DNA from: an uncultured Phycisphaerae bacterium
GTDB lineage: Bacteria; Planctomycetota; Phycisphaerae; UBA1845; Fen-1342
Direction: 5' to 3'
DNA: 64,000 bases
NCBI GenBank assembly: GCA_937928595.1
Contig: CALGJV010000011.1
Location: 186,001 to 250,000 of the forward strand
A model generated the notes under the pieces. That model saw nothing but the letters and a program-made list of their open reading frames with translations. It was not told the DNA's origin and did no database searches. Shown here piece by piece: positions 1-64,000 of this stretch. A program made the translations under genes and the position numbers. Within the stretch, counting starts at the first letter, position 1; the number at the start of each line of letters is the position of its first letter.

Positions 1-1
1 G

Positions 2-1264
2 CCGCCGGACCTGGCGGACCTGGAGCGCGAGATCGAGCGGCTCTCGGCCGAGAAGGACGAGGCGGTCAAGAACGCCGACTACGAGCGGGCCGCCGAGCTG
101 CGCGACAAGTGCGAGTCGCTGAAGCTCAAGAAGGAGAACGTGCAGCGGGAGTGGAAGGACCAGTCCAAGGAGGTCGAGGGCATCGTCGATGAGAACGTGA
201 TCGGCGAGGTGGTCAGCCGCATGACCGGCATCCCGCTCACGCGCCTCGAGAAGGAGGAGGCGGCCCGGCTGCTGGAGCTCGAAAACGAGCTGCACAAGAA
301 GGTCATTAGCCAGCACGAAGCGATCAGCGCCATCGCCCGCAGCGTGCGCCGCAGCCGCAGCGGCCTGAAGGACCCGAACCGGCCGATGGGCTCGTTCATC
401 TTCCTGGGCCCCTCCGGCGTGGGCAAGACGCTGCTGGCCAAGACGCTGGCCGAGTTCATGTTCGGCGACGAAGAGGCGCTGATCACGATCGACATGTCGG
501 AGTACATGGAGAAGCACAACGTCAGCCGCCTGATCGGCGCGCCGCCCGGCTACGTCGGCTACGAGGAGGGCGGGCAGCTCACCGAACGCGTCCGGCGGCG
601 GCCCTACGCGGTGGTCCTGCTGGACGAGATCGAGAAGGCCCACCCCGACGTCTTCAACATGCTGCTGCAGATCATGGAGGAAGGCCGCCTGACCGACTCG
701 TTCGGCCGGCACGTGGACTTCCGCAACGTGATCCTGATCATGACCAGCAACATCGGGGCCGAGCGGATCATGAGCCAGGACCCGTTCGGGTTCATGAAGC
801 GCGACGAGGAGCTCAACTACCAGAAGATGAAGGAGATGCTCACGGGCGAGCTCGAGCGGCACTTCCGCCCCGAGTTCATCAACCGTATCGATGAGGTCGT
901 CGTCTTCCACAAGCTCACGCACGACGACATGCTGCACATCGTCGACCTCGAGCTGACCAAGGTCAACGCGCGGCTCAAGCCCCGCGGCCTGCGGCTGGAG
1001 CTCACGCCGGCAGCCCGCGAGTTCCTCGTCGAGAAGGGCACCGACGAGAAGTTCGGCGCCCGCCCGCTGCGGCGAACGCTCTCGACCATGATCGAGGACC
1101 CGCTCAGCGAGGACATCCTGCGTCACAAGTACGCGGGTAAAAACCTGATCCGCGTGGACGCGGCCGGCGTCGAGGACGAGCGCAAGTTCGTCTTCGAGGG
1201 CCTGGTCGATTCGCCCGAGGGGTCGGGCAACCCCGACGTGCCCGTGCCGGCCGAAGCGACCTAG
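2..1264 (+). CDS. clpC: ATP-dependent Clp protease ATPase subunit ClpC (5' end outside window)
   Basis: This is the C-terminal two-fifths of a Clp/Hsp100 AAA+ unfoldase, which feeds unfolded proteins to the ClpP peptidase. The frame is open from base 2, so the start lies upstream of the window. The first residues form a UVR-type helical segment (EKDEAVKNADYERAAELRDK), typical of ClpC and absent from ClpB. The second AAA+ module follows: Walker A GPSGVGKT (bases 407-430), the pore-loop GAPPGYVGYEEGG, Walker B VVLLDEIEKAH, sensor-1 TSN, and the D2-small domain with FGARPLRR. The last 20 or so residues are Pro/Glu-rich. A hairpin with a T-run follows the stop. The UVR segment favours ClpC over ClpB. 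Confidence 0.93.
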   Translation, partial: PPDLADLEREIERLSAEKDEAVKNADYERAAELRDKCESLKLKKENVQREWKDQSKEVEGIVDENVIGEVVSRMTGIPLTRLEKEEAARLLELENELHKKVISQHEAISAIARSVRRSRSGLKDPNRPMGSFIFLGPSGVGKTLLAKTLAEFMFGDEEALITIDMSEYMEKHNVSRLIGAPPGYVGYEEGGQLTERVRRRPYAVVLLDEIEKAHPDVFNMLLQIMEEGRLTDSFGRHVDFRNVILIMTSNIGAERIMSQDPFGFMKRDEELNYQKMKEMLTGELERHFRPEFINRIDEVVVFHKLTHDDMLHIVDLELTKVNARLKPRGLRLELTPAAREFLVEKGTDEKFGARPLRRTLSTMIEDPLSEDILRHKYAGKNLIRVDAAGVEDERKFVFEGLVDSPEGSGNPDVPVPAEAT

Positions 1265-1275
1265 CCGCCCTGCGG

Positions 1276-1344
1276 CGCTGCCTGAGCGCGGGACCCGCCC
1301 CCGGTTCCGCCGACCAACGCGGCCGGGCGGGGCGCAGCGTTTTC
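1276..1344 (+). terminator. Probable rho-independent terminator of clpC
   Basis: An outer CGCTGC/GCAGCG pair (1276-1281 with 1334-1339) encloses a GC-rich inner stem, 1294-1304 with 1323-1331 and one bulged base. TTTTC follows directly at 1340-1344. It lies 12 bases after the clpC stop and ahead of the next promoter. Confidence 0.5.
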
Positions 1345-1372
1345 AAAATCGATGTTGCCACCCGTTTCCCTC

Positions 1373-1401
1373 TTGCCCGGGCCGCGCGGGTTTGTTATAG
1401 T
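1373..1401 (+). promoter_or_regulatory. Sigma-70-like promoter 7 bases before a GTG start
   Basis: TTGCCC (1373-1378), a 17-base spacer, then TATAGT (1396-1401). Only seven bases separate the -10 box from the in-frame GTG at 1409, so the transcript would begin at or next to the start codon. See the leaderless-promoter finding. Confidence 0.55.
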
Positions 1402-1408
1402 CCGCAGC

Positions 1409-1954
1409 GTGCGACGGAACACGTCCGAAAAACCCGTCTCTCGGCCCGTGTCGCTCGGCTGGCGGCTGTTCTGGGCGTTGATGCTGCTCGGACACGCGCC
1501 GGCGTGGCTGTCGATCGTCGCGGGCCGGCCGGCGCCACCGGACGCCGCCTTGCTGATCCGCTGGCTGCTGCTGACGCTCAGCCAGGCGTTCTTCCTGCTC
1601 AAGCTGCTGGACGTGCGTTGGCTGCGGCTCCCGACGGATCGCCGGGCGCTGTTGGCCGTCACGCTCGTTTTCACTCTGTTGCATGGCGATGTCGCGGCCC
1701 GCGTTCTGCGGGACGGGCCCAGGGCCGACACAGCCGTGGTGCTGGCGTTCCTGGCGGAAGGCGCCGCGCTGCTGGCCGGTGCCGCCCTCGCGCGCGTCGT
1801 GCTCCGTGTGCTGGCCCGCTCCCTGCGGCGTGAGCGCTGCCGCAACCGGGACCGCTGGCTGGCCGTGCTGGCGTGGCTGACCGCCAGCACACCCCCGCCG
1901 CGCTTCCCGTTGCTCGCCCGGGCCTGCCGCGTCAACCGCGCGCCCCCCGCCTGA
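1409..1954 (+). CDS. Small hypothetical membrane protein
   Basis: A 181-residue protein not recognised as a known family. Three or four hydrophobic stretches are visible: around LFWALMLLGHAPAWLSIVAG, LIRWLLLTLSQAFFLLKLL, LLAVTLVFTLL, and VVLAFLAEGAALLAGAALA. The C-terminus is Arg-rich and probably cytoplasmic. The GTG at 1409 is chosen because a good promoter ends at 1401. An in-frame ATG at 1352 lies inside that promoter region and is unlikely to be used. There is no Shine-Dalgarno sequence. The gene stands alone between the clpC terminator and an exoprotein gene. Function unknown. Confidence 0.6.
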   Translation: MRRNTSEKPVSRPVSLGWRLFWALMLLGHAPAWLSIVAGRPAPPDAALLIRWLLLTLSQAFFLLKLLDVRWLRLPTDRRALLAVTLVFTLLHGDVAARVLRDGPRADTAVVLAFLAEGAALLAGAALARVVLRVLARSLRRERCRNRDRWLAVLAWLTASTPPPRFPLLARACRVNRAPPA

Positions 1955-2151
1955 TCTTCCCTCACCTGCGTCCGCCCGGCAGTCGCTGACGGACACCGTG
2001 CATCGTCCGTCGGCGCGTGCCGAGCGCGGCCGGACTGGAGCTGCGGCCCTTGCGCACCCCGGTCGAGCGTGTGCGGATTCCATGACCCAGACCCGCAAAG
2101 CACGGCACGCCGCCCGGAGGCGGCGGCCCGAATCGGATTGGAGAGATGCAG

Positions 2152-3528
2152 ATGCGACGAATGCTCAGTGCGACCTTATTTCTGGGCGCCCTGGTGCCGC
2201 TGGCCCGGGCGGACAAGTTTGAGCTTCTCACCGGGGTCGACGCCCGGCACTATCCCGGCGCAGCCCGGACGCTGACACCGACCCCCGGCCCCGGCATCCC
2301 GGGCCCCGTGTACGACGGCGACCGGCTCGCCGGCACGCCGGACGTGGGGCCGCTGGTGGCGTATCAGGGCACCGGCACGCCGCTGTACGAGCCGAACGCG
2401 CATGGCTCGTTCAGTTTCCTGTTTCGCCGCGGCTCGGTGCCGATCGGCCCGCCGGGCGTCTATCCGTTGCTGGGCATCGAGTTCCTGGGCGGGCCGCTGC
2501 TCGACCTCGACGGAGACCTGTCGAACGGCAGCCGCAGCCTGATTCCGGTCGTCGGCCAACTGCCCGTGGAGATTCCGAACACCTGGAGCTATATCGAGCT
2601 CGTGCCGGACTTCACCGGGCAGACGATCACGCTGGCGAACATGGACGCCACCGGGTGCAACGAGGGCGGCCCCGGCATCGGACCCGACGTAGCGACCATC
2701 CTGGTCAACCGGGCCGGGACGTTGCCGGACGGCACCCTCGGCCCGCCGACCAACCCGGGCGTCGACACCCGGGTTGGCACGCTCACCGCGTTCGCCGGCA
2801 GCGGAAGCCTCGCCGGGGTTTACCGCGTCTCGAACCTCGGTTTCGAGTTCTGGGAAGACACCATCGAGGCGAACTCGTCCACCGCGGGCGTGCTCGGCAC
2901 GATGCAGTTCCTCGGGAGCCTCAACGGCTGGCTCGTGATCCGCGACCCGCTGACGGGCCAGTTCCCGACGCTCGGCGGACAAGGCCTCGGCAGCACGCCG
3001 TGGCCGGCCGTGAACACCTCCGCGATCAACCAGGTGTACGCCACGGCCCACGGCCTGTACGGCGGCTCGGCGACGATCCGCAACGGCAACGCGCGCGATG
3101 ACTTCACCGCGCCCGGCAACGGCGGCGTGGCGCTCACCGCCTACGGCGGCGACCTCGGTGCGTATTTCGACGCCGTCGTGGTGCCGCACCTGCCGCCCGA
3201 CGCGACGCGCTTCGTGTACCTCGACGCCGTCGGCTGGGGCATCAACAACAGCAGCGACCCGATCTTCGGCGACACGATCGGCTACGACGTCGTGCTCATC
3301 GGTGCCGTGCGTTGCCGCGCCCCGCGCATCGGGGATGCGAATTGCGACGGCGTCGTCAACTTCGACGACATCGACCCGTTCGTGGCGGCGTTGAGCGGGC
3401 CAGCGGCCTGGGCCGCAGCGCTCGGCGGAGCGCCCTGCGACTACCTCTGTGCGAACGACATCAACGCCGACGGGTCCGTGAACTTCGATGACATCGACCC
3501 GTTCGTGGCCGTGCTCTCCGGCCACTAG
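2152..3528 (+). CDS. Secreted protein with C-terminal dockerin-like module
   Basis: A 458-residue exported protein. It starts with a short positive N-terminus and hydrophobic core (MLSATLFLGALVPLARA), a plausible Sec signal peptide cut near residue 20. The body (about 20-395) is Gly/Pro/Thr-rich with predicted beta character and no catalytic motif that I recognise. The last 65 residues hold two calcium-loop repeats, GDANCDGVVNFDDIDPFV and NDINADGSVNFDDIDPFV, resembling type I dockerin F-hands. The same module ends the proteins at 26276, 28386 and 31636. GGAG at 2140-2143 is eight bases from the ATG at 2152, so this start is preferred over the ATG at 2146. A pseudopilin gene follows 59 bases downstream, possibly in the same transcript. 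Confidence 0.8.
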   Translation: MRRMLSATLFLGALVPLARADKFELLTGVDARHYPGAARTLTPTPGPGIPGPVYDGDRLAGTPDVGPLVAYQGTGTPLYEPNAHGSFSFLFRRGSVPIGPPGVYPLLGIEFLGGPLLDLDGDLSNGSRSLIPVVGQLPVEIPNTWSYIELVPDFTGQTITLANMDATGCNEGGPGIGPDVATILVNRAGTLPDGTLGPPTNPGVDTRVGTLTAFAGSGSLAGVYRVSNLGFEFWEDTIEANSSTAGVLGTMQFLGSLNGWLVIRDPLTGQFPTLGGQGLGSTPWPAVNTSAINQVYATAHGLYGGSATIRNGNARDDFTAPGNGGVALTAYGGDLGAYFDAVVVPHLPPDATRFVYLDAVGWGINNSSDPIFGDTIGYDVVLIGAVRCRAPRIGDANCDGVVNFDDIDPFVAALSGPAAWAAALGGAPCDYLCANDINADGSVNFDDIDPFVAVLSGH

Positions 3529-3587
3529 GGGAACGGAAGCGGAGCGGGCCGCCGCGTCGGCGGCCGCCGGGCGTCAGGAGACGCGCG

Positions 3588-4349
3588 ATGCGAAGACGTG
3601 GCTTCACGCTCATCGAGTTGCTCGTGGTCGTGGCCATCCTGGCCGTGCTGATGTCGATCCTGCTGCCGGCCCTCGGTCGGGCGCGCGACCAGAGCAAGAA
3701 GGTCGTGTGCGCCGCCCGCCTGCACCAGGTTGGGATCGCGCTGTACTCGTACTGGACCGAGTGGAACGGGCGCGTGCCGTACGTCGAAACACCGATGACC
3801 AACGGCACCGGCAACCCGCCCCGCAGCGACAGCAGCATCCCCGGGTTCGGCAACCCGGCCTGGCCCGACGACGAGACCAACCCGTTCGACCGCACCAAGT
3901 GGCCGAATTCGCTCGCCAACGTACTCATGCCGACCTACATCGGGACCGAGGAGGCCCTGTTCGTCTGCCCCTCGGCGAAGTTCGGCTGGCCGCGACGCGA
4001 GGGTCGCCCCCGGTTCACGTACCGCCCGGCGGCGGCCAACCAGCCCAACGGGCTGGTTCTCGACGCCCAGCAGTACTGGTACTTCCGGGAGCACTTCGGC
4101 TTCATGGACGGCCGCATCCTGCGGCAACTGCGGATCGAGCTGACGGGCAACCCGGTGACGGACACGCTCAAGCTTGTGCAGAAGCGCGGCACGTACGTGC
4201 GGGACTTCGTCCAGATCGACGGGGAGGATGTCTTCGGGCCGCACTTCGGCGGGATCAACGTGATCAACCGCGAGCTCCAGGTGGAGTTCCGCACACAGAA
4301 AACCGCGCAGGAGGATTTGCACCCCGGTTTCGCCGGTGTGGGGTTCTAG
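3588..4349 (+). CDS. Type II secretion/type IV pilus-like pseudopilin (prepilin N-terminal methylation domain)
   Basis: A 253-residue protein with a class III prepilin leader: MRRRG|FTLIELLVVVAILAVLMSI. A prepilin peptidase would cut after Gly5, and Phe6 and Glu10 of the hydrophobic helix are present. After the helix comes LLPALGRARDQSKK and a soluble domain with CPSAKFGWPRR, as in the large pseudopilin families of planctomycetes. These are membrane-anchored proteins exposed to the periplasm. Their exact role is unknown, since most such copies lie away from secretion operons. AGGAG about nine bases upstream supports the ATG. A strong terminator follows the stop by about 60 bases. A second, diverged member lies at 10397-11356. 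Confidence 0.85.
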   Translation: MRRRGFTLIELLVVVAILAVLMSILLPALGRARDQSKKVVCAARLHQVGIALYSYWTEWNGRVPYVETPMTNGTGNPPRSDSSIPGFGNPAWPDDETNPFDRTKWPNSLANVLMPTYIGTEEALFVCPSAKFGWPRREGRPRFTYRPAAANQPNGLVLDAQQYWYFREHFGFMDGRILRQLRIELTGNPVTDTLKLVQKRGTYVRDFVQIDGEDVFGPHFGGINVINRELQVEFRTQKTAQEDLHPGFAGVGF

Positions 4350-4404
4350 GTCCGCGCCTGCCCCAACAAACGTGAGTCGCCCCGGGGAGTCGCGTCCCAC
4401 CGGG

Positions 4405-4442
4405 GAAGAGCGCCGGGCTTCCGCGCCCGGCGCTTCTTTTTT
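4405..4442 (+). terminator. Rho-independent terminator after pseudopilin gene
   Basis: A perfect nine-base stem GCGCCGGGC/GCCCGGCGC (4410-4418 with 4425-4433) with a six-base loop, followed by TTCTTTTTT (4434-4442). It ends the 2152-4349 unit. The minus-strand gene ending at 4475 converges on it. Confidence 0.85.
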
Positions 4443-4474
4443 GTCGAAGGGATTGCCCCGCCCGCACCGACCCG

Positions 4475-5857
4475 CTACCCGCCCACTTCCGTGTCGGTCA
4501 CGCCGAGCGCCAACACGGTCAGGTCATCGAGCGGGCAACCCATGCGCCGCAACGTCCGCTGCCGGTTGGCCAGTTGCTCGAGCGCCGCCGCGGCGCCGTG
4601 TGTGCGCAGCGTCTCACACCACGCCGAACTGGTGACGACCTCGTGCGCGGCCGTCCGCAGGGCCGCCTCCGACGGCCCACCCGCCGGCGCGCCGTCGGCC
4701 ATTGCTGTCGCGGGAGCGGCCACGGCCAGAGCGGTGCCGCCCTCGTCCGTCCGCGCCGAGTCGCACCACGCCTTCGGTGCCGCGGGGATTGCCTGGGCGG
4801 GGCTTCGCCGGGCCGGGGCGGGCTCCGCCGGGCGGGACGTCGCATGGGGTGCGACGACGCGCTCCAGCCCATCCGAGTACAGGAGCACCGCGTCGCCCGG
4901 TGCGAGTTGCACGTTCAGGCATTCGAAGCGCGCGTCCGGCAACACGCCGACCACGCTGCCCGCGGAGTCGAGCGGGATCACGTCACCGTCGGCCCGTCGC
5001 AGCAGCGGCAGGGGGGTCCCGCCGCGGGCCAGTTGCAGCTCGAGCGTCCGCAGGTTCAGCACGCCGTAGAGCGCCGCGACGAACGGGCATTCCGTGAGCT
5101 GGGCGTCGAGCAGGTCGGCGTTCAGTCGGGCGAGCACTTCGTCGGGCGGCAGCAGCCGGTACGTCCCGTGCTCGATCTCTTTCCCGCGCAGGGCACGCTT
5201 GATGTACACCGTGAGAAGGGCCGCCGGGATGCCGTGCCCCGACGCATCCGCCAGCGCCAGGCCCACATGGTCCTCGTCGAGCCGGTGCACGTCGTAGATG
5301 TCGCCGGACACATAGTCCACCGGCCGGAATACGAGGTCGAACGACACCGGCCCGATGGGAGGCAGCGTGTCGGGCAGGAACTCCCGCTGCACCTGGCTCG
5401 CCAGGCGGAGCTGCCCGGCGTAGCGTCGGGCCACGCTCTCCTCGCTGCGTCGCGTGGCCGCGCGCCCCCGCCGCAGCGCATCCAGGGACGGCCGCAGGGC
5501 CGCGAGCGTGCTCAGCCTTACGGCCAGGTCCCGGGCGCTGGACGCAGCGTCGAACGTGACCGGCACGCTGCGGGGATGTGGCACGCGGGGAACCGGGACG
5601 CCGGCGGCGGACATGACGAGCGTGGCCCGCGGTTGCTCGGCCAGGCGGTCCAGCAGCAGGCGGAGCTCAGGCAGGGCGGTGTGGGCGTCGGCCGGGAGCA
5701 CCACGACGAGCGCGTCGGCGGTGGCGGGCAGCTCTTGCCGTAGGGCCTGGGCGAGCGGCCGGAAGCTGGCCGTGGCGCGGGCCAGTGGTATCGCCTCCCG
5801 GAGCGTCTCAGGGACGGCGTCGCCGACGAGGACGATGAGAATGTGCGAACGAGCCAT
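4475..5857 (-). CDS. RsbU/SpoIIE-type PP2C serine phosphatase
   Basis: About 460 residues. Residues 1-130 form a receiver-like alpha/beta domain beginning with ILIVLVGD, but without a clear phospho-acceptor Asp and Lys pair. A linker helix ([26 protein letters not shown]) leads to the SpoIIE/PP2C phosphatase domain. That domain holds the metal-binding motifs [23 protein letters not shown] and [10 protein letters not shown], and the final Asp of DDLTVLAL. Such enzymes dephosphorylate anti-anti-sigma factors or similar partners in partner-switching pathways. No STAS or RsbW-like gene is visible nearby. An unusual Ala/Pro-rich stretch of about 60 residues lies between the last two motifs. The frame is open upstream to 6526, but ATG 5857 fits the domain. 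ATG 5905 is an alternative. Confidence 0.82.
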
Positions 5858-6056
5858 CGGTGGTCCGCCGGTGACGAAGCGGGCCGCACAGCCGCACTCT
5901 TCCATCGGACGTTTTCGCGCGGGACTTTTCGGACGGGCAGTGGGTTCGCGGCGGTTGCGGCAAAGCGGCGGCCGCCGCGTCTTTATCTGACGGGGCTCCG
6001 CGGCGGCGCGGGTCGGGGGGCCGGCTGGCTGACTGGCCCGTCCGGCCGCCGGCCGG

Positions 6057-6062
6057 TATACT
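6057..6062 (+). promoter_or_regulatory. Putative -10 box of the PTS EIIA gene
   Basis: TATACT 36 bases before the ATG at 6098. TGGCCC at 6034-6039 is spaced by 17 bases and would be a weak -35. AGGGA lies in the leader. Confidence 0.4.
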
Positions 6063-6097
6063 GCGGGCTTTTGGCACTGAGGTTCAGGGAAAACCGG

Positions 6098-6565
6098 ATG
6101 GAACTCAGCAGTATCCTGACCCCCGAACGCATCCGCGTCCCGTTGCACGCGACCGACAAGTCGGGCGTCATCCGCGAGCTCGTGGGCGTGCTGGCCGACG
6201 CCGGGGTGCTGACGAACGCGGAAGCCGCCCTCGAGGCCGTCCTCAAGCGGGAGGCCGAGCGGACCACGGGCATCGGGTACGGTCTGGCCATCCCCCACGG
6301 CAAGAGCGACGGCTGCGAGCAGCTCGTCATGGCGGCCGGCAAGCCGGCGGTGCCGGTGGACTTCCAGAGCTTCGACGGCCGCCCCGTGAACTTCGTCGTC
6401 CTGCTCATCAGCCCGCCCGACCAGACCGGGCCGCACATCCAGGCCCTCGCCAAGATCAGCCGCCTCATGAACATCCAGGACTTCCGGACGGCCGTGGAAC
6501 AGGCGAAGACGGCCGCGGAGCTGCACCAGGCCATCGCGCGCTGCGAGGCGGTCGAAGCCGGTTAG
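6098..6565 (+). CDS. PTS fructose/nitrogen-type EIIA domain protein
   Basis: A 155-residue single-domain EIIA of the Fru/Ntr class. It accepts a phosphate from HPr or NPr on a histidine. His67 lies in the conserved GYGLAIPHGK motif, and LTPERI and the FVVLLISPP strand also fit the family. No EIIB, EIIC, HPr or EI gene is in the window, so it is more likely a regulatory PtsN-like protein than part of a sugar transporter. It is transcribed divergently from the phosphatase gene at 4475-5857, which suggests but does not prove a shared signalling role. AGGGA lies about seven bases before the ATG. Confidence 0.88.
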   Translation: MELSSILTPERIRVPLHATDKSGVIRELVGVLADAGVLTNAEAALEAVLKREAERTTGIGYGLAIPHGKSDGCEQLVMAAGKPAVPVDFQSFDGRPVNFVVLLISPPDQTGPHIQALAKISRLMNIQDFRTAVEQAKTAAELHQAIARCEAVEAG

Positions 6566-6799
6566 GCCGCGGCGGGTGGCCGCGCGGGAGGTCGGAGCGC
6601 CCTCCGAGGCGGGGGCGTCCGCCCTCGCGGTGAGGCCCGCGCGTTGGTACGATGCGGGCCGGCGAGCCGGCCCGCGTCGCGGGTGGCCGGCTTCACGCGG
6701 AAATCACCGCCGGCCGACGTCGCAACCGGCGCAACCGGCCGTGCCGAGGACGGCCTCCGAGCGGGGGGCCCCGTCGGCACCCAGACGCGAGGACACCCC

Positions 6800-7942
6800 A
6801 TGAAGAAGTTCCGCCTGTTCACCCCCGGTCCGTGTGCCGTTCCGGAGGAAGTCCTGCTGGAGATGGCCCGCCCGTTCCACCATCACCGCACGGACTGGTT
6901 CAAGGACTATATGAAGCAGGCCACGGCCAAGTTGCAGCAGGTGCTGTGCACGCAGCACGAGGTCATCATCATCACCGGTTCGGGCACGGCCGCGGCCGAG
7001 GCGGCGATCGTCGGCTGCATCGCCCCCGAGGCGAAGCTGATCACGCTGGAGGGCGGCAAGTTCGGCGAGCGGTGGGGCGAGATCGCGCAGCAGTTCGGCC
7101 TGAACGTCGTGCGGCAGAAGATCGAGTGGGGCACGGCTCCGGACGCGGCGCTGGTGCAGGGCCTGCTGAAGCAGCACCCGGACGCCGCGGCCGTGATGGT
7201 CGTGCACAGCGAGACGTCGACGGCGACGGCCTGCGACCTGCGGAGCATCGCGGCGGCGACGAACGCGGCCGGCAAGCTGCTGCTGGCCGACTGCATCACG
7301 TCGGCGGGCTGCCTGCCGCTGAAGCCGGACGAGTGGGGGGTGGATGTGGTGATCACGGGGGCGCAGAAGGCGCTGATGCTGCCGCCGGGGCTGGGCTTCC
7401 TGGCGGTGAGCCCGCGGGCGTGGCAGGCCATTGAAGCGAACAGGAACGCGCACGCGTATTACCTCAACCTGGTGAAGGCTCGCAAGATGGCCCGGGAGGC
7501 GGACACGCCGTTCACGCCGGCGCACCTGCTGGTCCGCGGTCTGGTCAAGGCGCTGGACATCCTGCTGGCGGACGGAATGGAAACGGTGTGGAAGCGCGTC
7601 GCGGCCATGGCCGCGGCGACGCGGCAGGCCGGTGAGGCCATCGGGCTGAAGGTGTTCTCGAAATCGCCGTCGGACTCGGTGACGGCGCTATGTCCGCCCG
7701 CGGGCCTGGCGGTGAAGGACATTCGCAACGAGCTGGAGAAGCGCTACGGGATCGAGTCGGCCGGCGGGCAGGACCAGCTCAAGGGCAAGATCTTCCGGCT
7801 GGGCCACATGGGGTACATCGACGAGATGGACACGCTGCTGGCGATCGGCGCCCTTGAGCAGGTGCTGCACAGGATGGGGCACAGGTTCGAGCTGGGCGCG
7901 GGCGTGACGGCGGCGCAGAAGGTGTTCGCCGAACGGCTGTAG
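6800..7942 (+). CDS. Class V aminotransferase (alanine-glyoxylate / serine-pyruvate type)
   Basis: A 380-residue pyridoxal-phosphate enzyme of the aminotransferase class V, alanine-glyoxylate branch. It moves an amino group from alanine or serine to a 2-oxo acid such as glyoxylate. The N-terminal FTPGPCAVPEEV matches the substrate loop. GSGTAAAEAAI binds the cofactor phosphate, LLADCITSAG carries the ring-binding Asp, and GAQKALMLPPG carries the Schiff-base Lys. The C-terminal FRLGHMGYIDEMD holds the carboxylate-binding Arg. GAGG precedes the ATG by seven to eight bases. A long hairpin follows the stop. Substrate cannot be decided from sequence alone. Confidence 0.88.
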   Translation: MKKFRLFTPGPCAVPEEVLLEMARPFHHHRTDWFKDYMKQATAKLQQVLCTQHEVIIITGSGTAAAEAAIVGCIAPEAKLITLEGGKFGERWGEIAQQFGLNVVRQKIEWGTAPDAALVQGLLKQHPDAAAVMVVHSETSTATACDLRSIAAATNAAGKLLLADCITSAGCLPLKPDEWGVDVVITGAQKALMLPPGLGFLAVSPRAWQAIEANRNAHAYYLNLVKARKMAREADTPFTPAHLLVRGLVKALDILLADGMETVWKRVAAMAAATRQAGEAIGLKVFSKSPSDSVTALCPPAGLAVKDIRNELEKRYGIESAGGQDQLKGKIFRLGHMGYIDEMDTLLAIGALEQVLHRMGHRFELGAGVTAAQKVFAERL

Positions 7943-8350
7943 CCTCCACCGATGGCGGGGTGCGGGCGCTGCGTCGGCGGGCAAACCGCCGGAGCGGCGC
8001 CCTATTCGTTGCGAGCTGAGGTGGCAGAACCCGACCCGCGCCATTCCACTTCCCTACTTCTCTTGGCCGACGACCGGCGCGTCTGAGCGGGCCTGATTCA
8101 AGCGGGTTCGTGGCCGCAAGGGATCACCAAGTGTCCCGGAGGCTGGGCTACTCTGGCTTGTGCGCGGTGTCGAGCGTCTCCGTGTCGCGGCACGGTGGCA
8201 GTGCGAAGCGCGAGGGCGTTACAGATATGCACATTGCAAGCGATTTTAGCCGGCGGATTCCGGGGAGTCTGTCGACGCACATTCCTTCGGCGAGAGTTTT
8301 CGGGTAAACGGGCCCGCGTTGGGCCGAGGGTTACCTTCGGAGGATAGACT
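7943..8350 (+). other. Intergenic region without a gene
   Basis: No supported coding sequence. It contains the hairpin at 7964-8002 and, at its right end, a strong ribosome binding site GGAGGA (8339-8344) serving the broken gene at 8351. Base composition is visibly less GC-rich than in the flanking genes from about 8080 onwards. Confidence 0.6.
7964..8002 (+). terminator. Long hairpin downstream of the aminotransferase gene
   Basis: GGGCGCTGC(G)TCGGCGG at 7964-7980 pairs with 7986-8002 around a GCAAA loop. The stem has about 17 pairs with one mismatch and a few G-U pairs. It starts 21 bases after the stop. Only a weak T-rich tail (TATTCGTT) follows, so it may be an imperfect terminator or an mRNA 3' protector. 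Confidence 0.5.
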
Positions 8351-9439
8351 ATGGCCGTGTGTTGGCGATCGTTGATGACGCTCTTGTCTGCCCTGGCGAT
8401 TGGCGCTGGATATGCTGCATTCGGGGATGGATTTGTCTGGCGGCAGGATACACTTGAGCTCACAAGCTGGGTTGTTGGCCATGCATCCGCTTCGTGCCCG
8501 AGTGACACGGATCTCGCGAACTTTGGCGACACGTAGATCATTTCGATGGCGATCGTGCCGACTGGGTTCGAAGCTGCGGGGGTCCATCCGTATCCTTATC
8601 ACGCGACAGTGGGCGTAAGTTGCGCGGACGGCTCGCACGCTGGCGCGACCGTTCCAGAGGTTCGGTGCTACTACTGGCTGTGGGGGAATCCTTGGCACCT
8701 GATCGTTCACACATTCGGACTCTGCCGCGGCTCCAATCATGCGTACGGGTGGGGGGCGCATTCCGATACGTCCGCCCATGGATTCGGGCCAGGCACCGGT
8801 GGCGGGATTCTGAATGGCTTGGTCTTCAGGACCGACGTGCCCGGGCACATCCTTGTGCGAGCTGCTTGGTGCGCCACCACTGTCGATCCTGACGGCACAG
8901 TACTCCCGCCGTGCCGGGAGGCCATGTTCTACTTCGAGCGCGGGTGGAGCATCGGCGGCATCATCGGTGAAGTGTACTAGGAAACGACAACCGGGTTCTG
9001 GTAGCATGCTCCCGACATGGTCCAAGGAAAGTACTACCACTCCTACTCGCCAGGACCAGTATCGGTCCCGCTTCCGGCCTCGCCACCCGGCACTTGGTAC
9101 GATGTTGGGCTGCAGGCGAGCATGTGGAATGCCGGAGGGGGCGTAGAGATGGGGGGACCATACGGCCGTTTGGGTAAGTTGGCAGTTGCTGGAGAGAGCT
9201 ATCTACATCTTCGATGGCTGCCCAACTGCTTCCTGGTCGGGGACATCAACGGCGATGGCTGCGTCACCTTTGGTGATGTGGAGGGGCTCTTGGAAGCCAT
9301 CAGCCTTCCCGAAACGGAGTTCGAGTTGTCACACCCCACGTGGATCTGGATCGCGGCCGATACGAGCAACGATGGCCACGTGGACTTCGATGATATCGAC
9401 GGCTTCGTGGCGAGAATAGGTACCTGCTGTTCAACATAG
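8351..9439 (+). pseudogene. Broken secreted-protein gene with dockerin-like C-terminus, interrupted by three in-frame TAG codons
   Basis: Three open stretches, 8351-8536, 8546-8980 and 9017-9439, lie in one reading frame. They are separated only by TAG codons at 8534-8536, 8978-8980 and 9002-9004, with no frameshift. The first stretch carries a good ribosome binding site and a signal peptide (SLMTLLSALAIGAGYAAFG). The middle is rich in Cys, Trp and Gly with no recognised domain. The last ends with two calcium-loop repeats (DINGDGCVTFGD and DTSNDGHVDFDDID), as in the other module-bearing exoproteins. It therefore looks like one 360-residue exported protein broken by nonsense changes. TAG is an ordinary stop in neighbouring genes, so whole-genome recoding is unlikely. 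Lower GC hints at decay or transfer. Confidence 0.6.
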
Positions 9440-9474
9440 GGCGGCGATCGGCCGAGCAAGCGAGGCCTGCGTTG

Positions 9475-9505
9475 CGCCGACGCCCGCACAGGTCGGGCGC
9501 CGGCG
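9475..9505 (+). terminator. Hairpin after the broken exoprotein gene
   Basis: CGCC and CGCCCG (9475-9478, 9481-9486) pair with CGGGCG and GGCG (9494-9499, 9502-9505) around a seven-base loop. A weak GTTTTG run follows some ten bases later. It may be a terminator. Confidence 0.35.
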
Positions 9506-9581
9506 ATTCAGCGAGTTTTGGTCTCGGGGAGGGTGACGCTATGTACTACACAGTTCCCTCGCAGAGCCTCCCCCACCGGAC

Positions 9582-9622
9582 GCGACTGCACCTCGTCCAT
9601 GGTCGGTATTCGGTGCAGTCGC
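9582..9622 (+). repeat. Perfect 11-base inverted repeat, possible structured RNA
   Basis: GCGACTGCACC (9582-9592) is repeated inverted as GGTGCAGTCGC (9612-9622) around a 19-base loop. It is not followed by a T-run. It could be part of an RNA structure or a protein-binding site. Confidence 0.5.
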
Positions 9623-9835
9623 TGAGGGAGAGACACGCCGAGCGCGAAGCCCGGCGGCGAGGATTCCGAAGCAATTTCTCTGCCCGGAAAACCCCCTGCT
9701 CTCCCAATCCGGCGTATTCAGCCCTCGGGTCCGAGAGATCTCTGGCAAGGGTTACTTCGGGCATGCCACGACTCACGAACGTAGCAGATGGGCCCCTGCA
9801 TCGAGGGGCAGAGAACCCCGCTGTGCGCTCGGCCG

Positions 9836-10219
9836 CTATTGCCGCATTAGCTTCTCACACTCCGGACAACTGCCGGTACGGCCCTCAGGGTCCTTGGTCC
9901 AGTACCATAGGTTGTGTTCGCGGCAGAAAAACGCGCGGACCACACTGAACTTCTTGCAGTCATCGCACCAGAAGACCACCTGGCTGGCGTCGTAGTTGGG
10001 GTCGCGCCGAATCTTGTCCGGGCTCTTGCGCCATTCCTCGAACTGCCGAGCGGTCAGATCGATCTTCTTCTTGCACTGCACGCAGATCCACTGGGTCGCG
10101 GATTCCGCCGTGTCCGGTAGCTTCTTCTCGGGGTCGCCGCGAACGAAGAACCAACCCGCCAACCCCGCAACTCCGAGGAGGAGCACGAGCAACAGCACAT
10201 TCTTCATAGCGCTAGACAT
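9836..10219 (-). CDS. Membrane-anchored zinc-ribbon-like hypothetical protein
   Basis: A 127-residue protein not assigned to a family. Residues 7-24 form one N-terminal membrane helix (VLLLVLLLGVAGLAGWFF). The rest contains three CxxC knuckles, Cys46/49, Cys85/88 and Cys118/121, plus Cys99 followed by a His (CREH). This is the pattern of tandem zinc ribbons, with many Lys and Trp residues. The orientation of the soluble part is unclear, and zinc binding is inferred from the Cys spacing. ATG 10219 is chosen because AAGGA sits seven bases upstream; the in-frame ATG 10207 is an alternative. It lies 177 bases downstream of a pseudopilin gene on the same strand, and a TATACT box at 10295-10300 (minus strand) may drive it separately. 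Confidence 0.7.
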   Translation of the reverse strand: MSSAMKNVLLLVLLLGVAGLAGWFFVRGDPEKKLPDTAESATQWICVQCKKKIDLTARQFEEWRKSPDKIRRDPNYDASQVVFWCDDCKKFSVVRAFFCREHNLWYWTKDPEGRTGSCPECEKLMRQ

Positions 10220-10396
10220 GCACGGGTCCTTCCAGCAGGCCGCCGCGGTCCCCACGCGAGAACCGCGGCGCGCGCCTGAGCCGTCGTTCCGGAGAGTATA
10301 CCCGCAACTGGCATGCGGCACACTGCAGCGGGCGGCGCGGACCGTCGGGGGCGCCGTTCTTTGTGTCCGCGCCGCCGCAACTCGCAACGCGCTCTT

Positions 10397-11356
10397 TTAC
10401 GGATTCGGCGGGTTGCAGTTCTTGCCCTGACTGGGGAGTCCCGAATTGTAGTAGAAAGTCGTGCCGCGATCCGTCGCGCTGCGCGGCACCCACCGCTGGT
10501 TGATGGCTTGCCAGCCGATACCACACCACCGGCGCGTGTCGACCGTGAGCTGCGCCGCATGACCATCCAGGAAACCGAGCTCGTGCTTGTTGTATCCACC
10601 GTGATTGCCGGCGCCTGATACCAAATTGGCGAGCTGGTAGTCCATCGGGTCGTCCAGGTACATCACGAACGTTGATGAGTACCTGGCCAGCACGTCGCGC
10701 ACCAGCACGCGCCCGGCCTCGACCCAGCCCTGCCCGCCGTTTGACCACACGTTCCATGAAGGATCGCCGACCTTCTTCAGGTCGCGATATTGCCCGGAGA
10801 AGCTGCCGGTTTCCAGCGCGTGCAGGTTATATTGGTAGCTCGTGCCAACGTCGTCATAGCACGAAATTGAAGCGACGTCAAATGTCGGGTTGTTGAACCG
10901 CCGCTGGTTCGAGCCCTTCTCGGACGGGCACTGGAGGATCGGGACCTCGGTCCGCTTCACGAGCGTGTTGCCCTCGTAGAGGTCGCGGTCCGGGTTGCGG
11001 CCGAGCAGATACGTGTTCATCGGCCGCTCCTGAATCGGAATGTAGAACACGCCGCCGGACTGGCTCCGCCACCACTCGTCGCTCGTCTTTCCGCCATAGG
11101 ACCAGGTGCAGATGCCCATCGTTCCGCCGCTTGTGTTCACGACAAACGGGAAGGTGTCCTGCCACTCCAGCAGGTACGAATACGTCGCCTGCATGAGCGA
11201 CCGCAGGTTCGAGAGGCACTTGGCCACCTTGGCTTGCTCGCGGGCCCGGCCCAGCGAGGGCAGCAGGATTGAGATCAGCAGCGCGATGATGGCCACCACC
11301 ACCAGCAACTCGATCAGTGTAAAACCACGATAACTGCGTTGCGTCCTGTCCGTCAT
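10397..11356 (-). CDS. Pseudopilin with prepilin N-terminal methylation domain
   Basis: A 319-residue protein with the prepilin leader RSYRG|FTLIELLVVVAIIALLISI, cut after Gly11 by prepilin peptidase. The helix is followed by LLPSLGRAREQAKVAKC, as in the planctomycete pseudopilin families. Near the C-terminus a HELGFLDGHAAQL segment resembles the H-x9-DG motif of these proteins, though the spacing from the nearest upstream His differs. Two Cys (CPSEKGS and CYDD) may form a disulfide. AGGAG lies seven bases before the ATG. This copy lies away from any secretion operon, so its role is unknown. Confidence 0.85.
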   Translation of the reverse strand: MTDRTQRSYRGFTLIELLVVVAIIALLISILLPSLGRAREQAKVAKCLSNLRSLMQATYSYLLEWQDTFPFVVNTSGGTMGICTWSYGGKTSDEWWRSQSGGVFYIPIQERPMNTYLLGRNPDRDLYEGNTLVKRTEVPILQCPSEKGSNQRRFNNPTFDVASISCYDDVGTSYQYNLHALETGSFSGQYRDLKKVGDPSWNVWSNGGQGWVEAGRVLVRDVLARYSSTFVMYLDDPMDYQLANLVSGAGNHGGYNKHELGFLDGHAAQLTVDTRRWCGIGWQAINQRWVPRSATDRGTTFYYNSGLPSQGKNCNPPNP

Positions 11357-11797
11357 GCTTGGCTCCTACTGCACTCGATGTGACCGTCGTTGCGGGACGT
11401 GCAGGGCTCTGTCGGGGCGATCACACCCCGGCGGCACACGCACATCACTCCCGCGTCGGCCGCCAGAGCGGGTCACTCACGCCCCGTTCGCTCACCTGCC
11501 CTCAATTCGACCCGCCTCCCAACCGTTTGTCAAGCCCGCGCATTCCAAACCCCTCCCGGCGCACGTCCGAAAACATGCCGATACCCCCGCCGAACCCGCC
11601 AGTTCCTACGCTTTCCGGGACCGCGCGGACACCCCAAGCGGGCTGACGCTGAAAGTTTGGTTTCTGTTCGCACTCGTGCTATACTCCCGCCTCCGGGCGG
11701 CCGCGCTGCTTCGCCCCGGCGTCGATCGCGGGCCGTGCGCCCCCGTCGCACCGCCTCACCGGCGCGAAGACCGCCCGTTCCGTGGAGTGGCCCGGCC
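11357..11797 (+). other. Divergent intergenic region between pseudopilin and helicase genes
   Basis: No supported gene. Frames open upstream of 11798 have no start signal and no domain. The region holds the pseudopilin ribosome binding site on the minus strand and the helicase promoter on the plus strand (11657-11685), leaving a leader of about 105 bases before ATG 11798. Confidence 0.55.
11657..11685 (+). promoter_or_regulatory. Sigma-70-like promoter of the helicase gene
   Basis: TTGGTT (11657-11662), a 17-base spacer and TATACT (11680-11685), about 112 bases before the start codon. Confidence 0.55.
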
Positions 11798-14305
11798 ATG
11801 GATGTGTCCGCTTTCCTCGCGACGCTCGAACGCCGCCGTCATTACCGCGGCCAGATCGCCGCTGTCCGCACGCTCCCCGCCCGCCCGCCCGCCTGGGGCG
11901 AGCCGGCCAGGCCGCTGCCCCCGGCCCTGCGGGCGTTGCTCGCGGCGGCGAACATCGAGCGGCTCTACACGCACCAGGCGACCGCCTACGACGCCCTGCG
12001 GGCCGGCCGCGACGTCGTGATCTGCACCGGCACCGCCTCCGGCAAGAGCCTGTGCTACCAGCTCGCGGTGTTGGCGGAGGTCATCGAACGGCCGGAGGCA
12101 CGGTCGCTGTGGCTGTTTCCGGCCAAGGCGCTCGCGTACGACCAGCTCGGGAACCTGGAGCGGCAGGTCGCGGAGGCGGGGCTCGCGGGCGTGGCCCGGC
12201 CGGCCTGCTACGACGGGGATACGCCGACGCACCGTCGCCCCGGTATCCGCCGGTCGGCGAACATCGTGCTGTCGAACCCGGACATGCTGCACCAGAGCAT
12301 CCTGCCGTATCACGCGAAATGGGCGGGGTTTCTGGCGAACCTGCGCTACGTCGTGCTGGACGAGATCCACACGTATCGGGGGATCTTCGGCAGCCATGTG
12401 GCGGGCGTGATCCGCCGGCTGCGACGGCTCTGCCGCCACTACGGGAGCGATCCAGTTTTCGTGAGTTGCTCAGCGACACTTGGGAACCCCCGTCCCCTGG
12501 CCGAGTGGCTGACGGGGAAAAGGGCTCCGCTGCTGATCGACGAAGACGGCTCACCGCGGGGCGAGCGGTGGGTGGTGCTGTGGAACCCGCCGTGGCAGGA
12601 GGAGCGGGCGCGGATCTCGCGGCGAAGTGGGAATGTCGAGGCGCAAGCGCTGATGGAAGCGCTTCTGGAGGCGGACGCGGGCACGATCGTGTTCGCGAAG
12701 GCTCGCGTCGTGGCGGAGCTGATCTACAAGTACGTGGCTGAATCGCTTCAGCGGCATCGCCGGGGGGACTTGGCCAAACGCATCCGCCCTTACCGCGGTG
12801 GTTATCTGCCGATCGAGCGCCGCGAGATCGAGCAGAAGCTGTTCACCGGCGAGCTGCTCGGCGTGTGCAGCACGAATGCGCTGGAGCTCGGCATCGATGT
12901 CGGCTCGCTCGACGCGGCGGTGATCGTCGGCTTCCCCGGGACTCTCTGCTCGCTCTGGCAGCAGGCCGGGCGGGCCGGACGTCGGCAGGATGCCTCCCTG
13001 GCGATCTTCGTCGCCTATGACGACCCCGTCGACCAGTACCTGATGCGAAACCCGGACTTCGTGTTCGAGCAGCCGCTCGAGCACGCGGTGATCGACCCCG
13101 ACAACCCGCACATTCTCGCCGCGCAGCTCGGCTGCGCCGCGTTCGAGCTGCCGCTGACCGACGACGACCTGGCGGCGTTCAGCCCGTCCGCGACCGACGT
13201 CGCGCAGGTGCTGGCCGAGGACGGGAGGCTGCGTCGCAGCGGCGTCACGCCGGCCGCTGCCGACGGCGGCGGCGCGCTGCTGGCGACCGACGCGCGGTAC
13301 TACTGGGCCTCGGCCGAGTTCCCGGCCGCGAAGACCAACCTGCGGACGATCAGCGACGCGACGTTCGCGATCGTGGACATCACCGGCGGGCGGAACGAGG
13401 TGATCGGGCAGGTCGATTCGATCTCGGCGCCGGAGCTGGTGTACCCGGAGGCGGTGTACCTGCATCAGGGCGAGAGCTACATCGTCCGGCAGCTCGACTT
13501 GCCGGCGCGGACCGCCCGCGTCGAGCGGCTCGAAGCCGACTACTACACGCAGCCCGTGCTGGCGGACGAATGCCGGCTCGGGGCGGAGCGGCTGCGCGGC
13601 ACGTGCCGCGGCGGCGCCAAGTTCTTCGGCGACGTGACCGTGAAGTGGCAGACGGTCGCGTTCCGCAAGTTCAAGCTGTACACGCTGGAGCTGATCGGGC
13701 AGACGGCACTCGATCTGCCCGCCCAGCAGATCGACACGGTGGGGCTGTGGCTCCAGCCGCCGGCCGCGGCGCTGGAGGCCGTGCGGGCGGCGGGGCACAA
13801 GGTGCACGAAGCGCTGAGCGGCGCGCGAAATCTGCTCGTGGTGGCGTTGCCGCCGCTGGCGATGTGCGACCGGTACGACATCGGCGGCGTGGTGAACTCG
13901 TCGCAGCTCGGCGTCAGCACGATCATCCTGTACGACCGCTACGTGGGCGGCGTGGGTTACGCGCGGCACGGGTACGAGTGCGCGGACGAGCTGGTGCGGA
14001 TGGCCCGCGACCTCGTGCGGGGCTGCCCGTGCGCGGACGGCTGCCCGGCCTGCGTCGCGCCGCCGAACCTGCGGATCCCGATTCACCACGACCCGGACGT
14101 CGGCGCGGGCTACGCGATACCCAGCAAGGCCGCCACGCGGACACTGCTGGAGGCGTGGGTCGGGGGAGCGGACGCGGCCGGCGGCGCGGACTCTGCACAA
14201 AAACGCCCGGAGCCCGCGAAAAGCGGGCTCCGAGGTGTGAGAGAGAGTAAGGAGGGGTATCGCGCACTGATGCCATCGTCCAAAGGAAGGGGGCAGCTTG
14301 AATAA
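11798..14305 (+). CDS. DEAD/DEAH-box helicase, MrfA/YprA family with DUF1998 zinc domain
   Basis: About 835 residues. The N-terminal helicase core has the Q-like TRLYTHQATAY region, motif I TGTASGKS (residues 77-84), motif II DEIH, motif III CSATLGNP, and motifs V/VI (TNALELGIDVG and QQAGRAGRR). The C-terminal DUF1998 domain ends in the four-Cys cluster CPCADGCPAC, which binds zinc. This is the MrfA group of 3'-5' DNA helicases linked to mitomycin-type DNA repair. The repair role is inferred from the family. GGAG lies about ten bases before ATG 11798. The last 45 residues, after LLEAWVGG, are low-complexity and include a hairpin, so the original stop may have been lost. Confidence 0.88.
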   Translation: MDVSAFLATLERRRHYRGQIAAVRTLPARPPAWGEPARPLPPALRALLAAANIERLYTHQATAYDALRAGRDVVICTGTASGKSLCYQLAVLAEVIERPEARSLWLFPAKALAYDQLGNLERQVAEAGLAGVARPACYDGDTPTHRRPGIRRSANIVLSNPDMLHQSILPYHAKWAGFLANLRYVVLDEIHTYRGIFGSHVAGVIRRLRRLCRHYGSDPVFVSCSATLGNPRPLAEWLTGKRAPLLIDEDGSPRGERWVVLWNPPWQEERARISRRSGNVEAQALMEALLEADAGTIVFAKARVVAELIYKYVAESLQRHRRGDLAKRIRPYRGGYLPIERREIEQKLFTGELLGVCSTNALELGIDVGSLDAAVIVGFPGTLCSLWQQAGRAGRRQDASLAIFVAYDDPVDQYLMRNPDFVFEQPLEHAVIDPDNPHILAAQLGCAAFELPLTDDDLAAFSPSATDVAQVLAEDGRLRRSGVTPAAADGGGALLATDARYYWASAEFPAAKTNLRTISDATFAIVDITGGRNEVIGQVDSISAPELVYPEAVYLHQGESYIVRQLDLPARTARVERLEADYYTQPVLADECRLGAERLRGTCRGGAKFFGDVTVKWQTVAFRKFKLYTLELIGQTALDLPAQQIDTVGLWLQPPAAALEAVRAAGHKVHEALSGARNLLVVALPPLAMCDRYDIGGVVNSSQLGVSTIILYDRYVGGVGYARHGYECADELVRMARDLVRGCPCADGCPACVAPPNLRIPIHHDPDVGAGYAIPSKAATRTLLEAWVGGADAAGGADSAQKRPEPAKSGLRGVRESKEGYRALMPSSKGRGQLE
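14199..14232 (-). terminator. Hairpin with T-run on the minus strand inside the helicase 3' end
   Basis: CGGAGCCCGC (14208-14217) and GCGGGCTCCG (14223-14232) form a perfect ten-base stem with a GAAAA loop. Read on the minus strand it is followed by GGCG and TTTTT (14203-14199). No minus-strand gene ends here. On the plus strand it lies within the final codons of the helicase. Confidence 0.4.
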
Positions 14306-14483
14306 TTTGACCCGAATAGAGGCTGCCGGTTCTGCAATCGGCGGCGGGGCATGAGGCCCGCCGACTGCGTTACTTCCGGAACGGCTCACGGCGCTGCAGC
14401 GCACCGCGCGTTCGCATCGGCCGCCGAGACGGTATGATGCGCCGCACCCGCCGGGCCGGCCGGCCCGCGGCTGAGAGAGAGCT

Positions 14484-15509
14484 GTGGCGCGGTCGGCTGT
14501 TCAGAAGAAAATCCACCTTGCGCGGGCATGGCTGTCGCGGCACCCGGTCTGGTGCGCGTGGCAGGTCAACTATCGCTGCAACTTCCGCTGTTCCTTCTGC
14601 CGTTACTGGGTGGACCCGATGGGCGACCGGCCCGAGTTGAGCGTCGCCCAGTTCCAGGAGGGTTCCGACAAGCTCGCGTCGCTGGGGGCCCTGCTCGTCA
14701 GCCTCGCCGGCGGCGAGCCGCTCGTGCGGCCGGACATCACCGACATCGTCGCCGCGGTGGCCCGCTGGCACTTCCCGTTCATCACGACCAACGGGTGGTT
14801 CTCGACGCCGACGCTGGCGCGGGAGCTGTTTGAGGCGGGGCTCTGGGGCGTCTCCATCAGCATCGACTACCCGGACGCGGCCCGGCACGACCGGCGCCGC
14901 GGGATGCCCGGCGCGTTCGAGCGCGCCCTGGCCGCGGTCGAGCACTTCGCCGCCGCGCGCCGCTGCAAGTGGCAACGCGTGAACTGGATGGCCGTGCTGA
15001 TGGAGGACAACCTCGACGACGTCGAGACCATGATCCGCATGGCGGCCGAGCGCGACGCGTACTTCATGATCCAGCCGTACGGCCAACGGAAGACCGGGGC
15101 GACGCGCTTCATCCACCGCGGCGACGGCGGCGTCGGCGCGCGGTTGCTCGAGCTCCGGCGGCGGTATCCGAACTTCCTCAGCAACCCGTACTTTTTGGCG
15201 CGGTTCGACGCCGCGCTGAACGGCGGGGTACCCGGCTGCCGCGCCGGCCGCGGGTTCTTCAGCATCGACTCGACCGGGCAGATCGCGGTGTGCGTCGAGG
15301 AACGGGGGCGGCCCATCGCGAACTTGTTCCGCGACTCGACGCGCACGATCGTGCGGAACCTGCGGCGCGATACGAAGCCGCGGACGTGCACCGCCTGCTG
15401 GTACAACTGCCGCGGCGAGATCGAGAGCCTTTACGATCCGTGGGGGCTGGCGCTGAGCCTGCCAACGCTGCTGTTCGACCGGGGCCGCCCGCCGCGCACC
15501 GCGGGGTAG
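14484..15509 (+). CDS. Radical SAM protein with C-terminal Cys-rich (SPASM-like) region
   Basis: A 341-residue radical SAM enzyme. Cys32, Cys36 and Cys39 in CNFRCSFC bind the [4Fe-4S] cluster that cleaves S-adenosylmethionine. SLAGGEPL is the GGE motif that contacts the methionine amine. The C-terminal part holds further Cys (GCRAGRGFFSIDSTGQIAVC and CTACWYNCRGE), as in SPASM/twitch domains that bind auxiliary clusters. Substrate is unknown and no obvious peptide or cofactor partner gene adjoins it. The start is a GTG at 14484 with GAGAGAG just upstream. A possible -10 box TATGAT lies at 14433-14438. Confidence 0.85.
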   Translation: MARSAVQKKIHLARAWLSRHPVWCAWQVNYRCNFRCSFCRYWVDPMGDRPELSVAQFQEGSDKLASLGALLVSLAGGEPLVRPDITDIVAAVARWHFPFITTNGWFSTPTLARELFEAGLWGVSISIDYPDAARHDRRRGMPGAFERALAAVEHFAAARRCKWQRVNWMAVLMEDNLDDVETMIRMAAERDAYFMIQPYGQRKTGATRFIHRGDGGVGARLLELRRRYPNFLSNPYFLARFDAALNGGVPGCRAGRGFFSIDSTGQIAVCVEERGRPIANLFRDSTRTIVRNLRRDTKPRTCTACWYNCRGEIESLYDPWGLALSLPTLLFDRGRPPRTAG

Positions 15510-15745
15510 TGCGGCGCCGCGACCGCGAGCTCCGGGTTGGGGGTGCCGCGGGTGTGGGTTTCAGAATTGCGCGCTGCGCGGCGGATCGGCCGCGGATCCG
15601 ACACGCCGTCGTTGTGTCCACCGGGTCCGGTCGATACACCGCAAGCACTACTGCCGCGAGTGTCGGACGGGGCGCGCTCGCGTCGGCAATCGGAGGATGT
15701 CAGCCCGAGTGCGGTCGGTTCCTCGCGTGTCGCCTGTGCGCCGCC

Positions 15746-16468
15746 ATGCTGTTCGGCCTGTTCGCGCCCGTTCTCGGCTGGTCGGCGGTGGTGTTCGACT
15801 CCGGTGGGTTCGAGGGATACGCGCTCGGCCCGATCGCGGGACAGTCCGGCGGGTGGGGTGTGGGGCTGGCGTTCGGCCCAGGGCCGCTCCCGGGTGATGA
15901 CCCGCAGATCGTGACACTGGCTGACGGCAACCGTGTGCTCAAGCTGCGGGTGCCCGATTCGCAGGGGGCGTACTCGGGTGTGACAGTGCACTGGACGCCG
16001 CCGGAGCCGCCGGATAACAATCCCGTCACCGTCGAGTTCGACATCCGCCGGACCCGCGATCTGTGGGTCTCGAATCTGTGGTGGAACTGGATGATGCCGA
16101 CGGGGGACCAGCCCGGCGGGCTCCAGTGGGACAGCGGCACGGGCAACTCCGTGACGCTGCCGTTCGGCTTCGGCGGGCCGGGCACGCCGACGGTTTACGG
16201 CCGTTTCGCGCACTTGTCCATGACGTGGGACTTCGTCGCCGGGCAGGCGTGGGCCACGTACGACGGCGTGCCGCTTGGCCCGTTCACGTTCAGCCCGACC
16301 GCGTTGCCGCGCGGTTTCAAGATCGACCTGCTGCACGACGAGGCGACGGGGCGCGGGCCGGACACGGTCTACATCGACAACTTCCGCGTAACGACGGTGC
16401 CGGAGCCCGCCGCGGGGTGGGTGCTGATTCTCTCTGCGTTGGCGCGTCGGAGATCACGCGGCGGCTGA
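15746..16468 (+). CDS. PEP-CTERM exported protein
   Basis: About 240 residues. The body is a beta-rich extracellular domain with Trp, Gly and Asp (DSGGFEGYALGPIAGQ near the start, VYIDNFRVTTVPEP at the end). The C-terminus VPEPAAGWVLILSALARRRSRGG has the three parts of a PEP-CTERM sorting signal: PEP, a hydrophobic stretch and a basic tail, recognised by an exosortase not present in this window. The start is uncertain. ATG 15746 gives only a short hydrophobic N-terminus and lacks a ribosome binding site, while a GGAGG at 15692-15696 serves an ATG in another frame (15697). A frameshift or a non-standard start is possible. Confidence 0.65.
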   Translation: MLFGLFAPVLGWSAVVFDSGGFEGYALGPIAGQSGGWGVGLAFGPGPLPGDDPQIVTLADGNRVLKLRVPDSQGAYSGVTVHWTPPEPPDNNPVTVEFDIRRTRDLWVSNLWWNWMMPTGDQPGGLQWDSGTGNSVTLPFGFGGPGTPTVYGRFAHLSMTWDFVAGQAWATYDGVPLGPFTFSPTALPRGFKIDLLHDEATGRGPDTVYIDNFRVTTVPEPAAGWVLILSALARRRSRGG

Positions 16469-16469
16469 G

Positions 16470-17255
16470 CTACTCGGCCGGCCATTCCACGGTGAACGTG
16501 CAGCCCGGCCCCGTGTTCGCCGCGACGCGCAGGCGCGCGCCGTGGTGGCGGGCGATCAGCCGGCACACGCTCAGCCCCAGCCCGACGCGCCGCCAGTCGC
16601 CCGGCTCGGCGGCCGGGTCGGCCGCGAGAAACGGGTTGAACACATCCGCGATCTGCGCGGCGGACAGCCCCCGGCCGGTGTCGCACACGTCGATCACGAC
16701 GCGCGGCCCCGCGCGCCGCGCCGTGACGCGCAGCGTCCCGCGTCCGCCCTGCATCGCCGCCCGCGCGTTCAGGAGCAGGTTCAGCAGGAGCTGGCAGAGC
16801 AGTTCCGGCCGGGCCGGCACGCGCAGGTCGTCGGGCACCTCGACCGTGAGGTCGATGCCGTCTTTCTCCAGCGGGCGTGTCAGCGTCTCAACCGCTTCAC
16901 GGACGGCCTCGGCCACGCTGCACGGCACGGGGGCGTCGCCGTCGCCGTGGGCCAGCGCCAGCAGGTGCCGCATGACGTGCATGGCCCGCTGGGACTGCAC
17001 CAGCACGCGGTCGAGCGCCTTGCGCATGAACGTGACATCGTTCGTCGCCAGCGCGGCCTCGGCGTGCGCCATCAGCGGCGTGAGCAGGTTGTTGAGCTCG
17101 TGGGTGATCATCGCGGTGAGGTTGCCGAGCACCGCCAGTCGCTGGCAGGCGAGCAGCTGGTCCTGTAACGCGGCCACCGTCGCCCGCAACGTCGCGACCG
17201 AATCCGCCCCGGTGCCGGACAGTCCCGCAGATTGGGCGGACGCACGCTCCATCAT
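16470..17255 (-). CDS. Soluble sensor histidine kinase (HisKA-HATPase)
   Basis: A 261-residue protein with a coiled N-terminus (about 1-40) and no membrane segment or recognised sensor domain. The H-box AMITHELNNLLTPL has the phospho-accepting His52. The ATPase domain shows the N-box LLNLLLNARAAM, G1 DTGRGLS and G2 GLGLSVC. It resembles NtrB-like or orphan kinases that need a separate sensor partner. No response regulator adjoins it. Two consecutive ATG codons start the frame. It lies 134 bases downstream of gpsA, so it may be read through from the addB-addA-gpsA operon. Confidence 0.83.
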   Translation of the reverse strand: MMERASAQSAGLSGTGADSVATLRATVAALQDQLLACQRLAVLGNLTAMITHELNNLLTPLMAHAEAALATNDVTFMRKALDRVLVQSQRAMHVMRHLLALAHGDGDAPVPCSVAEAVREAVETLTRPLEKDGIDLTVEVPDDLRVPARPELLCQLLLNLLLNARAAMQGGRGTLRVTARRAGPRVVIDVCDTGRGLSAAQIADVFNPFLAADPAAEPGDWRRVGLGLSVCRLIARHHGARLRVAANTGPGCTFTVEWPAE

Positions 17256-17389
17256 GGTCCCGCATCCAGACGCGTTCACGGCACGTCCCGGTCCCCACGG
17301 GTGACACGCAGCGCACGCACCGGCCGGATGATAGGTGGCGGCCGGCGCGCGTGTCAATCCGCGACCGCGCCCGCGGCGGGCCGCGGGCG

Positions 17390-18397
17390 TCACGGGCGGT
17401 TGGTCGTCTCGGCCTTCGGCGGGCGGCTCATCAGCTCGGTGATGGCGACGAGCGGCGACTTGCGCGCGAACAGCACGTCGTGCACGGCCTGCGTGATCGG
17501 CATCTCGACGTTGTGCTCGCGCGCGAGCTCGAGCACCGCCCGCGTGGTCGGAATGCCCTCGATGACCGACGGGCTCTCGCGGACCACGTCGTCCGGGTCG
17601 GCCCCGCGCCCGATCTTCTCGCCCGCGGTGCGGTTGCGGCCGATGGGCGACACGCTGGTCGTGAACAGGTCGCCGACGCCCGCGAGCCCCGCGAACGTCT
17701 CGGCCCGCGCGCCGAGCGCGACGCCCAGCCGCGTGATCTCGACCAGCCCGCGTGTGATCAGGGCCGCCTTGGCGTTGTCGCCCGCCCGCAGCCCGTCGAG
17801 CACGCCCGCAGCCAGCGCGATGATGTTCTTCAGCGCGCCCGCCAGCTCGACCCCGATCATGTCCGGGCTCGTGTAGACCCGGAACCACGAGGTGCTCAGC
17901 ACCGTCTGGAACAGCTCCGCGGTGCCCGGCGTGTCGCTGGCCACGACGACCGTGGCGGGCAGGCAGCGCGCCAGCTCCGGCGCGATGTTTGGCCCGGACA
18001 GCACGGCAATCGGGTTGTCCGGCAGGAACGTGCGGAGGATCTGGCTCGGGCGGGCCCGCGTGCCCACTTCGATTCCCTTGGTCACGCTGCCGATGGGCAC
18101 GCCCGACCGTACGCGGCCCGCCTGCCGCTCCCACGTGCCGCGCAGGTATTGGCAGGGAATCGCCGAGATGATCAGTTCGGCGTCGCCCAGGGCGCGGTCC
18201 GCATCCTGCGTCGGCGTGATGCGCGGGGACAGGTGCACACCCGGCAGGTAGCGCCGGTTCTCGTGTCCGGCGAAGATCTCGCGGACCGGCTCCTCCGGCC
18301 GGGCCAGCAGCGCGACCTGCACGCCGTTGCCGGCGAGAATCTGCGCCATCACCGTGCCCATCGCCCCGATACCGACGACCGCCGCGCGTTCAACCAT
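17390..18397 (-). CDS. gpsA: Glycerol-3-phosphate dehydrogenase [NAD(P)+]
   Basis: A 335-residue cytoplasmic enzyme that reduces dihydroxyacetone phosphate to sn-glycerol-3-phosphate for phospholipid synthesis. The N-terminal Rossmann motif is GIGAMGT (residues 9-15). SVTKGIE and LSGPNIAPELA are typical of the family, and ELAGALKNIIALAAG holds the catalytic Lys. GAGDLFTT is here GVGDLFTT. Length is as expected. The start overlaps the addA stop by eight bases, so translation is probably coupled. Confidence 0.93.
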   Translation of the reverse strand: MVERAAVVGIGAMGTVMAQILAGNGVQVALLARPEEPVREIFAGHENRRYLPGVHLSPRITPTQDADRALGDAELIISAIPCQYLRGTWERQAGRVRSGVPIGSVTKGIEVGTRARPSQILRTFLPDNPIAVLSGPNIAPELARCLPATVVVASDTPGTAELFQTVLSTSWFRVYTSPDMIGVELAGALKNIIALAAGVLDGLRAGDNAKAALITRGLVEITRLGVALGARAETFAGLAGVGDLFTTSVSPIGRNRTAGEKIGRGADPDDVVRESPSVIEGIPTTRAVLELAREHNVEMPITQAVHDVLFARKSPLVAITELMSRPPKAETTNRP

Positions 18398-21300
18398 GGA
18401 CCGGCACTCCGACAGGGGGGTCGCGCTCGGGCACCGCGACCGGCACGATTTCCCGCAGCCGCAGGAACACCAGCCCGACCTGGGCCACCGGCCGAGCGAA
18501 GATCGCCGCGGCCGCTCGTGCGTACACCTGCATCTGCACCTTGTAGCCCGCGATGCGGCCGGCCCGATCGGCGGCGTCGCGCGGCTGGTCGGTCTTGTAG
18601 TCCAAGATAACCAGTCCGGCCGGCGTCGGCACGAGGCAATCGATGATGCCGCGCACGAGCGCCGGGTCGTCGGGGGTGGGCGCGTCGAGCGCGAACACGA
18701 ACGGCACCTCGCGCCGCACCGCCGCGGCGTGCTCGGCCAGCAACCGGCCGAGCGGCTGGTTCCCGAACCAGGCGATGTCGGCCACGGGTACGAGTGCGGC
18801 TTCCTCCGCGGAAAGCACCCCCCGCCGTTGGAGCTCGGCGAGCTCCGCGCGGATTTCGTCCTCGCGGGCGAGCCGCCGCAGGTCCGCCTGCTCCAGGAAG
18901 CGGTGACAGGCCGTGCCGATGTCCGCCCCGGTCGTCGCGGCCGCACCGGCCGCGAACGGCGGCAGCGTGAGCGGAAGATCGAGTGCGTCGAGCGCGTGCG
19001 GCTTGTCGCCCTCGCGTTCGCGCAAGGCCGCCTCCTTCAGCGCGCTCACGGCGAGCACGGCGGGGTGGCGGGCGCGCGCGAGGTCCGGCTGAAAGGCGAG
19101 CCGGCGGGTTGCGGCCGCGTGCCAGGCTTCATCCTCCGCGGCGTCGGCGGCGGTCGGAGGCGGGGACGCGGGCCGGGCGGCCGGGTCGAGCGGCGGTTCG
19201 GGCTGCGCGGAGGGCTGCTCGGAGGGGCCGGGGCCGCCAGCCGTGTCGGGCAGGACGTCGAGCTGGACGAGGGGCGGCTGACCGGACGCCTCGTCGAGCC
19301 GCCCCGCCGCGGCCGCCATGAGCAGCCACTCCAGCCGGTTCGGCACGCTGCGGCGCGTGATGAGCGGCAGGGATGCGGCATCGTAGAACTGGGCGCGGAT
19401 CTCGTCCCAGCGCCCCGGCGGCGCGTGACCGATGATGACGAGCTGCTCCCGGGCGCGGGTCAGCGCGACATAGAGCAGCCGCAACTCCTCCTCGAGTTCG
19501 CGCTGGGCGACGTGCCGACGCAGCACCAGGTGCCGCGCGCTCGCGACCTGCGCGCGGGTCTCGTAATCCGCGTAGCGGAGGCCGACGCCGATCTCTTCGG
19601 CTGCATGCAGCGCGGCCGCCTGGCTTTTCCGGTTGAACCCGGCCCCCGCCGCCAGCAGGAAGACGACCGGAAACTCGAGGCCCTTGCTCTGGTGAATCGT
19701 CATGATGCGGACGACCGCGTCGTCGGTGACGGCCGGCGCGGGCGGCTCGATCTCCTCCTCGGCCAGCGTGACGAGATATTCGACGAACTCGGCGACGCCG
19801 CCCCGGCCGGTCGCGGCGAAATTCTCGGCCAGCGTCTGAAGCGAGCGCAGCAGCGCCACCCGCTGCTCGCCGCCCGGCAGCGCGCGCGCCCACAGCGCAA
19901 ACGCGCCGTCCGTCAGGATCCGCCGCAGCACGGCCGGGACCTCCTCGTCCCGGGCCGCCGTCGCCCAGCGGTCGAGCTGCGCCAGCGCGGCCGCCAGCCG
20001 GTCGGCCAGGGCCGCGTCCGGCCGAGTGCGGATGAAGTGCTCGACGGCCGTGTAGAAGTCCGTGCCCGGGTCCGGGCAGGTGGCACGAATCGCGAGCAGT
20101 GCCGCGTCGTCCAGTGCGACGAACGGCCCGCGCAAGTACGCGGCCAGGGCCACGTCCTGCCGTCGGTTGGCCAGCAGCTCGAGCACCGCGCGCACGTCGC
20201 GGACCTCGGTCGCGTCCAGCAGCGACTCGCGGCCGCCGGTCGCGCAGCGGATGCCCGCGGTGCGCAGGACGCGCGCGACCGCGGGCGCATTGCCCTCGGC
20301 CGACCGCAGCAGGACGACGATGTCGGCCGGGCGGAGCGGACGCAGGCGGAGCGTTTCGCCGTCTTTCTCCGCGATTTGCGTACCGGAAGCGAGCAAGCGT
20401 CGAATCTCGTAGGCCGCGAGCTGCGCCTCGCGCTCGATCTTCTCTTCCCGCAGTTGATCGTCGTCTTCGTCGGGGGACTGGCCGTGGCTGGGGGACTCGG
20501 GCAGCACACGGATGACGATGCGGGCGCCCGAGTCCAGCGCGGGGTTGGGCAGCTCGATCCCCGCACGTCCGGCGCGCAGTTGTTCGCGCGGGCCGTAGTC
20601 GGTGCCCCCCAGCGCCCGATCGAACAGGCGGACGAAGAGCCCGTTGAGGCCCTCGAGCAGCCGGCCGTGGCTGCGGAAGTTGTCGGCGAGGTACTTCACG
20701 CAGCCTTCCTCGCGGCCGGCGGCGTAGGCGTCGAGCCGGGCCGTGAAGAGGCGCGGCTCGGCCTCGCGGAAGCCGTAGATGCTCTGTTTGATGTCGCCGA
20801 CCATGAAGGCGTTCGTCCGGCCGGGGGCGTCGCGGGTGACGAGCCGCAGCACCTCGACCTGCACGGGGCTGGTGTCCTGGAACTCGTCGATGAGCACGTG
20901 CTCGTAGCGTGCCTGGAGGTGGCGGGCGACCTCCGTCGGCGCGCGGCGGTCGCCCGGGCCGGGCGTGCCGAGGAGGTCGAGCGCCAGCCGCAGGACGTCG
21001 CCGAACTCGCAGACCGCGCGGCGACGCTTTTCGGCCGTCAGCCGCCGGTGGTACTCGGCCTCGAGCTCCAGCAGCGTGCCGAGCGCCGCCGTCGCGCGCG
21101 GCGCGTGCGCCACCAATCGCTCGATGTCATCCGCGCCCCACGCCTCCTTCAGCCGTTTCTTGAACCAGCGCTCGCGGACCTCGGCCAGGAACGGCCCGTC
21201 GGGCACGCCGCGCGGTTTGGTGAGCTTGAACTTCGCGATCTCGGCCAGCACGGACTCGAGCCGGTCCGCGGCGGCGAGCCCGCGCGACCACGCGTTCAGG

Positions 21301-22058
21301 GCCGCGAGATAGTCGTGCAGCGCGGCCGGCGCCGCCGAATCGGCCGCGAGGCGCTCCGTGAGCTGCACCTGCTGAAACGTGCACTCCTCCCGCAGCGCCG
21401 CGGCGAGCACGGTGCGGGCCTCGGCCCGCGCGGCGTGCGGCTCCGCCAGACGTTCGACCTCCGCGCGGCGCTCCGCGAACCACGGCTCGGGGTTCACGAG
21501 GTGCTCGCGGAACACGTTCAGCCGCGTGATCAGCTCGCGGAGGAAGCGGTCGTCCGGCGTCGGGGCCCGCGCCAGCCACGCCCGGGCCGCAGCGAACGGC
21601 CCCGCGCCCCGGTGCACGTCGCTCAGCAGCTCGTCGAGCACCGCGCGCCGCAGCAGCTTCGCGTCCGCCTCCGACAGCACGGTGAAGGCCGGGTCCACGC
21701 CCAGCGTCGGCGCAAACTCGCGCACGAGCCGGCCGCACCAGGCGTCGATCGTGCCGATCTCGGCCGCGCCGACCAGCACTTCCTGGCGGCGCAGGTGACG
21801 CCGCACGGCGGCGTCGGCCGCCTCGGCCGCCGCCTCGCGCAGCATTCGGGCGATGCGGACGCGCAGCTCGGCCGCCGCCGCCCGCGTGAACGTCACGACC
21901 AGCAGGCGGTCCACGCCGCACGGCGCGGCCGTGTCGGTGATCAGATCGACACAACGCCGGGCCAGCACTTCGGTCTTGCCGGAACCGGCCGAGGCGGAGA
22001 GCAGCAGGCTGCTGCCCCGATGCCGCACGGCGGCGAGCTGGTCCGGCGTGAGCTTCAT
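18390..22058 (-). CDS. addA: ATP-dependent helicase/nuclease AddA (UvrD/RecB-like)
   Basis: About 1222 residues. It is the helicase-nuclease subunit that, with AddB, resects double-strand breaks for recombination. Walker A SASAGSGKTE sits at residues 21-30, followed by motif Ia VVTFTRAAA. Motif II is VLIDEFQDTS, motif III VGDIKQSIY, motif V TIHQSKGLEFP and motif VI LLYVALTRAR. A RecB-type nuclease domain near the C-terminus includes GTACHRFLE and the DYKTDQP active-site motif. The start ATG overlaps the addB stop in an ATGA, and the stop overlaps gpsA. A Pro/Ala-rich linker (around QPSAQPEPPLDP) separates helicase and nuclease. Confidence 0.93.
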   Translation of the reverse strand: MKLTPDQLAAVRHRGSSLLLSASAGSGKTEVLARRCVDLITDTAAPCGVDRLLVVTFTRAAAAELRVRIARMLREAAAEAADAAVRRHLRRQEVLVGAAEIGTIDAWCGRLVREFAPTLGVDPAFTVLSEADAKLLRRAVLDELLSDVHRGAGPFAAARAWLARAPTPDDRFLRELITRLNVFREHLVNPEPWFAERRAEVERLAEPHAARAEARTVLAAALREECTFQQVQLTERLAADSAAPAALHDYLAALNAWSRGLAAADRLESVLAEIAKFKLTKPRGVPDGPFLAEVRERWFKKRLKEAWGADDIERLVAHAPRATAALGTLLELEAEYHRRLTAEKRRRAVCEFGDVLRLALDLLGTPGPGDRRAPTEVARHLQARYEHVLIDEFQDTSPVQVEVLRLVTRDAPGRTNAFMVGDIKQSIYGFREAEPRLFTARLDAYAAGREEGCVKYLADNFRSHGRLLEGLNGLFVRLFDRALGGTDYGPREQLRAGRAGIELPNPALDSGARIVIRVLPESPSHGQSPDEDDDQLREEKIEREAQLAAYEIRRLLASGTQIAEKDGETLRLRPLRPADIVVLLRSAEGNAPAVARVLRTAGIRCATGGRESLLDATEVRDVRAVLELLANRRQDVALAAYLRGPFVALDDAALLAIRATCPDPGTDFYTAVEHFIRTRPDAALADRLAAALAQLDRWATAARDEEVPAVLRRILTDGAFALWARALPGGEQRVALLRSLQTLAENFAATGRGGVAEFVEYLVTLAEEEIEPPAPAVTDDAVVRIMTIHQSKGLEFPVVFLLAAGAGFNRKSQAAALHAAEEIGVGLRYADYETRAQVASARHLVLRRHVAQRELEEELRLLYVALTRAREQLVIIGHAPPGRWDEIRAQFYDAASLPLITRRSVPNRLEWLLMAAAAGRLDEASGQPPLVQLDVLPDTAGGPGPSEQPSAQPEPPLDPAARPASPPPTAADAAEDEAWHAAATRRLAFQPDLARARHPAVLAVSALKEAALREREGDKPHALDALDLPLTLPPFAAGAAATTGADIGTACHRFLEQADLRRLAREDEIRAELAELQRRGVLSAEEAALVPVADIAWFGNQPLGRLLAEHAAAVRREVPFVFALDAPTPDDPALVRGIIDCLVPTPAGLVILDYKTDQPRDAADRAGRIAGYKVQMQVYARAAAAIFARPVAQVGLVFLRLREIVPVAVPERDPPVGVPVHG

Positions 22059-25000
22059 TCGTCGGCCCCCGCGTCGGCGGCGCCGGCGAGCTGCGGCAGG
22101 GCCGATTCTGCGGCGCGCGGCCGGTTGAATGCGCGGTCGAAGCGGCAGACATCGCGGAAATCGCACGTGCCGCACGCCAGACAGCGCTTCTCGACCAGCG
22201 GGGCGACGCCGATCGCACCCGCGAGCAACTGCTCGGCGGCCTGCCGCACCGTCGCCTCGGCCAGCCGGGCGTACTCCGCGAGCCGCTCCGGCTTCACGGC
22301 GTCGCTGTTGGCGTGGAACGCACCGGCCTGGGTCAAGCGGAGCTGCCCGACAGGGGACCACGCGTCGTGGCTGAGGCTCGCATCGAGCAGAGACGCCGCC
22401 TCCTCGGTCACGAGGCCGCGCGGCTTGTAAGCGTGCATGAGCTGCACGTCTGGCGGCAGTCCATCACCGGCCGCCTTCTCCAGTGCCTCCATCTTCGGGT
22501 ACAGCGGCGCGAGCAGCACGCCGCCCATCCGCCCCTCGGCCGCCGGCGCCCCGCGCCAGGCGAGCAGGTATGTGAATAGCTGAAGACCCGCGCCGGTGAG
22601 GAAGGGCCGCCGCAGCGGGCCCGCCGCGCTGCTCTTGTAGTCGTAGATCAGCAGCAGCGGCCCGCCCGACGTCTCGGCGACGTCCAGCCGGTCGATCTTC
22701 CCCACGATGCGCACGCCGCGCCCGTCCGCCAGCCGCAAGGCGATCGGCGGCCGCGTCGCCCGCGGACCGTCGCCGAGCGCCTCCTCACAGCCACGCGGCC
22801 GGAACCCGCCGCGCCGCCAACGGGCGGTGTGGACGCGGACCAAGTCGCGCAGTCGCGTCAGCAGCACCTCGCCGAGGAAGGCGAAGTCGGGCCGCCGCTC
22901 GGGGAGATCCGGCGGCTGCATGCGGCGGTACTCCGCGACCGCGGCGGCGGTGAGCTCGTCCCAGACCGCCTCGCTCAGGCTCGTCACATCGCCCCGCTGC
23001 ATCGCGGCCCGCACGACGGCCGCGAGCAGCTCGTGGGCCAGCGTGCCGAGGTCCCACCGCAGCGGGTGCGGGCCGCGCTGGGCATCGAGCCGCAGCGCGT
23101 ACCGGGCGAAGTACCGGAACGGGCACTGGATGTATGTTTCGAGCTGCGACGGCGAGAACGTCGGCAGTGGGTTGTCGCCGCCGGGGCACAGCGCGACCGG
23201 ACCGGCGTCGTTCGCATAGCGCAGCCCTCGCAGCAGCCGGTCCAGTCGGGCGGCTGTCGCTGCATCCGCCTGCGCCGATCTTAACAAGCGCTCGTGGCGC
23301 TGCCGGTGGCGCGCGTGGCGCGGGTCGGCCCGGGCGGCGAGCAGCCCCTCGGCGAGATCGGTGAGCGTCGCGGGCGGCGGCCAGGCCTCGTCCTCCGCTG
23401 CCGGCACGTCCGGCAGCGCGGCGCGAATGTCCGCCAGCAGCGGGGACGGCTGGAGCTCCGCGCCGTCGTCGGACATCGCCGCGTAGCTGATCGTCAGGCC
23501 GCGCGCGGGCCGCGTGCAGGCGATGTACGCGAGCAGCCGCTCGCCGAAGGCGTCGTCGCGGTGGGAGGCCGGCGCCGGCAGCCCCGCCGCCGCGAGCGCG
23601 CCGCGCTCGGCGGCGGTGAGAACGGCGTCGGCCGGCGGGCGGGCCGGGAAGACGCCCTCGTTGAATGCCAGCAGCCAGGCGAATTGCAGGTCCGGGTGGC
23701 GGCTGCGCTCGATCGAGCCGACGAGCACCTGGTCGAGCGTCGGCGGGGCCAGACCGAGGGTCAGCTCACGCAGCGCGCCGCCCACGATGTCCGCCAGCTC
23801 CCCCGCCGCCAGCGGCGTGTCGGGCAGCACCGTGTGGATGTCCTGGAGCACGCCCGCCAGGGCATCCCAGGCCAGGCGGTGCAGCTCGGCCGCTTCGTAG
23901 TCGCCGTCCGCGTACGCGGCGCGTCGCCAGCCATCGACCGTCCGCCGCACCCCGAGCGCTTCGAGCGCCGCGAGCACGGCTTGGGCCCACGCGGCGCCCG
24001 TCGGCGGCGGGTCCTGACGCGCCAGCTCGTACAGCGGGGCCAGCGCGGTCGCCACCGCCGCCCGCTCTTTCGCGAACGCCGGGACCGTCGCGCCCCGCTC
24101 GACCGGCCATTGGGGCTGTTGCCAGAGACGCAGCCCGGCGAATCCGAACCGCACGATGAGGTTCTCGATCTGCTCGGCGGCATCGCGCGTGATCGGCAGC
24201 AGGCGCGTCCGGAGCAGCCGCACGGCGGCCGTCGTCCCGAGGTCCGTGCGCACCGCGTCGAAGAGGGCGGGGACGAGCCGGGCGAGCGGGTGGGCCCGCA
24301 TCGGCCGGCGGCGATCGAGGAAGTACGGGATCTCGAACTCGCCGAAGACCTCCGCGACGGTCTCGGCGAGCGGGCCGAGGTCGCGGGCGATCACGGCGAA
24401 ATCGCGGAAGCGGAGCCGGCCGGCCGACTCCGCGAGGGTGGCGCGAATCCAGCGCGCGGCCGCACGCAGCTCCGCGCGGTGCGTTGCGCAGCGGACGATG
24501 CGGACTTCGGCGGGCACACGAGCCGGGCAGGGCGGGGGCGGCGCGGCGGGCACGCCGAAAGGCACGGCCAGCGCGGCTTCCAGGGCCGCGAGCCGCGGCG
24601 CTTCCCGAAAGCGCGGCAGCGGCCCGCCCGTGAGCAGGACCGGCGGTGTCACCTCGATCCCTTCCGCCGCGAACATGCGGAGGAGGTTCTGGTACGTGGC
24701 TTCGGTACGCTGGAACAGCCCGATCGGGTCCGGCGGCCGACAGGGGTCGGTCACGGGCGGTGCGTGCGGGTCGAGCAACAATGCGATGTGCAGGTCGCGC
24801 GCGTAACGGGCGAGGGCGGCGAGCGTGGCCGCTTCCTGCCCGGTGAAGCCCGCGAAGCCGTCCACCCAGATTGACGCCGTCGGCAGCCACGGAAGCTGCG
24901 CGAGGCGGTCACGGAGGAGCGCCAATCGGGCGGCTTCGTCGCAGCACCGGGGCCCGAGCCACGCGAGGTAGGCGTCGTAAAGGTCAGCGACTTCGCCAGC

Positions 25001-25459
25001 CTTGGCGGCCCAGCGCGGGTCCGACACCTGTTCCGCTGCCGCCCGCAACCGGTCCGGCGTGATGTTCTCGCGGATGAGCTCCTCGATCAGGCGATCGAGT
25101 TCGGTGTAGAAGCCCGGCGTTCGCGCGGACCGCCGCAGGACGACGAGCGCGTCGCCGCGGGCCCGCGTCACATGCCGCAGCGCGAGCCGGCGGGCCTGCG
25201 GACCCAGGAGTTCGGGAGCACCGGTCGTCGAGAGCACGCGCCGCGCCAGCCGCGAGAAGCTGAGCACCTCGGCTCGCCACAGGCCGCGGCCCGGCGCGCC
25301 GAGCGCAAGCGTACGCTCCATCTGGAAGCTGGCCTGCTCGGGGACCAGCAGGACGAGGCGCCGCTCGGAGTCCGGTTCAGCCAGCGCTGCGCGGACCCCC
25401 GCGACGCACGCGTGCGTCTTGCCCGAACCCGCCCGCCCAAGGATGAACGTGACCGCCAT
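22055..25459 (-). CDS. addB: ATP-dependent nuclease subunit AddB
   Basis: A 1134-residue AddB-type subunit, partner of AddA. Walker A is GRAGSGKT at residues 8-15. The C-terminal RecB-like nuclease domain has GTLAHELLA, KIDRLDV and the IYDYKSS motif. The four iron-sulfur cysteines are present: one in YIQCPFRYF and three in CLACGTCDFRDVC. This is the AddAB form rather than RecBCD. The gene is followed by addA in an ATGA overlap, giving the order addB-addA-gpsA. Upstream, thioredoxin is on the same strand 93 bases away. Confidence 0.92.
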   Translation of the reverse strand: MAVTFILGRAGSGKTHACVAGVRAALAEPDSERRLVLLVPEQASFQMERTLALGAPGRGLWRAEVLSFSRLARRVLSTTGAPELLGPQARRLALRHVTRARGDALVVLRRSARTPGFYTELDRLIEELIRENITPDRLRAAAEQVSDPRWAAKAGEVADLYDAYLAWLGPRCCDEAARLALLRDRLAQLPWLPTASIWVDGFAGFTGQEAATLAALARYARDLHIALLLDPHAPPVTDPCRPPDPIGLFQRTEATYQNLLRMFAAEGIEVTPPVLLTGGPLPRFREAPRLAALEAALAVPFGVPAAPPPPCPARVPAEVRIVRCATHRAELRAAARWIRATLAESAGRLRFRDFAVIARDLGPLAETVAEVFGEFEIPYFLDRRRPMRAHPLARLVPALFDAVRTDLGTTAAVRLLRTRLLPITRDAAEQIENLIVRFGFAGLRLWQQPQWPVERGATVPAFAKERAAVATALAPLYELARQDPPPTGAAWAQAVLAALEALGVRRTVDGWRRAAYADGDYEAAELHRLAWDALAGVLQDIHTVLPDTPLAAGELADIVGGALRELTLGLAPPTLDQVLVGSIERSRHPDLQFAWLLAFNEGVFPARPPADAVLTAAERGALAAAGLPAPASHRDDAFGERLLAYIACTRPARGLTISYAAMSDDGAELQPSPLLADIRAALPDVPAAEDEAWPPPATLTDLAEGLLAARADPRHARHRQRHERLLRSAQADAATAARLDRLLRGLRYANDAGPVALCPGGDNPLPTFSPSQLETYIQCPFRYFARYALRLDAQRGPHPLRWDLGTLAHELLAAVVRAAMQRGDVTSLSEAVWDELTAAAVAEYRRMQPPDLPERRPDFAFLGEVLLTRLRDLVRVHTARWRRGGFRPRGCEEALGDGPRATRPPIALRLADGRGVRIVGKIDRLDVAETSGGPLLLIYDYKSSAAGPLRRPFLTGAGLQLFTYLLAWRGAPAAEGRMGGVLLAPLYPKMEALEKAAGDGLPPDVQLMHAYKPRGLVTEEAASLLDASLSHDAWSPVGQLRLTQAGAFHANSDAVKPERLAEYARLAEATVRQAAEQLLAGAIGVAPLVEKRCLACGTCDFRDVCRFDRAFNRPRAAESALPQLAGAADAGADE

Positions 25460-25552
25460 GCATCGACCCGCCGCCGTGGCCCGCGTGCACTGCGGGTAGG
25501 TTACCGCGCGGCAGACTGGATTGCAGGTCGTCGGCGGGGCCGGGCAACCGCG

Positions 25553-25888
25553 CTAGCGCGGCAGGTGCGCCGTCAGCGCCGCCTGGAGCTCGCTCTTTTT
25601 CTTGAGCCCGACGAAGGTCTGAACGGCCTGGCCCTTCGAGAAGATCATGATGGTCGGGATGCTCTGCACATGGTAGCGGGTGGCCGTCGTTGGCGCCGAG
25701 TCAACATCGAGCTTGCCGACCTTCGCCTTGCCCTTGAAATCGCTGGCCAACTCGTCGATCACCGGCCCGAGCATCTGGCACGGTCCGCACCACGGGGCCC
25801 AGAAGTCGACGAGCACCGGACCGTCCGCCTGAAGCACCTCGGATTCGAAATTGTCGTCGTTGAACGTCAGCGTGTTCGCGCCCGCCAT
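25553..25888 (-). CDS. trxA: Thioredoxin
   Basis: A 111-residue thioredoxin, a cytoplasmic dithiol reductant. The active site is WAPWCGPC with Cys34 and Cys37, and the cis-Pro is in SIPTIMIF. The buried Asp (VLVDFWA) is present. ATG 25888 is preferred, since GGGAG lies about six bases upstream and the length then fits the family. The frame runs further upstream without support. It precedes addB on the same strand and may be co-transcribed. Confidence 0.93.
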   Translation of the reverse strand: MAGANTLTFNDDNFESEVLQADGPVLVDFWAPWCGPCQMLGPVIDELASDFKGKAKVGKLDVDSAPTTATRYHVQSIPTIMIFSKGQAVQTFVGLKKKSELQAALTAHLPR

Positions 25889-26275
25889 CGGCGTCTCCCA
25901 AGGTTCGTTGTCGTGCCCGTCCGCAGCCTGCCCCAATCCCCGGCCGCCCAGCGCCGCGGCCGGGCCGCCACGCTCCGCAACCATCTCCGGACGGGGCGGA
26001 TTCTATGCGCCTTGGGCGGATAATCAACGACGGTCAGGCGGCTTCGCCGAGTGCCGTCGCACCACGGACGGGGGCCGCGGGAAGTTCCATGCTATCCGGG
26101 CTTACCTGGGGCGTTGCGCTGTTCCGATAACGAACTTGCGGCTCTCGCGATAGGCCGAGCTGCTCTCGGGAGCGTTTTTGTGGACTGGGCCCGATCCGGG
26201 CAGCGCTACAATGGGCAGGATGGAGCGTGGGCACGGTTGGGTCGATTTGGCACTTATACCTAAGGGGCACCAGGT
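25889..26275 (+). other. Divergent intergenic region between trxA and the S8 peptidase
   Basis: No supported gene. A small CCGAG/CTCGG hairpin (26155-26169) is followed by GTTTTT at 26174-26179, weakly terminator-like. A TACAAT box (26207-26212) lies 63 bases ahead of the peptidase start and is the best -10 candidate. No good -35 is seen. Confidence 0.45.
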
Positions 26276-28243
26276 ATGGCGCGTTCGAGTCGTATGCCGA
26301 GGTCATGGTCGCGGACTCTGGTGGCTTTGGCCGGGAGCTTCATCCCCGTCGCGTGGGCTGCCGCACCATCTGGCATCGGTGAGACGTCGCTGATCGTCCG
26401 GACGCATCGCGGCGTGGAGCGTTTCCAGGTCACCCAGACGGCGGGCGACGAGGCCGCTGCGGTGCACGTGGCCCCGGGGATGGCGGACAGCCCGACCGTG
26501 TCCGAACCGGGCTATACGCTGTACGCTCGCGTGATCGTGCGGGCCGCGGAGGACGCTGTAGCGGCGGTGGCGGCGGAGCGGGCGAACGTCTCGGCCGCGC
26601 CGTTGCAGGGAGCGCCCGGCTTCTGGCTGCTGCACGTGGCCTCGGTCGCCGAGGCGGCCCGCCTGGCGGACCAGCTGGCGGCGGATTCGCGGGTGGCGGA
26701 GGCCTACGTGGACGTGCGCGTACCGACGGTGCTGCGGACGCCGACCGATCCGGAGTACCCGCAGCAGTGGCACCTCAACAACACCCTGAACCCGATCGCG
26801 GATGTGAACGTGGAAGCGGTTTGGACCGCCGGGTACACGGGCGCAGGCGTGATTGTGGGCATCCTCGAGGGCGGCTGGGAATACACGCACCCGGACCTGG
26901 CCGCGAACTTCAACGCACAGGCGACTCAGCCCGGCGGCAGTGAGACGAGCCACGGTACGTCCTGCGCGGGCGTGGTGGCCGCCGGCGCCGACAACGGTCT
27001 CGGCGGCGTGGGCGTCGCCTACGGCGCCCAGATCTCGGGGCAGATCTACGGTTCTTCGTCCCAGAACGCGGCCGCGTTCGGCTATCGCAACGATCTGAAC
27101 GCGATCAAGTCGAACTCGTGGGGGCCGTCGGACAACGGCCGCGTGTCGACCATGTCGTCGGCGGAACGGGCGGCGATCGAGACGGGCGCGCTGACCGGCC
27201 GGGACGGCAAGGGCACCATCTTCGTGTGGGCGGCCGGCAACGGCGGCACGAACGACCGTGTGGACTACGACCCGTACGTGTCGTCGCGATACACGATCGC
27301 GGTGGGCGCGATCGGCGACCTGGACACGCGGGCGTACTACAACGAGTCAGGCTCCTCGATGTTCGTCGTGGCGCACTCGAGCGGCAACAACCGCAGCATC
27401 TTCACGACCACCGCGGGCGGCGGCTACACGGCGTTCTTCGGCGGCACGAGCTCGGCGTCGCCGCTGGCGGCCGGCGTGATTGCGCTGATGCTGGAGGCGA
27501 ATCCCGCGCTGACCTGGCGCGACGTGCAGCACGTGCTGGTCCGTTCCGCGCGGCAGTGCGACCCGGGCCGTCCGAGCTGGACCCTGAACGCCGCGGGCCG
27601 CCGCATCAGCTACGACTACGGCTTCGGCGCGGTGGACGCGCTGGCGGCCGTGCAGGCGGCCGCGACGTGGCGAAACGTACGGCCCGAGGTGCGGGTCGAC
27701 CTCCCCGTCACGACCGTGGGAGCGACCGTGCCGGACTTCAACTCGACCGGGATCTCGCGGACGGTGACGATGCCGCAGTCGCTGCGGCTGGAGGCGGTCG
27801 AGCTGGTCATGAACGTGACCACGACGCGTGTGGGCGACCTGGAGATTACGATCACTGCGCCGACCGGCACGCAGTCGGTCGTCGCGACCCAGCGCAACGA
27901 TACCACCGTGAACTACAACGACTACCTTTTCACGACCGTGCGACACTGGGATGAGAACGCGGTCGGTACCTGGACGGTGACGGTGGCGGACCGGCTGCTG
28001 GGCACGACGGCGACCTGGAACAGTTTCCAGCTCCGCTTCTACGGCACGCGGTGGCCGGGGGACCTGAACTGCGACGGCCTCGTGAACTTCGACGACATCG
28101 ACGCGTTCGTCCTGGCGCTCGGTGGTCCGGCCGGTTACGCCGCGGCGTTTCCCGATTGCGACGTAACGCTCGCGGATCTCAACGAGGACGGCGCGGTCAA
28201 CTTCGACGACATCGACCCGTTCGTCGCGGCGCTGGGCTCGTAG
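26276..28243 (+). CDS. Secreted S8 subtilisin/kexin-like peptidase with P-domain and dockerin-like module
   Basis: A 655-residue exported serine endopeptidase homologue. Order: signal peptide (about 1-29), propeptide-like segment to about 150, S8 catalytic domain (about 160-455), proprotein-convertase P-domain (about 480-590), then two F-hand-like repeats (GDLNCDGLVNFDDID and DLNEDGAVNFDDID). His226 (SHGTSCAG), oxyanion Asn322 (WAAGNGG) and Ser392 (GGTSSASPLAAG) are in place. The position of the catalytic Asp, however, holds Glu198 (GILEGGWEYTHPDL, where DDG or DSG is usual). Activity is therefore uncertain. It is the first of three module-bearing peptidase genes in a row on this strand. Start ATG 26276 lacks an obvious strong ribosome binding site, though GGGGCACC is nearby. 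Confidence 0.88.
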   Translation: MARSSRMPRSWSRTLVALAGSFIPVAWAAAPSGIGETSLIVRTHRGVERFQVTQTAGDEAAAVHVAPGMADSPTVSEPGYTLYARVIVRAAEDAVAAVAAERANVSAAPLQGAPGFWLLHVASVAEAARLADQLAADSRVAEAYVDVRVPTVLRTPTDPEYPQQWHLNNTLNPIADVNVEAVWTAGYTGAGVIVGILEGGWEYTHPDLAANFNAQATQPGGSETSHGTSCAGVVAAGADNGLGGVGVAYGAQISGQIYGSSSQNAAAFGYRNDLNAIKSNSWGPSDNGRVSTMSSAERAAIETGALTGRDGKGTIFVWAAGNGGTNDRVDYDPYVSSRYTIAVGAIGDLDTRAYYNESGSSMFVVAHSSGNNRSIFTTTAGGGYTAFFGGTSSASPLAAGVIALMLEANPALTWRDVQHVLVRSARQCDPGRPSWTLNAAGRRISYDYGFGAVDALAAVQAAATWRNVRPEVRVDLPVTTVGATVPDFNSTGISRTVTMPQSLRLEAVELVMNVTTTRVGDLEITITAPTGTQSVVATQRNDTTVNYNDYLFTTVRHWDENAVGTWTVTVADRLLGTTATWNSFQLRFYGTRWPGDLNCDGLVNFDDIDAFVLALGGPAGYAAAFPDCDVTLADLNEDGAVNFDDIDPFVAALGS

Positions 28244-28252
28244 CGCCGTCGG

Positions 28253-28298
28253 ACGCCGCTTGGCCGCGTCAGCTGCCCTCCGAGGGGGGCGGCGTTTT
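28253..28298 (+). terminator. Weak possible terminator between the S8 and M14 genes
   Basis: ACGCCGC (28253-28259) can pair with GCGGCGT (28289-28295), enclosing a smaller GCCCTC/GGGGGC hairpin, followed by TTTT. The large loop makes it doubtful. Confidence 0.3.
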
Positions 28299-28385
28299 CG
28301 CGCGCCGCTGCCCGAGACGGGCGTGGTATACTGGGGCGGTCGGAATTCGGTGCGCTGGTTCATCGGATCTGCGAGGAGATGGCAG

Positions 28386-30674
28386 ATGCGCGCGCTGCCC
28401 CGCTCGCTTGCGGTTGTGCTCCTGGTGTCATTGGCCGTTGCGGCTGTGCGGGCCGATGATGGGTCTGCGGCCGCCCGCCGGGAAATGCGGCAGGTCGTCC
28501 GCCTGGATCTGAAGACGGCCGAGCAGCTCGAGGCAGTGCGGGGCCTGGGGCTGGAGCTGATGAGCGAAGCGGACGGGGTCGGGCCGGTCGAGTACCTCGT
28601 GACGCCGCCCGCGTTCGCGGCGTTGGAGGCCTTGGGGATTCGCTACACGGTGCTCGTGCCGGACTTCGACGCGCTGGTCGAGGCCGAGCGCCGCTACATT
28701 GACGCGGCCGGCAGCCCGGGTCTGCGGGACCCCGCGTGGTTCACGGCGTACAAGTCGCTCGACCAGATCAACGCGAAGTTGGACCAGATGGTCGCCGACC
28801 GGCCGGACCTCGCCGGCATCGTCCAGGCCGGCACTTCGATCGAGAACCGGCCGATCCGCGGACTGCGCATCAGCGGGCCGGGGGCGGGCAAGCCGGCCGT
28901 GCTGTACAACGGCACGCAGCACGCGCGCGAGTGGATCGCGCCGATGGTGTGCATGTGGATCGCGGACCGGCTCGTCTACGGGTACGACACCGATCCGCAG
29001 CTCCAGTCGCTGTTGGACCGCGTGGAGTTCTATGTTTTTCCGGTGATCAACCCCGACGGGTACGTGTACTCCTGGACCACGAACCGCAACTGGCGCAAGA
29101 ATCGCCGCGACAACCCGAGCACGTCGTGCGACGGCGTCGACCTGAACCGCAACTGGGCCACCGGCTGGGGCGGCGGCGGCTCGAGCGGCAACGTCTGCGA
29201 CGACACCTATCGCGGCACCGCCCCGTTCTCCGAGCCGGAGACGCAGGGCCTGCGCGATTTCTTCATCAGCCGCCCGCAGATCGTGGCGACGATTGACTTC
29301 CACAGCTATTCGCAGTTGATCCTGTCTCCCTGGGGCTACACGAACCAGTTGCCGCCCGACAACGACGTGTTCCTGGAGCTTGACGCGGGCATGCACGACG
29401 CGATCCTCGCGGTGCACGGAGTTTCGTACGACTACGGTCCGATCTACTCGACCATCTACCAGGCGAGCGGGGGCAGTGTGGACTGGTGCTACGGCGCGCG
29501 GGGCCTGTGGGCTTTCACGATCGAGCTGCGCCCGGCGTCCGCCGCCGGCGGCGGCTTCTCGTTGCCGGCCGCCGAGATCATCCCGACGTGCGAGGAGAAC
29601 TTCGCCGCCGTGCTGTACCTGTCGGAGTGGTCCGCGAGTCCGGTCAAGATCACGTTTCCGTCCGGGCTGCCGACGCGTCTGACCCCGAACCAGACGCAGA
29701 GCTTCACCGTGAGCATCCGGGCGGTCGGGGCAGTGCTCGACCCGGCCTCGCCGCAGCTCTGGACGCGACTGGCGGGCACATCGTCCTGGGCCGCGTATCC
29801 CCTCACGCCGCAGAGCGGCAACCTCTGGACGGCGGCGCTGCCGCCCACGCCCTGCGGCCGGACGCGCGAGTACTACGTCAGCGCCGCGACGACGACCGGT
29901 GTGACGGGCGCCGCGCCGGGCGATGCGCCGGCCTCGTGGTACGACGTGACGGCGGCGCCGCTGGTGCGCCTGCTGTACGAGAACATGGACGTCAACCCCG
30001 GCTGGACGGCGCAGCCGCTGTGGGCCTGGGGCACGCCGACGGGCGGCGGCGGGCAATACGGCAACCCGGATCCGACCAGCGGTTACACTGGCACGAAGGT
30101 GTACGGGTACAACCTGAGCGGCGACTACGAGAACAACCTGGCGGAGAAGCACCTGACGACGCCGGCGCTGAACTTCACCGGTATCAGCGGCGCGACGCTT
30201 TCGTTCTACCGCTGGCTCGGCGTCGAGCAGCCCCTGTACGATCACGCCTACGTCCGTTACAGCACGAACGGGACGACGTGGACGAATCTGTGGACCAACA
30301 CGGCGCAGATCGCGGACAATGCCTGGGTGCGGATGGAGCTGCCGCTGCCCCCGGCCACCGACAACCAGCCGACGGTCTACCTGCGGTGGACGATGGGGAC
30401 GACGGACTCGTCCTGGCAGTTCTGCGGCTGGAACATCGACGACGTCGAGGTCTGGGCCGCGGATCCGAACGGCTGCCCGCCCACGCCCGGCGACCTGAAC
30501 TGCGACGGCGCCGTGAACTTCGACGACATCGATCCGTTCGTGCTGGCCCTGTCCGGGCCGGAGGGCTACGCGGCCGAGTATCCGAACTGCGACTGGCTGC
30601 GAGCGGACTGCAACGGTGACGACGCGGTGGATTTCGACGACATCGACGCCTTCGTGGCCCTGATCGGATCCTGA
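28386..30674 (+). CDS. Secreted M14 zinc carboxypeptidase with dockerin-like module
   Basis: A 762-residue exported metallocarboxypeptidase, which removes C-terminal residues. Signal peptide about 1-23 (LAVVLLVSLAVAAVRA). An N-terminal prosegment is followed by the M14 domain (about 110-400). Zinc ligands are His179 and Glu182 (QHAREW) and His306 (DFHSYS). Catalytic Glu380 lies in FTIELRP, and NPDGYVYSW with RNWRKNR supplies substrate-binding Arg and Asn. A middle region includes a jelly-roll-like segment (about 530-700). The C-terminus has two calcium-loop repeats (GDLNCDGAVNFDDID and DCNGDDAVDFDDID). GAGGAG is about seven bases before ATG 28386, and TATACT at 28327-28332 is a likely -10. 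Confidence 0.92.
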   Translation: MRALPRSLAVVLLVSLAVAAVRADDGSAAARREMRQVVRLDLKTAEQLEAVRGLGLELMSEADGVGPVEYLVTPPAFAALEALGIRYTVLVPDFDALVEAERRYIDAAGSPGLRDPAWFTAYKSLDQINAKLDQMVADRPDLAGIVQAGTSIENRPIRGLRISGPGAGKPAVLYNGTQHAREWIAPMVCMWIADRLVYGYDTDPQLQSLLDRVEFYVFPVINPDGYVYSWTTNRNWRKNRRDNPSTSCDGVDLNRNWATGWGGGGSSGNVCDDTYRGTAPFSEPETQGLRDFFISRPQIVATIDFHSYSQLILSPWGYTNQLPPDNDVFLELDAGMHDAILAVHGVSYDYGPIYSTIYQASGGSVDWCYGARGLWAFTIELRPASAAGGGFSLPAAEIIPTCEENFAAVLYLSEWSASPVKITFPSGLPTRLTPNQTQSFTVSIRAVGAVLDPASPQLWTRLAGTSSWAAYPLTPQSGNLWTAALPPTPCGRTREYYVSAATTTGVTGAAPGDAPASWYDVTAAPLVRLLYENMDVNPGWTAQPLWAWGTPTGGGGQYGNPDPTSGYTGTKVYGYNLSGDYENNLAEKHLTTPALNFTGISGATLSFYRWLGVEQPLYDHAYVRYSTNGTTWTNLWTNTAQIADNAWVRMELPLPPATDNQPTVYLRWTMGTTDSSWQFCGWNIDDVEVWAADPNGCPPTPGDLNCDGAVNFDDIDPFVLALSGPEGYAAEYPNCDWLRADCNGDDAVDFDDIDAFVALIGS

Positions 30675-30724
30675 CCGCTCAGCGGGCCCCGGCGCGGTAG
30701 AATCGCGTCGCCGATGGAGGCCCG

Positions 30725-31435
30725 ATGACCCGCGACGAGCTGCGTGCGGCCGGCTGCGATGTGAGCGCCGACGGCCACGCGCGGCTCGTCGCGTTTGTCG
30801 AGGTGCTTCGCGCCGAGAACGTCCGCCTCAATCTCACCTCGGCCCGCGCGCTGGCCGACGTGTGGCGGGTGCACATCTTCGACTCGCTCGCCGTGCTGCC
30901 GGTGCTCGACGATCTGACCGGCACCGGGTCGCGGCCGGCCCCCGCCGCGGGCGATGCGTCGGGGCGGACGCTGCGCGTGGTGGACATCGGTTGCGGCGGG
31001 GGTCTGCCGGGGCTGCCGCTGGCGTGCGTGCGGCCGGACATCCGCTTCACGCTGATCGACGCCACGCGTCGCAAGACGGAGGCGGTCCGCCGCATGGCGG
31101 CGGGATTGGGGCTGACGAACGTGGAGGTCGTGTGGGGGCGGGCGGAAGCTTTGGCGGTGAGCCCCGCGCATCGGGAGCAGTACGACGTCACGCTCGCACG
31201 GGCGGTGGCGGAACTGCGCGTGCTGGTGGGTTACGCTGCGGGCTTTCTGCGGGTCGGGGGGCAGGCGTGGGTGCACAAGACGCTGGCCGCGGCGGACGCG
31301 GAAGTGGCCGCGGCGCAGGCAGTTGCGCGCCGGGTGGGCCTGGTACCGGCCGGCCGGCGGTGCTATGCGTGGCAACCGGACCGTCCGGCCGAGCATGTGC
31401 TGATCGGCTTTCGGAAGGTGGCCGCAGGCGGCTGA
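30725..31435 (+). CDS. rsmG: 16S rRNA (guanine-527-N7)-methyltransferase RsmG
   Basis: A 236-residue SAM-dependent methyltransferase that makes m7G527 in 16S rRNA. The family signatures are NLTSARALADVWRVHIFDSL, the SAM-binding VVDIGCGGGLPGLPLA, and LARAVAELRVL. Length is normal. GGAGG lies four bases before ATG 30725. A -10-like TAGAAT at 30698-30703 is followed, ten bases later, by a four-codon frame (ATG 30714) whose TGA overlaps the rsmG start as ATGA. The gene sits between two exopeptidase genes to which it has no evident functional link. Confidence 0.92.
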   Translation: MTRDELRAAGCDVSADGHARLVAFVEVLRAENVRLNLTSARALADVWRVHIFDSLAVLPVLDDLTGTGSRPAPAAGDASGRTLRVVDIGCGGGLPGLPLACVRPDIRFTLIDATRRKTEAVRRMAAGLGLTNVEVVWGRAEALAVSPAHREQYDVTLARAVAELRVLVGYAAGFLRVGGQAWVHKTLAAADAEVAAAQAVARRVGLVPAGRRCYAWQPDRPAEHVLIGFRKVAAGG

Positions 31436-31524
31436 ACGCGGGGCGAGTTGATCGCGACCCGGCGGCGGGGCGTGGGGGACGACAGTTTCCGACAGGCAGG
31501 TCCGGTCGCACCCGTCTGCGGAGG

Positions 31525-31635
31525 TAGAATGCGGACAGCGGGGGTCATGCGGCCCCCGGCGCGCCCGCGCCGGCTCGACGGTGGCCGGCGCGACACACAC
31601 CGTGTCGCGCTCCCGGGGGCGTGAGGAGAGTCGCC
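31525..31635 (+). promoter_or_regulatory. Promoter -10 and highly structured 5' leader of the M1 peptidase
   Basis: TAGAAT (31525-31530) is a probable -10. The leader has an eight-base outer stem GCCCCCGG/CCGGGGGC (31552-31559 with 31613-31620) around two inner hairpins that share bases. One is GCGCCGGC/GCCGGCGC (31567-31574 with 31584-31591), the other GCGCGACAC/GTGTCGCGC (31588-31596 with 31602-31610). The AGGAGAG ribosome site follows immediately. It may be a cis-regulatory RNA. Confidence 0.45.
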
Positions 31636-33930
31636 ATGCGAAGCGCGCTGGCGGTCTGGCTGGTCTTGGGTGGGATGGTGCCGGTGTGGGGGCAGGTGTG
31701 CGGCCGTGTTCAGCCGGAGGGCCCCGCGCCGGATGAGGTGACGGTGGGTCCGCTCTGCGGCCATGCGAAGGCCGCACTGGCGGCCGCCCTGGGGCCGCTG
31801 GGGTTGGGTACGCCGCCGCTGCGGGACAGCGCGTCCACGCTGACCGACGTGCTGGATTACGACCTCGCGCTGGAGGTCGTGCCGGCCACGCGCGCGCTGA
31901 GCGGCACGAACATGATGACGGTGCGCAGCGCGGCCGATGGGGTGACCGCCTTTCGGTTCGACCTGCACCCCGTGTTCACGATCACCGAAGTGAGCGTCAA
32001 CGGGGCGGCGGCGGCGTACATGCGGCTCGATCCGCGGACGCTCGAAGTGACGCTCGATCGGAGCTACGGCGCGGGCGAGGTGTTCACCGTCCGCGTCGGG
32101 TACAGCGGCGTGCCGGTTTCGGGCGGTGACTGGGGCTCGATCAATTTCCGCACGCGGTCCGGGGCGCAGGAGGTGTGGACGCTCAGCCAGCCGTGGAACG
32201 CGTACACGTGGTGGCCGTGCAAGGACGACAACACCGACAAGGCGACGGCCACGCTGCGCATCACGGTCCCGCAGGGACTGGTGGTCGCTTCGAACGGGTT
32301 GCTGCAGGCCGTGGACTCGCCGGCGCTGGGCAAGGTTCGGTATCGCTGGCGGACGAACTACCCGACGGCCCCCTACCTGATCTGCTTCGGCGCAACGAAC
32401 TACAACCGGTTCCAGACGAGCTGGAGCTACGGCGGTGGGACGTTGCCGCTCGACTTCTACATTTACCCGGAGCAGGACGCGGCGTGGGTGCGGAACGCGC
32501 TCCTGCAGGTGCGCGACATGCTCACGGTGTTCAGCGCGGCGTATGGCCTCTACCCGTTCAGCGCCGAGAAGTACGGGATCTACCAGTTCGGCTTCGGCGG
32601 CGGCATGGAGCATCAGACCATGACCGGGCAAGGCGTTCTGTACCTCGACTGGCTGAGCGCGCACGAGTTGTCGCACCAGTGGTTCGGCGATGACGTGACG
32701 TGCGCCACCTGGCATGACATCTGGCTGCACGAGGGCTTCGCCACGTACTCGGAGGCCCTCTGGGCCGAGCGCCGTCCGGGGAGCGCGGGCTTGCCCGCGT
32801 TGCACGAGTACATGGCCCAGCGCCGGCCGTCGACGGTGAACGGCTCGGTCTACGTTTACGACATCAGCGACATGGCGAACGTCTTCAACTACGACCTCGT
32901 GTACCTCAAGGCCGGCTGGGTCGTGCACATGCTGCGCTACGTGCTCGGCGATGCCGTGTTCTTCGACGCGCTGGCCGCGTATCGGGCGGCCTACAGCGGC
33001 AGCCACGTCACCACGGCCGATTTTCAGGCCGTGTGCGAGGCCGTCAGCGGCCGCGATCTGAACTTCTTCTTCGCGCCGTGGGTGTATGGCACCGGTGCGC
33101 CGGCGTACCGCTACGGGTGGCAGGCGGTCGCGGTCGACGGGCGACACTATGTGGAGCTGTTCCTGCGACAGCGGCAGTTGCCGCCAATGCCCGCGGTGTT
33201 CGCCATGCCGGTGGAAATCGAGCTCACCGGAGCCGACGGCGGCCGGCGGACGATCTGGAACGGCGCGCGCGAGCAGTACTTCCTCCTGCCGGTCAGCGGG
33301 CCCGACGTGACGGATCTGGCGGTCGATCCGCGGCCGTGGATCCTGCGGACGAATCTCCAGCTCGTGCAATTCGTGGAGGGTCCGCCCAAGGTCGTGTCGC
33401 TGACGCCGGGGCCGGGCGCGGTGGTGCCCGTGGTGGATCGGGTGACCGTCGGTTTCCACAAGGACGTGAATGTGCCGGTCGGGGCGGTCACGCTGACCGG
33501 GCCGGCCGGCGCCGTGCCGCTGACGACGAGCTACGACGCCGCGCGGTTCGTGCTCACGCTCGGGCCGGACGCGGGTCCGCTGCCGCCGGGCCAGTACACG
33601 CTGACCGTGGCGGACAGTGTCACGAGCGTGCTAAGCGGGCAGGCGCTGGACGGCGAGCTGGCCGGCGCGGAGCCGCTGCCGAGCGGGGACGGCGTCGCGG
33701 GCGGGTCGGCGGTGGCGACCTTCGTCGTGCCCGTGTGGCGGGGGGACCTGAACTGCGACGGCGCGCTGAACTTCGACGACATCGACCCGTTCGTGGTGGC
33801 GCTGGGCGGGCCCGCGGGGTACGCGGCCGCGTACCCGGCGTGCGAGTACGGCCGCGCGGACCTGAATGACGACGGGCGGGTCGATTTCGACGACGTCGAT
33901 CCGCTGGTGCGCCTGCTGGCGGGCCGCTGA
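31636..33930 (+). CDS. Secreted M1 family zinc aminopeptidase with dockerin-like module
   Basis: A 764-residue exported aminopeptidase homologue. Signal peptide about 1-20 (LAVWLVLGGMVPVWG). The M1 N-terminal beta domain precedes the catalytic domain. GFGGGMEHQT replaces the classical GAMEN exopeptidase loop. Zinc ligands are His343 and His347 with catalytic Glu344 (HELSHQWFG) and Glu366 eighteen residues on (WLHEGFA). After about residue 580 comes an Ig-like segment, then two F-hand-like repeats (GDLNCDGALNFDDID and DLNDDGRVDFDDVD). GAGGAGAG at 31623-31630 supports ATG 31636 rather than GTG 31621. It is the third module-bearing peptidase in this stretch, after the S8 and M14 genes. Confidence 0.92.
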   Translation: MRSALAVWLVLGGMVPVWGQVCGRVQPEGPAPDEVTVGPLCGHAKAALAAALGPLGLGTPPLRDSASTLTDVLDYDLALEVVPATRALSGTNMMTVRSAADGVTAFRFDLHPVFTITEVSVNGAAAAYMRLDPRTLEVTLDRSYGAGEVFTVRVGYSGVPVSGGDWGSINFRTRSGAQEVWTLSQPWNAYTWWPCKDDNTDKATATLRITVPQGLVVASNGLLQAVDSPALGKVRYRWRTNYPTAPYLICFGATNYNRFQTSWSYGGGTLPLDFYIYPEQDAAWVRNALLQVRDMLTVFSAAYGLYPFSAEKYGIYQFGFGGGMEHQTMTGQGVLYLDWLSAHELSHQWFGDDVTCATWHDIWLHEGFATYSEALWAERRPGSAGLPALHEYMAQRRPSTVNGSVYVYDISDMANVFNYDLVYLKAGWVVHMLRYVLGDAVFFDALAAYRAAYSGSHVTTADFQAVCEAVSGRDLNFFFAPWVYGTGAPAYRYGWQAVAVDGRHYVELFLRQRQLPPMPAVFAMPVEIELTGADGGRRTIWNGAREQYFLLPVSGPDVTDLAVDPRPWILRTNLQLVQFVEGPPKVVSLTPGPGAVVPVVDRVTVGFHKDVNVPVGAVTLTGPAGAVPLTTSYDAARFVLTLGPDAGPLPPGQYTLTVADSVTSVLSGQALDGELAGAEPLPSGDGVAGGSAVATFVVPVWRGDLNCDGALNFDDIDPFVVALGGPAGYAAAYPACEYGRADLNDDGRVDFDDVDPLVRLLAGR

Positions 33931-33939
33931 AGCGCCCGT

Positions 33940-35190
33940 TCAGTCGCTGTACTCGAACGGCGGGCGGGCGATCTGAAGCGGGCGGCGCTGGGCGATGTTC
34001 ACCAGCAGGCCCAGGGCGATGAAGTTGGTCCAGAGGCTGCTGCCGCCGGCGCTGACGAAGGGCAGCGGCATGCCCGTGATCGGCGCGAGGCCGATCGTCA
34101 TGCCGATGTTCAGCAGCGCCTGGACGACGATCATCACGACCACGCCGACCGCCAGCAGGCGGCCGAAGGGGTCGTTCGTGATCAGGGCCACCTCGAGCCC
34201 GACCAGCACGATCACGCCGTAGGCGAGGATGACCAAGGCCGCGCCGATCAGGCCCCACTGGTGGCCGATGATCGCGAAGATGAAGTCGTTGTGCTCCTCG
34301 GGCAGCAGCCCGTCGTACTCGAGGAAGATGCCTTCGCCGTAGCCCTGGCCCCAGAGGCCGCCGGTGCCCAGCGCGATCTTGGACTGACGGAGCTGGTAAC
34401 CCTGATCCATGTGCCACGTCTCGTCGCCGGTGCTCTGCTTCCACAGGACTTCGATCCGCTGCCGCTGGTACGGCTTCATGCCGTAGAAATAGAACAGCGG
34501 CAGCGTGGCGACGCCCAGCCCGATGATGATCAGCAGATGCCGCAGGCGGGCGCCGGCCACGAAGAGCATCGCGAACAGCACGGGCAGCAGCATCAGTAGC
34601 GTTCCGAGATCCGGCTGGAAGAGGATCAGGACCATCGGGAGCAGCGTCAGCAGGAACGGCCCGAGCAGGCCCCACCAGTGCCGGTACGAGCTGCGGAACC
34701 GCAGGTAGCGCGCCAGCGTGAGGACCAGCGCGAGCTTAACGAACTCCGACGGCTGCACGCGCAGGCCGAACACTTCGATCCAGCGCCGCGTGTGACGCAC
34801 GACCGGCACGAACGGCACTCCCGGCAGGCCCAGGTCCTCCAGTACGCGGTCCAGCACCAGCGCCAGCAGCAGTGCGATCGTTACGCCGTAGATCAGGTAG
34901 GTGTAGCGGCCGATCCGTTCATAGTTGGCCGCGAGCACGGCCAGCATCAGCAGGACGCCCGTGACCATGAACAGGCTCTGGCGGATGGTCTGGGGGCCGA
35001 CCCAGTCCCACGCCCGCACGAGCCACGGTTCCTCGGTCAGCCCGGTGGCGACCCGCTCCGCGGCCGCCGCGCGGGCCGCGCTGCGGTCCGTCGCGTGGAT
35101 GCACGCCAGCCCGATCGCGGCCAGCAGCACGACGGGGACCGCCAGTCCCCAGCCGAGCCGCGTCAGGTTGAGCAGTTGCCGTTCGGGCAT
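33940..35190 (-). CDS. rodA: Rod shape-determining protein RodA (SEDS peptidoglycan polymerase)
   Basis: A 416-residue multi-pass membrane protein of the SEDS family, which polymerises glycan strands with a partner class B PBP. Recognised parts are QPSEFVKLALVLTLARYL, QPDLGT, HNDFIFAIIGHQWGLIG and PLPFVSAGGSS near the C-terminus. The large extracytoplasmic loop carries QLRQSKIALGTGGLWGQG. It is encoded 13 bases after mrdA on the same strand, the usual pair. An extended loop after the first helix (ATDRSAARAAAAERVATG) is longer than in Escherichia coli. Confidence 0.93.
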   Translation of the reverse strand: MPERQLLNLTRLGWGLAVPVVLLAAIGLACIHATDRSAARAAAAERVATGLTEEPWLVRAWDWVGPQTIRQSLFMVTGVLLMLAVLAANYERIGRYTYLIYGVTIALLLALVLDRVLEDLGLPGVPFVPVVRHTRRWIEVFGLRVQPSEFVKLALVLTLARYLRFRSSYRHWWGLLGPFLLTLLPMVLILFQPDLGTLLMLLPVLFAMLFVAGARLRHLLIIIGLGVATLPLFYFYGMKPYQRQRIEVLWKQSTGDETWHMDQGYQLRQSKIALGTGGLWGQGYGEGIFLEYDGLLPEEHNDFIFAIIGHQWGLIGAALVILAYGVIVLVGLEVALITNDPFGRLLAVGVVVMIVVQALLNIGMTIGLAPITGMPLPFVSAGGSSLWTNFIALGLLVNIAQRRPLQIARPPFEYSD

Positions 35191-35203
35191 GACCGGGTTC
35201 GAC

Positions 35204-37351
35204 TCACTCCGCGTGGTCGAGGATGTACTCGGCGATCTGCTTGGCCACCGGGCCGGCCACGCGGCCGCCGCTGCCGCCGAACTCGATGATGACGCTGACC
35301 GCGTACACGGGGCCGCGGGGTGGCCCGCCCGGCGGGGTGCTTGCGGCCTGGGTGAAGCCGACGAACCACGCGTGCGACGGCAGAGCTTCGCCTTCGAGCA
35401 GCTGCGGAAACGTCTCGTGCACGCGGCGGCCGACGATCTCCGGCGGCGGGTCCGGCTGGCCCGCCAGCGCCTCGCTCTCGGATCCGGCGACCACCTCCGC
35501 GCGGTGACCGTCGGGCCACTCGAGCGTGTAGCGGTTGCTGATGACGCGCGGCACGGTCTGGGCCGAGCCGGTCTTGCCGCACAGCACGACGTCACCCCGC
35601 CCCAGCTTCGCGTGATAACCGGTGCCGTGCACCTCGTTCACCACGCGCCACATGCCGCGCCGGAGGACCTGGAGGTGCCGCTCATCCAGCGGCGGGGCGG
35701 ACGGCGCCAGCGGCGTCCCGATGGCCTGCCCGCGCGAGTCGCTCGCCAGGCGCACCGGCGCCCAGGCGCCGGCGGCGATCGTCGCCGCGACGTTCGCGGC
35801 CTGGAGGGGAGTCGCGGTGACTTCTCCCTGACCGATGGCGAAGTTCCAGGCGTCGGACTCCTGGAAACCGCGTCCCGCGACGCGGCGCAGCCAGTCTTCG
35901 CGCGGCACGATCGCCGGACTCTCCTCGATCAGCCCGGTGCCTTGCGTGCGCCCCAGGCCGAACCGCTCGAACCACGCGCACAGCCGGGCCGGGCCGAGCC
36001 GCTCTCCCAGCCGGTAGAAGTAGATGTTGCAGGAGTTCTTGACGGCGCTCTCCGCGTCCTGGCCCGCGGGCGTATCGAGCATGTCGTGCGTCACCCCGGG
36101 GTTCTGGTTGTAGATCCAGCACCGGAAGCGCGTCGGATTGTTCTCGAGGAGGTAACCCGTGCAGTGAATGCGCTCGTCCGGGCGGATGACGCCCTCGCTC
36201 AGCCCGCCGATGAGCGTGATGGCCTTGCAGATCGAGCCGGGCGGGTACTGCGCCTGGACCGCGCGGAACAGCAGCGGCAGATGCTGCCGGTCATCGCGCA
36301 GCGTCGCATAATCGCGGCTGAAGCGGTCATACGTGTAAGCCGGATAGCTGACCAGCGCCCGCACTTCGCGCGTGGCCACGTCGATGACCACGGCCGCCGC
36401 GCCGGCCGGATGCACAGCGTTCTCGACCGCCTCGCCCAGCAGATCGTAGATCGCGCGCTGCCAGTCGAGATCGATGGTGAGGTACACGTCGCGGCCGCGG
36501 ACAGGGTCGGAACGGTCCAGGACGCGGCCGTCGCGCTCCTCGACAATCCGGCCGCGCGTTCCGCGCAACGACAGATCCGCCGCCCGCTCGATGCCGGAAA
36601 CGCCGCACCGGTCGCCCGGTCGCAGGCGGCGCAGCGGATCGGCCGCGAAGGGATCGTCGGCGATGCGCTCGGGTGCGGCCGAGCCGAGGCGGCCGAGCAC
36701 GTGCGCCACCACGTCCGCGTCCTGGGCGACGCGGCGGCTGCCGGGGACGACGCGCACCCAGGGCTGCTCGCGGAATTCGAGCCGGATCGACAACGCGGCC
36801 GCGCTGTCGAGATCGGGCAGCAGCGGCAGAAATTCGTATTCCTCCGCGATCCGGCGCACTTTCGGCGAGCGTTTCTGCACGTGCGCGCGGATCGCGGCGA
36901 CGCGGGCGCGGACCTCGGCGGCCCGCTTCTCGAGTTCGCCGAGCGTGACGTCGGCGCGGCGGGCAAGCCGCGGCCACATGGCCGCGACGTCCTCGCGCAG
37001 CTCCGCGACGATGTCGCGCAGGGGGAGGGTGGCGGCGTCCGGGTCGGCCCGGCGCCGCGCGCGGGCGACGCTGTACAGGTACTCGTCGAGCCGGGCGTCG
37101 TCGTCGCTGAGAACGGCGTAATGCAGGCAGACGTCGTAGGCGGGCACGTCCGAGAGCAGGGGGGTCCCCCGGCGGTCGAAGATCGTGCCGCGGGGCGCGG
37201 GCAGCAGCCGCTCCGGCTGGATCCGCAGGGCCTCCGCCAGTGTTTCGTATTGCGCGGCCTGCAAGATCTGAATCTGGCCCAGGCGCGCCAGGATCACGAC
37301 GGTGATCCCGGTCAGCAGCACCCAGCACCACGTGAGGCGATTGCGGAACAT
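35204..37351 (-). CDS. mrdA: Penicillin-binding protein 2 (class B transpeptidase)
   Basis: A 715-residue class B PBP that cross-links peptidoglycan during elongation, partner of RodA. One N-terminal membrane helix (WCWVLLTGITVVILARL) is followed by a long pedestal domain with the family motif RGTIFDRRGTPL. The transpeptidase domain has the catalytic Ser and Lys in PPGSICKAI, SxN as NSCNIYF, and KTG as CGKTGSAQ. The pedestal contains an Arg/Ala-rich helical stretch (residues about 90-170) longer than usual. AAGGA lies about five bases before ATG 37351. It precedes rodA in a two-gene unit. Confidence 0.92.
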   Translation of the reverse strand: MFRNRLTWCWVLLTGITVVILARLGQIQILQAAQYETLAEALRIQPERLLPAPRGTIFDRRGTPLLSDVPAYDVCLHYAVLSDDDARLDEYLYSVARARRRADPDAATLPLRDIVAELREDVAAMWPRLARRADVTLGELEKRAAEVRARVAAIRAHVQKRSPKVRRIAEEYEFLPLLPDLDSAAALSIRLEFREQPWVRVVPGSRRVAQDADVVAHVLGRLGSAAPERIADDPFAADPLRRLRPGDRCGVSGIERAADLSLRGTRGRIVEERDGRVLDRSDPVRGRDVYLTIDLDWQRAIYDLLGEAVENAVHPAGAAAVVIDVATREVRALVSYPAYTYDRFSRDYATLRDDRQHLPLLFRAVQAQYPPGSICKAITLIGGLSEGVIRPDERIHCTGYLLENNPTRFRCWIYNQNPGVTHDMLDTPAGQDAESAVKNSCNIYFYRLGERLGPARLCAWFERFGLGRTQGTGLIEESPAIVPREDWLRRVAGRGFQESDAWNFAIGQGEVTATPLQAANVAATIAAGAWAPVRLASDSRGQAIGTPLAPSAPPLDERHLQVLRRGMWRVVNEVHGTGYHAKLGRGDVVLCGKTGSAQTVPRVISNRYTLEWPDGHRAEVVAGSESEALAGQPDPPPEIVGRRVHETFPQLLEGEALPSHAWFVGFTQAASTPPGGPPRGPVYAVSVIIEFGGSGGRVAGPVAKQIAEYILDHAE

Positions 37352-37841
37352 GACATCCTTGTCACACGCGGTGCGGTCGGCACCAACGTTGGGGCTCCAC
37401 GCCCAGCCCGGGCACGGATGATACGCGAGCGGCCCGTCTCCGGGCAGGGCACCACGGCCGCGAAACCGGCCGGCGGAACCGGACCCGCCGCGGGCGGGAC
37501 GCAGCGCTCCCGGCGGCCCTTGCACCCTCCCGGGAAAGTCGCTATACGTGCCTTTTTGCCATGTTGCAACGGCCCGCGGCACCGGCCGAGCCCGCGGGCG
37601 CGGGGCAGCCCGAACGGCCGCCCCGGTCCGCAGCGTAAATGTCGAGATGCCCTGGGGGCCGTGTGCCGTTAGTCGCCGCGGGAGTGCCCCCGCCCGCTAT
37701 TGGATGGTCTGCGCATGCGCGTCATGCGAGCGTGTCGGCGGACAGGTCGCGCGTCTCGGTTGCCTGTGGGCACCGTGCGGAGGCGGCGGCCGGGTCGGCG
37801 GCTTGCTGGATAAACCCGGAAGCGCTTTTGAGGAGAGATCG
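37352..37841 (+). other. Divergent intergenic region between mrdA and acs
   Basis: No supported gene. A plus-strand promoter is at 37520-37548, followed by about 285 bases of untranslated leader. The acs ribosome site AGGAGAG is at the right end. A CCTTTTTGCC run follows the promoter. The left 170 bases should hold the mrdA promoter on the minus strand, which I could not place. Confidence 0.5.
37520..37548 (+). promoter_or_regulatory. Sigma-70-like promoter upstream of acs
   Basis: TTGCAC (37520-37525), a 17-base spacer and TATACG (37543-37548). The predicted transcript would have a leader of about 285 bases before the acs start. Confidence 0.5.
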
Positions 37842-39791
37842 ATGCCGGAAGAGATGAGTGGCGCCGAGCGCATGTTCCACCCCCCTGCCGACTTCGTTCA
37901 GCGGGCGTACATCAAGTCGCTGGACGAGTACCGGCGGATGTACGACCGCTCGATCCAGGATCCGGAGGGCTTCTGGGCCGAGATCGCCAACGGCTTCCAT
38001 TTCCAGCAGAAATGGACGAAAGTCCGCGAGTACGAGTGGAAGGACAAGATCACGGTCAAGTGGTTCCTGAACGCGAAGACCAACATCTCGTACAACTGCC
38101 TGGACCGTCACCTGCCGCAGCGGGCCGATCAGGTGGCACTCATCTGGGAAGGCAACCAGCCGGGCGAGGACAAGAAGGTCACGTACCGGGAGCTGCACGA
38201 GCAGGTCTGCCGGTTCGCCAACGTGCTCAAGTCGCTGGGCGTGAAGAAGGGCGACCGCGTTTGCCTGTTCATGCAGATGATCCCCGAGTTGCCGGTCGCG
38301 ATGCTGGCCTGCGCCCGCATCGGGGCGATTCACTCGGTCGTGTTCGGGGCGTTCAGCGAAGACTCGCTCCGCGACCGCATCCAGGACTCGACCTGCAAGC
38401 TGCTCATCACGCAGGACACGGCCCTGCGCGGCAGCAAGAACGACATCCCGATGAAGACCAAGGGCGACCTGGCCGTGGCGCAGTGCCCGAGTATCGAGAA
38501 GGTGATCGTCGTGCGGCGCACCGGGCACAGCGTCCCGATGCAGGCCGGCCGCGATCTCTGGTGGCACGACCTGATGGCCAAGGCGGCGCCGCAGTGCGAG
38601 CCCGAGTGGGTGGACGCCGAGGACCCGCTGTTCATCCTGTACACGTCCGGTTCGACCGGCAAGCCGAAGGGCGTGCTGCACACGACGGCCGGCTACATGG
38701 TGTTCGCCGCGACCACGCACAAGTACGTCTTCGACTACCACGACGGCGACATTTTTTGGTGCACCGCCGACATCGGCTGGGTCACCGGCCACTCGTACAT
38801 CGTCTACGGCCCGCTGTGCAACGGGGCCACGAGCATCATGTTCGAGGGCGTCCCGAACTACCCCGACCCGGGCCGCTTCTGGGACGTGATCGACAAGTAC
38901 CAGGTCACGCAGTTCTACACCGCGCCGACCGCGATCCGCGCGCTGATGCGCGAGGGCGAATCGCACGTCCAGAAGCGCAAGCTCACCAGCCTGCGGCTGC
39001 TCGGCTCGGTCGGCGAGCCGATCAACCCCGAGGCCTGGCTCTGGTACCACAAGCACGTCGGCCACGGGCGCTGCCCGATCGTCGATACGTGGTGGCAGAC
39101 CGAGACGGGCGGCATCCTCATCACGCCCCTGCCGGGAGCGATCCCGCAGAAGCCCGGCTCGGCCACGCTGCCGTTCTTCGGCGTCAAGCCGGTCATCCTC
39201 GATGACAAGGGCGTCGAGGTGCACGGGCCGACCAGCGGCGCGCTGTTCATTGCTGAGCCGTGGCCGGGCATCATGCGCACGGTCTACGGCCAGCACGAGC
39301 GCTTCAAGGAGACCTACTTCAGCCGCGTGCCCGGGTTCTACTTCACCGGCGACGGCTGCCGCCGCGACGAGGACGGCTACTACTGGATCACCGGCCGCAT
39401 CGACGACGTCATCAACGTCTCGGGCCACCGGCTCGGGACGGCCGAAGTTGAGAGCGCGCTGGTGTCGCACCCGGCGGTGGCCGAGGCCGCGGTGGTCGGC
39501 TTCCCGCACGATATCAAGGGCCAGGGCATCTACGCCTACGTGACGCTGAAAACGGGCCAGGAGTACACTGAGGCGTTGCGCAAGGAGCTCATTGCGCATG
39601 TGGGCAAGGAGATCGGCCCGCACGCCAAGCCCGACGTGATCCACTGGGCGCCCGGCCTGCCGAAGACCCGCTCGGGCAAGATCATGCGCCGCATTCTGCG
39701 CAAGATCGCCGAGGGCCAGGCCGACCAGATCGGCGACACCTCGACGCTGGCCGACCCGACCGTGGTCGAGCACCTGCTGACGCACAAGTAG
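37842..39791 (+). CDS. acs: Acetyl-CoA synthetase (AMP-forming)
   Basis: A 649-residue enzyme that activates acetate with ATP and CoA to acetyl-CoA. The N-terminal ACAS_N region includes [11 protein letters not shown]. The AMP-binding signature is [16 protein letters not shown], followed by [34 protein letters not shown] and [20 protein letters not shown]. The C-terminal [11 protein letters not shown] carries the catalytic Lys normally controlled by acetylation. Length matches the family. AGGAGAG is four bases before ATG 37842. An OxlT-like transporter gene follows in the same direction. Confidence 0.96.
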
Positions 39792-39927
39792 GGCATGGCC
39801 CGTCCCGTCTGGCAACGCGTTCCCCGTCACGAGCCGATCCCGGCCTGTCGGGGTCGGCTCGGTTCGTTTACGCCCCGGGCCGGCCGTGGCGCGCGGCCCG
39901 GGGCATCCCCCCCGTTCGGAGCATATC

Positions 39928-41496
39928 ATGACCGCACCCGCCGCCGCCCCGGCTCGTCCGTCTCCCGTGCGTTACCTCGTTCTCTTCGGCGCCGTGATGA
40001 TTCAGCTCATCCTCGGCACGGTCTATGGGTACAGCATCTTCTGGGCGCCGCTCCAGGCCGCGGTGTATCCGCCGGTCCTGACGCAGGCCGAGGCGGAGGC
40101 CCGGGTCGCGGCCGGCGAGGTGGTGACGGACTTCACGGTCGTGGCGGACGCCGCCGCCGCACGCCAGCTCAAGGACCGGCAGCAGGGCTATCTGAAATAC
40201 GCGTTCTCCATCTGCATCCTCTCGTTCGCGCTCGTGATGGTCGTGGCCGGGCGGGTGCAGGACGTGCTCGGTCCGCGCATCCCGGCGCTGATCGGCGGCG
40301 TCCTGATGGCGCTGGGCTTCTTCCTGGCGGGCGTCATGAACCACAAGGTCGTACTGCTCGTCTGCCACGCGGGCCTGTGCGCGCTGATCGCGTTGTTGCT
40401 CATCAGCGTGGCCGGCCTCTTGCGCAAGCGGCTGGATCCGCAGGGCACGCAGAACGGGCTGAGCGTGTCGCTGGCCGTGGCCGTGCTGGTCACGGTCGCC
40501 GGCGTGCTGGTCGGCGAGCAGTACGTGGGCCGGCTGGCGGAGTTTGACCGGGTGGCGCTGCTGTGGGGCACGATCGGGTTCCTGGCCGGGGCCGGCATCG
40601 GCTTCGCCTACGTCTGCCCGATCGCGGCACTGGTCAAGTGGTTCCCGACGGCCAAGGGCCTGGTCTCGGGCATCGCCGTGGCCGGCTTCGGCTTCGGCGC
40701 GTACATCTTCAAGGACCCCACCATCGGAGCGCCGCCGTTCTTCAAGGCGCACGGCATCGCCTCCTTCTTCCTGGTCCACGCCCTCGTCTGCCTGGTCGTC
40801 GTTTCGCTTGGCGCGCTGCTGCTGCGCAATCCGCCGGGAACGCCGCCCAAGTTCGCCACGGAGTCGAGCTGGCAGGAGACCCTGGCGCGGCCCGCGTTCT
40901 ACGTGTTGTGGCTCATGTTCTTCAGCGGGGCGCTGGCGGGGCTGATGGTCATCAGCATCATCGCCGAGTTCGCCAAGGAGCAGCTCATCGCCGCCGCCGG
41001 CGGCGCGGCGCTCACATCCGAGCAACTCTCCGCGCTGGCCGCCAAGGGGGCGGCGGCGGTCGGCTGGCTGGCGATCTTCAACGCGGTCGGGCGCGTGTTC
41101 TGGGGCCTCGTGTCGGATCGTATCGGGCGCACCATCACGTTCGTCGTCATGTTCCTGTTCCAGGCCGGCATGATGTTCATGCTGGCGACGATGAACACCG
41201 AGCTGAGCCTCGCGGTGGCGGCGTCGATCGTGGGCTTCAACTTCGGCGGCAACTTCGCGCTCTTCCCGTCCGCGACGGCCGATCTGTTCGGCGCGAAGAA
41301 CCTCGGCGCCAACTACGGCTGGGTGTTCACGAGCTACGGCATCGCGGGCGTGATGGGCGTCGCGGCCGGCAACACCGCCAAGCTCATCACCGGCTCGTAC
41401 ACGGCGGCGTTCCAGTTGGCGGCGGGCCTGTGCGTGCTGTCGGCGGTGCTGGCGATCGGACTGGCGATCGCGCATCGCAAGGCGCGGCCCGCCTAG
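39928..41496 (+). CDS. MFS transporter, oxalate/formate antiporter (OxlT)-like
   Basis: A 522-residue membrane protein with 12 predicted helices of the major facilitator superfamily. The first helix AVMIQLILGTVYGYSIFWAPL matches the OxlT group, as does AYVCPIAALVKWFPTAKGLVSGIAVAGFGFGAY. There is an insertion of about 40 hydrophilic residues between helices 1 and 2 (LTQAEAEARVAAGEVV), and another after SIIAEFAKEQ. These transporters move small carboxylates. The position 136 bases after acs suggests acetate or a related monocarboxylate as substrate, which is inference. GGAG lies about seven bases before ATG 39928; the in-frame GTG/ATG upstream lacks support. Confidence 0.87.
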   Translation: MTAPAAAPARPSPVRYLVLFGAVMIQLILGTVYGYSIFWAPLQAAVYPPVLTQAEAEARVAAGEVVTDFTVVADAAAARQLKDRQQGYLKYAFSICILSFALVMVVAGRVQDVLGPRIPALIGGVLMALGFFLAGVMNHKVVLLVCHAGLCALIALLLISVAGLLRKRLDPQGTQNGLSVSLAVAVLVTVAGVLVGEQYVGRLAEFDRVALLWGTIGFLAGAGIGFAYVCPIAALVKWFPTAKGLVSGIAVAGFGFGAYIFKDPTIGAPPFFKAHGIASFFLVHALVCLVVVSLGALLLRNPPGTPPKFATESSWQETLARPAFYVLWLMFFSGALAGLMVISIIAEFAKEQLIAAAGGAALTSEQLSALAAKGAAAVGWLAIFNAVGRVFWGLVSDRIGRTITFVVMFLFQAGMMFMLATMNTELSLAVAASIVGFNFGGNFALFPSATADLFGAKNLGANYGWVFTSYGIAGVMGVAAGNTAKLITGSYTAAFQLAAGLCVLSAVLAIGLAIAHRKARPA

Positions 41497-41516
41497 GCCG
41501 AGGCGGCCGCTGCGCG

Positions 41517-41560
41517 GCCGGTCGTTCGCCGCCGGGGGAGCGCAACGGGGAGCGACCGGC
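41517..41560. terminator. Inverted repeat between convergent genes
   Basis: GCCGGTCG (41517-41524) pairs with CGACCGGC (41553-41560), with GGCCGC/GCGGCC nearby at 41513-41522. There is no T-run. It could limit read-through from either side. Confidence 0.25.
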
Positions 41561-41574
41561 GACAGGATCAGGCG

Positions 41575-42243
41575 TCAGGTCGGCAGCCCGGCGCCGGCCG
41601 GCAGGGTCAGGTTGTCGTCGTCCGGTGCGTCGAGGTCAATCGTCTCTTCGTCAGACAGCGGCCCGTTCCAAACGCGGATGTCGGCGACCTCGATGCTGAC
41701 GGCTGCGGCGGCGGCGGCGCCCGGCACGCGCACGGCGATGGGACGCTGCGAGTTCGGCAGCAGGGGGCCCCGCATGTCTGCGTCCGGCAGAACGAGCGGC
41801 GAGGCCACGTACACGGACGCCTCGCCGAGCGGCACCTGCTGATCGTCGAGCACGACGATCCGCACCGCCAGCAGCGACACGGTTTCGGTGCCCTTGTTGC
41901 GTGCGTCCACGACCACGCACGGGCCCCGGCGGTCGTTCGTCGCAACCAGGCGGGCGGCGATCTCCACGCTTTCGCGGTACTCCGGCGCCCGCCGGTCGTT
42001 GAACGGATCGGCCACCATGGCCGGGAGCGTTGCGCGCCAATCCTCGATGGCGGCCAGCACCTCCGGCATCACCTTCGTGATGTGCTCGGAGAGGGACCCG
42101 GCATGGCGATCGAGCGTGCGCAGCCCGTAGAAGCCCAGCGCGGTGCCGCAGATGATGGCCACCATCAGCGTTCCGAAGAACCCCTGCGCCAGCGCGGCCC
42201 AAAAACCACTCTTTTTCACGATGACCGACGGACCAGTACTCAT
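41575..42243 (-). CDS. Hypothetical membrane-anchored protein
   Basis: A 222-residue protein with one N-terminal membrane helix (ALAQGFFGTLMVAIICGTALGFYGL, about residues 17-41) and an exported soluble domain. The domain has a helical part to about residue 100, then a beta-rich part with VVVDARNKGTETVSLLAVRIVVLDDQQVPLG. The last 30 residues are acidic (SDEETIDLDAPDDDN). No family is recognised. The beta part looks like a small Ig-type or FxLYD-like domain, which is a guess. It converges with the MFS gene and is divergent from the alpha/beta hydrolase gene. Confidence 0.7.
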   Translation of the reverse strand: MSTGPSVIVKKSGFWAALAQGFFGTLMVAIICGTALGFYGLRTLDRHAGSLSEHITKVMPEVLAAIEDWRATLPAMVADPFNDRRAPEYRESVEIAARLVATNDRRGPCVVVDARNKGTETVSLLAVRIVVLDDQQVPLGEASVYVASPLVLPDADMRGPLLPNSQRPIAVRVPGAAAAAAVSIEVADIRVWNGPLSDEETIDLDAPDDDNLTLPAGAGLPT

Positions 42244-42429
42244 GCTTTCACTCTCGGAATCAGCCCGCGTGGGGGACCGTGACTCGGAAGGGTATTCTCT
42301 CGCCCGCTGCCATTATTGCCCGCCCCAATCGTGCTGCAATCGCTTTATCGACCTGGAGTTGCCGGCCGGTGGGGGACTAGACTCTGGGGGGAAAGGGACA
42401 CGGCCTGTCCGTGCGAGGGACGTGAAGCC

Positions 42430-43389
42430 ATGCTGCGAACCAGCCGGGCCGCCTTGGGGGCGGCGATGATCGTAAATCTCATTTGTACATGTGGTTGCGC
42501 GCCACCGGCCCTGCCGCCGGCGGCCGAGATCCTCGCGGGGCTGAACGCGGTGATCCTGGACCCGGGGCGGAGCTGCGAAGAAATGCGCAGCCACTTCGGG
42601 CTTGAGAACCTGCCGCTGGCCAACAACCCGGCCGATCTCGGCATCGCTTACGAGGAGTTCGAGTTGCTCACGCCGGCCGGGGAGATGCTTCGCACCTGGT
42701 ACGTGCCCGCGCTGCGCGAGCGGGGCGTCATCGTGGTGTCGAACGGCTCGACGGGCGCGATGCAGTGCTACCTGCACGGCGTCTGGCTGCTGACGCAGAT
42801 GGGGTGGACCGTCGTGACGTACGATTACACCGGGTTTGGCGGCAGCTCGGGTGTGGCTTCCCTCGACACGCTGATCCCCGACCTGGAAGCCGTGGTGGCC
42901 TGGGCGCTCGCGCATACGGGACAGACGCAGGTCACGTTGCTCGGAGTCTCGCTGGGCACGATGCCGTCGGTGGCCGTGGCGGTGCGCCACCCGGACGCGG
43001 TGAACGCCGTCGTGTTGGACTCGCCGGTCGCGTTGGGCGACGAGATCGAACGCTACGGCGGGCTGCTGCGATTGCCGGTGGATGAGATTATTCTCGCGGT
43101 CAACCCGGCTCTGATCAGCGAGAACACCGTTGTGGCGCTCGCGCAACCGCTGCTCATGTTCGTCCACGGACGGGACCGCGTCACGCCGCCGACGCAGGCG
43201 CGGAAGATTTACGAGCGGGCGCCCGGTCCCAAGGAGCTGGTCGAGTTTACGGGACTCTCACACGGGATGGGCCAGTACCTGGCCACCGAGGAGTACGTGA
43301 ACCGAATCGAGCCGTTCCTCGCGCGCGTCTGGGATGTGCCCGCCATCGCGTGGCGTTACGTGCCGGCGGCGACAGCGACCGAGCAATAA
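42430..43389 (+). CDS. Alpha/beta hydrolase, probable lipoprotein
   Basis: A 319-residue alpha/beta hydrolase. The nucleophile elbow is GVSLGT with Ser174, the acid is probably the Asp of HGRDRVTPP, and the His is in GLSHGMG. YDYTGFGGSSG forms the oxyanion-side loop. The N-terminus (AAMIVNLICTCGC) is a short hydrophobic segment ending in several Cys, compatible with a lipoprotein signal with Cys23 or Cys21 lipidated. Substrate is unknown. Homologous proteins are often called esterases or BAAT/acyl-CoA thioester hydrolases. GAGGGA lies upstream of ATG 42430, and earlier in-frame starts are unsupported. Confidence 0.82.
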   Translation: MLRTSRAALGAAMIVNLICTCGCAPPALPPAAEILAGLNAVILDPGRSCEEMRSHFGLENLPLANNPADLGIAYEEFELLTPAGEMLRTWYVPALRERGVIVVSNGSTGAMQCYLHGVWLLTQMGWTVVTYDYTGFGGSSGVASLDTLIPDLEAVVAWALAHTGQTQVTLLGVSLGTMPSVAVAVRHPDAVNAVVLDSPVALGDEIERYGGLLRLPVDEIILAVNPALISENTVVALAQPLLMFVHGRDRVTPPTQARKIYERAPGPKELVEFTGLSHGMGQYLATEEYVNRIEPFLARVWDVPAIAWRYVPAATATEQ

Positions 43390-43479
43390 CGCGGGCCGAC
43401 GGCCGCAGGCGGGATGGCGACGCGAGGCTCGGCCTTCCCGCCTGCGGGGTCTGGTCTCAGGCACACGCGCCTGCAACGT

Positions 43480-44067
43480 CTACTTGACCGTGGCGAAGAA
43501 CTCCTGCGCGCCCTTCGGATCCGGCTTGATGGTCTTCTCGCCGGGCTTCCAGTTGGCCGGGCAGACCTCGCCGTGCTTCTCGAAGTGCGTGAGCGCGTCG
43601 ACCACGCGGATCGCCTCCTCGACGCTGCGGCCGAGCGGCAGGTCGTTGATCAGCATGTGGCGCACGACGCCGTTCTTGTCGATCAGGAACAGGCCGCGCA
43701 GCGCGACGCCCGCGCCCTCGATCAGCACGCCGTAGTCGCGGCTGATCTGGTGCGTCAGGTCCGACACGAGCGGGAACTGGACTTCGCCCAGGCCGCCCTT
43801 GTTGCGCGGCGTGTTCGTCCAGGCGAGATGGGTGAACTTACTGTCCACCGAAACGCCCAGGATCGCGGTGTTCCGCTCCTCGAACTGCTTGTGCGCGTCG
43901 CTGAACGCGATGATCTCCGTCGGGCACACGAACGTGAAGTCGAGCGGCCAGAAGAACAGCACCACGTTCCGGCCGCGGTACGACGAGAGCGTCACCTGCT
44001 TGAACTGCCCGCCCACGACCGCGTCGGCGGTGAAATCAGGGGCCGGTTGACCGACCTGAATGGCCAT
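43480..44067 (-). CDS. 2-Cys peroxiredoxin (AhpC/Tsa family)
   Basis: A 195-residue typical 2-Cys peroxiredoxin, which reduces hydrogen peroxide and organic hydroperoxides in the cytoplasm. The peroxidatic Cys48 lies in [11 protein letters not shown]. The resolving Cys169 is in HGEVCPANW. The C-terminal tail after this is long, as in the eukaryote-like Prx1 subgroup. No AhpF or thioredoxin reductase adjoins it. GGAGG is seven bases before the ATG. The trxA product in this window is a possible reductant. Confidence 0.94.
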
Positions 44068-44280
44068 ACGCTTACCTCCACTGGAAGACCTGAGAAACCC
44101 CGGCCCGGCGTCGACGGGGCGCGGTGCTCGATAGTTCGCTGCTACGCCGTTGGCTCCGTGGTCCGAGCGGCGGTCGACGCACTCCCGATTCTAGCCGTAC
44201 TGCCCGCCTCCGCCCCCGTCGCGCTGCCGGCAGCCCGCGGCGGGGCGTTATCGCCACCGCGGTCCGCCCCGCCCTGCGAC

Positions 44281-44517
44281 TCAGCGGCCCGCGAGCTCCT
44301 CGCGCAGCTCCATTTCGGCCTGCGTCCAGTCACTCAGCGGGTCGCCCTGGCCCCCGTTCCGCCGCAGGTAGATCTCATACGCGCGGGCGCGGATCTGGTC
44401 CTCGGTCGGCAGCACCACCGCCTGCGCCTTCGTGCGGGACTTCCGCACCGTCCCCGTGGAACTGGCGGCCGGCGCCGCGGACTTCTTCGTCGTCGTGCGC
44501 TTGACTTCCTTGGCCAT
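44281..44517 (-). CDS. DUF2934 family small protein
   Basis: A 78-residue basic protein. The N-terminal half is Lys/Ser/Ala-rich and probably disordered (KRTTTKKSAAPAASS). The C-terminal half IRARAYEIYLRRNGGQGDPLSDWTQAEMEL is the DUF2934 signature. The function of the domain is unknown. ATG 44517 is chosen because GGAGAG lies about eight bases upstream; the ATG at 44532 overlaps that site. Single gene between ahpC-like and isomerase-like genes. Confidence 0.82.
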   Translation of the reverse strand: MAKEVKRTTTKKSAAPAASSTGTVRKSRTKAQAVVLPTEDQIRARAYEIYLRRNGGQGDPLSDWTQAEMELREELAGR

Positions 44518-44765
44518 GACCTCACTCTCCATGCTCGTTCACTGCCGCAACCGAGCGCCTGCCTCCTGCAACCGCGCCGGCTGCAGGCCGCCCGCGACCA
44601 GCCGCGGATCATGCCTGAAGGCCCGTATTGTAGCAGGGAGGGTCGGTTGATGGAAAACGGTCGGGTGGGCCGGACAGCGCGCGACCGTGCGCGCGCACGA
44701 CACCAACCACGAAGTTCAGGAGCGACGTCCCCAAGGCGGCCGGTCCTCCCTGGGGGCCGGGCGGA

Positions 44766-45734
44766 TCAGAACCACCACGCCTGGCCGGCGGGCTGGGCGA
44801 TCAGGACCGACCGCAGGTACGCCACGGCCTTCTCGAAGCCCTCCTGCACGCTCATGTAAGAGTCTTCGTGCTCGATGCTGATGACGCCGTCGTAGCCCTT
44901 GAGCCGCAGCATGCTGACGAACGGCTTCCAGAACTCGTCGCCGTGGCCGTAGCCGCACGTGCGGAAGACCCAGCTCCGCTCGTGGAGGCTGCCGTAGCTC
45001 TTGACGTCGAGCATGCCGTTGCGGCGCGTGTTGTGCGGGTCGATGCCGGTGTCCTTGCCGTGGACGTGGAAGATGCACTTGGCATCGCCCAGCACGCGGG
45101 CGGCCTCGACCGGATCGATGCCCTGCCAGAAGAAGTGCGACGGGTCAAGGTTCGCTCCGAGCTGCTTGCCGCACGCGTTCCGCAGCCGGAGGATCGTCTC
45201 GGGGTTGTACACGCAGAAGCCGGGGTGGGCCTCGAAGGCGATCTTCACGCCTTCCCGGGCGGCCTCCTTGTTTTTCTTCGTCCAGAACGGAATCAGCACC
45301 TTGTCCCACTGGTACTCAAGAATCCGCTCGTAGTCCGACGGCCACGGGCATGTAACCCAGTTCGGCGTCGTGTCCTTCGGGCTGCCGCCGGGACAGCCGG
45401 AAAAATTGATCACGACGTCGGTGCCGAGCAGCGGCGCGAGCCGCACGGCGACGTCGTGGGCGTGCTCGTGCGCCCTCGCCAGCTTCCGGTTCGGATGGAC
45501 CGGATTGCCGTGGACCGCCAAGCCGCGAATCTCGAGCCCGCGGCCCCGCGCGTCGCTGATGATCTTCTTCTGGAGCGTCTTGCTCTGGAGCACCTTGTCC
45601 GGGTTGAAGAACGGCGTACCCGGGTAGCACCCCACCGGCAACTCGATCGCCTCGAGCCCGACCCTCTGGCAGTAGTCCAGCGCCTTCTGCCAGCCCATGC
45701 CGCCGAGGCCGGCACCCATCACGCCGAGTTTCAT
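44766..45734 (-). CDS. Sugar phosphate isomerase/epimerase (xylose isomerase-like TIM barrel)
   Basis: A 322-residue TIM-barrel protein of the AP endonuclease 2 / IolE-like family. Metal-ligand candidates are a Glu in KIAFEAHPGF, Asp-x-x-His in NLDPSHFFWQG, the His of FHVHGKD, and the Glu of ISIEHEDSYMS. Such proteins isomerise or epimerise sugars or inositol derivatives; the substrate is not evident here. AAGGAG lies seven bases before ATG 45734. The gene starts 112 bases from a divergent glycosyltransferase gene. Confidence 0.87.
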   Translation of the reverse strand: MKLGVMGAGLGGMGWQKALDYCQRVGLEAIELPVGCYPGTPFFNPDKVLQSKTLQKKIISDARGRGLEIRGLAVHGNPVHPNRKLARAHEHAHDVAVRLAPLLGTDVVINFSGCPGGSPKDTTPNWVTCPWPSDYERILEYQWDKVLIPFWTKKNKEAAREGVKIAFEAHPGFCVYNPETILRLRNACGKQLGANLDPSHFFWQGIDPVEAARVLGDAKCIFHVHGKDTGIDPHNTRRNGMLDVKSYGSLHERSWVFRTCGYGHGDEFWKPFVSMLRLKGYDGVISIEHEDSYMSVQEGFEKAVAYLRSVLIAQPAGQAWWF

Positions 45735-45831
45735 CACGGGCTCCTTCGAATACGAGGTGACGTGCGAACGGGACCGGCCGAAACATAGCGGCCGGATGCG
45801 ACCCGAACAAGCCGCGCGACCCGGGCGCATT

Positions 45832-45837
45832 AGAATG
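45832..45837 (+). promoter_or_regulatory. -10 box eight bases before a GTG start
   Basis: TAGAAT with no clear -35 (CAAGCC at the expected place). The in-frame GTG at 45846 would be at or next to the transcription start. Confidence 0.35.
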
Positions 45838-45845
45838 CGTGGGCT

Positions 45846-47093
45846 GTGCCGGATTCTGCCGAGGCCGCCGACCCGCGAGGCACCACGGGCTGCATGAGCA
45901 GGCGAACGGGCGTCATTCTGAACGACCGCGTGCTCTTCCAATCATTGACTGGCGTCGGCAACTACGTTCAAGCGCTGCTCGATGCGCTGCGGACCGGGCC
46001 GGAGGCGCCGGACGTGCGGCCGTTCCTCAGCTCGCTCATCGGGGCGCCGGCCCGGCCGGCCGCGACTGCTCTCCGTCCTGCTGCGCCGGCGGATGCGCGC
46101 GCGGCACGTTCCGGGAGACCCCGGCGCGTGCGGCGCTGGCTGCGGCCGGCGCTGCTGCGGGCGTACGCGACGGGGTTCCGCTGGGCGGCGCGCCGCAGCG
46201 CGCTGTATCACGAGCCGAACCACATACCGATTCGCTGCGATTGCCCGACGATCACCACCATCCATGATTTGTCCGTCCTGCTGCACCCGCAGTGGCACCC
46301 GGCCGACCGCGTCCGCTGGTACGAGCGCGACTTCGCGCGGGGCGTGGCGCAGACGAAGCGCTTCCTGGCCGTCTCCGAGTACACCCGGCAGGAGCTGGTG
46401 AACCGGCTGAACATCGCGCCGGACCGGATCGACGTCACGCCGCTCGCGCCGCGACCAGCTTTCCAGCCGCAGCCGGCGGAGCGGGTGGCCGCGTGTCGGC
46501 GGGATTTCGCCTTGCCCGAGCGGTTCTTCCTGTTCGTCGGCACCCTCGAGCCGCGCAAGAACGTGGCCGGGCTGTTGGCGGCATACGGAGCGCTGCCCGC
46601 GAGTGTGCGACGGGCGCACCCGCTCGTGCTGGCCGGGGGCTGGGGCTGGAACACCGCGGAACTGGCGGAGCGTCTGCGGGCCGGGTCCAGGAGCGATGAT
46701 GTGCGGCTGCTCGGGTACGTCGGTGACGACGTGCTCGCGAGCCTGTACACGACCGCGACGGCGCTGGTCTGGCCGACGTACTACGAGGGTTTCGGCCTGC
46801 CGCCGCTCGAGGCGCTCGCCTGCGGGTGTCCCGTGATCGTGTCGAACGTGACGTCGCTGCCGGAGGTCGTCGGCGACGCGGGCGTGCTGCTCGATCCGCT
46901 GGACGTCGCGGCCTGGACCGCGGCCCTGCGCCGGATGGTCGAGGACGCGGCGTGGCGGGCGGAGTGGCAGCGACGCGGTCCCGAGCGGGCCGCGCGGTTC
47001 TCTTGGGCTCGCTGCGCCGCGCTGACGCGGGCCGCGTACGAACGGGTGTTGCGCGGCGCCGGCGACGCCGAGCGCGAGGAGCCCGCGCGATGA
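45846..47093 (+). CDS. Glycosyltransferase family 4 (GT-B fold)
   Basis: About 415 residues. The N-terminal Rossmann half contains TGVGNYVQALLDAL and the conserved YHEPNHIPI and TTIHDLSVL segments. The C-terminal half has LFVGTLEPRKNVAGLL and the nucleotide-sugar loop YYEGFGLPPLEALACGCPVIVS with the two catalytic-site Glu. This matches mannosyltransferase-like GT4 enzymes acting on lipid-linked or surface glycans in the cytoplasm. No ribosome site fits either start. GTG 45846 is eight bases after a -10 box and could be leaderless; ATG 45894 is the alternative. The stop overlaps the next glycosyltransferase start (ATGA). Confidence 0.88.
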   Translation: MPDSAEAADPRGTTGCMSRRTGVILNDRVLFQSLTGVGNYVQALLDALRTGPEAPDVRPFLSSLIGAPARPAATALRPAAPADARAARSGRPRRVRRWLRPALLRAYATGFRWAARRSALYHEPNHIPIRCDCPTITTIHDLSVLLHPQWHPADRVRWYERDFARGVAQTKRFLAVSEYTRQELVNRLNIAPDRIDVTPLAPRPAFQPQPAERVAACRRDFALPERFFLFVGTLEPRKNVAGLLAAYGALPASVRRAHPLVLAGGWGWNTAELAERLRAGSRSDDVRLLGYVGDDVLASLYTTATALVWPTYYEGFGLPPLEALACGCPVIVSNVTSLPEVVGDAGVLLDPLDVAAWTAALRRMVEDAAWRAEWQRRGPERAARFSWARCAALTRAAYERVLRGAGDAEREEPAR

Positions 47094-48385
47094 GGGTGCT
47101 GCTCGCCACCATGCAGTACGGCCGCGGCTACGCGTTCGGCACCGAGCGCTATGTGACGTTGCTCCGCGACGGCCTGGCGGCGCGCGGGCACACCGCGGTC
47201 GTGCTGGCCGGCGACCCGGAGCATCGCGGGCCGGATGTACCGCTCGGGATGCCGCGGCCGGACGAGCCGGAGATCCTGCACGCTCCGGCGCGCGGGTGGT
47301 CGGCGGTCCGCGGGCCGGGCCGGCGGGCGTGGGAAGCTCTGCTGCACCGCCTGCGGCCGGACGTCGTGCATGTCGTCAACGCCGCGCACATCGGGGCCGG
47401 GTTGATCGAGGCGGCGCGGCGGCGCGGGTGTGGCGCGGTGGTGACGGTGGTCGATTTCTGGTGGATTTGTCCGCGGCACACGCTGTTGCACCACCGCGGC
47501 GGCGTTTGTTCCGGCGACGTGCCGTGGCACGAATGCCTGCGGTGCGTGCTGGCGGGCAATCCGCGGCCGTGGGCGCGGTGGCTGGCGCGGCACGGCCTCA
47601 CGGCGTACACCGTGCTGCCGGTGCTGTGGGCCGCGTCGGGGCTGGCACGCGGCCTCGCGCCGGATGAGCTGGCCCGGTTGACGCATCGCCGGGCGTGGCT
47701 GCTGGCGGCGCTCGACCGGGCCGATGCGGTCGTGTTCCTGTCGCGCGGAGCTCAGCAGCGGCTGGGGCCGCGCCTGACCCGGGCGGCGCAGCACCTGGTG
47801 CCTGTCGGCCTCGAACCGCGCTGGTTCGCCGCGCGTCGCACGGAGCCGCTCCCCCCGGGGCCGCGCGATCCGGCCGGGCTGACGCTCGGCTACGTCGGGG
47901 CGCTCGCGCCGCACAAGGGGCCGCATCTCCTCCTGGCGGCGTTGCGACGGCTCGGTTGGACGCGCACGGCAGTCCGCATGGCCGGCACGGCGGTCGATGC
48001 GGGCTACGCGGCGGAGCTGCGCGCGGCGGCGGCCGGGTTGCACGTCGAGTTCCGCGGGCGCGTGCCGACCGAAGCGATGCCGGAGTTCCTGCGCGGGCTC
48101 GATGCGCTGGTGGTGCCGAGCACGTGGCCGGAGAACCAGCCGCAAACGGTGCTCGAGGCGCTGACGACCGGCACGCCGGTGCTGGCCAGTCGCGTGGATG
48201 GCATTCGTGAGGTCGTGCCGGACGAGCGGAGCCTGTTCGAGCCGGGATCGGTGGAATCGCTCGCGGCGCGGCTCGAGGCGTGGGCGGCGGACCCGCCGCG
48301 CGAGCGACCGCCGCCGCCGTGGACGGCCGACGAGATGGTGACGGCCACGGTGCGCGTGTACGAGGCGGCGGCGAGGGGCGAGTAG
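47090..48385 (+). CDS. Glycosyltransferase family 4-like (GT-B fold)
   Basis: A 431-residue glycosyltransferase. The N-terminus has TMQYGRGYAFGTERYV and VHVVNAAHIGAGLIE. A Cys-rich loop in the middle (WWICPRHTLLHHRGGVCSGDVPWHECLRCV) is typical of this subgroup, where an acceptor-side domain carries Cys and His. The C-terminus has LGYVGALAPHKGPHLLLAAL and the WPENQPQTVLEALTTGTPVLAS donor-binding loop. GAGGAG is about eight bases upstream, and the ATG overlaps the preceding stop, so both genes are coupled. A seven-base tandem repeat begins at the stop codon. Confidence 0.88.
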   Translation: MRVLLATMQYGRGYAFGTERYVTLLRDGLAARGHTAVVLAGDPEHRGPDVPLGMPRPDEPEILHAPARGWSAVRGPGRRAWEALLHRLRPDVVHVVNAAHIGAGLIEAARRRGCGAVVTVVDFWWICPRHTLLHHRGGVCSGDVPWHECLRCVLAGNPRPWARWLARHGLTAYTVLPVLWAASGLARGLAPDELARLTHRRAWLLAALDRADAVVFLSRGAQQRLGPRLTRAAQHLVPVGLEPRWFAARRTEPLPPGPRDPAGLTLGYVGALAPHKGPHLLLAALRRLGWTRTAVRMAGTAVDAGYAAELRAAAAGLHVEFRGRVPTEAMPEFLRGLDALVVPSTWPENQPQTVLEALTTGTPVLASRVDGIREVVPDERSLFEPGSVESLAARLEAWAADPPRERPPPPWTADEMVTATVRVYEAAARGE

Positions 48386-48405
48386 CGAATAGCGAGTTGC
48401 GGAGC
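48378..48405 (+). repeat. Degenerate heptamer tandem repeat spanning a stop codon
   Basis: GCGAGTA, GCGAATA, GCGAGTT and GCGGAGC in tandem. The TAG stop of the preceding glycosyltransferase (48383-48385) lies at the first junction. Confidence 0.5.
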
Positions 48406-48762
48406 GCGCACGGGCGTTTCGCGCTCGGATACGGCGCCGTGCGTCGGGCGCACGGGGCGGGCACGACCGATGTGCCGCGAGATCGGTGTGGCACCGGCCA
48501 ATGGCCGGTGCAGCGTGGGCCGCTGAGACCCGGCAACGTCAGCGCGCCGCGATCGGCATGGCAGCGGATGCCCCATCCCGCATCTGCCACCGAAGGCGGG
48601 ATATCGGGGTGGTGGACCGACAATGCAGTCACGCGGGGTGGCGGGGTGCTGACTCAGTCCCCCACCCCGAGGTGGTCGCTGCGCGCCACGCCTGCGGGGC
48701 ACCCCGCCACATGCTCACGTTCCCCCGTTCTCACCTGCTCACTTTCCCACGCGCCCGCACGC
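48386..48762 (+). other. Intergenic region between convergent glycosyltransferase genes
   Basis: No supported gene. Short frames in it show no domain or start signal. It holds a heptamer repeat at its left edge and an eight-base-period repeat (48705-48768) at its right edge, the latter reading in the sense of the minus-strand gene. Confidence 0.55.
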
Positions 48763-48768
48763 TCACCC
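48705..48768 (-). repeat. Eight-base-period degenerate tandem repeat (consensus ANGTGRGC)
   Basis: Read on the minus strand the units are GGGTGAGC, GTGCGGGC, GCGTGGGA, AAGTGAGC, AGGTGAGA, ACGGGGGA, ACGTGAGC and ATGTGGCG, with a constant eight-base period. The TGA stop of the GT2 gene (48763-48765) lies in the first unit. The same kind of repeat follows the gene ending at 55670. Confidence 0.65.
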
Positions 48769-49788
48769 GCCGCCATGACACCAGCGGGCGTACCACCGCA
48801 GCAGGCGGGTGCGCTTGGCCGCGGCGATGAGCCGGTACGCGCGCGAGCGCTGCACCGCCGTGAGGCGCAGACTGGGCGGCGCGGGCGGCACACGCTCGGC
48901 CGCCGTCGCGACCCACGGCCGGGCCCACGGATGCAGCAGCCGCCAACTCGTCGCGCGCTCGATGCCGTCCAGTGTGACGGCGGCCTGCCACTCGGCGAAG
49001 ATCGTCGCCTCGTCCGTGTCGCGCAGCCCAAGCAGCCGCACGAAGAGCGGCCGGTGGCGGGTGATCATGTGGCGAATCAACCGCTCGCGATGCGGCGCAA
49101 GGCGCCCGAGCATCGACGCGCCGGCCGCGTGCTGGCGGTAGCGGAAGAGCACGTACGGCAGGCGGACGCCGTGCCAGCCGGCGGCCAGCAGCGCGACCCA
49201 GAAGTCCCAGTCTTCGTACCCGTGCACCATGTCCTCGGCGTACCCGCCGACGGCATCGAAGGCCTCGCGGCGCACGAGCGCGGTGGCGGCGCTCAGGTTG
49301 CCGAGCAGCAGCCGGTATGGGTCATACGCCGGGCAGCACCACAGCCCGCGGCGCGCGCCGAACAGCCGTACCGTGCAGTAGGCGTAGCCCCACCGCGGTT
49401 CACGCCGCAGCACCGGCAGCAACTTCGCGATGAAACCGGGCGCGAGGGCGTCGTCGGCGTCCAGCGGCACGAAGAACGGCGCGGGCGTCGCGCGCACCCC
49501 GGCGTTGCGGGCCGCGGCCAGCCCCCGGTTCGGCTGCGAGAGCACGTGGAGGTCGGCCGGCAGCGGGGTGCTGCGCCGCGCCGCGCGGGCGGTCCGGCGG
49601 TTCGCATCCTTCAGATCGGACAGCAACTGCCGCGTGGCCGGGTCGGTCGAGCCGTCGTCCACGACGACGCACGACACGTTCGGATAGGTCTGGTTGGCGA
49701 CGCTCGCCAGCGCCTCGGGCAGGTAGGCCCCCTGGTTGAAGCACGGGATCACGACGGCCACCGGCGGGCTGTCCGCTGCCGCGGGCAT
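48763..49788 (-). CDS. Glycosyltransferase family 2 (GT-A fold)
   Basis: A 341-residue GT2 enzyme. VVIPCFNQGAYLPEAL begins the nucleotide-binding fold, VVVDDGSTDPATR binds the donor, and VPLDADDAL is the DxD-type metal site. GYEDWDFWVALLAAGW carries the ED motif expected for the catalytic base. The C-terminal 100 residues are Arg-rich and probably act in membrane or acceptor contact. It begins nine bases after the stop of the COG5610-type gene, as last member of a minus-strand unit. Donor and acceptor are unknown. Confidence 0.9.
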   Translation of the reverse strand: MPAAADSPPVAVVIPCFNQGAYLPEALASVANQTYPNVSCVVVDDGSTDPATRQLLSDLKDANRRTARAARRSTPLPADLHVLSQPNRGLAAARNAGVRATPAPFFVPLDADDALAPGFIAKLLPVLRREPRWGYAYCTVRLFGARRGLWCCPAYDPYRLLLGNLSAATALVRREAFDAVGGYAEDMVHGYEDWDFWVALLAAGWHGVRLPYVLFRYRQHAAGASMLGRLAPHRERLIRHMITRHRPLFVRLLGLRDTDEATIFAEWQAAVTLDGIERATSWRLLHPWARPWVATAAERVPPAPPSLRLTAVQRSRAYRLIAAAKRTRLLRWYARWCHGGG

Positions 49789-49797
49789 CGCAGACTC

Positions 49798-51924
49798 TCA
49801 CTCGGACGACGCGGCGGGCGGCGGCGCCGGCACGTGTCGGCCGCCATACCGCGTCTCGAGCAGATCGTACACGAAGTTCGCCAGGGGTATGCGCAGCCGC
49901 CGCAGGTAGGCCTCCGGCCAGAACTCGCGCTGGAGCATCTGGAGCACGCGGCGGACCGCTCCGAGGGGCGGACCGCCCAGCAGCGCCCGCCGCCAGGAAC
50001 CTTTGAACTCGTACGTCGTCTGATGGAAGACGCCGAAGCTCTCAACGTGCGAGTAGCGCAGGAACGCCCGGGCTTCGTCCAGGCGCGGATACAGAATGTA
50101 GCGGCGGAGCTGGTCAAGCAGGTACGGTCGGCATTCGGCGGCCGTGCCTACGAGCAACGGCAGGCGTTCCAGGTACTCGCGCAGGTAGTCGTCGATCCCG
50201 CGGAACACGTCGGTCGCGTACCGGCGGAACACGCGGCGCTCGACCGGCTCGACATGCAGCACCGGCCGGACCGGCACCCGGGCGCCCGGCCGCGGCGCAT
50301 AGCCGACCACGCCGCCGTGGCCGGCGCTGGAGAACATCTCGAAGACCGGGCCGTTCTTGAAGACGACCTGCTCCAGCCAGTCGCCGCGGCGGGCGTCGGC
50401 CATGTACCCGTGCTTGTGCGAGCCGGGGACGTCGTCCGCGGCGACGTGCACCAATCCGAAGTAGAGGCCGTGTACGGTCGGACGATCCGGTGTGTCGGCC
50501 ACGGCGCGCACGAGGTTGTCCTGAATGGACGCCTTCCAGCCGATGTCGACCAGGCCGACCGCGGGGGCGGCGAAATAGCCCTTCGCGCGCAGGTAGTCGC
50601 ACAGAAGCGCGCGGGCGCGATCGCGGTGGGCGGTGAAACGGGCCTGGACCTCGGGATCGGCCAGGAACGCGCGCAGCGGCGCCGACGTCGCGGCCGCGCC
50701 GAGAGGGGCCTCGGGGTCCGTGAAGCCGTGGCGGCGGGCGAGCGGCACGAACTCGTCGAGCGGCAGGCTGAGGTTGCGGAGCAGGCGCGCCAGCGACTGG
50801 TTGTCGTACTGCCGCAGCATGCGGCCGAGCGCGGGCAGGTCGAGCCGCGGCAGGGCGGGCAGGAACGTCGCGATCCGGCTGACGGCGACGTACGTCGCGG
50901 GCGGCAGCCCGGCTCCGGGTCCGAGCGCCGCCGCCAGGCGGCGGTACATGCGGAGGAACGTCAGCCCCTCGCGCGAAAGAAACAGCAGCCGCCCGAGCCC
51001 GAGCTCGCGGGCCCGTTCGTTCACCCAGCGGGTGAATGCGACGTACACCGGCGCGAGCAGCCGCCCCAGCCGGTACTCGACGCTGCCCCCCGGGCGAAGG
51101 TGACGCGGCTCGCCTTCCACGATCTCGCGTTGCAGCGCCCCGACCCAGAACCGCTCGCGCGCCGCGAGTTCCTCGACCCAGCGCAACCGCAGCCGGCGCC
51201 GGGCCTCCTCGGCGTCGTCGAGCCGCAGCACGTCGATGCCGAGGCGACTGGCGCTCTCGGCGTCGCTGCAGGGGTTGTCGCCCACGAACAGCAGTTCGCG
51301 CGGCGTCAGCGCCTCGGCCCGCAGAACGTGCTCGAACAGCCGGCCGCTGCGCTTCGTGCGACGCACATCGGAGGAGCAGTAGCCCGCGGCAAAGTACTCG
51401 GCCAGCCCGTGGTGCCGCAGCAGCCCCCACAGGTCATCGCCCGACAGGTAACTGTCGCTGACGAAGACGAGCCGCTGCCCGGCGGCGCGGAGCCCCGCGA
51501 GTACGGCTTCGACGCCCGGTGTCGGGAACGTCGCGCAGCGCTCCAGCTCGAGCTCGTGGGAGACCAGTGCGCGCGCGAGCGCGATCGGGTCGCCGGCCCC
51601 GGCGGTCGCGGCCCACTCGGCGGCCAGTGACCGCAGGCGGTACTCGGCGTCGTCGCCGGCGCGCTCGGCCGCGGCGTAATGCTCGCGTTCGAGCCGCCGC
51701 CGCTGCTCACGGACAGCCGGCCAGGCGCGGTCGCTGCCGTCCGACGCGATCTGCCGGGCGAGCCAGCGGGCCGCGAGGTCCTTCACGGTCTCCGGCTGCA
51801 CGCGCCGCCGCAGCAGCGTATCGAACACGTCGAATCCGATCACGCGCTTCCCGGCGCCGCGCCGCGCGAGCGCCGCAGCGAGCGTGCGGAAATCCACCGG
51901 CGTCACGCGGCCGCGCTCAAACAT
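49798..51924 (-). CDS. COG5610-type HAD-like protein of a surface glycan cluster
   Basis: A 708-residue protein. Residues 25-260 form a HAD-like domain: FDVFDTLLRR (Asp32), FVSDSYLSGDDL, a Lys in RTKRSGRLF, and FVGDNPCSDAESASRLG. The position two after Asp32 is Phe rather than Asp, so phosphatase chemistry is doubtful. The larger C-terminal part (LFLSREGLTFLRMYRRLA, VGLVDIGWKASIQDNL, WLEQVVFKNGPVFEMF) is the region seen in COG5610 proteins of polysaccharide gene clusters, with no known activity. ATG 51924 overlaps the small upstream gene by eight bases. The downstream GT2 gene starts nine bases after its stop. Confidence 0.8.
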   Translation of the reverse strand: MFERGRVTPVDFRTLAAALARRGAGKRVIGFDVFDTLLRRRVQPETVKDLAARWLARQIASDGSDRAWPAVREQRRRLEREHYAAAERAGDDAEYRLRSLAAEWAATAGAGDPIALARALVSHELELERCATFPTPGVEAVLAGLRAAGQRLVFVSDSYLSGDDLWGLLRHHGLAEYFAAGYCSSDVRRTKRSGRLFEHVLRAEALTPRELLFVGDNPCSDAESASRLGIDVLRLDDAEEARRRLRLRWVEELAARERFWVGALQREIVEGEPRHLRPGGSVEYRLGRLLAPVYVAFTRWVNERARELGLGRLLFLSREGLTFLRMYRRLAAALGPGAGLPPATYVAVSRIATFLPALPRLDLPALGRMLRQYDNQSLARLLRNLSLPLDEFVPLARRHGFTDPEAPLGAAATSAPLRAFLADPEVQARFTAHRDRARALLCDYLRAKGYFAAPAVGLVDIGWKASIQDNLVRAVADTPDRPTVHGLYFGLVHVAADDVPGSHKHGYMADARRGDWLEQVVFKNGPVFEMFSSAGHGGVVGYAPRPGARVPVRPVLHVEPVERRVFRRYATDVFRGIDDYLREYLERLPLLVGTAAECRPYLLDQLRRYILYPRLDEARAFLRYSHVESFGVFHQTTYEFKGSWRRALLGGPPLGAVRRVLQMLQREFWPEAYLRRLRIPLANFVYDLLETRYGGRHVPAPPPAASSE

Positions 51925-52345
51925 GCGACCGCTCCCTGGATGTACCGGCCGCGCGCGGGTCGTCCGGCGTACCGAGCGGCGTGCGACGGAGGAGCCGGCG
52001 GACGCGTCGGAGCGCGTGAAAGGCGGCCCGCGCCGCGAGGAACACGCCGTGGCCGGCGCATTCGAGCGACTGGATGCCGAGCGCCAGCGTGCGGGCGAGC
52101 GCTCGCACACCCCGCGGCCGCAGGGCACGCACCGTCCGGGCCGGCAGGCGCGCCAGCAGTTCGAGCATGAGGGCGTCGGCGAGGTCCGGGACCGGGAGCA
52201 TCTCATCGGGGGCTGCGTGCGCAGCGTACCAGCGATAGCGTTCGCTGCGGCGGTAACACGCGAAGCTGATGCGTCGAAAGATGAGCGGCAGGAGCGGTTC
52301 GGTCGGCACCGGCCGCGGGCGCGGAACTGGCGGCGGGCGGCTCAC
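51917..52345 (-). CDS. Small Arg-rich hypothetical protein coupled within the glycan operon
   Basis: A 142-residue protein with no recognised domain. It starts with GTG 52345, which overlaps the upstream stop as GTGA, and its own stop overlaps the next start by eight bases. This double overlap is the main reason to call it real. A central segment (FRRISFACYRRSERYRWYAAHAAPDEMLPVPDL) has balanced composition; the ends are Pro- or Arg-rich. It may be an adaptor of the neighbouring glycosyltransferase or HAD protein, which is a guess from position. Confidence 0.55.
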   Translation of the reverse strand: MSRPPPVPRPRPVPTEPLLPLIFRRISFACYRRSERYRWYAAHAAPDEMLPVPDLADALMLELLARLPARTVRALRPRGVRALARTLALGIQSLECAGHGVFLAARAAFHALRRVRRLLRRTPLGTPDDPRAAGTSRERSHV

Positions 52346-54549
52346 GTTGCGGCGGCCTCCAGCACGGGGGCGGGGCGGCCGTCCCAATCGGGCGGATCGC
52401 CCGTGGCGACGCAGTAGCGCTCGATCACGCGCAGCCAGGCGGGGCCGGCGTCGAAGTGCGACAATTGCTCGTGCGCGCGGCGCCGCAGCAGGTCGCGCTC
52501 GTCGCGCTGCGCGAGGCCGCGGCGCAGGGTCGCGACCAGCGTTTCCGGTTCGGCGGCGTGCAGGTAGTGCTCGGTGGCCAGCAGCCCGTACGCACCGGTC
52601 TCCGGCGCGCCGACAACGATGCATCCGCACAGGGCGTCGCGCGCGACCTTCGCGGCCGCAAGCGCCGGTGCCCGCCGGTCCGGCAGGTGGACGGCGAAGC
52701 GCGCGCGCCGCAGGATGCCGCGCAGGACGCCGTCCGGCAATGGGTCACGGACGTGCATGAACCCGGGCAGCGCGGCCAGCGCCGTGACGAACGGGCGCGT
52801 CGCGTCGTCGGCGGGTCCGGCGTACACGACGGGGATCTCGCGCGCGGCCCACGCCGCGCCGTCGTCATCCACCGCGACGGCCGGCAAGTCGAGCGGCAAC
52901 ACGAGCGGCCCGGCGACCGCCAGCCCGGCGCCCAGCAGCGGCGCCACGGCGGCCGAGTCGGCGTGGAGCAGGCGGCGCGCGGAGGCGGCGGACGCGGGGA
53001 ATCCGGCGCGCAGCGCGCGCAGCAGCGCGCCGCCCGGCGCCGCGACGCAGCAGCCCAGCACGACTCCCGGCAGCGCGGCGAGGCCGGCCGCGGGGAACCG
53101 CTCCGGCTCGAACACGACGGTCACGTCGGGTCCGAAGCGGCGCACGTCGTCGAGCGGCAAGGCGCGGTCGCTCGCCGGCACGGGGCAGAAGAGTGTCTCG
53201 AGGCGGTCACTCGCGGGCGCGGCGTGCAGCGCGAAACGCCAGGCATCGCCGACGAAACACACGCGGTACCGTGGCCGCGGGGCGAGCCGGGGGCCGCCCG
53301 GCGGCGCGGGAACGATCTCGATGTGTTCGGGCGGCGGGGCCGGTTCCGGCGTCGCGGCCGCCGGCGGGCTCCAGCCCAACTTGCGGCGGACTTTCCGGCG
53401 GAGCAGGCTCCACGCCATCCGCAAGTGCTGCCGGCCGGAGTAGGACGGTTGCAGCGCCGCGTGCAGCGGCCCGGCCAACCGCAAGGCCGCAAGCAGTTGC
53501 GCGCGCATGTCGTGCTGAACGTGCGTCACGGTCGGGTCGCGCCCGCAGACCGCGCATACGAACGCGTCCATGCCGGCGACGGATTGCGGCCAGTCCGGCC
53601 AGCTTTCGGCGGTGCGCCGGGCCACGGCGCAGAGGCGCGCCAGCGTCGCGCGATCGGCCCGGAGCATCCGGAGGTACCGGATGACGTCGGCTTCCTCACC
53701 GCGCCGCACGACGAAACCGTTCTCGCCGTGCCGCAGGTATTCCTCGTGGCCGGTCACATCCGTCGTGATGGCCGTCCCGCCGCAGTGCATCATCTCGAGC
53801 GGCGGCCCGAACATGCCCTCGACCGTGCTGAGCTTCACGAGCACGTCGCATGACCGATAGACCTCGCCGACGCGGTCCATCGGTACCTGTGAACAGACGC
53901 GGTGGACCCCCGGGTAGCGGTCGCACGCCGTCGGCGTCAGCAGCCAGAGGTCGTCGATCCCGGCCTGCCGACACAACTCGATCGCCAGTTCGACACGTTT
54001 GAACGGCACGCGGAGCGCCCCCTCGACCAGCACACGCAGCCCGGACGCGGGGCGCGGCTCCAAGGCCGGCCCGTCCGGCCGGAAGATTCGCTTGTCGATG
54101 CCGTTGCGGACCAGGGTGACATCGCGGTCGAAGTGATCCCGCAGGTAGCGCTGGATCCACGACGCTTCGGTCACGATCGGGAGTGGTTGGCGGTACGTGT
54201 ACTCCGCAAGGGCCTGCATGTCCGGCTGGTCGGCCGGGAAGAAGCGCGATTCGATGGACTGGCAGAAGTACGCGTAGTGCCGGGCCGGTACGAACGGCAG
54301 GTCGTAGACGGACCGCCACCACGTCGCGAGGGCGAGATCGAACGTGTGCCCGCGGCAGTCGGCGTGGCAGCGCAGCGGCAGGTCGGTGGCGCCGGGCTTC
54401 CACGCGAGGCGGCGGGGGTCGAACGGCTGCTCGGTGACGATGGACACGCGGTGGCCGCGCCGCGTGAGCCCCAGCGCGTGCTCGAGGATCACGTTCGTGC
54501 CGCCCGAAATCTCGGGGTAGCCCAGCAGGAAGGCGATGTCGTGGCTCAA
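52342..54549 (-). CDS. Two-domain glycosyltransferase (GT4 plus CgeB-like domain)
   Basis: A 735-residue protein. Residues 1-340 are a GT4-type GT-B unit: FLLGYPEISGGTNVILEHAL at the start and LSTVEGMFGPPLEMMHCGGTAI as donor loop. A Pro-rich linker (PEPAPPPEHIEIVPAPPGGP) leads to a second GT-like unit (about 430-720) with CFVGDAWRFAL, PVVYAGPADDATRPFV and GAPETGAYGLLATEHYLHAAEPETL, like CgeB-type spore or surface glycosyltransferases. The second unit lacks a clear Glu pair. The start is TTG at 54549, giving MSHDIAFLLG. It heads the minus-strand unit of four genes. Divergent from the DUF58 gene. Confidence 0.85.
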   Translation of the reverse strand: MSHDIAFLLGYPEISGGTNVILEHALGLTRRGHRVSIVTEQPFDPRRLAWKPGATDLPLRCHADCRGHTFDLALATWWRSVYDLPFVPARHYAYFCQSIESRFFPADQPDMQALAEYTYRQPLPIVTEASWIQRYLRDHFDRDVTLVRNGIDKRIFRPDGPALEPRPASGLRVLVEGALRVPFKRVELAIELCRQAGIDDLWLLTPTACDRYPGVHRVCSQVPMDRVGEVYRSCDVLVKLSTVEGMFGPPLEMMHCGGTAITTDVTGHEEYLRHGENGFVVRRGEEADVIRYLRMLRADRATLARLCAVARRTAESWPDWPQSVAGMDAFVCAVCGRDPTVTHVQHDMRAQLLAALRLAGPLHAALQPSYSGRQHLRMAWSLLRRKVRRKLGWSPPAAATPEPAPPPEHIEIVPAPPGGPRLAPRPRYRVCFVGDAWRFALHAAPASDRLETLFCPVPASDRALPLDDVRRFGPDVTVVFEPERFPAAGLAALPGVVLGCCVAAPGGALLRALRAGFPASAASARRLLHADSAAVAPLLGAGLAVAGPLVLPLDLPAVAVDDDGAAWAAREIPVVYAGPADDATRPFVTALAALPGFMHVRDPLPDGVLRGILRRARFAVHLPDRRAPALAAAKVARDALCGCIVVGAPETGAYGLLATEHYLHAAEPETLVATLRRGLAQRDERDLLRRRAHEQLSHFDAGPAWLRVIERYCVATGDPPDWDGRPAPVLEAAAT

Positions 54550-54699
54550 GGGCTCGGTTCCGTCGGCCGCCGCGGCCGCGGGGCATTGTGTGTGCCGCCG
54601 GCGCGGGCAGCAAGCGCAGAGCTGGCGGCGTCGTGCGGGGCCGGGCGGGCCGCACGCGGCGCGCGGGTTCCGGGCGGGCGACGCGAGTCGCCGGGCCGG

Positions 54700-54705
54700 T
54701 ACAAT
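54700..54705 (+). promoter_or_regulatory. -10 box eight bases before an ATG start
   Basis: TACAAT within GGTACAAT, with no clear -35. ATG 54714 would be at or next to the transcription start. Confidence 0.4.
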
Positions 54706-54713
54706 GCCGCCCG

Positions 54714-55670
54714 ATGTCCTCGCTCGCGCAGTTCCTCGACCCGGCGGTCATCCAGGAGGTCGGGCGGCTCGACCTGCGGGCGCGGTTCATCGTCGAGGGG
54801 TTCCTGGCCGGGCTGCACAGCTCGCCGCTGCGCGGCTACTCGGTCGAGTTCAGCGAGCACCGCAAGTACGTGCCGGGCGACGACCCGCGCACCATCGACT
54901 GGAAGGTTTACGCGCGGACCGATCGCCTGTTCGTGCGGCAGTACCAGGCCGAGACGCACCTCGCCTGCCACCTGCTGGTCGACACGTCGGCCAGCATGGG
55001 ATACGTCGGTGTCCTGGGAGGGAGCGGGCCGGCGTCCCCCTTCGACGTGTCGTCGGGGTCCGGACCCTGGCCGCAGCCGGCCGCCAAGCTGTTGTACGCC
55101 GTGCACTTGGCGGCGGCGCTGGGCTACCTGGTCACGCAGCAGCGGGACGCGGTGGGGCTCGGGCTGCTGGGCGAAGGCTTGCTGGAGCTGCGGCCGGCGC
55201 GGGCCCGGCGGGCGCACCTGGCGGACCTGCTGGCGGTGCTGGCGGGCGTCGTGCCGCGCGGCACGACCGGGCTCGCGCAGGGGATCCACGCCGCCCTGGG
55301 CCGCATTCCGCACCGGGGCGTCATCGTGCTGATCAGCGACCTGCTGACCGACACGGCGGCCGTGCTCGAGGCCCTGCATCACATCCGGTATCGCGGACAC
55401 GATCTGATCGTCTTTCACGTGCTCGACGCCGCCGAGACGGCGTTTCCGTTCGAGGGGCCGGTGCGACTGGAGGATCCCGAGAGCGGCGCGACGCTGGTGG
55501 TCGAGGCGGGGGGCGTGCGGGCTGCGTACCGCGCGGCGCTCGAGCGGTGGCGAGGCGAGCTCCGCGAGCGTGTCACGGCGCTGCGCGGCGACTACGTCGC
55601 GCTCGACACGGCCACGCCGTTCGACAAGGCCCTGGTGGAGTTCCTGGTCGAGCGCGCCCGGCGAAGGTAG
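54714..55670 (+). CDS. DUF58 family protein
   Basis: A 318-residue protein of the DUF58 (YeaD-like) family. The family region covers residues about 35-130: LRGYSVEFSEHRKYVPGDDPRTIDWKVYART. A von Willebrand A-like fold follows with the MIDAS-type DTSAS motif and LISDLLTD. Such proteins usually accompany MoxR ATPases and may act in chaperone-like or envelope roles. No MoxR gene is present here. There is no Shine-Dalgarno sequence before ATG 54714, and a -10 box ends eight bases upstream. An insertion of about 20 residues (GGSGPASPFDVSSGSGP) follows the MIDAS motif. An eight-base tandem repeat follows the stop. Confidence 0.87.
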   Translation: MSSLAQFLDPAVIQEVGRLDLRARFIVEGFLAGLHSSPLRGYSVEFSEHRKYVPGDDPRTIDWKVYARTDRLFVRQYQAETHLACHLLVDTSASMGYVGVLGGSGPASPFDVSSGSGPWPQPAAKLLYAVHLAAALGYLVTQQRDAVGLGLLGEGLLELRPARARRAHLADLLAVLAGVVPRGTTGLAQGIHAALGRIPHRGVIVLISDLLTDTAAVLEALHHIRYRGHDLIVFHVLDAAETAFPFEGPVRLEDPESGATLVVEAGGVRAAYRAALERWRGELRERVTALRGDYVALDTATPFDKALVEFLVERARRR

Positions 55671-55682
55671 AGCGGTGCAAGA

Positions 55683-55786
55683 GCGTGGCAACGTGGGCAG
55701 GTGGGCGGGCTGCAACGTGGGCAAGTGGGCAGGTGAGAGCGTGGGCACGTGGGAATGTGAGCAAGCGTGAACGCGAGCAGGTGGAA
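55683..55786 (+). repeat. Eight-base-period degenerate tandem repeat (consensus ANGTGRGC)
   Basis: From 55691 twelve units follow without a break in period: ACGTGGGC, AGGTGGGC, GGGCTGCA, ACGTGGGC, AAGTGGGC, AGGTGAGA, GCGTGGGC, ACGTGGGA, ATGTGAGC, AAGCGTGA, ACGCGAGC and AGGTGGAA. It begins 12 to 20 bases after the DUF58 stop and reads in the sense of that gene. It is the same family as the repeat at 48705-48768. Confidence 0.75.
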
Positions 55787-55829
55787 ATCCCGGCACGCCG
55801 GCGGCGGGTGCGGCCCGCCCGGCGTTGTG

Positions 55830-57059
55830 TCACCCTCCCGGTTTTTCACTTGTCATTTGACGTCGTGCGGCCGTCAGGCTCGCCGTGCCGATCGCCAGCA
55901 GCGGCATGAGCGGCACGCGGTAGCGCACGCTCCCCACGTACACGCAGTGCACGAGCGTGAAGTACAAGATCGGCGTCCAGAGCAGCACATGCAGCGTTCG
56001 CAGGTGCGGGGCGCGACGCAGAGACATCCCGAGGGCCGCCAGCGCGCCGATCAGCACGAACAGCGTGTACGCCGCGCTGACCGCGGCCGACGCGCCGCCG
56101 CGGTGCTCGGCGACGTTCGGCGTGGGGCTCCAGGTGCGCCCGAGCTTGATGCAGGCGAGCCGCACCATGCGGCCCGGGTCGGCCCGCATGGCCTCCAGCG
56201 CCCGACGCCGGAGGAACTCGTCGCGCCCGACCTCGCCGAGTTCGCGGAAAGTCGGGTCCGCCTCGAACTCCCGCAGGAACGCCTGATTGCTGCTCCCGTC
56301 GGCCTGCGGGCCCTGCGCGTCGTAGAGCGTGACGCCGCCGTTGGTCGACAGCCACGCAAACGAGCCCAGCACAGCTCGGTTGCGCAGTCCCCAGGGCAGC
56401 AGCGCCGCGCCCAGCGCGACCGCGGCCAGCCCCGCGCCGGCCAGGGCCCGCCGCCGGTCCCGGGCCATGACCAGCACGAGCCCCCACACGCCCACGGGCA
56501 GCACCGCCGCCGACGGGCGCGTCAGCAGCAGGGCCGCCGCGGCCGCCGCGTAGCCGATCAGCACGCGCCATCCCGGCCGCGGCTCGGCCGCCAGGTGCCA
56601 GGAGAACAGGCCGAACCCCAGCAGCAGGAGCGTGAAAATCGACTCGGTCAGCAGCAGATTGGCGAGGAAAACCGCGAACGGATCGCACGCGACGAGCAGC
56701 CCGGCCACGAGCCCGGCGCGCGGGCCGGCCGCGAGCCGCGCCCAACGGCGGGCGACGAGCACGCCGGCCGCGCTGATCGCAGCCTGAGCGAGTTTCGCGG
56801 CCACGATGCCGGCCGGTCCGAGCGCCGCGAACGGCGCGAGCACCAGCGGGTAGAGCGGCATGCGGGGGGCGTAGCGGCCGTCGTCGGACGCGAGCGTGCC
56901 GGCGGAGACCAGATTGGTGGCCAGCTGCCAGTGCAACTCCTCGTCCGGGTAGTCGAGCTCCGGGCCGAGCGTCGCAGCCCGGTAGATGACCCAGCCGCCG
57001 CGCAGTCCGAGGGCGAGCAGGAAGAGTAGGGCGGCGGACGGGATCCGGCGGGTGGTCAC
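55830..57059 (-). CDS. GT39/ArnT-like integral membrane glycosyltransferase
   Basis: A 409-residue protein with about ten hydrophobic helices. Near the N-terminus, ELDYPDEELHWQLATNL has the acidic pair expected in the first extracytoplasmic loop of lipid-phosphate-sugar-dependent transferases (GT39/GT83). YAPRMPLYPLVLAPFAAL and CDPFAVFLANLLLTESIF are typical of this superfamily. Acceptor is unknown. It starts with GTG, overlapping the tilS stop as GTGA, so translation is coupled to tilS even though the functions differ. The C-terminal part ends in a basic tail. Confidence 0.83.
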   Translation of the reverse strand: MTTRRIPSAALLFLLALGLRGGWVIYRAATLGPELDYPDEELHWQLATNLVSAGTLASDDGRYAPRMPLYPLVLAPFAALGPAGIVAAKLAQAAISAAGVLVARRWARLAAGPRAGLVAGLLVACDPFAVFLANLLLTESIFTLLLLGFGLFSWHLAAEPRPGWRVLIGYAAAAAALLLTRPSAAVLPVGVWGLVLVMARDRRRALAGAGLAAVALGAALLPWGLRNRAVLGSFAWLSTNGGVTLYDAQGPQADGSSNQAFLREFEADPTFRELGEVGRDEFLRRRALEAMRADPGRMVRLACIKLGRTWSPTPNVAEHRGGASAAVSAAYTLFVLIGALAALGMSLRRAPHLRTLHVLLWTPILYFTLVHCVYVGSVRYRVPLMPLLAIGTASLTAARRQMTSEKPGG

Positions 57060-58528
57060 GGGAGACCGGGATTCTGAGGACTGAGCGGCGTCAGCACGAG
57101 TCGCAGCGCGGTATGTGTGGTGGGACGGAGTTTGGCGCGCTCGTCGATGCGGAGAGGCATGACCCAGAGCGGCCCCTGCTGGTCACAGAGGATGCCGGTG
57201 CGGAGCCGCGCGTCCGGGTCGAGCTTCTCGTCGCCGAAGAAGTCGGCGATGCTCTTGGCGCCCGGGGCGCCGAGCGGGTGAAAGCGGTCGCCCTCGCGCC
57301 GGCCGCGGACGAGCAGCGGCGGCCGGATGCGTTCGAGGTCGAGCCACTCCTCATACGGGTTCCGGTTGCGGCGCAGCGCGGCGACCTGGTCGGGCGCGAC
57401 GTCGCGGGTTTCGACCGTGAGCACGAATCCGAGCGACGGGAGGGGCGTGCGTCCGGGGACGGCGACGAAGACCGTGCTGATCTCGGGGGGCGGATCGGCG
57501 GGGGCGTCGAGCGGGCGGAAGTCGAGCCGCTCGTACTGCTTGCGCACGACAACCGGGCCGGGCACGTGGACTTCCTTGCCGCTTTCGCCGCTCTCGGCGA
57601 GGCGGAGGACGGATTCGATGTGGGTGAACCCGAGGTCCTGATCGCCACCGGTGATGAGCGTGATGGCGCGGCGGACGACCTCGGCCTGGATGATGCGCTG
57701 TTTGCTGAGCAGCGCACGCGTATTCAGGACGATGTGGCGGGGACTCTCGGAGACCACCAGCGAGTCGAAGGTGCGGGCGGCGGCGTCCTCCAGGTACGTC
57801 CCGAGCCAGCGGGCGTGCTCGGCCAGGCGCAGGAGGGCTTCGGAGACATTCGGGTTGAGCTGCTCGGCCAGCAAGGGCATCACGATCCGGCGAATGCGGC
57901 CGCGGGTGAACTCGTTGGAGCGGTTGGTGCTGTCAGTCCGCGTTTCGAGGTCGAGTTGTCGGCACAGCTCGTCGATCGTGGCGCGGCGCTGGGCGAGCAG
58001 AGGGCGGACCAGTCGCACGTGGGAACCGGGGCGGATCGGCCGCAGGTCGTGGATGCCCGCCAGGCCGCGCAGGCCCGTGCCGCGGCAGATGCGGTGCAGG
58101 ACCGTTTCGGCGTTGTCATCGGCATGGTGGGCGACGGCGACCAGCTCGCTGCCGACCTGGAGCGCGACGCGCTCGAGGAACTCGTAGCGGCGGGCGCGGG
58201 CGACCTCCTCGGTCGAGCCGCCCTGGGCCGCCACGGCGGCCCGAATGTCGGCGTGCTCGGCGTGGAACGGGAGACCGAGGCGGTCGGCCAGCCCGGCGAC
58301 GAACACTTCGTCCTCGTCCGCCTCGCGGCCGCGGAGGCCGTGGTGGAAATGGGCCAGGTGCAGCTTCCAGCCGAGCGACTCGCGTTCCGAGAGCGCTCGC
58401 AGGGCGTGGACCAGGAGCGTGGAGTCCGGCCCGCCGGAGGCACCGATGACCCAGTTCGCGCCGGCGGTCAGCAGGCTGCGGACCGCGAGCCAGTCACGGA
58501 TCTGTTCGAGGAAGGCGTCCCAGGTCAC
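57056..58528 (-). CDS. tilS: tRNA(Ile)-lysidine synthase
   Basis: About 490 residues. The enzyme attaches lysine to C34 of the CAU-anticodon isoleucine tRNA, using ATP. The PP-loop SGGPDS sits at residues 31-36, followed by the family segments LHLAHFHHGLRGREADEDE, ARARRYEFL and VAVAHHADDNAETVLHRICRGTGLRGL. The C-terminal TilS domain ends in GDRFHPLGAPGAKSIADFFGDEK. GTG 58528 is chosen because a strong promoter ends nine bases upstream; an upstream in-frame ATG at 58627 precedes that promoter. There is no Shine-Dalgarno sequence, consistent with a leaderless mRNA. A GT39-like gene follows with a four-base overlap. Confidence 0.92.
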   Translation of the reverse strand: MTWDAFLEQIRDWLAVRSLLTAGANWVIGASGGPDSTLLVHALRALSERESLGWKLHLAHFHHGLRGREADEDEVFVAGLADRLGLPFHAEHADIRAAVAAQGGSTEEVARARRYEFLERVALQVGSELVAVAHHADDNAETVLHRICRGTGLRGLAGIHDLRPIRPGSHVRLVRPLLAQRRATIDELCRQLDLETRTDSTNRSNEFTRGRIRRIVMPLLAEQLNPNVSEALLRLAEHARWLGTYLEDAAARTFDSLVVSESPRHIVLNTRALLSKQRIIQAEVVRRAITLITGGDQDLGFTHIESVLRLAESGESGKEVHVPGPVVVRKQYERLDFRPLDAPADPPPEISTVFVAVPGRTPLPSLGFVLTVETRDVAPDQVAALRRNRNPYEEWLDLERIRPPLLVRGRREGDRFHPLGAPGAKSIADFFGDEKLDPDARLRTGILCDQQGPLWVMPLRIDERAKLRPTTHTALRLVLTPLSPQNPGLP

Positions 58529-58537
58529 AGTGGCGTC

Positions 58538-58566
58538 AGTATAGAAATCGAGTGGTTGCGGGCCAA
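58538..58566 (-). promoter_or_regulatory. Sigma-70-like promoter nine bases before the tilS GTG
   Basis: On the minus strand, TTGGCC (58566-58561), a 17-base spacer and TATACT (58543-58538). Nine bases then separate the -10 box from the GTG at 58528. Confidence 0.6.
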
Positions 58567-58681
58567 GAGTCGCGGCGATTTTGGGCAGCCGCCGGGCCGG
58601 CTGGCCCGCGGTGGGCGCGAGGGACATAATGACGCCCGCGGGCCGCCGGGGCGGCCCGGCCCCTCACTGGAAAGGATCGCC

Positions 58682-59800
58682 ATGATCGACCCCCGTATGA
58701 CGAAGCTGGCCGACGTGCTGGTGAACTACTCCTGCGCCGTGAAGCCGGGCGAGAAGATCCTGATTGAAGCCATCGACATCCCGCATGAGTTCACGATCGA
58801 GTGCGTGCGGCTGGCGCGGGAGGCGGGCGCGCACCCGCTGGTGCTGCTCAAGAGCAACCGCGTGCACCGGGCGCTGATGAAGTACGGCACGGACGAGCAG
58901 TGGAACCTGATCGCGGACGTCGAGCGGAAGCAGATGGAGGGGGTGCAGTGCTACATCGGGGCCCGCGGCAACTGGAACGTGTCGGAGCTGTCGGACGTTC
59001 CGGCCGAGCAGCAGCGGATCTACGAGCGCACGGTCTGGAAGCGCGTGCACAGCGAGGTGCGCGTCCCGAAGACGCGCTGGGTCGTGCTGCGCTGGCCGAC
59101 GATGAGCATGGCGCAGCTCGCCGGCATGTCGACGGAGGGGTTCGAGAACTTCTACTTCGACGTGTGCACCCTGGACTACGCGAAAATGGGCCGGGCGATG
59201 CAGGCGCTCAAGCAGCGGATGGAGGCAACCGACCGCGTGCACCTGAAGGGCCCGCGCGACACGGACCTGACGTTCTCGATCAAGGGCATCCCCGCGATCC
59301 CGTGCGACGGCAAGCTGAACATCCCGGACGGGGAGGTCTTTACCGCGCCGGTGCGCGACAGCATCAATGGCGTGATCCACTTCAACGCGCCGACGATGTA
59401 CCGCGGCGAGACGCACGAGAACATCCGGCTGACGTTCCGGGACGGGAAAATCGTCGAGGCCACCAGCTCGAACACGCAGAAGCTCAACGAGGTGCTGGAC
59501 GCGGACGAGGGGGCCCGCTACACGGGCGAGTTCGCGATCGGCGTGAACCCGTACATCACGCGGGCGATGAAGGACATCCTGTTCGACGAGAAGATCGCGG
59601 GCAGCATCCACCTCACGCCGGGCCAGTCGTACGACGAGGCCCCCAACGGCAACAAGAGCGAGATTCACTGGGACATGGTGCTGATCCAGACGCCGGAGTG
59701 GGGTGGCGGCGAAATGTACTTCGACGGCCAGCTCGTGCGCAAAGACGGTCGCTTCGTGACGCCCGATCTCCAAGCGCTCAACCCGGAGGTGTTGAAGTAG
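58682..59800 (+). CDS. M29 family aminopeptidase (AmpS/thermophilic aminopeptidase-like)
   Basis: A 372-residue metallo-aminopeptidase of family M29. The N-terminal LADVLVNYSCAVKPGEKILIEA begins the family fold. C-terminal metal-site motifs are present: GEFAIGVNPYI, GSIHLTPGQSYDEAPNGNKS, and SEIHWDMVL with the His-x-Asp pair. No signal peptide is seen, so it acts in the cytoplasm, unlike the secreted peptidases at 26-34 kb. AAAGGA lies about eight bases before ATG 58682. It is divergent from tilS. Confidence 0.92.
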   Translation: MIDPRMTKLADVLVNYSCAVKPGEKILIEAIDIPHEFTIECVRLAREAGAHPLVLLKSNRVHRALMKYGTDEQWNLIADVERKQMEGVQCYIGARGNWNVSELSDVPAEQQRIYERTVWKRVHSEVRVPKTRWVVLRWPTMSMAQLAGMSTEGFENFYFDVCTLDYAKMGRAMQALKQRMEATDRVHLKGPRDTDLTFSIKGIPAIPCDGKLNIPDGEVFTAPVRDSINGVIHFNAPTMYRGETHENIRLTFRDGKIVEATSSNTQKLNEVLDADEGARYTGEFAIGVNPYITRAMKDILFDEKIAGSIHLTPGQSYDEAPNGNKSEIHWDMVLIQTPEWGGGEMYFDGQLVRKDGRFVTPDLQALNPEVLK

Positions 59801-59840
59801 ACGCGCAGCTCTCGGTACCGCCGGGGGACCCCGGCCGGCG

Positions 59841-60500
59841 TCAGTCGTAGCCCGCGAAGCGCGCCAGGTCGAGTTCGCGGCCGAAGACCATCAGGGTCTC
59901 GTTGGGCTGAATGACCTTGTCCGCGGCGGGCAGGAAGCGGAAATGCTCCTCGCTTCCGGCCCGCACAGCGAGGACGAGCAGGTCGAACTTCGCGCGGAGG
60001 TCCAGCGCGGCGAGCGTCTTGCCGTGGGTCTTGCGCGGCGCGGCGACCTCCATGATGCGGAAGTCCTCGGACAGCGAGAACATGTCGCGGATGTCGGGGT
60101 TGGCGACGCGGCGCGCGGTGCGCTCGGCGGCGTCGCGCTCGGGGAAGATCGTCTCCGTGGCGCCGACGGCCGCGAGGATCTGGGCGTGGTCGTCGTTGGC
60201 GGCGGTGGAGCGGATGGACTTGAGCCCGATGCGCTTGAGCGCCAGGGCGCAGAGGATGCTGGGTTCGAGGTTGGTCTCGCCCAGGCAGATGACGGCGTCG
60301 TCCACGCTCGGGGTGACGACGCTCGAGAGCATTTCGAAGTCGCGGGCGTCGCCGATCAGGGCGCGGTGCACGTCGTCGCGCACGCTGTCCACGCGGGCCT
60401 CGTTGATATCGATGGCCAGGACCTCGCAGCCCATCTTCACCAGCGCGCGGGCCAGGTGCGTGCCGAACTGCCCCAGCCCGATGACGACGACCTGTTTCAC
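59841..60500 (-). CDS. trkA: Trk/Ktr potassium uptake regulatory NAD-binding protein
   Basis: A 219-residue single RCK protein (KtrA/TrkA type). The N-terminal RCK-N Rossmann fold shows VVVIGLGQFGTHLARAL with Asp-binding LAIDINEARV and ICLGETNLEPSI. The C-terminal RCK-C domain follows from about residue 140. It gates the membrane subunit encoded nine bases upstream (trkH). The single RCK unit resembles KtrA rather than the double TrkA of Escherichia coli. Regulation by nucleotides is known for the family. Confidence 0.91.
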   Translation of the reverse strand: MKQVVVIGLGQFGTHLARALVKMGCEVLAIDINEARVDSVRDDVHRALIGDARDFEMLSSVVTPSVDDAVICLGETNLEPSILCALALKRIGLKSIRSTAANDDHAQILAAVGATETIFPERDAAERTARRVANPDIRDMFSLSEDFRIMEVAAPRKTHGKTLAALDLRAKFDLLVLAVRAGSEEHFRFLPAADKVIQPNETLMVFGRELDLARFAGYD

Positions 60501-60509
60501 GGCGTGCTC

Positions 60510-61874
60510 CTAGCCGATCATCACCCGCTCGGTCGGGTACCGGTACAGCGTGCGGGCCCGCGGCAGCACGGCCACCGCGAGCGTCAACGGCCCGACGCGG
60601 CCCATGAACATCGTGAAGACGATCGAGAGTTTACCCCACGGCGAGAACTGGGCCGAGAGCGACACGGGCGCGTCCGGGTGGGCCGACAGGCCGACCGTGG
60701 CGAAGGCCGAGATCTGCTCGAAGACGAGCTGCTCCAGGCGGAAGGCCTTGGACTGCTCGATCATGGACAGCACCAGCACGCCGCCCATGTTCCACAGGCC
60801 CGCGATCGCCAGCAGCAGCGCGGCCCGCCGCACCAGCCCCGGGGGGATGTGCCGTTCGAACAGGCGGACGCCCTCCCGCCCGGTCAGGCGGCTGCGGACG
60901 CGGGCCGACCAGACCGCGGCCGTCGTCGTCTTGATGCCCCCGGCGCACGAGCCCGGCGAGCCGCCGATGAACATGAGGCCGATCAGGATCAGCAGCGACG
61001 GCAGCGGCAGCGCACCGATGTCGACGGTGTTGAAGCCGGCGGTCCGGGCCGTCACCGACTGGAAGAGCGCGTGCACGATCCGCAGGCCCCAGGTGTCTTC
61101 CGTCGGCGTGAGGCCCGTGAACAGTAGTGCGGCGGCGCCGCCGAACACCAGCAGCGCGCTCGTCGCCAGCACGACCTTGGAGTGCAGCGTCCACACCACC
61201 ACGCGCGGCCGCCGGCCGCGGAGTCGGCACCAGCCGCGTTGCAGCGTTTCGAGCAGAACCAGGTAGCCCAGGCCGCCGATCACGATGAGCGCCATCAGCG
61301 TCCCGACGATCAGCGGCGAATCCCGCAGCCCGACCACGTTGTCGGAGTAGACCGAGAAGCCCGCGTTGCAGTAGGCCGCCACGGCGAGAAACGCGGCCTC
61401 AAACCAGCCGTGCGCACGCTGCGGATGGCCTTGCAGCCCCCAGTAGATCAGGACGGTGCCGAGCGCCTCGAACACGAACGTCAGCACGAAGATGCCGAAC
61501 AGCGCGCGCCGCAGGTTCAGGCGGGCCGGCCCCTCGAAAAACGAGCTCTGCCACGCGAGGTGCCCCGAAAACGACAGGCGGAGGTGCAGGAGCTGCACGA
61601 CCAGCGCCCCGAACGTCATGATCCCCAGCCCGCCGAGCTGGATCAGCACCAGGATCACGACTTTGCCGAAGTGTGTGAACGCGTGCTCGGTGTCCACCGT
61701 GATCAGTCCGGTCACGCAGACGGCCGAGGTCGCGGTGAACAGCGCGTCGACCCACCCCACCGGCTCGGCGGCGTGCGCGGCGGGCAGGCGCAGCAGCACG
61801 GCGCCGCCCAGGATCAGGGCGGCGAACGTGCCGGCCAGCAGGAACTCCGGACGGTTCAGCAGGGATCGCAGCAA
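60510..61874 (-). CDS. trkH: Trk/Ktr potassium uptake channel subunit
   Basis: A 454-residue potassium transporter of the TrkH/KtrB family. Four pore-loop repeats each show the filter Gly: TSAVCVTGL, AAYCNAGFS, TARTAGFNT and FATVGLSAH. At about 450 residues it is closer to KtrB than to long TrkH. GGIKTTTAAVW is the intramembrane gate loop. The start is TTG at 61874 with GGAAG seven bases upstream. It forms a two-gene unit with trkA. TATCCT on the minus strand at 61925-61930 is a candidate -10. Confidence 0.92.
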   Translation of the reverse strand: MLRSLLNRPEFLLAGTFAALILGGAVLLRLPAAHAAEPVGWVDALFTATSAVCVTGLITVDTEHAFTHFGKVVILVLIQLGGLGIMTFGALVVQLLHLRLSFSGHLAWQSSFFEGPARLNLRRALFGIFVLTFVFEALGTVLIYWGLQGHPQRAHGWFEAAFLAVAAYCNAGFSVYSDNVVGLRDSPLIVGTLMALIVIGGLGYLVLLETLQRGWCRLRGRRPRVVVWTLHSKVVLATSALLVFGGAAALLFTGLTPTEDTWGLRIVHALFQSVTARTAGFNTVDIGALPLPSLLILIGLMFIGGSPGSCAGGIKTTTAAVWSARVRSRLTGREGVRLFERHIPPGLVRRAALLLAIAGLWNMGGVLVLSMIEQSKAFRLEQLVFEQISAFATVGLSAHPDAPVSLSAQFSPWGKLSIVFTMFMGRVGPLTLAVAVLPRARTLYRYPTERVMIG

Positions 61875-62024
61875 CGCGTCGCTTCCGAGACGGCTTGGGC
61901 GGCCCGCGCGCCGCCAACCCCGGTAGGATACCGGCGCCGCACCGGGGGTACAGGGCGCTGCGCTTGACCCTCGGCGCCCGGCGGCGGATCATGCCCGGTG
62001 ACGCCCCGGAGATCGCCGGCTGCG

Positions 62025-62318
62025 ATGGCCAAACTCCCGAAGAACCTGAAGTTCGAGGATGCCCTGGCACGGCTCGAGGCGATCGTTTCGGCAATGGAGT
62101 CGGGCGAGATCGGCATCGAGGAGTCCATCAGCCGCTACGAAGAGGCGATGGCCCTGGCCACGCACTGCCGCCAGATCCTCGACGCGGCGGAGCTCCGCAT
62201 CCAGCAGATCCAGGCCGACGCCTCCGGCCGGCTGACCGCGACGCCGTTCGAGGCCCCCGCGGCGGCGGATGAACCGGCGGAGTCCGACGGCGACGACGAC
62301 CAGCAGAGCCGCGCGTGA
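62025..62318 (+). CDS. xseB: Exodeoxyribonuclease VII small subunit
   Basis: A 97-residue subunit of exonuclease VII, which degrades single-stranded DNA with XseA. The signature is KFEDALARLEAIVSAMESGEIGIEESISRYEEAMAL followed by CRQILDAAELRI. The last 30 residues are acidic and Ala-rich. xseA is not in the window. ATG 62025 fits the family start; GTG 61998 would add nine residues with no support. The ComF-like gene begins 46 bases after the stop. Confidence 0.92.
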   Translation: MAKLPKNLKFEDALARLEAIVSAMESGEIGIEESISRYEEAMALATHCRQILDAAELRIQQIQADASGRLTATPFEAPAAADEPAESDGDDDQQSRA

Positions 62319-62364
62319 GGTTCGGGCCGGGTCGCCGGCGGCGCGGCAGGGTGGTGCGGTACGC

Positions 62365-63261
62365 ATGGGTGGAACGTTGGGAACCCTGGCACAGCGGACG
62401 GCGGCGGTCGGCCGCGACCTGCTCCGTGGGTTGCTCGCGGCGGCGCTGCCGCCGACGTGCGTCGCCTGTGGCGGCTGGTTGACGGACGGCCGGGGGTTGG
62501 CTTGTGCGGACTGCCACGCGCTGCTGAACGCCCGCCGCCGGCTGCCGTACTGCCGCCGCTGCGGCCGGACGCTGCCGGCGGCCGCGATCCATGCCGATGG
62601 CTGTGCCCGCTGCCGGACGGAGGCGTTCTGGAACGTGGCGGCCGTGGCTCGGGCAGGGCCGTACACCGGGCCGCTGCGGGACCTGCTGCTCGACCTCAAG
62701 TACCGCGGGCGGGAGCGCAACGCCGAGTACGCCTGCGACCTGCTGGCTGACGAGCTTCGGGAGTGCGGCTGGGCGCACACGCTGGACGCGCTCGTTCCGG
62801 TGCCGATGCACTGGCTGCGGCGGCGTCAGCGGCCGTGCGACCACGCACGCCTGTTGGCCGAGGCGCTGGGCCGGCGGCTGCGTGTGCCGGTGGTCCGGCT
62901 CGTGCGGCGCGCGCGACACGCGCCCAGTCAGACGCAGCAACGGGGGAAGATGGCCCGCTTCGAGAACGTGCGGGGGTGCTTCGCGACGCGCGACTGGTGG
63001 CGGGAGCGCGTGCCGATGCCGCTGCGACCCTGGCTGGGTTGGTGGCCGGCACCGGACCTGCGCGGCAAGAGTGTCTGCATCGTTGACAACCTGATTGTCG
63101 CGGGCGCAACCGTGCACGAGGTGTCGAAGATGTTGCGGAAGGCCGGGGCCCGGCGGGTCTACGCGGCCGTCGTCGCTCGCGGCCCCGCGCCGGGCGACCC
63201 TCCGGCGGAGCTGCCGGAGTCGGAGGGAACTCCCCTCGGCGAAACGAAGCCGACGGGGTAG
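62365..63261 (+). CDS. ComF-like phosphoribosyltransferase-domain protein
   Basis: A 298-residue ComF-family protein linked to DNA uptake. The N-terminal zinc region has Cys32/35 and Cys47/50 (CVACGG and CADC) and two more CxxC pairs (CRRC and CARC). The phosphoribosyltransferase domain follows, with VPVPMHWLRRRQRPCDHARLLAEAL and SQTQQRGKMARFENVRGCF. The PRPP loop is VCIVDNLIVAGAT, where family members usually have a DD pair and TTG, so substrate binding may be altered. Between the last two motifs is an insert of about 25 residues. The start is ATG 62365 without a strong ribosome site. Confidence 0.85.
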   Translation: MGGTLGTLAQRTAAVGRDLLRGLLAAALPPTCVACGGWLTDGRGLACADCHALLNARRRLPYCRRCGRTLPAAAIHADGCARCRTEAFWNVAAVARAGPYTGPLRDLLLDLKYRGRERNAEYACDLLADELRECGWAHTLDALVPVPMHWLRRRQRPCDHARLLAEALGRRLRVPVVRLVRRARHAPSQTQQRGKMARFENVRGCFATRDWWRERVPMPLRPWLGWWPAPDLRGKSVCIVDNLIVAGATVHEVSKMLRKAGARRVYAAVVARGPAPGDPPAELPESEGTPLGETKPTG

Positions 63262-63273
63262 GGCTGCTCGGGT

Positions 63274-63837
63274 CTATGCCGTCCGAGTCAGCCACCAGAG
63301 ATATTCCGTGTTCCCGCCGTGGCCGCGGAGCGGGCTCTCGATTTCCCCGGCGATGCTCCACCCCAGGCCCGTCACGTCGGCCCGACACCGCGCGAGGATC
63401 TCGGCCAGCCGCTCGGCCGGCACGACGCCCGCATGCCGGGCCTGCGGCGGCGCTTCGTATTGCGGTTTAACGAGCGTGATGACCGATCCCCCGGGGCGCA
63501 GGGCCCGCTGCGCCGCCGGCAGGATGAGCCGCTGCGGGGTCCAGCCTACATCGACCGACACGAGGTCGATCGGCTCGGGCGCGACGAAGTGCAGCGCGTT
63601 CGTCCGTTCGTGAACGACGACGCGGGGGTCGCGCCGCAGCCGATACGCGAGCACCCCGTAGCCGGGCTCGACCGCATGCACACGTGCCGCACCGTGCTGA
63701 AGCAGGCAGTCGACGAAGCCGCCGACGTGGCTGCCGAAATCCAAACATACCCGGTCGCGCACGTCCAGCGCGAACGCCCGGAGCGCGGCCGCGAGCTTCT
63801 CACCGCCGCGCGAGACGTACGGCCCCGGCGCGGGCAT
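63274..63837 (-). CDS. TlyA-like FtsJ-type rRNA methyltransferase lacking an S4 domain
   Basis: A 187-residue SAM-dependent methyltransferase. YVSRGGEKLAAALRAF is the junction motif of the TlyA/hemolysin A family, and DFGSHVGGFVDCLLQHGAARVHAVEPGYG is the SAM site. VSVDVGWTPQRLILPAA and VITLVKPQYEA also fit. TlyA enzymes 2'-O-methylate 16S and 23S rRNA. The usual N-terminal S4 RNA-binding domain (about 60 residues) is missing. ATG 63837 lies three bases after the stop of the preceding gene, which excludes a longer N-terminus in that frame unless it overlaps. It converges on the ComF-like gene. Confidence 0.8.
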   Translation of the reverse strand: MPAPGPYVSRGGEKLAAALRAFALDVRDRVCLDFGSHVGGFVDCLLQHGAARVHAVEPGYGVLAYRLRRDPRVVVHERTNALHFVAPEPIDLVSVDVGWTPQRLILPAAQRALRPGGSVITLVKPQYEAPPQARHAGVVPAERLAEILARCRADVTGLGWSIAGEIESPLRGHGGNTEYLWWLTRTA

Positions 63838-63839
63838 GG

Positions 63840-64000
63840 TCAGGGCCGGGCGCGGTCCGGCCGCACCGGCCCCCAGACGCCGTTGCGCGAGCGCTCGAAC
63901 TCGTCGATCGGCGAGGCCGCATGCCACTCCATGCCCTGCCCGTCGAGGACGAGCGTGATGCCCTGACGGCGGTCCGCTTCCAGTTGCGCACGGTCGATCC
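63840..64000 (-). CDS. Unidentified protein, C-terminal end only
   Basis: The minus-strand frame is open from the right edge of the window to a TGA at 63840-63842. The last 52 residues are visible: a segment near RQGITLVLDGQGMEWHAASPID, then NGVWGPVRPDRARP. Composition is that of a real protein and the stop lies three bases from the TlyA-like start, so both are probably in one operon. No family is recognised from this fragment. Confidence 0.5.
   Translation of the reverse strand, partial: IDRAQLEADRRQGITLVLDGQGMEWHAASPIDEFERSRNGVWGPVRPDRARP

What the first reader, a model, noticed from the sequence alone, without database searches (positions are those of the whole stretch)
55683..55786. Twelve-unit, exact eight-base-period repeat after the DUF58 stop
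Units vary (ANGTGRGC-like) but the period never slips over 96 bases, and since eight is not a multiple of three it is not coding. Sequence drifts while spacing is kept, which points to a structural or protein-binding constraint, or to a template mechanism, rather than simple slippage.
Basis: seen in the sequence. Interest (0 to 1): 0.52.

Follow-up and report, generated by a model that had tools for sequence, protein, structure and literature searches.

The report
Drifting eight-base repeats at gene ends
The stretch after this gene is a real run of thirteen drifting eight-base units, one of many seven- and eight-base repeat runs that sit at the ends of genes in this group of bacteria, and it resembles gene-edge repeats already described in Xanthomonas and cyanobacteria.

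Summary
In detail: window 55680-55785 carries 13 units in strict period 8 (57 of 98 lag-8 matches; 0 of 20,000 Markov shuffles reach it), unit about R-N-G-T-G-R-G-M. It lies between convergent genes, 9 nt after the DUF58 stop. A second array begins on its own gene's stop at 48768-48705 (minus strand). The genome has at least one more full array and two short ones. Seventeen of 27 genomes of the family have such arrays, against 17 of 391 others sampled in the phylum. A word-free scan shows a wider set of 7- and 8-bp arrays with unrelated units. They cluster at stops: 12 of 23 within 20 nt, 3.2 expected. Near gene edges the purine-rich strand points outward. In one related genus a single unit position is free while the other seven barely change. 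Structure, G-quadruplex, reverse transcriptase and REP-type transposase explanations are not supported. The same edge rule is in print for Xanthomonas heptamers (PMC4692102). I call it a new variant of a known kind; function is unproven.

The parts
55680..55785 (+). octamer array, 13 units of R-N-G-T-G-R-G-M type; purine-rich strand is the sense strand of DUF58
54714..55670 (+). DUF58 gene (PF01882), ends 9 nt before the array
55830..57059 (-). PMT_2 (PF13231) glycosyltransferase-like gene, convergent with DUF58; its 3' end is 44 nt from the array
48705..48768 (-). second octamer array, about 8 units; its first unit overlaps the stop codon of the minus-strand gene 48763-49788
48378..48401 (+). 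heptamer array (GCGAGTA type) that contains the stop codon of the plus-strand gene ending at 48385; faces the second octamer array in the same convergent gap
48763..49788 (-). gene ending in the second octamer array (reads like a family 2 glycosyltransferase; that name is recalled, not searched)

Best explanation
The array is one member of a genome-wide population of degenerate 7- and 8-bp tandem arrays that live in non-coding DNA at gene edges, mostly directly after stop codons. Inferred mechanism: short units are gained and lost by slipped-strand mispairing or unequal exchange. Arrays that would grow into coding sequence are removed by selection, so they survive in the spacer. Point mutation makes the units drift while the gain and loss of whole units keeps the period exact. 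In this genome and in G015 (not in G009/G025) arrays look as if they grow outward from the gene edge on the purine-rich strand. Shown here: the period, the other copies, the gene-end placement, the strand rule near edges, and the uneven change across the unit in one related genus. Inferred: slippage as the motor, the direction of growth, and that any benefit to the cell is small or secondary.
For: Exact period against shuffles. Other arrays in the genome. Word-free census: own genome (464 kb) period 7: 2, period 8: 4, against Markov means of 0 and 0.5; G015 (400 kb) 14 and 5 against 0.2 and 0.1; G023 (400 kb) 1 and 0. Units differ between arrays of one genome, as expected of a general mutational process rather than one recognition site. 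Whole-unit gains and losses between orthologous arrays of G009 and G025 and between L072 and L236. Placement at gene ends and few arrays in divergent gaps in G009/G025 (2 of 41 against 18.5% of spacer length, p = 0.012). The purine strand's 5' side is nearer an ORF in 10 of 11 own and 14 of 14 G015 arrays, whichever way that ORF points. The same rule is printed for Xanthomonas and Nostoc (PMC4692102, section 13).
Against: In G009 the variable letter of neighbouring units is hardly more alike than chance (40 of 127 against 0.255 expected), whereas fresh slippage should make neighbours alike. There seven of eight positions change less than synonymous sites (6 of 274; a simulation that allows for how arrays were picked expects 16.4 in 280, P = 0.0005), which looks like selection; at 0.6 of that rate it is only P = 0.064. 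The outward rule fails in G009/G025 (20 of 37), and unit changes there fall at both ends of arrays (my count: four at the 3' end of the purine strand, three at the 5' end). No relative close enough to the window's own species was found to watch this array change.
Confidence: 0.55

Rival explanations
1. The arrays are selected binding platforms. A DNA- or RNA-binding protein reads seven of eight positions per unit at the 3' ends of transcripts, and the free position is simply not contacted.
For: In G009 the seven positions are 95-100% conserved over 167 units while the eighth is near uniform (A50 G43 T40 C34). Between G009 and G025 the free position differs in 10 of 38 cases and the others in 6 of 274, against 541 of 5050 at fourfold sites. 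Placement at stops with the purine strand in sense.
Against: Many different words with periods 7 and 8 occur in one genome, so one protein would not do, and 7- and 8-bp spacings cannot keep the same helical face. The arrays were found by a pattern that leaves the eighth position free, which inflates the contrast (allowed for). The locus is not conserved: 15 DUF58 relatives, no GTGRG array in 600 nt after the gene (one contig ends after 30 nt), and a different octamer in two.
Confidence: 0.22
2. The arrays act as structure: hairpins, terminators or G-quadruplexes at transcript ends.
For: Inverted pairs of arrays fold very well (L223 pair z = -10.5 and -8.0), and 8 of 40 G009 arrays lie in such pairs within 60 nt. 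The G009 word four times over matches the G-quadruplex pattern.
Against: The window array alone folds like its shuffles (z = -0.67, -0.25), has no quadruplex match and no terminator-like site around it. Several words (RNGTGATA, GCGAAT, GAAGTC) lack G-tracts. Letters at the free position match across inverted pairs in only 6 of 15 places.
Confidence: 0.1
3. The arrays are written from a template, in the manner of a telomerase or a reverse transcriptase with a short RNA template.
For: Constant unit length, one free position per unit, and ends that tend to fall at GTG.
Against: No RVT_1 match in the window's genome (97.9% complete) or in G009, G025 and G002, all of which have arrays; 10 of 27 family genomes have one. 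Many words per genome would need many templates. A templated position should not be free.
Confidence: 0.03
4. The arrays are a mobile repeat of the REP or REPIN type, moved by a Y1 transposase.
For: Dispersed, intergenic, partly in inverted pairs; Y1 matches are common in the family (26 of 27 genomes).
Against: Units are not palindromic. G009, rich in arrays, has no Y1 match; G015 has 20 Y1 matches but 6 exact hits of the array pattern; G007 has 12 and none.
Confidence: 0.04
5. The arrays give stop codons in all three frames after a gene, which would explain a unit length that is not a multiple of three.
For: Two arrays in the window overlap a stop codon.
Against: In 17 arrays near stops 18 of 51 frames are closed, below the shuffle mean of 22.8; the main G009 word holds no stop codon (read from the word itself).
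Confidence: 0.01

Closest known systems
GGGAATC / GGGANTN heptamers of Xanthomonas and GGGGA(C/T)T of Nostoc (PMC4692102; abstract passages and sections 10, 13, 15, 16 read)
   Same: Degenerate short tandem units dispersed through the genome, intergenic, rare between divergent genes, close to or overlapping the stop on the sense strand or before the start on the antisense strand, nearer the 5' neighbouring ORF whichever way it points; inverted pairs; some positions variable.
   Different: Here the unit is 8 bp, the word differs, the window array has no G-quadruplex match by the usual pattern, and several unrelated 7- and 8-bp words share one genome.
TAACTGA heptamers of marine Beggiatoaceae, Cyanobacteria and Bacteroidetes (PMC4679880; abstract and outline read)
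   Same: Short intergenic direct repeats in many copies, patchy across phyla.
   Different: Seven bases, related heptamers rare, mostly just before start codons.
STRR heptanucleotide repeats of filamentous cyanobacteria (recalled; seen only in search listings)
   Same: Short degenerate tandem repeats in many copies.
   Different: Seven bases and another phylum; not compared here.
(GATAGRA)n heptamers of Chloroflexus aurantiacus and 6-8 nt microsatellites of Burkholderia (PMC6749651, passages read)
   Same: Dispersed repeats of similar unit length.
   Different: No gene-edge rule in the passages I read.
REP / BIME / REPIN elements (recalled)
   Same: Intergenic, often at 3' ends, often in inverted pairs.
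   Different: Palindromic units of 20-40 bp with a partner transposase.

Membership tests
Degenerate gene-edge heptamer repeats (Xanthomonas/Nostoc type, PMC4692102) | Tandem units of constant short length with conserved and variable positions | tested here: met
Degenerate gene-edge heptamer repeats (Xanthomonas/Nostoc type, PMC4692102) | Unit of seven bases | tested here: not met
   Unit is eight for the window array; seven-base arrays of other words also occur
Degenerate gene-edge heptamer repeats (Xanthomonas/Nostoc type, PMC4692102) | Intergenic and close to gene edges | tested here: met
   12 of 23 within 20 nt of a 3' end, 3.2 expected; 4 of the 27 arrays taken lay inside called genes
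Degenerate gene-edge heptamer repeats (Xanthomonas/Nostoc type, PMC4692102) | G-rich or purine-rich strand runs outward from the nearer gene edge | tested here: met
   Within 30 nt: stop-sense 19, stop-antisense 1, start-antisense 5, start-sense 0; own 10 of 11, G015 14 of 14, but G009/G025 only 20 of 37
Degenerate gene-edge heptamer repeats (Xanthomonas/Nostoc type, PMC4692102) | Able to form G-quadruplexes | tested here: not met
   No match of the G3+N1-7 pattern in the window array; present in one of five own arrays
Degenerate gene-edge heptamer repeats (Xanthomonas/Nostoc type, PMC4692102) | Frequent inverted pairs | tested here: inconclusive
   8 of 40 in G009; in the window's second gap the two facing arrays have different words
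REP/REPIN elements | Palindromic unit with a Y1 (RAYT) transposase | tested here: not met
   Unit not palindromic; no Y1 match in G009 and no agreement between Y1 and array counts
CRISPR array | Repeats of 20 or more bases with unique spacers | tested here: not met
   8-base head-to-tail units without spacers
RT-templated (telomerase-like) repeat | A reverse transcriptase in the genome | tested here: not met
   No RVT_1 match in the window's genome
Cyanobacterial STRR | Heptanucleotide consensus and filamentous cyanobacterial host | not tested
   Known to me from recall and search listings only

The most novel reading that the evidence does not exclude
A word-independent process adds 7- or 8-bp units to bacterial DNA in one direction, outward from gene edges on the purine-rich strand, and in some lineages leaves exactly one position per unit open to change. 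The unit length would be set by the machine (for example the length of a hybrid held by a polymerase), not by the sequence, so that phyla with unrelated words share nearly the same period and the same edge rule.
Probability: 0.15. Interest if true: 0.75.

Novelty: new variant of a known kind. Interest (0 to 1): 0.42.

Why it matters
Heptamer repeats at gene edges in Xanthomonas and Nostoc were studied as G-quadruplexes, and their function was left open (PMC4692102). Finding the same placement and strand rule in Phycisphaerae relatives with several words, some without G-tracts, separates the rule from quadruplex formation and points to a shared way such arrays arise or are tolerated. The one-free-position pattern in G009 gives a measurable handle on whether selection or unit turnover keeps the unit.

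Tried and rejected
Reversed-pattern controls were near zero in most genomes but not in G001, G012 and G020, which seem to hold other octamer words; I did not follow these. A strict census cut-off (1e-9) found no array at all in the own genome. I relaxed it to 1e-5 after seeing that, and the window array still missed it, so the two window arrays were added by hand, and three more pattern-found own arrays. The 20- and 30-nt distances were chosen after looking at the placements; one search shows four cut-offs, with the effect fading from 30 to 150 nt.

Directional growth could not be read from orthologous arrays in G009/G025. Coding-type periods 6, 9 and 12 were set aside. A stop-codon net, hairpin pairing of the free letters, Rfam families (one hit at E 0.87, below its gathering score) and sigma-70 or terminator scans led nowhere. 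Gene positions come from a home-made codon-usage ORF caller, not a standard gene finder, so single distances may be off. The phage, plasmid and E. coli collections were not searched. The 38 viral-contig stretches were listed, not studied. The third-genome idea failed: L072 sits in an 11.3 Mb record and looks like a mis-binned contig.

The paper searches showed no description of such arrays in Phycisphaerae; they cover open-licence papers only.

Full report
What is there. Window 55680-55785 reads as 13 head-to-tail units of 8 bases in one register. Lag-8 identity is 57 of 98, with equal or higher values at lags 16 and 24 and no more than 0.40 at any other lag from 2 to 25. None of 20,000 Markov shuffles reached it at any lag from 5 to 13. 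Column counts give one invariant G, a near-invariant G, a mostly T column between them, and one column with all four letters. In the reading R-N-G-T-G-R-G-M the free letter stands just before GTG. The array lies 9 nt after the stop of a DUF58 gene (PF01882, 1.4e-46) and 44 nt from the 3' end of a convergent PMT_2 gene (PF13231, 6.6e-8).

Other copies. The pattern of three units with one mismatch gives 18 hits in the own genome against 1 for the reversed pattern. They fall in two arrays of this window, one array on contig 23 and two short ones on contigs 25 and 27. The second window array, 48768-48705 on the minus strand, begins on the stop codon of the gene 49788-48763. In the same gap the opposite gene ends inside a heptamer array at 48378-48401.

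Relatives. Exact three-unit hits occur in 17 of 27 genomes of the family and 3 of 34 sampled from the rest of the order. In a phylum sample they occur in 18 of 392, one being the own genome, and the listed hits are mostly uniform repeats. Two family genomes are identical over the compared contigs to records titled Phycisphaerae bacterium: G006 to RS_17_44 and G009 to Gw_SlDig_bin_12.

A wider population. A scan for any period from 5 to 13, without a word, was run on 464 kb of the own genome, 400 kb of G015 and 400 kb of G023. Periods 7 and 8 stand out in the own genome (2 and 4; Markov means 0 and 0.5) and in G015 (14 and 5; 0.2 and 0.1), not in G023 (1 and 0; 0.1 and 0.5). Periods 6, 9 and 12 are also common, as coding repeats would give. 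The units differ from array to array. G009 and G025 hold at least AANGTGGG, RNGTGATA and CGAGGGAT types.

Placement. Of 27 period-7/8 arrays taken (25 census arrays of own and G015, plus the two window arrays by hand) 4 lay inside called genes. Of the other 23, 12 lie within 20 nt of a gene 3' end; random placement in the same spacers gives 3.2, and 0 of 2,000 draws reached 12. For 5' ends the count is 5 against 3.4. In the own sample 6 of 8 arrays are in convergent gaps, which hold 19% of spacer length (p = 0.001). In G009/G025 41 of 59 arrays are intergenic with both neighbours seen, 15 at contig edges and 3 in called ORFs; 33, 6 and 2 of the 41 are in tandem, convergent and divergent gaps.

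Strand rule. Within 30 nt of a gene edge the purine-rich strand is sense at 19 of 20 stops and antisense at 5 of 5 starts (one ambiguous array dropped, nine orthologous G025 loci dropped). Purine content in the 60 nt after stops is 0.50-0.52 on average. Taken over all distances, the ORF on the 5' side of the purine strand is the nearer one in 10 of 11 own and 14 of 14 G015 arrays but only 20 of 37 in G009/G025. The rule is thus strong in two lineages and absent in the third. PMC4692102, section 13, states the same rule for Xanthomonas and Nostoc.

Change over time. In 29 regions of G009, 167 AANGTGGG units have seven positions at 95-100% and the eighth near uniform; neighbouring units agree there in 40 of 127 cases, 0.255 expected. 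In eight orthologous locus pairs of G009 and G025 the free position differs in 10 of 38 cases, the others in 6 of 274, flanks in 228 of 3,550, fourfold sites in 541 of 5,050 and nearby intergenic sites in 146 of 2,248; a ninth pair was cut by a contig end and left out. Eight of the ten free-position changes are transitions, by my reading. Arrays were picked by a pattern that leaves this position free; a simulation of that choice at the synonymous rate still expects 4.2 and 16.4 changes instead of 10 and 6 (P = 0.008 and 0.0005). At 0.6 of that rate the figures are P = 0.0005 and 0.064. So the unevenness is solid, while the constraint relative to intergenic DNA is marginal. Whole-unit gains and losses occur at both ends of arrays.

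The DUF58 locus. Of 15 relatives with 59-73% identical DUF58, none has a GTGRG array in the 600 nt after the gene (one contig ends after 30 nt). By eye, G009 and G025 have another octamer there, RNGTGATA, in one case with a slip in period. The array is therefore not conserved at this locus, although the place can carry arrays of other words.

Mechanisms tested. The window array folds no better than shuffles on either strand, while a G009 inverted pair folds very well. The window array has no quadruplex match. RVT_1 is absent from the own genome, G009, G025 and G002. Y1 transposase numbers do not follow array numbers. Arrays do not add stop codons. What is left is a mutational process of unit gain and loss confined to gene edges, with or without selection on the unit. 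I hold the first as more likely because words differ within a genome and because the locus is not kept, and I mark the direction of growth as inference.

Verdict. The feature is real and part of something general. It is placed like the gene-edge heptamers of Xanthomonas and Nostoc, but differs in unit length, word and lack of G-quadruplex capacity. I rate it a new variant of a known kind.

Noticed in passing
L021:1490-1540: A heptamer array (GCGAGTA type) lies about 30 nt after the octamer array on contig 23 of the own genome, so both periods can share one spacer.
   Followed up: partly
L022:1610-1640: A heptamer run CTTCCCN with a free last letter follows a short octamer array in opposite orientation.
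   Followed up: no
L321:17771-17852: A ten-unit octamer array of GNAGGCAC type in the own genome is statistically stronger than the array of the finding (5.6e-10).
   Followed up: partly
L072: A contig in an 11.3 Mb record titled Rhodopirellula is 98.4% identical to G009 over 3.3 kb; it looks mis-binned.
   Followed up: partly
L037: A contig titled Klebsiella pneumoniae (a metagenome bin) carries a four-unit mixed octamer array; the label may be wrong.
   Followed up: no
G001, G012, G020: The reversed control pattern has many hits in these family members (18, 94 and 4), which suggests further octamer words.
   Followed up: no
L143-L180: 38 stretches of viral contigs hold four-unit GTGRG arrays; whether they are viral or host DNA was not examined.
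   Followed up: no
L371:10012-10135: An 11-base array of CTGACCGAGCG type, about 11 units, in G023, a family member without octamer arrays.
   Followed up: no
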